Part shown: piece after piece, positions 1-26,678 of the stretch
Numbering within the stretch: the first letter of the stretch is position 1
Layout: each line of letters starts with the position of its first letter
Source: a virus
Length of the DNA stretch: 26,678 bases
Virus record (IMG/VR): IMGVR_UViG_3300032182_000174
Coordinates: 1-26,678 of that record
Strand: one strand, 5' to 3'
Notes under the pieces: generated by a model
Database searches by the model: none
What the model saw: the letters and a program-made list of their open reading frames with translations, nothing else
What the model was told of the DNA's origin: nothing
Program-made: the position numbers and the translations under genes

Positions 1-1354
1 GCCCAGGCGGGCCAGGGGGTGCGTATGGAGGATCGACCGGCGGCGGACTGATGTCCGGCGTCTCGCACCAGAAGCGCCAGAGACCGGACCGCTGGCCGCG
101 GCTGAATGTGTGATTCCGCCCGGGGTCGTAGCTCAGGTGCGCCGGCGCAGGGATCGGCAGCGGGTTCGGGTTCGGGTAGCCGCCGGCGAACTCGATCGGC
201 GCGTCGGCCGTTTCGCTCTGGTAGAAGTAGGCGTTGGTCGAGATGTGCGCCGCGTTGATCGGGTGCCCGTCGCGATCCGATCCGTGCCGGTGCTTGTCGT
301 TCGAGCTGCCCGGGTGCAGCGGGCCGTCGCCGCCGACGGACGACATCAGCGCGACCGCGTGCCCGCCAACGAAGTTGACGCCGAACTGCCCGAAGTCGTT
401 GGGCTGCTTCTCGTCCTCGCCGGCCTCGACCTGCGCGCCGAACGCACCGCCGCCGACCTGCAGCGTGCCGAACGTGCTCGTCGAGGCGTCCGTGCCGGCG
501 CTCTGCTGCCCTGTGCTGACGCCAGACGGCACGCCGGTGATCGGACCGCTCGTAGTCGGTCCGCCCGTTGTAGGGCCGCTGGGGCCGCCTCCGCCCGCCG
601 TCTGCGCCCAGAACGCCCCGAAGTTGGGGATGTTGTCCTTGCCGCTTGCCGCGAAGTTGAGCGCGAGCGTGTTGCCGCGCGCGCCGAGGTCGGCGAAGCT
701 CCTGCCCGGAGTCACCGCAATCACCCGCACAAGGGACTGCAGCCGCGCGTGTCGGCCTCCGATTCCGGGCGTGTCGCTGCCGCCCATGCAGAGCTCGCGG
801 TCCGGGCCGAGGTCGACGACCAGCGTGCCGCACTCGCCCGGGCCGGCCGCGTTCGGTGCGACCAGACGAGGATCGGCCCAGAGCGCCACAGCCTCCTGCC
901 CGGACTCCTCCATCGCCGGCAGCACGGTCAGCAGCGCGCCTCGAGGCACGCGCTGGAAGCCCGCCGGCCACGCCGCGTCAAGCGGCCGGAAGCGCGTGTC
1001 GTTCTTGAACGACCGATCGCGGAATGGCTGCGCGTTGATCCTGGCGTAGTAGGGGTCGGCGTCTACGGCCAGCGTGCCGAAGACCTGCGCCCATGAACCC
1101 ATGCCGCGGACCGCGCGCTCGCGGGTCTGCCAGAACATCCACGGGTGAACGTCGCCAAGCGTGCCGAGGCCGTGCTCGCGGCCGTAGCGGATCAGCGCCT
1201 CGTCGGCGTTGCCCGCGTCGCCCGGGTCCGTCATCTGGATGATCCGGCCGCCAGCCAACATCATGCGCCGGGAGATCGGCGTGCCGTCCTGCGCCGCTGC
1301 GTGATCCTGCAGCGGGAAGAATCCGAGGTCGGTGAAGTCGGTGAACGAGGTCAT
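1..1354 (-). CDS. Large tail-tip protein, C-terminus cut by window edge
   Basis: An open frame of 451 codons from the ATG at 1354 (ATGA overlap with the hub gene) to the left edge, without a stop. The first 180 residues look globular (MTSFTDFTDLGFFPLQDH, RIIQMTDPGDAGNADEAL, VHPWMFWQTRERAV). Then comes a Gly/Pro/Thr/Ser-rich linker (GGGGPSGPTTGGPTTSGP), a second globular part, a His-rich loop (DKHRHGSDRDGHPINAAH), and near the edge a Pro-rich stretch with PPPVDPP and APPGPPG resembling the start of a collagen-like repeat. Glycine-rich linkers and collagen-like segments are common in receptor-binding and fibre proteins. I do not recognise a family. A tail-tip or receptor-binding role is inferred from place and composition. 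Confidence 0.6.
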   Translation of the reverse strand, partial: MTSFTDFTDLGFFPLQDHAAAQDGTPISRRMMLAGGRIIQMTDPGDAGNADEALIRYGREHGLGTLGDVHPWMFWQTRERAVRGMGSWAQVFGTLAVDADPYYARINAQPFRDRSFKNDTRFRPLDAAWPAGFQRVPRGALLTVLPAMEESGQEAVALWADPRLVAPNAAGPGECGTLVVDLGPDRELCMGGSDTPGIGGRHARLQSLVRVIAVTPGRSFADLGARGNTLALNFAASGKDNIPNFGAFWAQTAGGGGPSGPTTGGPTTSGPITGVPSGVSTGQQSAGTDASTSTFGTLQVGGGAFGAQVEAGEDEKQPNDFGQFGVNFVGGHAVALMSSVGGDGPLHPGSSNDKHRHGSDRDGHPINAAHISTNAYFYQSETADAPIEFAGGYPNPNPLPIPAPAHLSYDPGRNHTFSRGQRSGLWRFWCETPDISPPPVDPPYAPPGPPG

Positions 1355-3576
1355 GCCTTGAAGGGAACAATACCCAGGATGAGCTGCCGCGCACTCTCCG
1401 GCATCAGCGCGTGCCGCGGGATCGACCGCTGCTGCCCGGGGAACTCATGCACGGCGTCGACGCGCGCCGACGGCGCAGCCGCTACGCGCAGGGTCGCGCT
1501 GGTCATGTTGCCGACTAGCTTGAGCCCTTCGCGCGGCAGGCTGGTGTTGATGATGCCTTGCACGTTGTCGGCGAACGGCGCGATCACCTCGGCTGCGAGG
1601 CTTCGCGCGTGCGGCAGCAGCTCGCGCTCCTCGTTGACAAGCGTGTAGCCCTCAAGCTCTTGCGGCTCCTCGCCCGGGTCCGGGTCGACGAGGCCGAAGA
1701 GCCTCTGCTGCGTGTTGTAGCCGGTCGCGGCGTCGCTCATGCCGAAGCGCGCCGTCACCTCGCCCGGGCTGACGAAGACCTCGAGCGGCGGGCCGTCGCC
1801 GTCTTGGATGCGGAACTCGCGCTGAAATAGGCTCTGGATCTCGCTGGCCTCGACCTCGACCTGATGGAACTGCTGCCGGCTGTTCGGCGACGCGGGCACC
1901 GCCGTCATGAGCACTTTGAGCTCGAGCGAGTCGTCGAGGAAGATGCCGTTGGTGCCGCCCTCGACGACCATGCCTGCGCCCATCGGCTCGTCCTCTTGGA
2001 ACTTGAGGTCGCGCGAGACGCTGATGCCTTGCGTGTATTGGTCGTTGACCGTCTTGCACGGCAGGAAACTGTCCGACAATCCGTAGGGGCTGACGATCCA
2101 CTCGAGCCGGAAAATGCCGAGCTCCTCGTCGATGATGTTGACGCGCTGCGGGCTCGGGTTGAGCTCGAGCAGCGGCTTCTGCGGGTAGTCCTTGAGCGCG
2201 TCGATGATGCGCAGGTATTTGCTGCTGGCCTTGTCGTCACGCGACCGCTTCGCCATGAGCATCCCCTTCTGCGTAGGGACCATCGTGCCCTGCCCCCAGA
2301 CCGCCGCCGGCGCGCGCGCGCCCGTAACCGGGTCGAGCAGCGCGACGCGGATCGGCCGCAGGTTGCGGATGCGCTCGGTGTATTTGCGATTAAGCCGGAA
2401 CGTCTGCCGGAAGTGCTGCCGGAATGCCTGCAGCCGCATCGCCGCATTGCCCTCGGGGTCGAGGTCTTTGCCGCGGACCCAGACCGCATCGAGATCGCCC
2501 TTGAACCAGTGGATCTTGACCGTGTCCCAGGTCCACGGCAACGAGCCCTCCGGCCGGTCGGCGTCCATGGCATCGAGCCATTTGTCGACGCGGACGTAGG
2601 TGCCGAGCGGCACCGTCTTCGTCACCGTTTTGCCCTGCGCCGGATCGAACTCCGTGATCTCGGTCTTGGTGTCCGTCGTCGGGATGACATTGTCGAGGTA
2701 TGCGTTGTTCGCGACCGGCTGCGCCGAGGTCTGGCCGCTGTAGTCGTCCTCGAACTCGACGAGCAGCTCGATCTCCTTCTGGTAGTGAACGATGACCTTG
2801 CTCGGCCGGATCGCCTTGCGGTCAATCCACGCGCCGCGCTCGCCCGCGTAGGTGCTGATCGGCAGGTTGCGGAAGTGCTGCTCGGTTGCGTCGAGGTCGC
2901 TGGCGTCGAAGATGATCGTCCGGCCATCCTTGTCGACGTAGAGCGCCGCGCCGGGGATGTAGCTCAGGAGCCGTTGCAGTGCCACGTCGCCGCTGTCGCG
3001 CAGCGTCACGCCCTGCAGACTGAACTGCCCGCTGTCGCCGACGCCGGTTGTGTCTTTGATCGGCCACGTGTCCACCTTCCAGCCGTCCGAGTCGACGAGC
3101 TCGAGCACGGCCTCGAGCGCAGACTGCGCCGTCCACTTCGTCTGCTGCGGCGGCTGCAGGCTATACGGCAGGTAGTCGTATTGGTCGACGACCTGCTGCG
3201 TCTCGACCGGCACCGCCTCGCCGAGCGCCGTCCGGTCGCCCGTCTTGCGCGGCATGTTGAAGTCGCGCACGACCAGCTTGTAGGTCCAGAGCCATCGCTT
3301 GTCGGCGACTAGGAATGAGACACGGTGCGGGCTGTCGCTCGGTGTCAGGTGCAGGATATAGACCTGCTTGATCGTAGTTTTGACGCCCCGGCTGTCCGTG
3401 ATCTCGAGGATGAGCGGCTGGCCTAGCTGCCCCTGCAGACGGTCCCATCGCGAGCGGTGGACGCTCATGACCGTCGTGTAAGGCGCGACGCCGCTGATGA
3501 ATCGCCACGCGATGCCGCTGACCGCTGCGAGCTCGACGCCGCCTAGCTTGACGGTGGGCTTCTGCGCGGTCGGCAT
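1351..3576 (-). CDS. Tail hub / tip protein candidate, 741 aa
   Basis: A 741-aa protein following the distal tail candidate after 3 nt. The N-terminal 230 residues have features of baseplate hubs (gp27/gpD-like): KLGGVELAAVSGIAWRF, then VMSVHRSRWDRLQGQLG, HRVSFLVADKRWLWTYKL and the helix ALEAVLELVDSDGWKV, followed by GAALYVDKDGRTIIFD, all of which fit a beta-barrel domain plus small domain. The middle (about 380-470) is basic with RQTFRLNRKYTERIRNLR, and the last third is beta-rich and acidic. No peptidoglycan hydrolase motif is visible. It probably forms the central hub to which the tip or fibre protein binds. It is coupled by ATGA to the next gene. Confidence 0.55.
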   Translation of the reverse strand: MPTAQKPTVKLGGVELAAVSGIAWRFISGVAPYTTVMSVHRSRWDRLQGQLGQPLILEITDSRGVKTTIKQVYILHLTPSDSPHRVSFLVADKRWLWTYKLVVRDFNMPRKTGDRTALGEAVPVETQQVVDQYDYLPYSLQPPQQTKWTAQSALEAVLELVDSDGWKVDTWPIKDTTGVGDSGQFSLQGVTLRDSGDVALQRLLSYIPGAALYVDKDGRTIIFDASDLDATEQHFRNLPISTYAGERGAWIDRKAIRPSKVIVHYQKEIELLVEFEDDYSGQTSAQPVANNAYLDNVIPTTDTKTEITEFDPAQGKTVTKTVPLGTYVRVDKWLDAMDADRPEGSLPWTWDTVKIHWFKGDLDAVWVRGKDLDPEGNAAMRLQAFRQHFRQTFRLNRKYTERIRNLRPIRVALLDPVTGARAPAAVWGQGTMVPTQKGMLMAKRSRDDKASSKYLRIIDALKDYPQKPLLELNPSPQRVNIIDEELGIFRLEWIVSPYGLSDSFLPCKTVNDQYTQGISVSRDLKFQEDEPMGAGMVVEGGTNGIFLDDSLELKVLMTAVPASPNSRQQFHQVEVEASEIQSLFQREFRIQDGDGPPLEVFVSPGEVTARFGMSDAATGYNTQQRLFGLVDPDPGEEPQELEGYTLVNEERELLPHARSLAAEVIAPFADNVQGIINTSLPREGLKLVGNMTSATLRVAAAPSARVDAVHEFPGQQRSIPRHALMPESARQLILGIVPFKA

Positions 3577-3579
3577 GGC

Positions 3580-5034
3580 TTAGGCTTGCCCCGTCGTCGG
3601 AGCGATCTGGATCGGCACGAACGTCCGCACGCCCGGCTTTGCGTTGTAGCGTTCGGTGACGCTCTCCGTCAGCACGGTGACCGTAATGAACTGCTCGCTG
3701 TTCGGGTCGCCGAGCACGCGCGGCGTCACTTGGCTCGTGCTTGCCACGACGTTCCAACCATACTGCTCAATCTCCGACGTGTTGCGGTTGTCCGGTCCCT
3801 GCTGTCCGCGGATGTTGTCGTTGAACCGTCCGATCGGACCGTCAGGCCGCGCGCGCTCGCGTATGCGCAGCTTCGGCGCTTCGGCTCCGATCGCGATTGC
3901 CGTGCGATTCCAGACGCGCTCGAGCACGCCGAAGCCTACGTCGGCGAACGCCGCGAGCTCGTCGTCGCTGTGCGTCGGCGTGTAGTCGATGCTGCGCGTC
4001 TCGCGGAACGCCACGCTCTGCGATACCTCGACGATCGACTCGCCGCCGGCGGGCTGGAAGATGAACTGCAGCGAGACGCTGATCCGCTTGGCGGTCTCGT
4101 CGTAGCTAACGCGCTCCTCCTCGACGCCGAAGACCGCCGGCTGAAAGTTGGTCTGGAAGAGCTGCCGCACGTGCTGCTTGACCTTGCTCTCGTAGACGCT
4201 CGCGAGGTTGGTCGTCTGCTCGATGTCGACGGCGCAGTCGTAGCTGCCGATGACGCGCTGCAGCCGTTGCGCGTCCTCGCGGCTGTCGCCGGGATACTGG
4301 TTAATGTTGGTGAACGTGATCCGATGGTCACGGATCTGCCCGTCGTCGAGCGCGCCCTGCGTCTGGTTCGCGAGGAGCTCGAGGTATTGCCGGGTGAAGT
4401 TGAGCACGTGCGGCGACGGCGTCGCCCCGCCCTCGCGGTCGAGCGTGAAGCTCTCATCGACGAGCTCGAACGATGCGTCGCTGTCGATCACGCTGAGATA
4501 GCTATTGCAGCGCGTGTCGCCGTCGGCGTCGTATCGAGCTTTGGCGTCGCCGGCGGTCGTTGCCGTGTAGGTGCCGCGCATCGTGACCACCTTCTGCCGG
4601 CTGGCCTCAAAGTCGACGAGAACCTCGATGTCGCGCAGGCCGGCGTCGACGCTGTCGTCGGCCGGCAGCTCGCCCTCGATGGTGACGGTGTAGCCGCGGC
4701 TCGCCCCGCGGTCGAGGTCGATGTTGCCGCTCTTCGCGATCGACGCACGCGCGCGCAGCATCGTCTGGCCTACGGTGTAGGTCCACGCCGTGCCGTCCAT
4801 GTCGATCACCAGCGTGTCGCCGTCGGCGAGCCGCTTGCGGAAGTCGACCTCAAGGCTGTCGCACAACGGCTGCAGGGTCGCGACGTCCTCGGCGACTACG
4901 ACGACGTCGACGACGACGCGGATGCTCTCGTAGTTCTTGTCGAGGATGTAAGGGCCGACGATCTGATACTGCCCCGACGTGCCGCCGATGCTGCGGCTGC
5001 CGTAGGTGATCGAGATTGGGTTCGGGATCGCCAT
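3580..5034 (-). CDS. Distal tail protein candidate, 484 aa
   Basis: Unknown structural protein of 484 aa, beta-rich throughout. Residues 1-150 include SITYGSRSIGG, YILDKNYESIRVVVDVVVVAED and strands with TLVIDMDGTAWTYTVG, similar in spirit to distal tail or gp19-like ring proteins. The centre includes INQYPGDSREDAQRLQRV and DYTPTHSDDELAAF, and the end is a Thr/Val-rich beta segment (EQFITVTVLTESVTERYN). No enzyme motif or signal peptide. It lies between the tape-measure candidate and the 741-aa hub candidate, the usual place of a distal tail protein. The identity is positional. It starts 1 nt after the previous stop. Confidence 0.5.
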   Translation of the reverse strand: MAIPNPISITYGSRSIGGTSGQYQIVGPYILDKNYESIRVVVDVVVVAEDVATLQPLCDSLEVDFRKRLADGDTLVIDMDGTAWTYTVGQTMLRARASIAKSGNIDLDRGASRGYTVTIEGELPADDSVDAGLRDIEVLVDFEASRQKVVTMRGTYTATTAGDAKARYDADGDTRCNSYLSVIDSDASFELVDESFTLDREGGATPSPHVLNFTRQYLELLANQTQGALDDGQIRDHRITFTNINQYPGDSREDAQRLQRVIGSYDCAVDIEQTTNLASVYESKVKQHVRQLFQTNFQPAVFGVEEERVSYDETAKRISVSLQFIFQPAGGESIVEVSQSVAFRETRSIDYTPTHSDDELAAFADVGFGVLERVWNRTAIAIGAEAPKLRIRERARPDGPIGRFNDNIRGQQGPDNRNTSEIEQYGWNVVASTSQVTPRVLGDPNSEQFITVTVLTESVTERYNAKPGVRTFVPIQIAPTTGQA

Positions 5035-5035
5035 G

Positions 5036-5608
5036 CTATTTGCTGTCGCTGAAGGGGTTGATCATGTCCGACAAGCGCGTCAGCGCGTCGCCGACCATCT
5101 TGGCGAATCCGCTCATGATACGGTCGATCAGCTTCTCCATGCCCGGGCCGCGCATCTGCGGGTCCATCTCGAAGAGCTCGCGCCCGCGCTCCTCGTCCAT
5201 GCGCAGGCTCTTGATGCTGTTGTAGAACTGCCGGGCCTCGGGTGGGATCTCGTTGCGGGCTCCTGCAATGGCACCGAATGCTTGATAGGTTTCTTCGCGT
5301 GCGCTACGCGACGCCCGCGATTCTTCGTTCAGCGTGCCGTAGAGCATGTCCTCGGCTTGCGCGAACAGCCCGCCGTATGCCTCCTTCATCATCGACATGA
5401 TGCCGCCCTCCATCGAGCCGCGCACAGCGCTGATGCCGGTGCCGATGCCTGCGCCGACGCCGACCGCGCCCAGCCCTTTGCCGACGACGCTGCGGATGTT
5501 GTTCGTCAGCTTGCCGGCGCTGCGGCCCGATTCGCGCACGAGGCCGCGGAGTTGACCTTTCGCTTGCCGCGTGTCGAGCCGGACCTTGACCTTCGTCTCT
5601 TGCGCCAT
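5036..5608 (-). CDS. Miniature tape-measure candidate (190 aa)
   Basis: A 190-aa protein whose N-terminus VKVRLDTRQAKGQLRGLV resembles the start of many tape-measure proteins, followed by a helix and a Gly/Ala/Val-rich hydrophobic stretch (GLGAVGVGAGIGTGISAV, about residues 46-63), and then helical charged sequence. Tape measures set tail length in proportion to their own length. With this size, a tail of only a few tens of nanometres would be expected, as in the Rhodobacter gene transfer agent with its roughly 220-aa tape measure. It shares TAATG with the previous gene and is 1 nt from the next. If it is not the tape measure, the phage has none in this window. Confidence 0.5.
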   Translation of the reverse strand: MAQETKVKVRLDTRQAKGQLRGLVRESGRSAGKLTNNIRSVVGKGLGAVGVGAGIGTGISAVRGSMEGGIMSMMKEAYGGLFAQAEDMLYGTLNEESRASRSAREETYQAFGAIAGARNEIPPEARQFYNSIKSLRMDEERGRELFEMDPQMRGPGMEKLIDRIMSGFAKMVGDALTRLSDMINPFSDSK

Positions 5609-6357
5609 TAGCGGCTACTCCGTGCTTTGCCGTGGTGCAGTTGATGCTTGCGCGATTTGCGCACGAACTGAGAGAGCTTGTCGCTGCCGCCGATGGCCTT
5701 CCATGCTTTGCCGAACGCCTCGTAGGCTCGCAAGATCAGCATGTCCCACGTTCCATTGACGCCGAACTCGCGCTCGATCAACGCCTTGCCGTCCTCGTAT
5801 TGCTTCTCGACGCGGAACAGATCCTCCGCGATGCGGTTCATCTGCATGTTCTGCTTGCCGCTCTGGCTGCGGATGCGCGCCATCATCTCATCGCCCTGGA
5901 ATCGGTGCCGGACCGTCATGCGCGCACGACCGGCTTCGTCAAGGTCGCCGATCATGATGTTGTTGAGCTCGTCGCCCATCTGCTCGAAGGTCTTGCCGCT
6001 GCCCATGCGGAAAGTCACAATCGCGCCGGCGACCAGCCCTGCGATCGCTGCCGTGATCGGATTGAGTAGCACTGCCCGCGCAGCGCCGCCGCGGACCGTG
6101 CCTGCTAGGCCAGACGCCGCGCGCGCTAGCCCAGACCGGCCGGCCATGCGCGCGCCGCGTATCTTGCTCTGGCTCTTGCCCTGCTGGATGCGCCGCTGCC
6201 GCCGACGCATCTGCCGCGCCATGCGCAGACGCCGCAGCGCGCCGCCTTTCCGATGCTGCCGGTCGTGCTGACGTTCTTCTCGCGCCCGGGTCTTGGCCGT
6301 CGGCTGCGCGTCTGGCCCAAGAGTCGGCCGAAAGACCATGTCGTCGCGCAGGGTCAT
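5608..6357 (-). CDS. Basic tail protein with a hydrophobic segment (possible tape-measure part)
   Basis: A 249-aa protein, extremely basic in its first 75 residues (RRLRMARQMRRRQRRIQQGK) and followed by a hydrophobic helix (VLLNPITAAIAGLVAGAIVTF, broken here as residues about 95-115) that could cross a membrane. The second half is helical and charged, with Met-rich MNRIAEDLFRVEKQ. Tape measures usually carry membrane-active segments that help DNA enter the cell, and this gene stands directly after the tail terminator, where a tape measure is expected. It is far shorter than normal. It may act with the next 190-aa protein as a split or miniature tape measure. It is coupled on both sides (ATGA, TAATG). 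Confidence 0.55.
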   Translation of the reverse strand: MTLRDDMVFRPTLGPDAQPTAKTRAREERQHDRQHRKGGALRRLRMARQMRRRQRRIQQGKSQSKIRGARMAGRSGLARAASGLAGTVRGGAARAVLLNPITAAIAGLVAGAIVTFRMGSGKTFEQMGDELNNIMIGDLDEAGRARMTVRHRFQGDEMMARIRSQSGKQNMQMNRIAEDLFRVEKQYEDGKALIEREFGVNGTWDMLILRAYEAFGKAWKAIGGSDKLSQFVRKSRKHQLHHGKARSSR

Positions 6358-7133
6358 AGCCGCAGGTAGCTCCCCAGCTCGGCGGTGCTGTAGTCCTGCG
6401 CGCCGGCGACGCCGCTGTATTCCGCGAAGATGTGATAGACGCGGCCGGCCGCGGCGAGGTGAACGGTCTCGAGGTCCGTGCCCTGGTAGACCGTCGCGTC
6501 CATGTCGGCGATCGTCTTGCCCGGCGTGTCGCCGTTGCGGTAGGCGAGCGTGTAGCGGGTCAGGTCGTAGCGGTTGGTCGAAAGCGCGGCCTCCCAGCTG
6601 AACGTCTCGCCGCTGGCCGTGAGCTGCTGCGGTGCCGGGTAGTGCGGCTGCGACGTGCAGAGCGCCTCGACCGTGTATTCGTCGAAGACCACCTGCCGGC
6701 CGCGGCCGAGCGTGCTAGGGCTGCCGATGCCGCTGCCGCTGACGATGATGCTGGCCCCGTCGTAGGTCGTGAGGTTCTGCACCGCGAAGCGCACGCGCTC
6801 CGAAACCTGCGCGATGCCCGCGCCGGCGCTGCGGCCTGCCGAGGCGCGCGCGCTGCCGATGACCGCCTGCTCGCCGAGCGGGTCGCCGGCCACCTCGACG
6901 GCGACGACGATGCTGAAGGTCTGCTGAATGAGCTCGGGGTGATCCTCGTCCGGCGTGCCGGTGCCGATGGTCACAAGGCAGAACGGGAACGCCGGCGGGT
7001 GCTCCTCGTCGCTCGGCGGTGCGCCCGCGTAGACGAAGACGCTGCGGGTGCCGAAAACGACGTTGCTCGTGCCGTCCCACGTAACCGTCTGGAGCTCGTG
7101 CTTTAGCTGCTGCGCCATCTGCCACGGGTTCAT
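6354..7133 (-). CDS. Tail terminator with C-terminal Fn3-like domain
   Basis: A 259-aa protein starting at the ATGA overlap (7133; an ATG eight codons earlier is possible). Residues 1-162 fit a tail terminator that caps the tube and joins it to the head: WQMAQQLKHELQTV helix, FPFCLVTIGTG, then LIQQTFSIVVAVEVAGD, the long Ala/Gly helix GSARASAGRSAGAGIAQVSERV and RGRQVVFDEYTVEALC closing strand. Residues about 166-259 add a fibronectin type III-like beta sandwich (PAPQQLTASGETFSWEAA, TRYTLAYRNG, VYHIFAEYSGVAG). Terminators are normally single-domain and about 130-160 aa, so the added domain is unusual and would stand out at the neck, perhaps as a glycan-binding collar. It overlaps the next gene by ATGA. 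Confidence 0.65.
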   Translation of the reverse strand: MNPWQMAQQLKHELQTVTWDGTSNVVFGTRSVFVYAGAPPSDEEHPPAFPFCLVTIGTGTPDEDHPELIQQTFSIVVAVEVAGDPLGEQAVIGSARASAGRSAGAGIAQVSERVRFAVQNLTTYDGASIIVSGSGIGSPSTLGRGRQVVFDEYTVEALCTSQPHYPAPQQLTASGETFSWEAALSTNRYDLTRYTLAYRNGDTPGKTIADMDATVYQGTDLETVHLAAAGRVYHIFAEYSGVAGAQDYSTAELGSYLRL

Positions 7134-7549
7134 GCCTTCGTCGCCTCCACGCCCCATAGCGGCGTCTGTGCGCTCGTCTGTTCGTCTGCGGTGCGGCGCT
7201 CGCCGAATCCGCTCATCGTCCGCTGTGGGCGCTCTGGGGCGGCCTCCGGCGGTCGCTGCATCTGCATCAGCTTTGACGCGAAGCCCTGCGCCAGCTTGGT
7301 CGCGAGCGTCGCCTCGGCGTTGCTGTCGCCCTGCATCGCCGACATGCCGGCGTCGGCGGCCTCGGGGTCACGGATCGCGTAGCCGCAGGCGATCGCGAAG
7401 TCTTGCGCGTGCGCATCGCCGAGCATCGCGAGCTGCTCCTGCTCGACCTCCGATAACCGGAGGAACCATGTGAAGGGCGGACGCTGCGCGCGCAACCACC
7501 GCTCGTAGCCTTCGTTCGTCAGATCGGGCTGCCGCTTCTTGGAGAACAT
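7130..7549 (-). CDS. Hypothetical 139-aa protein in tail-chaperone position
   Basis: Unknown 139-aa protein. The first 60 residues are helical (NEGYERWLRAQRPPFTWFLRL, then EVEQEQLAMLGDAHAQDFAIA). The rest is Gln/Met/Ala/Pro-rich and likely disordered (KLMQMQRPPEAAPERPQR). In siphoviruses the gene after the tail tube usually encodes the tail assembly chaperone, often with a programmed frameshift extension. Here the next gene starts by ATGA overlap, and I see no convincing slippery heptamer at the junction. Chaperone function is therefore inference from place and helical content. Confidence 0.55.
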   Translation of the reverse strand: MFSKKRQPDLTNEGYERWLRAQRPPFTWFLRLSEVEQEQLAMLGDAHAQDFAIACGYAIRDPEAADAGMSAMQGDSNAEATLATKLAQGFASKLMQMQRPPEAAPERPQRTMSGFGERRTADEQTSAQTPLWGVEATKA

Positions 7550-7558
7550 AAGCGCATT

Positions 7559-8119
7559 CTAGGTCAGGGAGACATCGGCGAGTCGGCCGACCTCGAGGAT
7601 CTTGCCGGAGTCGCCGCGCACGCATTCGATCGTGATCGGCAGGCCGAGCTCCTCCTGCCGCTGGAATGCGAGCTCGGCGTTCTCCGACCAGTCCGGCACG
7701 CCGCGGTAGATCATGACGGCCGGGTTGCTGATCGGGTCGTCCGGCACGTAGAGCAGGCGCACCGCGCGGCCAAGCGCCGACGCGCCGGCGACGCGGGTGC
7801 CCGGCTCGCGTAGCAGGCTGTGACCGCTGACGCCGCCCTGAACGAAGTTGCTCGAGAAGAACCGCTCGATCGCGTCGTCATCCCATGCCCGGATGAAGCA
7901 CGAGAAGACGTAGCGGCTGGTGCGCTCGAGGATGTCGCTCGGCTCGTTGCCGAGACCTTCGCACTCGATGCGGACGCTGGTGTTGAAGGTCGTTAGCACG
8001 ACTAGCCGGGTCTTGCCGACCTCGACGCCGCCGTGCGGAAAGTCGACGTTCAGGTCCGTCGGGTTGACGACCAGCCGCCCGGGAGCGCGCAGCACGCGCG
8101 AGACATCGCCGCTCGCCAT
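7559..8119 (-). CDS. Tail tube protein candidate
   Basis: A 186-aa beta-rich protein directly after the gpG-like gene, in the position of the major tail tube subunit. It has NPTDLNVDFPHGGVEVG near the start, RLVVLTTFNTSVRIECEG, RYVFSCFIRAWDDDAIERFF, a Gly-rich loop FVQGGVSGHS, AVMIYRGVPDWSENAEL, and GLPITIECVRGD. These alternate beta strands and one amphipathic helix, compatible with the tube fold shared by siphovirus tubes and type VI Hcp. No diagnostic motif exists for the family, so position (after head completion, before chaperone-like, terminator and tape-measure candidates) carries much of the call. It overlaps the previous gene by TAATG. Confidence 0.55.
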   Translation of the reverse strand: MASGDVSRVLRAPGRLVVNPTDLNVDFPHGGVEVGKTRLVVLTTFNTSVRIECEGLGNEPSDILERTSRYVFSCFIRAWDDDAIERFFSSNFVQGGVSGHSLLREPGTRVAGASALGRAVRLLYVPDDPISNPAVMIYRGVPDWSENAELAFQRQEELGLPITIECVRGDSGKILEVGRLADVSLT

Positions 8120-8706
8120 TACCTACCGACCTCCATGATCTCGACGCCGATGGTCTTCTTGATCGCCTTGCGGGTCTGCAGAGTCACGCCGACGAACTGC
8201 CGTTTGGGCACCTTCTGCTCGAGCTTCTGGTCCTTGAACTTGCGATTCAGCAGCCATCCGAGCCGGCCCTTGAGATCCTTGTTCTGCTTCTTGAGCCACG
8301 CCCACAGATTCTTGCGGACGGTGCCGCTGATCTTCTCGCTCTTGCTGACTCCGCCGAAGTTGTGCAGCGACGCATACGGCACGTTGGTGCCGACCTCGAC
8401 AATCTTGCCCTTGACCTGGAACGCGATGCTGTTCGCCAGCCTGCCCGTGTCGCGCAGCGCCGGCCTCGTCTGGAACCGCCGCGCCGGCGGCTTGCGTCGA
8501 CCTTGCGCAAAGTCGGCGATGATGCCGAAGACGTTGACCTTGCCGCGCTCGCGCCACGCCTTCTGCCCGAACCGCTGCGCCTTGAACGACGCCTGCGACT
8601 CGGCGACCATCATCACGCCGATCTGCTTAAGCGCCTTCGACGGGTCGACGAGCTTGTTGCCGATCCGCTTGAGCTTCGCGCCCTGCTCAAACGTAGCGCG
8701 CGCCAT
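8119..8706 (-). CDS. Virion morphogenesis protein, Mu gpG-like
   Basis: A 195-aa protein resembling the phage virion morphogenesis family (Mu gpG, P2 gpS), needed for joining or completing head and tail. The diagnostic core is LRDTGRLANSIAFQVKG, then VEVGTNVPYASLHNFGG, and near the end KVPKRQFVGVT, which replaces the family's PARPFLG-type ending. Between them is an insert rich in Lys and Trp (NLWAWLKKQNKDLKGRLG), making the protein strongly basic. The ATG follows the previous stop after 3 nt, and its stop overlaps the next ATG (TAATG). Confidence 0.85.
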   Translation of the reverse strand: MARATFEQGAKLKRIGNKLVDPSKALKQIGVMMVAESQASFKAQRFGQKAWRERGKVNVFGIIADFAQGRRKPPARRFQTRPALRDTGRLANSIAFQVKGKIVEVGTNVPYASLHNFGGVSKSEKISGTVRKNLWAWLKKQNKDLKGRLGWLLNRKFKDQKLEQKVPKRQFVGVTLQTRKAIKKTIGVEIMEVGR

Positions 8707-8709
8707 GGC

Positions 8710-9174
8710 CTAATCCTGCCCCGTGTCGTAGCCGCTTGGCATGTAGCCGGCCGGCAGGTTCTTGCGATCGCTCCAGCCGTATTGCGTGCCGCTCTCGGTG
8801 CTCGTGATCGTGCCGCTGTTGCTTTTCGGGCCAGCGTGCCCGCGCGCGTCCGTCCGTCGGACCTTCTGGATCATGCCCTCCGGTCCCCAGACCTGATCCC
8901 ACTTGACCTCCTCGATCGCCGAGCTCGCGCCGCCGCGCCGCCAGAGGATCGCGATGACGGCGACCGCGCCCACCTCGAGGTGCAGCCCGTCGGCCGAGTC
9001 GAACTCGGTCTGCGCGTAGGCCGGCCAGAGGTAGATCGCAGACTGCGACGCGGCGAGGCCGACCGCATCGTCAACCGTCGTCGCGCTGCGGTCGCGGATG
9101 TTCGTGAGCGTGACGAGGCCGTCGGCGTCGTAGACGCTTTCGACGTAGGCCCAGAGATCATCCTTGGCTGCCAT
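8710..9174 (-). CDS. Head-tail connector, DUF1320/Mu gp36-like
   Basis: A 154-aa protein. The N-terminal helix DLWAYVESVYDADGL, the LTNIRDRSATTVDDAVGLAASQSAIYLWPAY segment and the later LEVGAVAVIAILWRR helix follow the pattern of small connector proteins such as Mu gp36 (DUF1320), which form a ring below the portal. The C-terminal 60 residues are polar, Gly/Ser-rich and probably extended. It lies immediately before the gpG-like gene, as gp36 and gpG-type genes cluster in Mu-like head operons. No enzyme motif or membrane segment is visible. The family match is by pattern and position only. Confidence 0.6.
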   Translation of the reverse strand: MAAKDDLWAYVESVYDADGLVTLTNIRDRSATTVDDAVGLAASQSAIYLWPAYAQTEFDSADGLHLEVGAVAVIAILWRRGGASSAIEEVKWDQVWGPEGMIQKVRRTDARGHAGPKSNSGTITSTESGTQYGWSDRKNLPAGYMPSGYDTGQD

Positions 9175-9177
9175 AGG

Positions 9178-10527
9178 TTAGGCCGGGTCAGTGAAGGTGG
9201 GCGTGCCGGTCGTGCTCGGCAGGTAGCCGAAGCCAGCGACCCAAAGCCACCACTGGATCTGCCCCGTCGCCGGAGCGCCGCCCGTGTCGGTGACGCTGAG
9301 AAGGTCGTCGACGAGCCACGGCGTGTGCGAGCTCGCGTTGCCGCGCAGGAACCAGTAGGTGCCGTCGATCTGGTCGAGCGGCGCGAAGATCGCATCGTCG
9401 ATCAGCAGGTAGCCGCTGCTCGCGCTCTCCCATTCGATCTCGACGTCGAAGGGGTCTTCGTTGAAGTCGCGCGGCCAGCAGTTCTGGTCGAAGTCGATGA
9501 TCACCTCGTTCCACGTCGAGGACAGCGCCGTCAGCGCGACCGTCTTCGTCGAGCTGCCCATGCGGATCACGATGTTGCCGCCCGTGCCTGAGCCGGCCGC
9601 CTTGTTGACCATCACGCGGAACTGATACGGCGAGTCGACGTCGAGCCGCCGGATGCGCATGTTCGTCAGCGTCTGCTTGATCAAAGCGTTGCCGGTGAGC
9701 TTGAGGCTCGCGTCCGTCTGCGCGCCGGGGTGGCTGCGGTAGAACGTCGAGGTATCCTGGTCGATGTTGGCGCTGCCGCTGGTCTCGGTCCAGCCGGTGA
9801 ACTTCGGCGTCGCCGCGCTGTCGAACTCGGAGAAGCTACTGTTGGTGAGCAGGCTGCCGCCGCTGCCTTGGCCGGCGTGCTTGCTCACGATCGTCGTGTT
9901 CGCATCGGCACCGCTGCCGAAGCTGTAGCGCAGCACGCTGTCAAAGCTGCTCGGCTGGCCGATGATCTCGAAGACCTCGGCCTGCTCTTGGACGCCGGTG
10001 TTCTGGTCGGCGATGCACTTGAGCAGCTTCTTCTCGACGTGGCACGCCTCGAGGTTGAAGCCGTTCTCGTCCTCGGTCAGCCGACCGCAGTCGCCGTTGC
10101 CGATGTTGCTGCCACCGGCCGAGGCGCTGCCGTAGGTGATGTTGCGGCTCTGCACCGTGTAGCTCTTGTCGACGAACCAGTCGTAGAGCGCGCGGAAGAT
10201 TTGCGCCGAGGTGCGGAAGCCGCTGCCGAAGCCCTGCACGCCCGTCGCGTCGGCGTCGATGCGGTTCGCATACTCGAACAGGATCGGCGAGATCGCTTGC
10301 GACGCGATCGCCGGCGAGAGCAGGTCGGAGCAACCAGCGCGGAACTGCCCGGCCCAGTTGGCGAGCTCGGTCGGCGTGTATTCGCCCTCGAGCGTCTGGA
10401 TCAGGGTGTCCCACTTGCCGCCGGCGTCGGCGAGCGTGCCGTCGACGTGCGCGCGGAATGTCTCGAGGACGTCGACCGCAGCTCTCCACTGCGCCTGGAT
10501 CTCTGCTTCGGTGGGCGTGCCGCTCAT
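9178..10527 (-). CDS. Virion protein with carbohydrate-binding-like jelly roll
   Basis: A 449-aa protein with GGAG 5 nt before its ATG. Residues 1-200 are helical and polar with paired cysteines (NGDCGRLTEDENGFNLEACHVEKKLLKC). Residues about 225-390 look like a beta-sandwich carbohydrate-binding module: SLLTNSSFSEFD start, FTGWTETSGSANIDQ, ASLKLTGNALIKQTL, PYQFRVMVNKAAG, STWNEVIIDFDQ, and closing YLLIDDAIFAPL. This strand order and the N-S-S-F/G-W start are typical of CBM4/9-like modules. A C-terminal domain with several Trp residues follows. It may decorate the head or tail and hold the particle to glycans; the exact place in the virion is unknown. It is 3 nt from the next gene. Confidence 0.65.
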   Translation of the reverse strand: MSGTPTEAEIQAQWRAAVDVLETFRAHVDGTLADAGGKWDTLIQTLEGEYTPTELANWAGQFRAGCSDLLSPAIASQAISPILFEYANRIDADATGVQGFGSGFRTSAQIFRALYDWFVDKSYTVQSRNITYGSASAGGSNIGNGDCGRLTEDENGFNLEACHVEKKLLKCIADQNTGVQEQAEVFEIIGQPSSFDSVLRYSFGSGADANTTIVSKHAGQGSGGSLLTNSSFSEFDSAATPKFTGWTETSGSANIDQDTSTFYRSHPGAQTDASLKLTGNALIKQTLTNMRIRRLDVDSPYQFRVMVNKAAGSGTGGNIVIRMGSSTKTVALTALSSTWNEVIIDFDQNCWPRDFNEDPFDVEIEWESASSGYLLIDDAIFAPLDQIDGTYWFLRGNASSHTPWLVDDLLSVTDTGGAPATGQIQWWLWVAGFGYLPSTTGTPTFTDPA

Positions 10528-10545
10528 GGTTGCTCCGGTCTGAGG

Positions 10546-11211
10546 TTAGAGCTCGTCGGGCCACCACAGGCCCGTCGTCTCCAGCGTGTCGGGGTAGTAT
10601 TCCCCACGGCTGCCGCGCTCCTGGTCCTCGCAGATTTGCGCGAACATGTAGCGGGCGGCGGGGACGTCGTTGGGGTGCGGCCTGTATTCGTTCGTCGGCT
10701 TGCCGCGCTGCCGGCGCTGTTCGATCTCTTCGGCCGTCGGGATCGTGATGAGTTGACCGCGCCGCGGCCGGACGTGGTTGTCGCCGACGTTTTGCCCGGT
10801 GCCGGGCTCCTCGGTCTGGCCGCCGTCGTCGAGGAACCGGATCACCGTGCGCTTGAGCTTGTCGCGCATCCTCTGCACGCGATGCTCGTCGATGTCCACG
10901 ATCGCGCCGATGACCGGCACGCGACGCTTGTTGCCGGTCCGCATCGGGTCGGTGACGAGGTTCTCGTTGACCTTTGGGAAGTTGATGCCTGCGAGGTCGA
11001 TGTGCTCTCGCGGGCAGGACGGCGTCACGCCGACCCAATACTTGTAGCTGCGCGCGACGCCGCTCTGCGCCTTGTGCGCATCGAGGTCCGGCACGAGGTC
11101 GCTGCCGCCGATGTGCGTCTTGCCCTGCTGCGGCTTCGCTTGCGCAGTCAGGGTTGCGGGTTGGCCGACGTCAGGGTTGAGGTCGGGAACTAGCTTCTTG
11201 CGTGTTGCCAT
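10546..11211 (-). CDS. Hypothetical 221-aa protein after the capsid terminator
   Basis: Unknown protein. I chose the ATG at 11211 because GGAG lies 9 nt before it; another in-frame ATG at 11220 has the same GGAG directly adjacent and so too close. The N-terminal 40 residues are Pro/Lys/Gln-rich and likely disordered, with VPDL occurring twice (KLVPDLNPDVG, SDLVPDLDAHK). A folded segment follows with YKYWVGVTPSCPREHIDLAG. A basic region (TGNKRRVPVIG, MRDKLKRTVIRFL) and a C-terminal helix-rich part ending TGLWWPDEL complete it. No membrane segment or enzyme motif is visible. It is the first gene past the terminator, 18 nt before the carbohydrate-binding-like protein. A head-surface or head-completion role is possible. 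Confidence 0.6.
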   Translation of the reverse strand: MATRKKLVPDLNPDVGQPATLTAQAKPQQGKTHIGGSDLVPDLDAHKAQSGVARSYKYWVGVTPSCPREHIDLAGINFPKVNENLVTDPMRTGNKRRVPVIGAIVDIDEHRVQRMRDKLKRTVIRFLDDGGQTEEPGTGQNVGDNHVRPRRGQLITIPTAEEIEQRRQRGKPTNEYRPHPNDVPAARYMFAQICEDQERGSRGEYYPDTLETTGLWWPDEL

Positions 11212-11235
11212 ACGGGTCATCTCCGCTTCATGGTT

Positions 11236-11276
11236 ACAAAAACAAGGGCCGCGCGTTCCCGATGAACGCCCGGCCC
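11236..11276 (-). terminator. Rho-independent terminator after the capsid gene
   Basis: On the minus strand the arm GGGCCGGGCGTTC, loop ATCGG and arm GAACGCGCGGCCC form a 13-bp stem with a single mismatch, followed by TTGTTTTTGT. It lies 32 nt after the capsid stop and 25 nt before the next gene's start at 11211, in the longest gap of the late region (11212-11308). It should end, or attenuate, transcripts carrying the head genes. Confidence 0.85.
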
Positions 11277-11308
11277 GTAGCTCTCTGCCGGCTCGTGGCC
11301 GCGCTTGA

Positions 11309-12301
11309 TCAGTTGTTGATCTTGATCGCGCTGTAGGGGAGCGCGATGCCAGCGCCCGCGCGACGCTCCCACTGGACGTATTCCTCGCCCGTGTTGCGCG
11401 TGTGGTCGCTGTTGTTGTCGCCCTCGAGGCTCGAGTATTCCTGGATGCCCTCGCGGTCGAGCATGAAGGTCGCTCGCTTGGCCGGGTTGCGCAGGAAGAC
11501 ATACCAGTCGCCCGTCGCGAGGCGCTGAGAACCCCAGAGCGTGACGTTGCGGCTGGCGTCTTGCACGAGGTTGCTGGGCGTCGTGCCCGCATCGGTGCCA
11601 AGCACTTCGCCTTGGCGGCGCTGGAGGAACGCTTCCTCCATGGCCTCCGTGTCGGCCGCGCTGTGGACGCATACGACGCCGCTGTCGATCACCTCGTCAG
11701 AGAGAAGCGGTTGGCCCTTGCCGTCCTGCATCTGCTTGAACTGCTCGATGGCGTTGTAGTAGTCCGTGCGGATCGCCGAGACGCTTGCGACGCCGTTGCC
11801 GGTCAGCAGGTTGCCGTCGGTCACGCCGAAGCGCGCCGAGCCGCCGGCCGTCGTGGCGAAGAACGCCGCGCCGTCGGGTGCGTTCGGCACCGCCGGCAGC
11901 GTGTTCGTGCTGCCCGTGAGCAGGTCGAAGAAGAACCGCTCTGGCAGCAGCGCCGCGGACTGGCCCGCCATGCGGGCGATGTCCATGAGGCTCTGCGTCT
12001 GGTCGTCCTTCCGGTCTTCCTTGTGCCACTTGATGCGGCGGCCCCAGGTGTAGACCGGCGTGGTGAAGCTCACGGAGTCGAACGCATCCTCGGGGATGCT
12101 GCTGCCGCGGGTCCACTGCGCCATGTGCGGCGCGGCCTCGAAGTAGGCGAACTCGTGCTCGCGGTTGGTCGCGCCGATGCTCAGGTCCATGACCAGAGAC
12201 AGACGGGAATCCGCCTGCCTGTTCTGGATGGCCGAGTAGGTATCGGCGAACTCCGTCCGCAGCCCGTTCGCAAGAACTTGACTGGCGATCACAGTGCTCA
12301 T
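11309..12301 (-). CDS. Major capsid protein, Mu gpT-like
   Basis: A 330-aa capsid shell subunit. It resembles the Mu gpT group of HK97-fold capsid proteins. The N-arm is followed by the conserved segment FAYFEAAPHMAQW, then VYTWGRRIKWHKEDRKDDQ in the place of the family's E-loop/spine element, AALLPERFFFDLLTG on the spine helix, and GDWYVFLRNPAKRATFML with EYVQWERRAGAGIALP near the end, as expected for the A-domain and closing strands. There is no separate delta domain; the scaffold comes from the upstream polyprotein. It is 37 nt after the decoration gene, with a purine-rich GAGAGAGA leader rather than a classic ribosome-binding site. An intrinsic terminator follows it. Confidence 0.85.
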   Translation of the reverse strand: MSTVIASQVLANGLRTEFADTYSAIQNRQADSRLSLVMDLSIGATNREHEFAYFEAAPHMAQWTRGSSIPEDAFDSVSFTTPVYTWGRRIKWHKEDRKDDQTQSLMDIARMAGQSAALLPERFFFDLLTGSTNTLPAVPNAPDGAAFFATTAGGSARFGVTDGNLLTGNGVASVSAIRTDYYNAIEQFKQMQDGKGQPLLSDEVIDSGVVCVHSAADTEAMEEAFLQRRQGEVLGTDAGTTPSNLVQDASRNVTLWGSQRLATGDWYVFLRNPAKRATFMLDREGIQEYSSLEGDNNSDHTRNTGEEYVQWERRAGAGIALPYSAIKINN

Positions 12302-12338
12302 CTGTCTGTCTCTCTCTGGTCAGGGTGTGGGGTGTCGA

Positions 12339-12818
12339 TCAGGCGCTAGCCTGCGCGAGCATCTCGGCGGTCGTGAACAGCGTCACGTCGACGTCGGTGG
12401 CCGAACGGAAGCCGCTCAGGAATCCGATCGGGTGGTTCAGCGCACCGATGGTCAGCGTGAGGCTGTCGGTATCGCTGTCGGCGCAGTAGACCAGATCGCC
12501 TACCTTCGCCTGTGTCGGCGTGCCGCCGACGCTGTCGAGGCCCAGCAGCGTGACGCCACTGTCGTCGACGCGCGCCTCGGGCACCGGGCTCGCGCTCGTG
12601 TCGCCGGTCAGAGCTGCGCCGGGCGAGACGCCGAGCGCGTCGCCCAGAACGATGCCCACGAACACGTCGTTCGCACCGTCGGCCCAGTGGTTCAGGTAGC
12701 CGCCTTCGAGACCGACAAGCGCGCCCTCAAAGAGCGTGACGCCATCGGCGATCGGGTAGGCGCTGCGACCGCTGCGCGTCTTAGTCGCGAGCGTCTTGCG
12801 TGCAGTGACATCTGCCAT
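12339..12818 (-). CDS. Head decoration-like protein
   Basis: A 159-aa protein in the usual place of a capsid cement protein, between protease/scaffold and major capsid. Visible pattern: a basic N-terminus (TARKTLATKTRSGRS), then GVTLFEGALVGLEGGYLNH, FVGIVLGDALG, a segment VGDLVYCADSDTD and NHPIGFLSGF, an arrangement of short beta strands with Gly turns shared with small decoration proteins that carry a beta-barrel core. An AGGA sits 8 nt before the ATG, within a 28-nt gap. No signal peptide or membrane segment. The name rests on location and fold-like pattern, not on a diagnostic motif; a different small head protein is possible. Confidence 0.65.
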   Translation of the reverse strand: MADVTARKTLATKTRSGRSAYPIADGVTLFEGALVGLEGGYLNHWADGANDVFVGIVLGDALGVSPGAALTGDTSASPVPEARVDDSGVTLLGLDSVGGTPTQAKVGDLVYCADSDTDSLTLTIGALNHPIGFLSGFRSATDVDVTLFTTAEMLAQASA

Positions 12819-12846
12819 CTTTCAGTCCTCGTCCGTGTCGGGGTGG

Positions 12847-13584
12847 TTAGGCGTCGGCCGCGAAGCCGGCGCGTTGCATGTTGACAGCGACGTAGCGGTC
12901 CTCGCTCATGCGAGTCGCGCCGTGCCTCATGAGCTCGGCGTGCTCGCGCGCGAACTGCGCGGCGCGCTCGACGGCGTCCGTGCCCTGCTCGGTGTAGTTG
13001 AGCGCGATGCCGGGCGTCTTGTTGGTCTGCGCGGCGAACGCCACCGCAGCCGTGTCGCTGTGGCTGAGAGCGCCGAACGTCTGGACCATGCTGTCGATGT
13101 AGTCCTTGAACGCCGCCGCGCCGTGGTCCTTGTGGTAGGCCGTCAGCTTCTCCTCGAGGTCGCTGCCGAGCGGCCGGTCCTCGAGGCGCTTGAGCGCCGC
13201 GCCGACGTCGGTGTTGCGCTGGTCGAGAGCGTCACGCTCGTCCAGCCGCGCCTTGAGCGCCACGTTCTCGCCTTCCAGCTTGCTCATGCGGGTCATCGCC
13301 TCGCCGGGCACCTGCGCCTGCGCCGGCTCCATCGCGTCGCCCTTCTCTTCCATGACCTCGGTCGCGTCGGCGACGATCATCGCGAGCTGCTCCATGTCGA
13401 ACGAGCCCGCCTTGATGGCTTCGCAGACGGCCTCCGCAGTCATGCCGTCTTGCATCTTCTCGTCGGAGTCCTCCGACTCTTCGGCCATCTCTTCCTTCTT
13501 CTCGGGGTTGTCGCCCATCTTCTCCTCGTCCTCGTCGTAGGCGAACGAAGCGGCGGCGGCCTTGTCGTCGATCTTGGTGGTCAT
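12847..13584 (-). CDS. Possible nested scaffold protein from an internal start
   Basis: In the same frame as the protease gene, the ATG at 13584 begins MTTKIDDKAAAAS, directly where the protease domain gives way to the acidic helical scaffold. Upstream is AGGACGAG, with AGGA 10 nt from the ATG. A separate product of 245 aa would parallel lambda Nu3 inside C and similar nested scaffolds in other phages. Only the start signal and domain border support this, and it may be merely an internal methionine. Confidence 0.4.
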   Translation of the reverse strand: MTTKIDDKAAAASFAYDEDEEKMGDNPEKKEEMAEESEDSDEKMQDGMTAEAVCEAIKAGSFDMEQLAMIVADATEVMEEKGDAMEPAQAQVPGEAMTRMSKLEGENVALKARLDERDALDQRNTDVGAALKRLEDRPLGSDLEEKLTAYHKDHGAAAFKDYIDSMVQTFGALSHSDTAAVAFAAQTNKTPGIALNYTEQGTDAVERAAQFAREHAELMRHGATRMSEDRYVAVNMQRAGFAADA

Positions 13585-14211
13585 GGTGAGCTCGTCCTGC
13601 GTGAGTAGGTGCGCGGAATGCCCGCGCCGGAAGCACGCTACCACGCCGTCCTCGGCGCGTGCGCTTTCTGCAAGGTAGGGGTTGGCGAATGTTGCATTTG
13701 CAACACGCACCGTCTGCCCGCTCGTCGGCACGTTGAGCGTGGAAGGTTCTTCCACGTCGGCGACCATGAGCATCGGCAGCTCGAGGTAGGGCGGCTCGTG
13801 ATCGAGCAGCGCGAGGCTGTCGATCGCCGGCTTGTCGACGTTGAATATCTCCACGCTGCGGTAGGGCAGGCGCGCGGCGAGCACGTCCTCCTCGACCCAT
13901 GGGCGGGTGATCACGAGGTCGGCGAAGATCGCCGTCCGGGTCTTGCCCTTGAAGGTGATCGGTGCCGTGCGCGTGATGCGGAAGAATCCGGCCGGCTCGG
14001 GCACCGGCCCGTCGTCGTGGTGCCGGATGTGCAGCGGCGGCAGATAGCCCTCGACCGCCGCCTGCCGGGCCTTGGCGACCGCGGTCTCGATCCAGCCCGC
14101 GTCGAAGCACGTCTCGCCGCGCTCGCACTCGACGAAGATCGGCACGTCGTGGATCGTCAGATGCCCTTGGCCGTTGCGCGTCGCCCGGTATCCGCTCACG
14201 TCGTGGCTCAC
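12847..14211 (-). CDS. Prohead protease-scaffold polyprotein
   Basis: A 454-aa protein starting at GTG behind a perfect AGGAGG. Residues about 15-150 look like a prohead serine protease of the Mu gpI/XkdF kind, with a histidine cluster LHIRHHDDG (60-68), strands with KGKTRTAIFADLVITRPW, and LPYRSVEIFN placing S119 as the likely nucleophile, then IDSLALLDHEPP. Residues about 210-345 are acidic and helical (EEKMGDNPEKKEEM, MSKLEGENVALKARLDER coiled coil) as in scaffolds, and the last 110 residues continue helical. Protease and scaffold in one chain lets the protease cleave its own scaffold during capsid maturation. An internal ATG at 13584 with an AGGA 10 nt upstream could give a separate 245-aa scaffold. 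It lies before decoration and capsid genes, as in Mu-like heads. Confidence 0.8.
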   Translation of the reverse strand: MSHDVSGYRATRNGQGHLTIHDVPIFVECERGETCFDAGWIETAVAKARQAAVEGYLPPLHIRHHDDGPVPEPAGFFRITRTAPITFKGKTRTAIFADLVITRPWVEEDVLAARLPYRSVEIFNVDKPAIDSLALLDHEPPYLELPMLMVADVEEPSTLNVPTSGQTVRVANATFANPYLAESARAEDGVVACFRRGHSAHLLTQDELTMTTKIDDKAAAASFAYDEDEEKMGDNPEKKEEMAEESEDSDEKMQDGMTAEAVCEAIKAGSFDMEQLAMIVADATEVMEEKGDAMEPAQAQVPGEAMTRMSKLEGENVALKARLDERDALDQRNTDVGAALKRLEDRPLGSDLEEKLTAYHKDHGAAAFKDYIDSMVQTFGALSHSDTAAVAFAAQTNKTPGIALNYTEQGTDAVERAAQFAREHAELMRHGATRMSEDRYVAVNMQRAGFAADA

Positions 14212-14519
14212 TGCTGCACCTCCTGCACACAGCAGAACTCGACCGTGCTGTCGCTAGCCGCGGAGGTCTGCAGGTTGAACGTGCGCTCGGCGTCGAGCGC
14301 GATCGTGTAGGTGCTGACGACGTTGGCCGAGAGCGTGCCTAGGTGGATCGCGCTGCCGGAGCTCGGCACGATGTTGATGGCGATCGCCGTCGTGGCCTGG
14401 ATGCTGATGCGGACGAGGTTGCCGGCGCGCTTCACGGAGAAGTCGGAGGCGAAGAAGTCCGTGTTTTGCGAAACGGTCGCGTCAGCCGTGATCGTCGCGA
14501 GTTCTGTTCTGTAGTCCAT
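14208..14519 (-). CDS. Hypothetical 103-aa protein, beta-rich
   Basis: Unknown protein of 103 aa. An AGGA lies 9 nt before the ATG at 14519, supporting a start that is 38 nt inside the helix-turn-helix gene. The sequence alternates in a way expected of beta strands (NLVRISIQATTAIAINIVPSS, then STYTIALDAERTFNLQT) and ends CCVQEVQQ. It has no signal peptide or membrane segment. Its 3' end contains a perfect AGGAGG that serves the following protease gene, and its stop overlaps that gene's GTG as GTGA. A small capsid decoration or assembly protein is a reasonable guess from position and strand pattern. Confidence 0.65.
   Translation of the reverse strand: MDYRTELATITADATVSQNTDFFASDFSVKRAGNLVRISIQATTAIAINIVPSSGSAIHLGTLSANVVSTYTIALDAERTFNLQTSAASDSTVEFCCVQEVQQ
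14211..14225 (-). promoter_or_regulatory. Strong Shine-Dalgarno setting a GTG start
   Basis: The minus strand reads AGGAGGTGCAGCAGTG: a full AGGAGG, 7 nt spacing and a GTG. It fixes the start of the protease/scaffold gene at 14211 despite the non-ATG codon, and lies inside the end of the preceding gene. Confidence 0.7.
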
Positions 14520-14715
14520 GGTCGGTCGTCCTGTCGTCTACGATGCGCTCGATCGCCGCCCGCAGCGCGCGGCTCGGCTGCGACGTGTCGCCGCTGATGA
14601 TGCGGTAGATGGTAGTGTGGCTGGCCGGCACCTCGCTGGCAATCCGCCTCACCCCCTCACGGGCCGCTATGCGGCGGAACTTCTGCCGCAGGTTTTGCCA
14701 GTCCTCGGGCATCAT
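14482..14715 (-). CDS. Small helix-turn-helix DNA-binding protein inside the head operon
   Basis: A 77-aa protein starting at an ATG that overlaps the MuF stop (ATGA). The core LRQKFRRIAAREGVRRIASEVPASHTTIYRIISGDTSQPSRAL resembles a phage Cro/repressor-type helix-turn-helix: helix 2 IRRIASEV-like, a turn at PAS, and recognition helix HTTIYRIISG followed by the wing-like TSQPS and a last helix. There is no dimerisation or protease domain, so it would be a minimal regulator. It is unusual to find it between MuF and capsid assembly genes. It could control late or early transcription, or be a structural protein that kept the fold. Its last 38 nt overlap the following gene, which has its own AGGA ribosome-binding site. 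Confidence 0.7.
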   Translation of the reverse strand: MMPEDWQNLRQKFRRIAAREGVRRIASEVPASHTTIYRIISGDTSQPSRALRAAIERIVDDRTTDHGLQNRTRDDHG

Positions 14716-15620
14716 CGTCCGGCCTGCGCGAGATCCGGGCGGCCTCCGTGTCGGAATCCGGGGTCGGCGAATGCGCCGGCGGGCACCTTGTCCTCGATGA
14801 GCGAGCCGTCGGCGCGGATGCGGCCCATGCCCTCGAGCTCGTAGCGCGTGACGTGGACCACTTGGCACCGGCAGTTATAGCCGAGCGGCGGCGCGATCTT
14901 GCGCCACTCCGGGTTGTTGACCGACATGATCAGGCCGTCCGCGGCGTCGTGGTTGTCGCGCGTGTCGCCGTCGCCGACGGCGTCGAACCGGAACGCCGGC
15001 GCGACCTCTTGGATGTCCGGATCTTGCGCCTGCCGGAACCGGCCGGCGCTGATCGCCGTGTTGATGTTGGTGCGGAACACCATCCGGGCATAGCCCTCGG
15101 ACCATGCCTGCGACCGAACGCGGATGTCGTCGACCTTCATCGCGAGCCGCTGGCCGGCCTCGCCCTCCGGCACGCCTTCGCGCAGCGCGCGCTCGATGAA
15201 CTTCTGCGCCTCGCTGGTGACGCTCTCCTCGGCCGACCGGACGAACGCCATGACCGCGTCCTCGCTGTAGAGCTGCGCGATGCGCTGCGCGGTCCGCTCG
15301 GCGGCGTCGACCAGCGTCACCGGCGCGCGCTCCACCATGTCCTCGAGCGCCTCCTCAAACGTGACGCGCGGCAGTAGGGTCTGGCTCGGCTCGTCCGCGG
15401 CGAACTTGGCCGACCGCTTGAGATTCTGTAGCAGCAGGCTCGCGCCGAGGATCTCGCCGACGCCCATGGTCTCGGCCATGACCTTGGCGAGTTGCTCGCG
15501 GGCGGCGCGTGCGCTGACGCGGTCGTCGCGGACCTTCGCCACGTAGAGCTCGTGGATGGCTGCGAAGTAGAGCCGGGCGTAGCGGCCGGATACGTCCTCG
15601 AGCAGCTTGTCGGTATTCAT
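14712..15620 (-). CDS. MuF-type head morphogenesis protein
   Basis: A 302-aa minor head protein of the Mu F (gp30)/SPP1 gp7 type, which binds the portal and is carried in the virion. The C-terminal third shows the family pattern: MVFRTNINTAISAGRFRQ, then FRFDAVGDGDTRDNHDAADG with the conserved D-x-R and H, and PPLGYNCRCQVVHVT with the paired cysteines before the closing strand. The N-terminal two-thirds are helical. The ATG at 15620 is chosen because it forms an ATGA overlap with the preceding stop; upstream in-frame sequence is Arg/Pro-rich shadow. The stop overlaps the next gene by ATGA. Its neighbours (portal, protease, capsid) confirm the role. Confidence 0.9.
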   Translation of the reverse strand: MNTDKLLEDVSGRYARLYFAAIHELYVAKVRDDRVSARAAREQLAKVMAETMGVGEILGASLLLQNLKRSAKFAADEPSQTLLPRVTFEEALEDMVERAPVTLVDAAERTAQRIAQLYSEDAVMAFVRSAEESVTSEAQKFIERALREGVPEGEAGQRLAMKVDDIRVRSQAWSEGYARMVFRTNINTAISAGRFRQAQDPDIQEVAPAFRFDAVGDGDTRDNHDAADGLIMSVNNPEWRKIAPPLGYNCRCQVVHVTRYELEGMGRIRADGSLIEDKVPAGAFADPGFRHGGRPDLAQAGR

Positions 15621-16168
15621 ACGGTGTATCCGTAGGCGACGAACTCGTGCGCGACGAGGCCGGTCAGGTCGTCGCGGACTTCGACGCCGAAGCATCGGTC
15701 GGTCTGTAGGTGGCCGAGGTGCAGGCTGCAGCCGTCTTCGGCAAAGTCCCAGATCGCGACGAGGTGCTGGTTGCCGCCTCCCCACTGGTTCAACGTCGCG
15801 GGGTAGGCGTGCAGCGACCAGTCAAAGTTGCTCTGGATCGGGTGCCCTGCGGTCAAGTCTTCGAGGATGCCGTTGGTCGTCGTGTCGAAGTAGCCGACGC
15901 GCAGGCCGAGGGTGAGCCCGCCCGGGATTGCGCCGTAGCTGCTGGTGAGGAAGTTGCCGCCGTCCTCGATGACGACGTGCAGCCGGTGGATGACGTGCGT
16001 GCCTTCGGCTGGCGCGTTGATCTTGAACAGCACCTCGCCGGGTCCGCCAACCTTCGTCGGCCGGCCGTCGACGTTCGCATCGTGCGATCCGGTCCCGTCG
16101 CCCACCGTGTCGAGGTGGCGATTCAAAAAGGTCCGGTCGTCGTCGATGCGCTCGTAGACGGTCGCCAT
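15617..16168 (-). CDS. Hypothetical virion protein, 183 aa, beta-rich
   Basis: I do not recognise this family. The 183-aa product is predicted to be mainly beta strands, with RLHVVIEDGGNF, a Gly/Thr-rich LTLGLRVGYFDTT, and HLVAIWDFAED-type segments typical of jelly-roll or decoration folds. There is no signal peptide or membrane segment. It sits between portal and MuF genes, where Mu-like phages normally have these two adjacent, so it is an insertion relative to the minimal layout. Its stop overlaps the MuF start as ATGA. A head decoration or vertex-binding role is a reasonable guess but unsupported by a motif. Confidence 0.6.
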   Translation of the reverse strand: MATVYERIDDDRTFLNRHLDTVGDGTGSHDANVDGRPTKVGGPGEVLFKINAPAEGTHVIHRLHVVIEDGGNFLTSSYGAIPGGLTLGLRVGYFDTTTNGILEDLTAGHPIQSNFDWSLHAYPATLNQWGGGNQHLVAIWDFAEDGCSLHLGHLQTDRCFGVEVRDDLTGLVAHEFVAYGYTV

Positions 16169-16170
16169 GC

Positions 16171-17469
16171 TTACAGACCCAGGCCGGGCAGCGGAACTTG
16201 CGCCGGCTGCTGGATCGTCTCCTCGCCGGGCTCAGGCTTGCGGAATCCGGTCTGCTCGAGCACGTCCTCGAGCGAGAGCTCGACGCCCATGCCGGCGAGC
16301 ACCTGCGCGACCGCGGCGCGCTCCTGCGGGTCCTCGCGCTTCTCCTGCGTGATGTTGAAGCGCGGCTTCTCGTTCGCGATGCCGAGCTCCTGCAGGTTGG
16401 CGTGATTCTTCCACCAGATGCAGCCCAGCAGGTCGTCGGTGAGCGTGTCCTCGAGCGTCTCGCGGTCGTATTGGATCAGCGCCTCGGTGCTGTTCTCCTG
16501 GATCTGCGCGAGCGCGTAGCTGCCGCCCTCGTTGGCCGAGGTCGTAAGGTTGGCCCCCATGATCAGCGTGTAGATCGTCGACCGCAACTCGTCGCGGATG
16601 GTGTTCATCAGCTGCCAGCCCTCGCCGCTGACGCTGACGCTCTCGACCGTGTCGCTGCTGTCGTAGACGAGCACGTGCCGGCTGCGCAGATCCTCAAGCA
16701 CGTCGCGCCACTGGTTGATGAGCTCCGTGTTCGGCAGGCCGGTCTCGGCGTCGCGCGCGCCGTCGACCTTGGCCGTGAGGATGCCTTGCGCGAACCGCTC
16801 GACCGCCTGCAGGCTCTCTTGGAAGACCTGCGTCTTCGCATACCACCACCAGCCGAGCGCCTCGCGCAGGCCGCGGCCGTGGCCGAGCGTGCCCTCGTCG
16901 TCCTGGTAGACGTGCCGGATCGTGTGCGCGGCGTCCTCGACGCTCTGCGTGTCCCACTGTTGGCCGTAGACGTCCCACCGTTCCCAGTTGGCCGTCAGCG
17001 TGTCGCCGTGCTGGGGCACGATGCGGAAGAGCCGCTTGTCGTGGTCCTCAATGCGCATCGGGCACCACCAGCGCCGCGGCTTGCCGTCGCCGATCGTCAG
17101 CGTGCGGACCTTGCCGTGGATCGTGCCGAACCGGGCACCGGAGAAGAACGCGCGCGCGAGGTTGAGCCGCGCCTGCGTGAAGTCCTGAATGCCGTCGAGG
17201 AGCTCGTTGGCGATGCCTACCGACAAGTCGGCGCGCGGGCTGCCGGTGACGCGCGGAATACAGTTCCACCGCTGGCCGGCGATGAGGTGCCGCCGGTAGC
17301 CGACCGCGTGCGCAATGTCGGCGTCGCGCAGCATCTTCTCCTCGAGCTCGGGCTCGCGCAGCAGCCAGAGGCTCGGATCATGGACCTGGATGCCGCTGCG
17401 GTAGGCCGTAGACAGCGCCCGGACGTAGAGGTTCTGGCTCTGGTTCTGGACTCGTAGCTCGGTGGTCAT
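16171..17469 (-). CDS. Portal protein, DUF935 / Mu gp29 type
   Basis: A 432-aa portal protein, forming the dodecameric DNA channel at the unique capsid vertex. It resembles the DUF935 family (Mu gp29). The N-terminal region has the LREPELEEKMLRDADI segment and RHLIAGQRWNC. The middle has HTIRHVYQDDEG and GRGLREALGWWWYAKTQ. The C-terminal half has the family-typical LIMGANLTTSANEGGSYAL (the tunnel-loop region) followed by a long helix ending in TLTDDLLGCIWW. The last 50 residues are acidic and Pro-rich. A GAGG ribosome-binding site lies 7 nt before the ATG. It follows the 111-aa gene after a 33-nt gap and is 2 nt from the next gene. Terminase upstream and MuF downstream confirm the context. 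Confidence 0.9.
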   Translation of the reverse strand: MTTELRVQNQSQNLYVRALSTAYRSGIQVHDPSLWLLREPELEEKMLRDADIAHAVGYRRHLIAGQRWNCIPRVTGSPRADLSVGIANELLDGIQDFTQARLNLARAFFSGARFGTIHGKVRTLTIGDGKPRRWWCPMRIEDHDKRLFRIVPQHGDTLTANWERWDVYGQQWDTQSVEDAAHTIRHVYQDDEGTLGHGRGLREALGWWWYAKTQVFQESLQAVERFAQGILTAKVDGARDAETGLPNTELINQWRDVLEDLRSRHVLVYDSSDTVESVSVSGEGWQLMNTIRDELRSTIYTLIMGANLTTSANEGGSYALAQIQENSTEALIQYDRETLEDTLTDDLLGCIWWKNHANLQELGIANEKPRFNITQEKREDPQERAAVAQVLAGMGVELSLEDVLEQTGFRKPEPGEETIQQPAQVPLPGLGL

Positions 17470-17488
17470 GCTGTCGCCTCGTGGTGCG

Positions 17489-17504
17489 CGTAGTGTAGCA
17501 CGCT
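17489..17504 (-). promoter_or_regulatory. Promoter-like motif before the portal gene
   Basis: The minus strand reads AGCGTGCTACACTACG here. It closely matches AGCGTCTACACTGCG at 24995-25009, directly upstream of the DnaA-like gene, differing by one inserted base and one substitution. TACACT (17492-17497) would serve as -10. No good sigma70 -35 lies 17-18 nt upstream, so an extended -10 or a phage-specific factor would be needed. It occupies one of the few real gaps, 23-38 nt before the portal ATG, with GAGG 7 nt before that ATG as ribosome-binding site. Confidence 0.35.
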
Positions 17505-17838
17505 AGTCCTGCATGGATGCGCTCGTGCGGATAGCCCACTCGATGCCGGTCGTGCCGCCCCAGCCGAGCCACGCGACGTAGCCGGCGTCCTTCCACGGCT
17601 CGTCCTTGTGCTCGGCGGCGACCTCGGCGTTCTTGCGGTGCCGGTTGAATGCCGCCATGCGCTTGACGGTCTCGGCGCTGATCGGCCGGCCGCTCGCGAG
17701 CTGCCGCGCCCGGACCCAGCCGACGCGCGTCATGCCGGCAACCTCGTCGCCGTGCTCCTCGCGCCAGCGGATCACCTTCTTGGCGTTGCCCTTCGCGCCG
17801 GCGGGCGGGCGATACGTCTTTGCAAAGTAGAGCGGCAT
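17503..17838 (-). CDS. Small conserved phage protein (111 aa), function unknown
   Basis: The ATG at 17838 shares its A with the preceding TGA (TGATG). The frame is open much further upstream, but that part is antisense-like Arg/Gln-rich shadow. The 111-aa product is basic and has KVIRWREEHGDEV, then GWVRARQLASGRPISAETVKRMAAF, NRHRKN, and HKDEPWKDAGYVAWLGWGG. I recall this combination from a small domain found in many tailed phages, alone or attached to head-assembly proteins; its biochemical role is not known to me. It lies directly before the portal gene, separated by 33 nt that contain a promoter candidate. It is likely involved in head assembly or carried with it. No membrane segment. Confidence 0.7.
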   Translation of the reverse strand: MPLYFAKTYRPPAGAKGNAKKVIRWREEHGDEVAGMTRVGWVRARQLASGRPISAETVKRMAAFNRHRKNAEVAAEHKDEPWKDAGYVAWLGWGGTTGIEWAIRTSASMQD

Positions 17839-19856
17839 CAGCAGTTGGGCAGGGCCACGTAGTTCAGCTCGGCGTCGAACCGCTGGCCGATGATGATCGT
17901 GCCGCGCGCGGTCTCGTGGACGTTGTCCGTGCTGATCTCGACGTCGTCGACGTCCATCAGCCGGAACTGCTTGTCGGCCGCGGCGCGCGCGACCAGCGCC
18001 GCCCGGACCTGGAGCGCCTCGGCGTTGACAGCCGTGCCGGCATTGAGCTGCGGCTTGCGCCAGATGACCGGCGTGTCCTTGCCGCTCGTATGCGTGCCGA
18101 AGTCGCTGCGCAGGTTGCGGACAAAGATGGGCAGCTCGTTCGTGAACAGGTCGCCGCCGCCGCTGACGGCTTGGTCGTTCGTGCCCAGACTCACGAAGAA
18201 GCCCATCAGCTCGGCCTGCTTCTCGAGCGTGACGTTGATGTATTGCAGCGCGTTCTCGATGTCGGCGCGCATCTCGTCGTAGTGTTCGGTCGCGGCGTAG
18301 CTCTTCGACCAGCGCCCGCCGGTGCCGCTGCTGTAGGATGTGCCGTCGGCGACGAGCGTGCTGCTGTTGCTGCCGCGCTTGATGATGACGAATCCCGTGT
18401 CGGGGTGCCGGGCGTAGAGCTCGGCGGTGAGGCTGAACTCCGGGCCGGCCGCGTGCGGTGCCGCCGGCGCGCTGCCGCTGGTGTTGCTGTTGTCGTGCGC
18501 GTTGTATGCCTCGACGTTGCCCGTGCTGCGGTTGTATATCTTCTGAGCACTGTTGCGCACCGTGTTGGTGAGCGTCGGGCTCTCGAGCGAGCCGGTGAAC
18601 GTCTCGTCGCAGTGCGTGCCGACGGCGAGGCTGTCGCCGATAAAGACGTAGACGGGTATCGCGTTCTTGACGTTGGGCGCTGCGCCCTGCTGCCAGAGGT
18701 CGATCGTCTTGCGGATCTCCTGCGGATACTCGCGCTGGTAGACGCTCGTCGAGTAGTAGTAGCTGTCCTCGCCCTGCCATGTCGGCACCGCGGCGTCTTG
18801 GCCGCGCAGCGCGAGCTCGAGGCCGTCGAGGTTGCAGACGCGGACGTTGCTGTCGGCGAGCGCGATCGCTTGGTGGTAGCGGTTGGCGACCGCGATGCCC
18901 GCCGGCGTCTGCGTCGCCCGGATCTTGGCGTCGTGACTGAGCAAGATCACCTTGAGACTGCTGTTGTTGAAGACGCTCGCGCTGCGCAGCCACGCGATCA
19001 TCTCCTCGAGATCGTCCTCGTAGAGCAGCGCGTTCGACGGCGTGCCGCCGCTGGTGCGCCAGCTGTAGACGTCAAGGTCGGACTGGTCGATGATCGCGTA
19101 GTCCCACCGCAGCGTGTTGCCGTTCGCGAGCGCGGTCCAGGCCGCGTCCACGCGCGCCTTCTCGGTCGTGTAGGCCGTGCGCGCCGTGCCGCCGTCGTTC
19201 CATCCGCCGGTCGTCGCCGCCGCGTGCGCATACTTCCAGAGCTGGAAATACGGGCTGGCCTTGTAGGTGTTCTTCCAGAGCTGCCGGACGAGCATCTGGT
19301 CGGGAGCCGCGCCGTTGTTGTTCTGCGCGTAGCTCGCGCCGCTGCGCGTCGGCACCGCGCTCGCGAGCACTTCGGTGTAGGTGCGCCACGCGCCGACCAT
19401 GCTCACGTCCTTCCACTGGCCCTCGTTGAACCAGACGCCTGCGCCGGTTTCCGGCGTCGCGGTCCACGCGCTGACGGTGACCGTGTCCGACGTGTTGCTG
19501 ACGACGGCGATGTTCTTGTTGCGGAAGCCGAGGCCGCTGAGGTTGTTGTTGGTGACCTTGTAGCCGGCCCACTCGTCCGTAGTCCAGCCCGGGTCCGGCG
19601 TGACGGTGACGGTCGTGCTCGTCGCGCCGCTGACGACGTAGACCGTGCCGGCGTTGCCGTCGAACCAGGGGAACCAGCTCAGGCTACTCGCGGTCGGTGC
19701 GCCGTCGCTGTCGCTGTCCGGGCAGACGCGGTGCGCGTCCTTGTCGCGCAGGTGCTCGGTCTCGTAGGTGCCGGAGCTCGTGTATTCGGCGTTCGGGTTC
19801 GCGCCGCCCTGCACCATGGCGCTGCCGATGTATGCGATTGCTGGAACGTCTGCCAT
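17838..19856 (-). CDS. Tandem SGNH-hydrolase-like protein (degenerate N half, intact C half)
   Basis: A 672-aa protein with two related SGNH/GDSL folds. The C-terminal half (about 398-668) has block I FIGDSLAVG with nucleophile S409, block III SLGTND with N560, and block V DNVH with D644 and H647, a complete esterase set. The N-terminal half (about 5-385) repeats the layout: AYIGSAMVQG in block I with Ala in the serine place, AIIDQSDLD, DDLEEMIAWLRS (compare NELPIFVRNLRS), VILLSHDAKI, NVRVCNLDGLEL (compare FRLMDVDDVEI), and a Tyr-rich segment where the His should be. Residues about 66-145 are a beta-rich insert. The likely role is deacetylation or deacylation of a host surface glycan, with the inactive half binding or bracing. 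It is encoded between terminase and portal, 9 nt after the previous gene, and shares a TGATG junction with the next. Substrate unknown. Confidence 0.8.
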   Translation of the reverse strand: MADVPAIAYIGSAMVQGGANPNAEYTSSGTYETEHLRDKDAHRVCPDSDSDGAPTASSLSWFPWFDGNAGTVYVVSGATSTTVTVTPDPGWTTDEWAGYKVTNNNLSGLGFRNKNIAVVSNTSDTVTVSAWTATPETGAGVWFNEGQWKDVSMVGAWRTYTEVLASAVPTRSGASYAQNNNGAAPDQMLVRQLWKNTYKASPYFQLWKYAHAAATTGGWNDGGTARTAYTTEKARVDAAWTALANGNTLRWDYAIIDQSDLDVYSWRTSGGTPSNALLYEDDLEEMIAWLRSASVFNNSSLKVILLSHDAKIRATQTPAGIAVANRYHQAIALADSNVRVCNLDGLELALRGQDAAVPTWQGEDSYYYSTSVYQREYPQEIRKTIDLWQQGAAPNVKNAIPVYVFIGDSLAVGTHCDETFTGSLESPTLTNTVRNSAQKIYNRSTGNVEAYNAHDNSNTSGSAPAAPHAAGPEFSLTAELYARHPDTGFVIIKRGSNSSTLVADGTSYSSGTGGRWSKSYAATEHYDEMRADIENALQYINVTLEKQAELMGFFVSLGTNDQAVSGGGDLFTNELPIFVRNLRSDFGTHTSGKDTPVIWRKPQLNAGTAVNAEALQVRAALVARAAADKQFRLMDVDDVEISTDNVHETARGTIIIGQRFDAELNYVALPNC

Positions 19857-19865
19857 GGTCGTGCC

Positions 19866-20831
19866 CTAGTTGCCGATACTGTTAGGATTCTGGTTCTTGC
19901 CGCCGCCTTGGCCGACGCCGCCGCCGGGGATGTGCAGGGTGCCAGAACATCGTGCGCAGTAAGCCCCGATGACGAACGTGCCAGCCTCGACGTGCTGCGG
20001 ATCGTCCTCGAAGACTCCGGGCGCGACCTCGCGTTGCGTCTGCATCGTGTAGCCCGTGATCGAGACGGCCCAATCGCGCATATCGGACTCCCACCACGCG
20101 GCCTCACCGCAGGCGTCGGGATTCAGGCCAAACGTGAGCTCTGCGTTTTGTCTGCGCAAGGCAAACACGTCACCGTCACCGCCTAGATTGCCGCGCGGGT
20201 CGGTGAGCTCTTGGTATGTGTAGGGGTCGAAGCTACCTACCGAGAACGTCGCGCCGCTCGTCGCGTTGTTCGGATCGCTGATCGTAAAGCCCGTCGGCGC
20301 GACCGGATTGACCTTGCGCTTGCCGATGCCGTCGGCCGGCTGCGTGCGGATGACGGACCATATCTCAAAGAACCACGAGATCGCCGTCGTGCATGGGCTG
20401 CCGCCTGTGCAGTCGGGCGCGCTTGCCGTGCTGCACGATCCGTTGGCCGCTGTCTTTGTCAGCGACATCGGCAGGATGTAGACCTCAGTCGGATCGCCTG
20501 CGTCGATGTCCGGCTCGGCGTCTGGGGTAAACTTCCAGCCGTTGCGCAAGTTGTCGTAGCCCTGACCGCCTGCGTAAGACCCCTGCGGGTCCGCCTGCGT
20601 GCTAAAGATGCCGGTGCTCTCAAACGTAAGGAATGTTGATTCCCCCCTCGACACTGCATAGCCAGCCTCCGTAGTTGCTGTCATAAACTCGGAGAACACA
20701 AGAATCTGGTCGCCGGTAAACCGTCGAGCCTCATCACGCAGGTCGATCGGCGGAACCCACAGAGGCGAGGTGTCTGCGTCGTCTTTGACGGTAATGACAA
20801 CGCCGGCATGTTCGCATCCAGTGCAGCTCAT
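19866..20831 (-). CDS. Hypothetical 321-aa protein with N- and C-terminal CxxC motifs
   Basis: Unrecognised protein of 321 aa, coupled by ATGA to the small cysteine-rich gene upstream. It has CxxC at residues 3-6 (SCTGCEH) and again at 292-295 (YCARCSG), so the two ends could meet on one metal ion. The middle is Thr/Ser/Gly/Asp-rich and looks beta-structured, with further cysteines around NGSCSTASAPDC. The C-terminus is a Gly/Asn-rich tail (GGGVGQGGGKNQN). No signal peptide or transmembrane segment is visible. Its position between terminase and the SGNH protein, upstream of the portal, suggests a virion or decoration component. The first 80 or so codons use far more A/T in third position than the surrounding genes, hinting at separate origin. 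Confidence 0.65.
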   Translation of the reverse strand: MSCTGCEHAGVVITVKDDADTSPLWVPPIDLRDEARRFTGDQILVFSEFMTATTEAGYAVSRGESTFLTFESTGIFSTQADPQGSYAGGQGYDNLRNGWKFTPDAEPDIDAGDPTEVYILPMSLTKTAANGSCSTASAPDCTGGSPCTTAISWFFEIWSVIRTQPADGIGKRKVNPVAPTGFTISDPNNATSGATFSVGSFDPYTYQELTDPRGNLGGDGDVFALRRQNAELTFGLNPDACGEAAWWESDMRDWAVSITGYTMQTQREVAPGVFEDDPQHVEAGTFVIGAYCARCSGTLHIPGGGVGQGGGKNQNPNSIGN

Positions 20832-21010
20832 GCGTCAGGCTCCAGCGGGAACATGGGGAGGAACGGGTTGAAGGGCTGCCAGTCGTCGTAGTCCGGGCAG
20901 TCGCACTCGAGCACGTGGTCGCGGTGAATCATGCACCAGACGTCGGAGCCGCATCGGCAGACGACCCAGGCCGGCATGATCTCGGTGCGCTTCGGCTCGG
21001 CCTCGGTCAT
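20828..21010 (-). CDS. Cysteine-rich 60-aa mini-protein (possible zinc binder)
   Basis: Small 60-aa protein. I chose the ATG at 21010 because it gives an ATGA overlap with the terminase stop; an ATG four codons earlier also exists. Four cysteines and a histidine are arranged as CRCGSDVWCMIHRDH then CDCPDYDDW, a pattern compatible with a treble-clef or zinc-ribbon-like knuckle. The C-terminus is Pro/Phe-rich (PFNPFLPMFPLEP). No family recognised. It is coupled by ATGA to the 321-aa gene, whose product begins with another CxxC motif. A role as a structural or adaptor mini-protein of the late operon is inference. Confidence 0.6.
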   Translation of the reverse strand: MTEAEPKRTEIMPAWVVCRCGSDVWCMIHRDHVLECDCPDYDDWQPFNPFLPMFPLEPDA

Positions 21011-22602
21011 GGCATGAGCCACCTTGAGCTCGTCTGCGGTCGATCGTCCGGATGTAGGTCATGGCTAGAGCTGTTGCGCTCGGTCGACATGCTACCAAAA
21101 GGCTGCCGCGCGCCTAGCGGGTGCGCCTCCAGCCACGCCCACGCGCCGCTCGTCGCGTCGACCTCATCGCACGTCGCGGCGTCGGGGAATCCTTCCACGA
21201 TGCTTAGATAGTCGGCCGTCCATGGGCCGGAGAACAGCCGGATGCCGTCGCGCTCGTTGGGCACGCCGACGCCGGCGTCGGCCGCGTGCCAGGGTGCGCC
21301 GGTATCCGGTCCCTCGCCGCGGCGCTGGTAGCCGCGCTCTAGGCACGACGCGACCGGGTCGGCGCGGCTCGTCTTGGCCGACATGCTGCCGCCGCCGCGA
21401 GTCATCGTCCGCTGCTCGCGGTCCGTCATGCTGCTCGGCCTCGCGCCGACGACGCGGTGCCCTAGCGCCCTGAGGCGCTTCTCGAGCGCGTGAAACTGCG
21501 CCAGCCCTCCGCTGCCCCCTTCGATCTCGAGGCCCACCACGACGCCGTGGCCGTCCCCCTGCGCCGTCTGGACGATCAGGTCGTCGCGCTTGCCCGGGGT
21601 TGCCCGGAATGCCCGGCAGTGCTCGATCGCGCGCACGCCGCGGCGGTGCCGGGCCATGAGCACGCCGGCGGTCTTGGCCGCGGTGCTCTTCTCGCTCGCG
21701 GCGAGATCCCACCAGCGGATGCGCTGGCATTCCGAGCTCGGCCAGCGGTCGATCTCCGGGTCGAGGAGCGGGCCGAACCATTCCGCCCGGAAGTAGTCGC
21801 CGGGCTCGCGAGCGGACCAGTCGCCCTCGAGGAGCTGCTGCCGGACGGTCGGGTGCAGGTGCTCGAGGCCCTGCACGTAGGCGTCGCGGTCGAGGTAGGG
21901 GTTGTCCGAGATCCGGGCGGGCACATAGCGGTGCCGGGCCGGCCGATGCTCGCCGGTCTCCGGGTCGACGCCACCGATGAACTGCCGCGCGACCCAGTCG
22001 TGCCCGGGTCCGCCCGGGTTGCTCGCGGCGAGGGTCCGCAGCGGCACCTTGCTGTCGCTCGAGCGTCGGACGCGGGACAGTCCGACGTATTCGTATGGTG
22101 CGGCCGTAGGCCACTGCGTGAGCTCGTCCCAGCCCGTGAACTGATACTCAGCGCCCTGGTAGCGCAGGTGGTCGTTTGGCTTGAAGAGGTAGGCGAACGC
22201 GATCTTGCCGCCGCCGGGGAACTTGAACACCTTGTTCGTGCCGTCCCAATGCGCGCCCTTGGGTATCCACCACTCCATCGCCCGGTCGAGCAGCGCGCCG
22301 GGTTGGGTGAGGTCGGTGAACGTACGGCGGAAGAGGATGCCCGCGAACTCGGGCTCGTTCCACGCATACTGCGCGGCGGCCATGAGCAGCGCGTCGCTCT
22401 TGCCGCCGCCGGCGCTGCCGCCGTAGAGCGCCTGGAAGACGCGGTCGGTCGGCGAGCTTAGGTGCAGCCCGAGGAACACCTGCTGCGCGGGCAGCGGCCA
22501 GTGCGGAATCCACGGGTTGCCGTAGACGCGCGGGCAGAGCTGCTCGAGAGCTGCCGCGCACTGCTCGCGGCCCTGCGCCTCACGTTCCGCCGGTTGGCTC
22601 AT
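21007..22602 (-). CDS. terL: Terminase large subunit
   Basis: ATP-driven DNA packaging motor and nuclease, 531 aa. The ATPase half shows the Walker A motif GGSAGGGKS (61-69), Walker B ending in WDE (158-160) and coupling motif SNPGG (194-198). The RNase H-like nuclease half shows the first acidic residue in RWWDLAAS (D299), a second in GLEIEGGSGG (359-361) and a third region CDEVDA with D479 and D482, so both activities look intact. Compared with common relatives, about 30 extra residues (roughly 420-452, with several Gly, Arg and Trp) sit between the KTSRADPVA helix and the SGPW strand. The ATG lies 23 nt inside terS. The stop overlaps the next start as ATGA. Together with the small subunit it marks the start of the late region. 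Confidence 0.97.
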   Translation of the reverse strand: MSQPAEREAQGREQCAAALEQLCPRVYGNPWIPHWPLPAQQVFLGLHLSSPTDRVFQALYGGSAGGGKSDALLMAAAQYAWNEPEFAGILFRRTFTDLTQPGALLDRAMEWWIPKGAHWDGTNKVFKFPGGGKIAFAYLFKPNDHLRYQGAEYQFTGWDELTQWPTAAPYEYVGLSRVRRSSDSKVPLRTLAASNPGGPGHDWVARQFIGGVDPETGEHRPARHRYVPARISDNPYLDRDAYVQGLEHLHPTVRQQLLEGDWSAREPGDYFRAEWFGPLLDPEIDRWPSSECQRIRWWDLAASEKSTAAKTAGVLMARHRRGVRAIEHCRAFRATPGKRDDLIVQTAQGDGHGVVVGLEIEGGSGGLAQFHALEKRLRALGHRVVGARPSSMTDREQRTMTRGGGSMSAKTSRADPVASCLERGYQRRGEGPDTGAPWHAADAGVGVPNERDGIRLFSGPWTADYLSIVEGFPDAATCDEVDATSGAWAWLEAHPLGARQPFGSMSTERNSSSHDLHPDDRPQTSSRWLMP

Positions 22603-23050
22603 TCTCCACCGCTAGGACGCGCTGCGCGATCTGTGTGGCCTGGATGAGCTGCCGCGCGAACTCGGCGCTGTCGGGAACGGGCGGACCAAGCTGCGCGACG
22701 CCAGCCTGCGCGTGCGCCTCGTTGTGCACGACGACCTTGGGATCTTGCTTGGCGTAGCGTTGGGGAAAGCGCCGCTCGAGCATCCACGCAACCGCCGTCC
22801 AGTTGTCATCCATCGCCCGCAGCATCCGACCATGCAGCGATGCCTCTGCCTTGGCTTCTGCTTTTTCTAGGTCTGTGACAAACTGGGGATTCCGCTCCTT
22901 GTGCTTTCGCATGGCTGCGCCGTCAATGCCTGCCATGCGCGCGGCGCGCTCGGGCCAGATTCCCAGCTCGACGTGCCGCAGGATCGTCTCAACGACCTCG
23001 GGAGTCATTACGCTGCGCGGTCTGCCGACTGCCCGCTTGGCCTTAGCCAT
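22580..23050 (-). CDS. terS: Terminase small subunit
   Basis: DNA-recognition subunit of the packaging motor, 156 aa. The N-terminus has the basic GRPR motif, followed by TPEVVETILRHVELGIW and a helix-turn-helix (AARMAGIDGAAMRKHKERN, about residues 36-54). This is followed by the typical KAEAKAEASLHGRML helix and the WTAVAWMLERRFPQRYAKQD segment, which recurs in phage small terminases of this type. The C-terminal 50 residues are likely the oligomerisation or large-subunit contact region. It starts 8 nt inside the methyltransferase gene with an AAGG about 9 nt upstream, and overlaps the large subunit by 23 nt. The position directly before the large terminase supports the call. Codon use in its first half shares the lower third-position GC of the preceding methyltransferase domain. 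Confidence 0.8.
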   Translation of the reverse strand: MAKAKRAVGRPRSVMTPEVVETILRHVELGIWPERAARMAGIDGAAMRKHKERNPQFVTDLEKAEAKAEASLHGRMLRAMDDNWTAVAWMLERRFPQRYAKQDPKVVVHNEAHAQAGVAQLGPPVPDSAEFARQLIQATQIAQRVLAVENEPTGGT

Positions 23051-24254
23051 TCCGCACCGCCTTCTGCCCGGTCAGGTTTTCCCACCGCTCGACGATGACG
23101 TCGCAGTAGGCCGGATCCATCTCAATTCCCACACTGCGACGGCCCAGCTGTTCGGCAGCTACCAGCGTCGTGCCGCTGCCCATAAACCCATCGTAAACCA
23201 AGCCCTGTGGGCCAGTGCTGTTGCCTAGCAGGTAAGCAAACAAAGCGACTGGCTTCATGGTCGGATGCTGCTCGCTGCGCTTAGGTCGCTCAAACTGCAG
23301 CAGGGTGGTCTGTTTGCGGTCGCTAAACCACGCGTGGCTCGCACCGTCCTTCCACCCGTACAGGCAAGGTTCGTGTTGCCACTGGTAATCTTGTCGGCCC
23401 ATGACCAGCGAATCCTTTGTCCACACTAGGCATTGCCGCACAACCTGCTGGCTATCTCGGACAGCACCTCGAAAGTTGTAGCCCTCCGAATCTGCGTGCC
23501 AGATGTAGAAGGCAGCGCCCGGCTTCAGCCCGTCGAATGCGCATATGAACGCGCTACGCAGAAACTGACGGAAATCGGCGTCCGTCATGTTGTCGTTGGC
23601 CACCTTTAGCTGATCGGCCGTGCCTCCAGTGTAGTCCACGTTGTAAGGTGGGTCTGTCAGCCATAGGTCGGCGCGTTCGCCATTCATCACCGCGCTGACA
23701 TCGGCGGCTACCGTGCTGTCGCCGCACAGCAGCCGGTGCTGGCCTAGCGTCCACAGGTCGCCGGGCTGCGTGATCGGGTCGGCGGGCGGCTCCGGTGCCT
23801 CGTCTTCTACGATCTCGTCGGGCTCGAGGCCGCGCATCAGGCCCGCCAGCTCCTTGTCGTCGAACGCCAGCATGTCGCGCGTCGGCTCGTCCATGCCGTC
23901 GAGCAGGGTCGCCAGCGTCTCGTCGTCCCACTCGGCCAGCTCGGCGGTGCGGTTGTCGGCGATGGCGAACTGCACGGCCTGCGCGCTGTCCTCGTCGATG
24001 ACGACTGCTGCGATGTGGTCCCAGCCCAACGCCTGCGCTGCCGCCAGCGTGCCGTTGCCCGCGCGGACGATCATGCCCTCGCGCTGCACAACTAGCGGCT
24101 TGCGCTGACCGAATGCCGCAAGCGACGCCTTGATCGCGTCGAGGTTGCGCTGACCGTGCCTGCGAGCGTTGCTGGGGTCCGGGTGTAGATCAGAGATTGG
24201 GACCGCCAGCTTGCGCAAGTCGGCGGCGATGTGCGCGTGTTTCTTGGCGGTCAT
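23043..24254 (-). CDS. ParB-like domain fused to beta-class DNA methyltransferase
   Basis: A 403-aa fusion. Residues about 15-90 form a ParB/sulfiredoxin-like N-terminal domain (VPISDLHPDPSNARRHG, then AGNGTLAAAQALG in place of the usual GHRRL segment). Residues about 165-400 are an N6-adenine or N4-cytosine DNA methyltransferase. The catalytic motif DPPYN lies at 201-205, the SAM-binding motif DGFMGSGTT at 355-363 with EMDP at 378-381, and HPTMKPV at 330-336. The DPPY motif preceding the SAM motif makes it beta class. It probably methylates phage DNA against host restriction or modulates replication or packaging; the target site cannot be read. I chose the ATG at 24254 (ATGA overlap with rusA); longer in-frame sequence upstream is a shadow of rusA. 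Third-position GC is high in the ParB half and clearly lower from about 23700 downward, a sign of a mosaic join at the domain border. Confidence 0.9.
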   Translation of the reverse strand: MTAKKHAHIAADLRKLAVPISDLHPDPSNARRHGQRNLDAIKASLAAFGQRKPLVVQREGMIVRAGNGTLAAAQALGWDHIAAVVIDEDSAQAVQFAIADNRTAELAEWDDETLATLLDGMDEPTRDMLAFDDKELAGLMRGLEPDEIVEDEAPEPPADPITQPGDLWTLGQHRLLCGDSTVAADVSAVMNGERADLWLTDPPYNVDYTGGTADQLKVANDNMTDADFRQFLRSAFICAFDGLKPGAAFYIWHADSEGYNFRGAVRDSQQVVRQCLVWTKDSLVMGRQDYQWQHEPCLYGWKDGASHAWFSDRKQTTLLQFERPKRSEQHPTMKPVALFAYLLGNSTGPQGLVYDGFMGSGTTLVAAEQLGRRSVGIEMDPAYCDVIVERWENLTGQKAVRNG

Positions 24255-24652
24255 GTCGTCAGGGTAACGCATACGCGCCCGTGCGGCTTGAACGTGTCGC
24301 CGATGGTCGGGCTCTGGAGCTTGAAGCGGTGATCGTCGATGCCGATCGCGTCGGCGATGCCGTCGAGGCCGGCTTTCATCCGAGCGACGAGGTTGTCGAG
24401 GTCGTAGCGGTAGCGGCCGGGCGGCTCGAAGACGATGCGCACGAGGATGGTGCCGGCGTCGGTGATGTTCTGGATCGCGTGCCACGCCGAGCTCGTGCCG
24501 GGCTGCTCGGTGATGCTTTGCCGGGTGAGCAGGTAGGACTGGCTGCGGGCCGTCTTCACCGCCCGGCTGCGTTGCGCCCAGTGCTGCCGGGCGTTGGGGG
24601 ATAGCGCCTTATCGGGCCACGGCAGGATGACGCGCGCCTCGGTGCTAGTCAT
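24251..24652 (-). CDS. rusA: RusA-family Holliday junction resolvase
   Basis: Endodeoxyribonuclease of the RusA family, which cuts four-way DNA junctions and lets branched phage DNA be packaged. The evidence is the N-terminal LPWP-type segment (VILPWPDKALSPNARQHW), a basic helix with SRAVKTARSQ, the core strand IVFEPPGRYRYDLDNL carrying two of the expected metal-binding Asp residues, the following helix MKAGLDGIADAIG, and the later acidic pair IDDHRF. The length of 133 aa is normal for the family. The chosen ATG (24652) is 12 nt after a GGAG and overlaps the upstream stop by 8 nt; an alternative ATG at 24679 would add nine residues. The stop overlaps the methyltransferase ATG as ATGA. With the annealing protein upstream and terminase downstream, it fits processing of recombination intermediates before packaging. 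Confidence 0.85.
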   Translation of the reverse strand: MTSTEARVILPWPDKALSPNARQHWAQRSRAVKTARSQSYLLTRQSITEQPGTSSAWHAIQNITDAGTILVRIVFEPPGRYRYDLDNLVARMKAGLDGIADAIGIDDHRFKLQSPTIGDTFKPHGRVCVTLTT

Positions 24653-24989
24653 CTTGCGCCGTTTCTCCACTGTCGCCATCGGGCAGCAGCTCGGTCTGCT
24701 CGAACTCGGCCTCGAGGCGCTGCTCGATCGCTTGCATGTAGTGCTGGAGCATCGGCGTGGTCGGGAGCTTCTTGCGGATGTCCGTGCAGTAATACATGAC
24801 CGTGGAATGGTCGCGGAGGCCCATCCACGTGCCGAGGTCTTCGTAGCTGATCGGGACCATGGCCTTGATGACGTAGGCGGCGCACTTTCGCGGGATGCTG
24901 ATGTGCTGCGATCGGTCGCGGCCTTTGATGTCTTCGATGCTCACGCCGAAGTAGTCGCCGACGATCTCGAGGATGCGTTGCTTGTCCAT
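24645..24989 (-). CDS. Stand-alone DnaA domain IV (DNA-binding) protein
   Basis: This 114-aa protein matches only the C-terminal DNA-binding domain of the replication initiator DnaA; the AAA+ ATPase domain and domains I-II are absent. Residues 3-24 resemble the first helix of domain IV (ILEIVGDYFGVSIEDIKG). Residues 30-45 include ISIPRKCAAYV, in the place of DnaA's RPRQMAMAL segment. Residues 50-72 form the helix-turn-helix with LRDHSTVMYY, matching the DnaA signature GRDHTTVLHA. It should bind DnaA-box-like DNA but cannot hydrolyse ATP or form the initiator filament by itself. It may recruit host DnaA, compete with it, mark a phage origin, or regulate transcription. It is preceded by the only sizeable gap of the DNA-metabolism block and has no obvious ribosome-binding site. 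It overlaps the RusA-like gene by 8 nt. Confidence 0.85.
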   Translation of the reverse strand: MDKQRILEIVGDYFGVSIEDIKGRDRSQHISIPRKCAAYVIKAMVPISYEDLGTWMGLRDHSTVMYYCTDIRKKLPTTPMLQHYMQAIEQRLEAEFEQTELLPDGDSGETAQDD

Positions 24990-24997
24990 GTCGGCGC

Positions 24998-25027
24998 AGT
25001 GTAGACGCTGCGGAAAGGTTGCCGCAA
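24998..25027 (-). promoter_or_regulatory. Promoter candidate upstream of the DnaA-like gene
   Basis: On the minus strand, TTGCGG (25022-25027) is separated by 18 nt from TACACT (24998-25003), a plausible sigma70-like -35/-10 pair. An 11-bp palindrome, GTTGC-G-GCAAC, overlaps the -35 hexamer and could be an operator. The -10 ends only 8 nt before the ATG of the DnaA-like gene and no Shine-Dalgarno sequence is present in between, so a transcript from here would be leaderless or nearly so. The gap 24990-25109 holds no other gene. Confidence 0.4.
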
Positions 25028-25109
25028 CGGTTCAGGGGAAATGCTGACGGCGGCGCGCGAGGAGAATCGGAAAGCGTGCCCGGCTAGGGTTCGGGCGGCG
25101 CGCAGGCCG

Positions 25110-25370
25110 TCAGCGGTGTTCGTTAGAATCCGCCGAGCTCTGCCCATCGACGTCGACGTTGCCGCCGAGTTCCCGGGAGTCGCCAGAGCTCGGCGGTGCC
25201 GGAACGTCCGGCAAAGAAGATTCCGCCGCGCGATGGGCAGCACCTGAGCCTGCCCGTTCTTGCGCACTAGGCAGATCATCAGACCCACCGCGCGGCGGTG
25301 CCGGAACACCCGGCGAATGCTGTTGCGCCTCGAGGAACCGGGCGCGCTTGTCGTCGGCGCTGCGCGTCAT
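25110..25370 (-). CDS. Small Pro/Ser/Gly-rich ORF with VPAPP repeat (low confidence)
   Basis: ORF of 86 aa starting at an ATG that forms an ATGA overlap with the preceding stop, which supports real translation. The first 17 or so residues (MTRSADDKRARFLEAQQ) look like a normal charged helix. After that the sequence is low-complexity and probably disordered, with the pentapeptide VPAPP twice, 34 residues apart. Third-position GC drops sharply after the helix, unlike neighbouring genes. The DNA under the C-terminal part is full of inverted repeats, so selection here may be on the DNA as much as on the protein. It may be a short linker or disordered accessory protein, or a leader peptide read into a regulatory region. 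No family recognised. Confidence 0.4.
   Translation of the reverse strand: MTRSADDKRARFLEAQQHSPGVPAPPRGGSDDLPSAQERAGSGAAHRAAESSLPDVPAPPSSGDSRELGGNVDVDGQSSADSNEHR
25130..25196. repeat. 13-bp perfect inverted repeat with inner palindromes
   Basis: The arm CCGCCGAGCTCTG at 25130-25142 is matched exactly by its reverse complement at 25184-25196. The 41-bp loop contains the palindrome TCGACGTCGA (25147-25156) and a further CCGCCGAG core (25162-25169). A second, 10-bp inverted pair links 25140-25149 (CTGCCCATCG) with 25231-25240. The region lies inside the 3' half of the small proline-rich ORF, about 150-200 bp upstream of the DnaA-like gene. Such density could be a protein-binding array, an operator or a replication origin, or it could be chance in high-GC sequence. 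Confidence 0.45.
25191..25307. repeat. Direct repeat pair, 15 bp, 102 bp apart
   Basis: CGGCGGTGCCGGAAC occurs exactly at 25191-25205 and 25293-25307, with partial similarity continuing for several bases on both sides. The 102-bp spacing is a multiple of three, so in the overlapping minus-strand ORF the copies encode the repeated VPAPP peptide. The pair may be a protein-level duplication or a pair of DNA-binding iterons beside the inverted repeats. Confidence 0.5.
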
Positions 25371-25693
25371 TGTTGAAACGGCAGCAGGCCCTGCGGCGGC
25401 TCCAGCATGTTGCGGACGATCTCGTCCATGCGGTGCCACCATGCCTGCGGGTAGTGGACGTGCCCCTGCGTGCCGCCGCCGTGCGTCTTGCATCGACGAA
25501 ACAGCTTGCCGCGTCGTCCCGTGTCTTGAAGGTGCGCGCGTTCTAGTGCGCTACCGAGCTTCCACGCCGCGCGCTTGGCTTCTTCGCGATCGGCGGGAAG
25601 GTTGAGGCCCAGATAAATCATGCGGTCGCGCCAGCACGCCCATCCGGTCGGCGCTTCGTCCCAGGCTGCGTCTTGCTCTTCGATCACTGTCAT
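25367..25693 (-). CDS. Hypothetical 108-aa protein, Trp-rich
   Basis: Unknown protein of 108 aa. A longer in-frame ATG exists at 25732, but I chose the ATG at 25693 because it forms an exact ATGA overlap with the upstream stop and the extra N-terminal residues are Arg-rich shadow sequence. Visible features are a Trp-rich first third (WDEAPTGWACW), a basic central patch (GRRGKLFRRCKTH) and a His/Trp segment (HVHYPQAWWHRM). No membrane segment or recognisable catalytic motif is present. The basic patch could bind nucleic acid. It is coupled to the next gene by another ATGA overlap and lies in the DNA-metabolism block. Confidence 0.6.
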   Translation of the reverse strand: MTVIEEQDAAWDEAPTGWACWRDRMIYLGLNLPADREEAKRAAWKLGSALERAHLQDTGRRGKLFRRCKTHGGGTQGHVHYPQAWWHRMDEIVRNMLEPPQGLLPFQQ

Positions 25694-26022
25694 GCGTCTA
25701 GTAACTCCACAGCGATGTCGCCGTCTTCCCACCGTGGCCGAGCCTGATTGCTAAGGATCAGCCGCAGCATGATGCACCGCAGAGCGGTCTCCTCCATCCA
25801 CTGAGCAACCTTGAGATGGTCGTCGTGGTCGATGATCGTCTCGAAGAGCTCGGGGTTATTCTCAAAGTCCTCCTCGAAGCGTTGCCGCTGCTCGGGCGTC
25901 ATCATGTGGTGCATGACTTGAAGCAGGAACACCTCGAGCTTGGTCATCTCCGGATCGTCGGTGCCAGGACCGAACGGGTCGATGATGTGCTTGAGCACCC
26001 ATTCCTGCGACTGGTAGGTCAA
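25690..26022 (-). CDS. Hypothetical acidic 110-aa protein
   Basis: I do not recognise this family. The protein is 110 aa, acidic, and predicted largely alpha-helical, with a Met/His-rich stretch (VMHHMMTPEQRQRF) and several Asp/Glu clusters such as DHDDH. There is no signal peptide or membrane segment. Its ATG overlaps the stop of the annealing-protein gene as ATGA, and its own stop overlaps the next ATG the same way, so it is translationally coupled on both sides. Codon use is like that of its neighbours. Its place between the annealing protein and the DnaA-like and RusA genes suggests an accessory role in phage DNA metabolism, which is inference only. Confidence 0.65.
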   Translation of the reverse strand: MTYQSQEWVLKHIIDPFGPGTDDPEMTKLEVFLLQVMHHMMTPEQRQRFEEDFENNPELFETIIDHDDHLKVAQWMEETALRCIMLRLILSNQARPRWEDGDIAVELLDA

Positions 26023-26678
26023 CCTGCGGCGTCCTCTTGCTCGGCGCGAGCGTGCTCGACCATAGCCCGACGCTCGTTGAATGCCTCAAGCAGCTCGTCT
26101 CGGTCGAGACCTTGGAAGCCGCTTGCTGCGGTCTTGGCGACCCAAGCTCTGAGCTGATCCTGATCTGTGCACAAGCCCAGCGACTGCTCGGCGTGCTCGC
26201 GGCTGTCCCAGCCCTCGACCTTGATCGGCGTGACCTTCTTAGGCATGACCTTGATGGCCTGCATCCTCGCGGGCTCCTCGCCGTCGTCGTCGCGGCCCAG
26301 CGGGTCGTCCTTGCTCCAGAGCTGCCAGCCGAGACCGAACAGCAGCGCCGCCGCCTTGCACATGCCGCGCACGTAGCTGTCGGCGATGTCGCGGGAGTCG
26401 GGCTTGGCCTTGGCGCGCATCTGGTGATCCATGATGGCGTGCGGCACTAGCTCGGTGTCGTGTTGCTCAGGATCGGGATGCCGGAAGCCAATGAGCATGT
26501 AGAACGTGCCGTTGGGCGCGGCATGAGCCAGGGAGCCGTCCGCCGCTGGCTTGGCGTAGCACTGCCAGCCGGGCGCGTGCTCGCGCAGGTAGCGCGCGAT
26601 CCGGGACCAGTTGACGTAGGACGCGGCGAACTTGCCGCCGCCCTTCGTCTCCACATCCTCGGCGCGGACGATGTCGTC
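26019..26678 (-). CDS. Sak3/DUF1071-like single-strand annealing protein (5' end cut)
   Basis: Single-strand annealing recombinase of the DUF1071 (Sak3) type, expected to anneal complementary phage DNA strands during recombination and replication. The N-terminal part has the family's SYVNW segment followed by an amphipathic helix. The middle has VPHAIMDHQMRAK, and then the characteristic run with CKAAALLFGLGWQLW followed by acidic KDD, which corresponds to the family's FGLGLYIYAGED-type signature. The C-terminal third is charged and helical and probably holds a DNA- or partner-interaction tail. The first in-frame start visible is a GTG at 26654, but the frame stays open with eight further codons to the window edge, so the true start may lie outside. 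It is the first gene of the block seen here and overlaps the next gene by 4 nt. RusA downstream fits a recombination module. Family assignment is by motif recall and is fairly sure. Confidence 0.8.
   Translation of the reverse strand, partial: DDIVRAEDVETKGGGKFAASYVNWSRIARYLREHAPGWQCYAKPAADGSLAHAAPNGTFYMLIGFRHPDPEQHDTELVPHAIMDHQMRAKAKPDSRDIADSYVRGMCKAAALLFGLGWQLWSKDDPLGRDDDGEEPARMQAIKVMPKKVTPIKVEGWDSREHAEQSLGLCTDQDQLRAWVAKTAASGFQGLDRDELLEAFNERRAMVEHARAEQEDAAG

Follow-up and report, generated by a model that had tools for sequence, protein, structure and literature searches.

The window, that is, the whole 26,678-nucleotide stretch of viral DNA analyzed here, carries a Mu-like head module in the order small and large terminase, cassette, 111-aa gene, Mu-type portal, and Mu F-like protein. 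The cassette includes the gene for a protein that is predicted to consist of two SGNH domains in tandem. The features in this part of the window are as follows:

16171..17469, minus strand: Mu-type portal (Portal_Mu, 5.8e-35)
17503..17838, minus strand: conserved gene of 111 aa that separates cassette and portal (phrog_2859), kept in the empty-slot phages
17832..21006, minus strand: cargo cassette between the terminase and portal modules, missing as a unit in L020, L022, L023, and L024
17838..19856, minus strand: gene of the tandem SGNH protein, 672 aa, predicted dead N half followed by predicted live C half
19866..20831, minus strand: 321-aa Cys-containing cassette gene (MSCTGCE ... CARC)
20828..21010, minus strand: ~60-aa Cys-rich ORF that overlaps the stop codon of the terminase, read from the sequence
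21007..22602, minus strand: large terminase (PHROG 979, 6e-72)

A scan of the portal family yielded 54 loci, in 20 of which (duplicates and truncated contigs included) the tandem gene, or a lone domain in the case of L011, is located directly upstream of the portal. In the four empty-slot relatives, whose portal protein is 95–96% identical, blastn homology extends to the terminase stop (21007) and starts again at 17831, and the slot is reduced to a 384-bp interval holding only the 111-aa gene. Unrelated genes, up to 7 kb, occupy the same slot in other relatives. The slot of L041 and L043 is filled by the tandem gene alone, and the upstream Cys-containing gene is therefore not obligatory; this 321-aa gene gave no match in Pfam, PHROG, or NCBIfam, and phmmer detected homologues in L011 and L025 only. 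No repeats that would indicate a mobile element were found at the cassette borders. The position between terminase and portal, which the earlier note had called an odd place for such a protein, is not odd for this gene because the interval is a variable cargo slot, and an SGNH tailspike-type gene is found at the same position in Klebsiella phage KP8.

Several further observations concern the slot and its surroundings. The ~60-aa Cys-rich ORF falls within the stretch missing from the empty-slot relatives. The slots of L033, L037, L042, L045, L046, L049, and L061 contain many unrelated genes, nearly all without a Pfam match, and that of L061 includes a DUF932 protein. L019, which is 100% identical on the portal side, starts at the cassette border (window 17833), and L004 and L005 start at window 19607 and 19592, within the beta insert of the tandem protein; these starts may reflect forks of the assembly where the sequence varies. 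L012 (7862–11119) encodes a fusion of the Mu-type portal with a Zeta_toxin domain (PF06414, 8e-26). A short gene of L017 (2674–3129) with a signal-like N-terminus and a match to Destabilase (i-type lysozyme, 1.5e-9) is located directly upstream of the tandem gene.

The ORF, which is on the minus strand and encodes 672 aa, has exactly the limits given in the earlier note (17838–19856), and its parts are as follows:

18684..19856, minus strand: N half, residues 1–391, predicted SGNH fold without catalytic residues
19803..19826, minus strand: N-half block I, residues 11–18, GSAMVQGG (GDYMVQGG-like in relatives)
19386..19658, minus strand: N-half insert, an all-beta domain of residues ~67–157, from model strands
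17841..18683, minus strand: C half, residues 392–672, SGNH hydrolase domain with a predicted fold nearest to SASA/CE6
18630..18632, minus strand: Ser409, predicted nucleophile, in the GDSL block I, kept in 17 of 18 family members
18177..18179, minus strand: Asn560, block III (GTND), kept in 14 of 18, lost in L011, L051, L053, and L062
17916..17927, minus strand: Asp644-x-x-His647, block V (DNVH), Asp in 18 of 18 and His in 14 of 18

The C half is a member of the SGNH superfamily by fold and motifs. GDSL (407–410), GTND (558–561), and DNVH (644–647) of the window correspond to blocks I, III, and V, respectively, and the quartet of Ser, Asn, Asp, and His attributed to this half was located at Ser409, Asn560, Asp644, and His647. 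In block II, where an SGNH enzyme has the Gly of its oxyanion hole, Gly495 of the window is replaced by Ala in several relatives. Each of the six relatives tested has a match to the Pfam family SASA in its C half (E 1.8e-7 at best), and the window copy scores 19.0–19.6 bits against a gathering cut-off of 24.8. Residues of the C half were counted over 18 family members, and those of the N half over the 14 relatives in which this half is readable.

Structural models were built with AlphaFold2 from ten-sequence alignments for the full-length protein (mean pLDDT 57.9, pTM 0.47) and for the N half alone (mean pLDDT 60.6, pTM 0.69); pLDDT fell below 50 in the loops around the catalytic residues (409–433 and 637–658) of the full-length model. 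VIA-align matched residues 398–669 of the full model to the SASA/CE6-type esterases 2apj (Z 17.5, 3.4 A over 215), 1zmb (Z 17.3), and NanS (Z 15.6), and residues 2–390 to GDSL esterases, of which EstL5 gave Z 13.9. When the N-half model was used alone, 50 of 50 rows among the matches listed by VIA-align were of the SGNH, GDSL, or esterase type, with Z values up to 12.9 over residues 2..391. The full model also matched phage tail proteins, namely, the Pan3 tailspike (Z 16.2) and an N4 tail chain (Z 13.7), with the Vi06 tail fibre and the ViI adhesin as further structural neighbours. In the N-half model, strands at 73–78, 82–86, 100–104, 116–121, 125–128, and 140–144 form the beta insert, to which a separate short match to the phage Chi tail-tip chain 8vjh_D was assigned from the length of the match. 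Structure prediction of both halves, which the earlier note had set as a test of its reading, thus gave SGNH/GDSL folds for residues 1–391 and SASA/CE6-type esterase folds for 398–669, and the proposed esterase with one dead and one live SGNH domain in tandem is confirmed at the level of predicted folds and residue pattern. The SGNH fold of both halves is well supported but not proven because Foldseek matches for the N half were weak (best E 8.5e-3) and confidence in the models is modest.

At the sequence level, BLASTP and hhalign gave no significant match between the halves at any depth tried, and global profile alignment of the halves scored above 60 of 60 shuffles that preserved secondary-structure class, by ~3.4 SD. 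The strongest sequence clue to their relationship is block I, which reads G-D-[YHFT]-x-x-x-G-G after strand 1 in the N half of 8 of 14 relatives and G-D-S in the C half. The segment pairs that had been aligned by eye are located at equivalent positions in the predicted model: strand 1 (N half 3–11, C half 399–407) precedes both IGSAMVQG and IGDSLAVG, DDLEEMIAWLRS and NELPIFVRNLRS occupy an equivalent helix (273–291 and 567–586), and NVRVCNLDGLEL and FRLMDVDDVEI an equivalent strand (338–341 and 631–634). The window N half has no match of its own to any curated family, and a sequence search of solved structures with each half as query gave nothing useful. Sequence alone provides no proof that the halves are homologous, and the claim is borne by the fold match. 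The insignificant BLASTP and hhalign results, the best Foldseek E of 8.5e-3, and the pLDDT of ~60 would also be expected if the N half were another Rossmann-like domain rather than a degenerate SGNH domain, and the tandem were illusory; this reading is, however, highly improbable, given the SGNH-type chains in all 50 rows listed for the N half, the GD-x-x-x-x-G-G block I correctly placed after strand 1 in 8 of 14 relatives, and the fact that Pfam SASA touches the N half of L018 itself (E 0.013).

As a degenerate SGNH domain, the N half combines the predicted fold with an absence of the catalytic Ser, Asn, and DxxH of the enzymes. Ala13 takes the serine position in the window and a Tyr-rich stretch lies at the expected place of His, as had been noticed from the sequence. 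Across the relatives, the nucleophile position is occupied by A, R, Y, G, T, H, or F and by Ser in 0 of 14, while the preceding Gly-Asp is kept in 8 of 14 (e.g., GDYMVxGG), and the 14 relatives have neither a conserved block III Asn nor a block V DxxH. An N-half enzyme with a Tyr or Thr nucleophile was considered and rejected, as the position is not conserved. The dead N half is conserved throughout these 14 relatives. Invariant residues are nevertheless present in this half and include G11, G17, and G18 of block I as well as W251, D262, V263, W266, Y279, R291, H308, H328, and Y368. Several of them directly follow predicted strands 3 and 4, at the expected rim of an SGNH active site, and from this placement the N half may retain a binding pocket. 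Pairwise dN/dS, calculated for regions with enough divergence, ranged from 0.02 to 0.54, and both halves are therefore maintained under purifying selection.

Catalytic residues have also disappeared from the C half of some relatives. In the lone C-type domain of L011, which has no N half, Asp takes the place of Ser, His that of Asn, and Ser that of His. In L051, L053, and L062, Ser is kept, Asn is replaced by Ile or Thr, and His by Asn. In the C-half tree, L011 groups with the window (95/92) and L051, L053, and L062 form a separate clade (100/100), so that at least two losses of catalytic residues must have occurred; some branches of this tree are long and the deeper placements are unsure. The C half of the dead clade is still constrained (dN/dS 0.085 for L053–L062). 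Since catalytic residues of the C half were lost at least twice, catalysis is not the sole function. A tentative extension, which we regard as possible though rather doubtful, is that the tandem is mainly an adhesin of esterase fold, in which the N half turned into a non-catalytic glycan binder at an early stage, with the C half now on the same path after independent losses of catalysis in at least two lineages, one with the lone domain and the other with the Fn3 fusion. If so, this phage group would display the transition from a receptor-trimming enzyme to a pure lectin.

In the fusion, found in L051 and L053, a ~1600-aa protein carries an Fn3 domain (Pfam 3e-8 and 1.5e-8, respectively) and terminates in the tandem; the PHROG match of this Fn3 is a minor tail protein. 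The fusion protein thereby resembles a tailspike. A beta-helix in its ~800-aa N-terminal part was read by eye, and searches of Pfam, PHROGs, NCBIfam, and PDB sequences gave none. The 5' end of L062 is open, so that a fusion would not be visible there. Where the tandem stands alone, no virion-anchoring domain was recognised in it.

Phage SGNH receptor-binding proteins offer an analogy, and together with the structural neighbours and the Fn3 fusion they suggest, as the best explanation, that the protein is probably a host-surface adhesin, presumably attached to the virion, with O-deacetylase activity. In the proposed mechanism, the N-terminal SGNH fold, which has lost its catalytic residues, would serve as a retained module for binding and scaffolding with an inserted beta domain, and the C-terminal Ser-Asn-Asp-His esterase would probably strip O-acetyl (or similar) esters off a surface glycan. 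The cargo slot that holds the gene varies among close relatives by gain, loss, and exchange, as would fit a host-range determinant. Catalytic residues are missing from the C half of at least two lineages, and, as this half is still under purifying selection, binding alone could suffice. The host-surface device postulated in the earlier note thus gains indirect backing for its adhesin role from the Fn3-bearing ~1600-aa fusion in relatives and the phage tail proteins among the structural neighbours; its glycan ligand, esterase activity, and acetyl substrate, like the virion location, are what we infer.

That close relatives either have or lack the gene in a cargo slot whose remaining occupants resemble assorted cargo would also suit a moron-type enzyme that acts outside the virion and alters the host surface during infection or lysogeny, e.g., by removing O-acetyl groups against superinfection. 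Such a swappable enzyme is considered unlikely, because a signal peptide is not evident in the tandem protein sequence, the tandem of L051 and L053 ends a ~1600-aa protein whose Fn3 is related to minor tail proteins, and recurrent catalytic loss under maintained selection fits an enzyme-only role poorly. A role in lysis or entry, in which the esterase would act on O-acetylated peptidoglycan and open the way for a muramidase, would fit the lysozyme-like gene directly upstream in L017 (Destabilase, E 1.5e-9) and the peptidoglycan O-acetylesterases among the structural neighbours. However, neither the window nor the loci examined closely showed a lysozyme-like neighbour, SASA/CE6 esterases and phage tailspikes have the folds nearest to that of the C half, and the catalytically dead lineages do not fit, which makes this role very unlikely.

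The adhesin with deacetylase activity, as the preferred reading, can be compared with characterized SGNH proteins of other phages, among whose receptor-binding proteins SGNH esterases are common. SGNH receptor-binding proteins of other phages are demonstrated esterases or deacetylases (PMC13123978; PMC9569702); likewise, G7C gp63.1, Possum gp66, and the receptor-binding proteins of Klebsiella prophages are phage proteins in which an SGNH esterase domain removes O-acetyl groups from surface polysaccharides. In the passages of the cited papers considered here, a single SGNH domain is described for the tail fibres and tailspikes, with no dead twin in the same chain, and their adsorption role or esterase activity has been tested experimentally, whereas that of the window protein is predicted. 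The KP8 protein encoded between terminase and portal has one SASA match only, in contrast to the two SGNH folds of the window protein. The tandem gave no match and no detectable homologue in the cultured-phage records searched (tblastn, five family queries), where the sole hits were those of the L053 Fn3 part to Streptomyces phages; portal relatives were likewise not found among cultured phages by tblastn, and pattern-based scans of bacterial and archaeal genomes found no tandem.

Among solved folds, those of SASA/CE6 (2apj, 1zmb, and NanS, Z 15.6–17.5) come nearest to the C half, and its Pfam SASA match is weak. The signature of SASA/CE6 consists of a block I Gln and a block III (H)QGE motif (PMC9487903). 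Unlike these, the C half has GDS in block I and GTND in block III and is therefore not filed as SASA/CE6; without the signature motifs, a sialate or xylan substrate is not to be assumed. In CE20 esterases (XacXaeA and PpCE20_II), a beta domain is inserted into the SGNH domain (PMC12313940), as in the N half, but the split domain of CE20 is the live one and a second SGNH domain is not described. Ces3 of Clostridium thermocellum contains two successive SGNH (CE3) esterase domains that are 97% identical (PMC9487903), in contrast to the highly diverged halves of the window protein, one of which is dead. No description of a dead–live SGNH tandem in a phage was found in the literature searched, and the occurrence of intact, dead, and absent versions in close relatives would permit a direct test of glycan binding by the dead domain and of the cost of losing catalysis.
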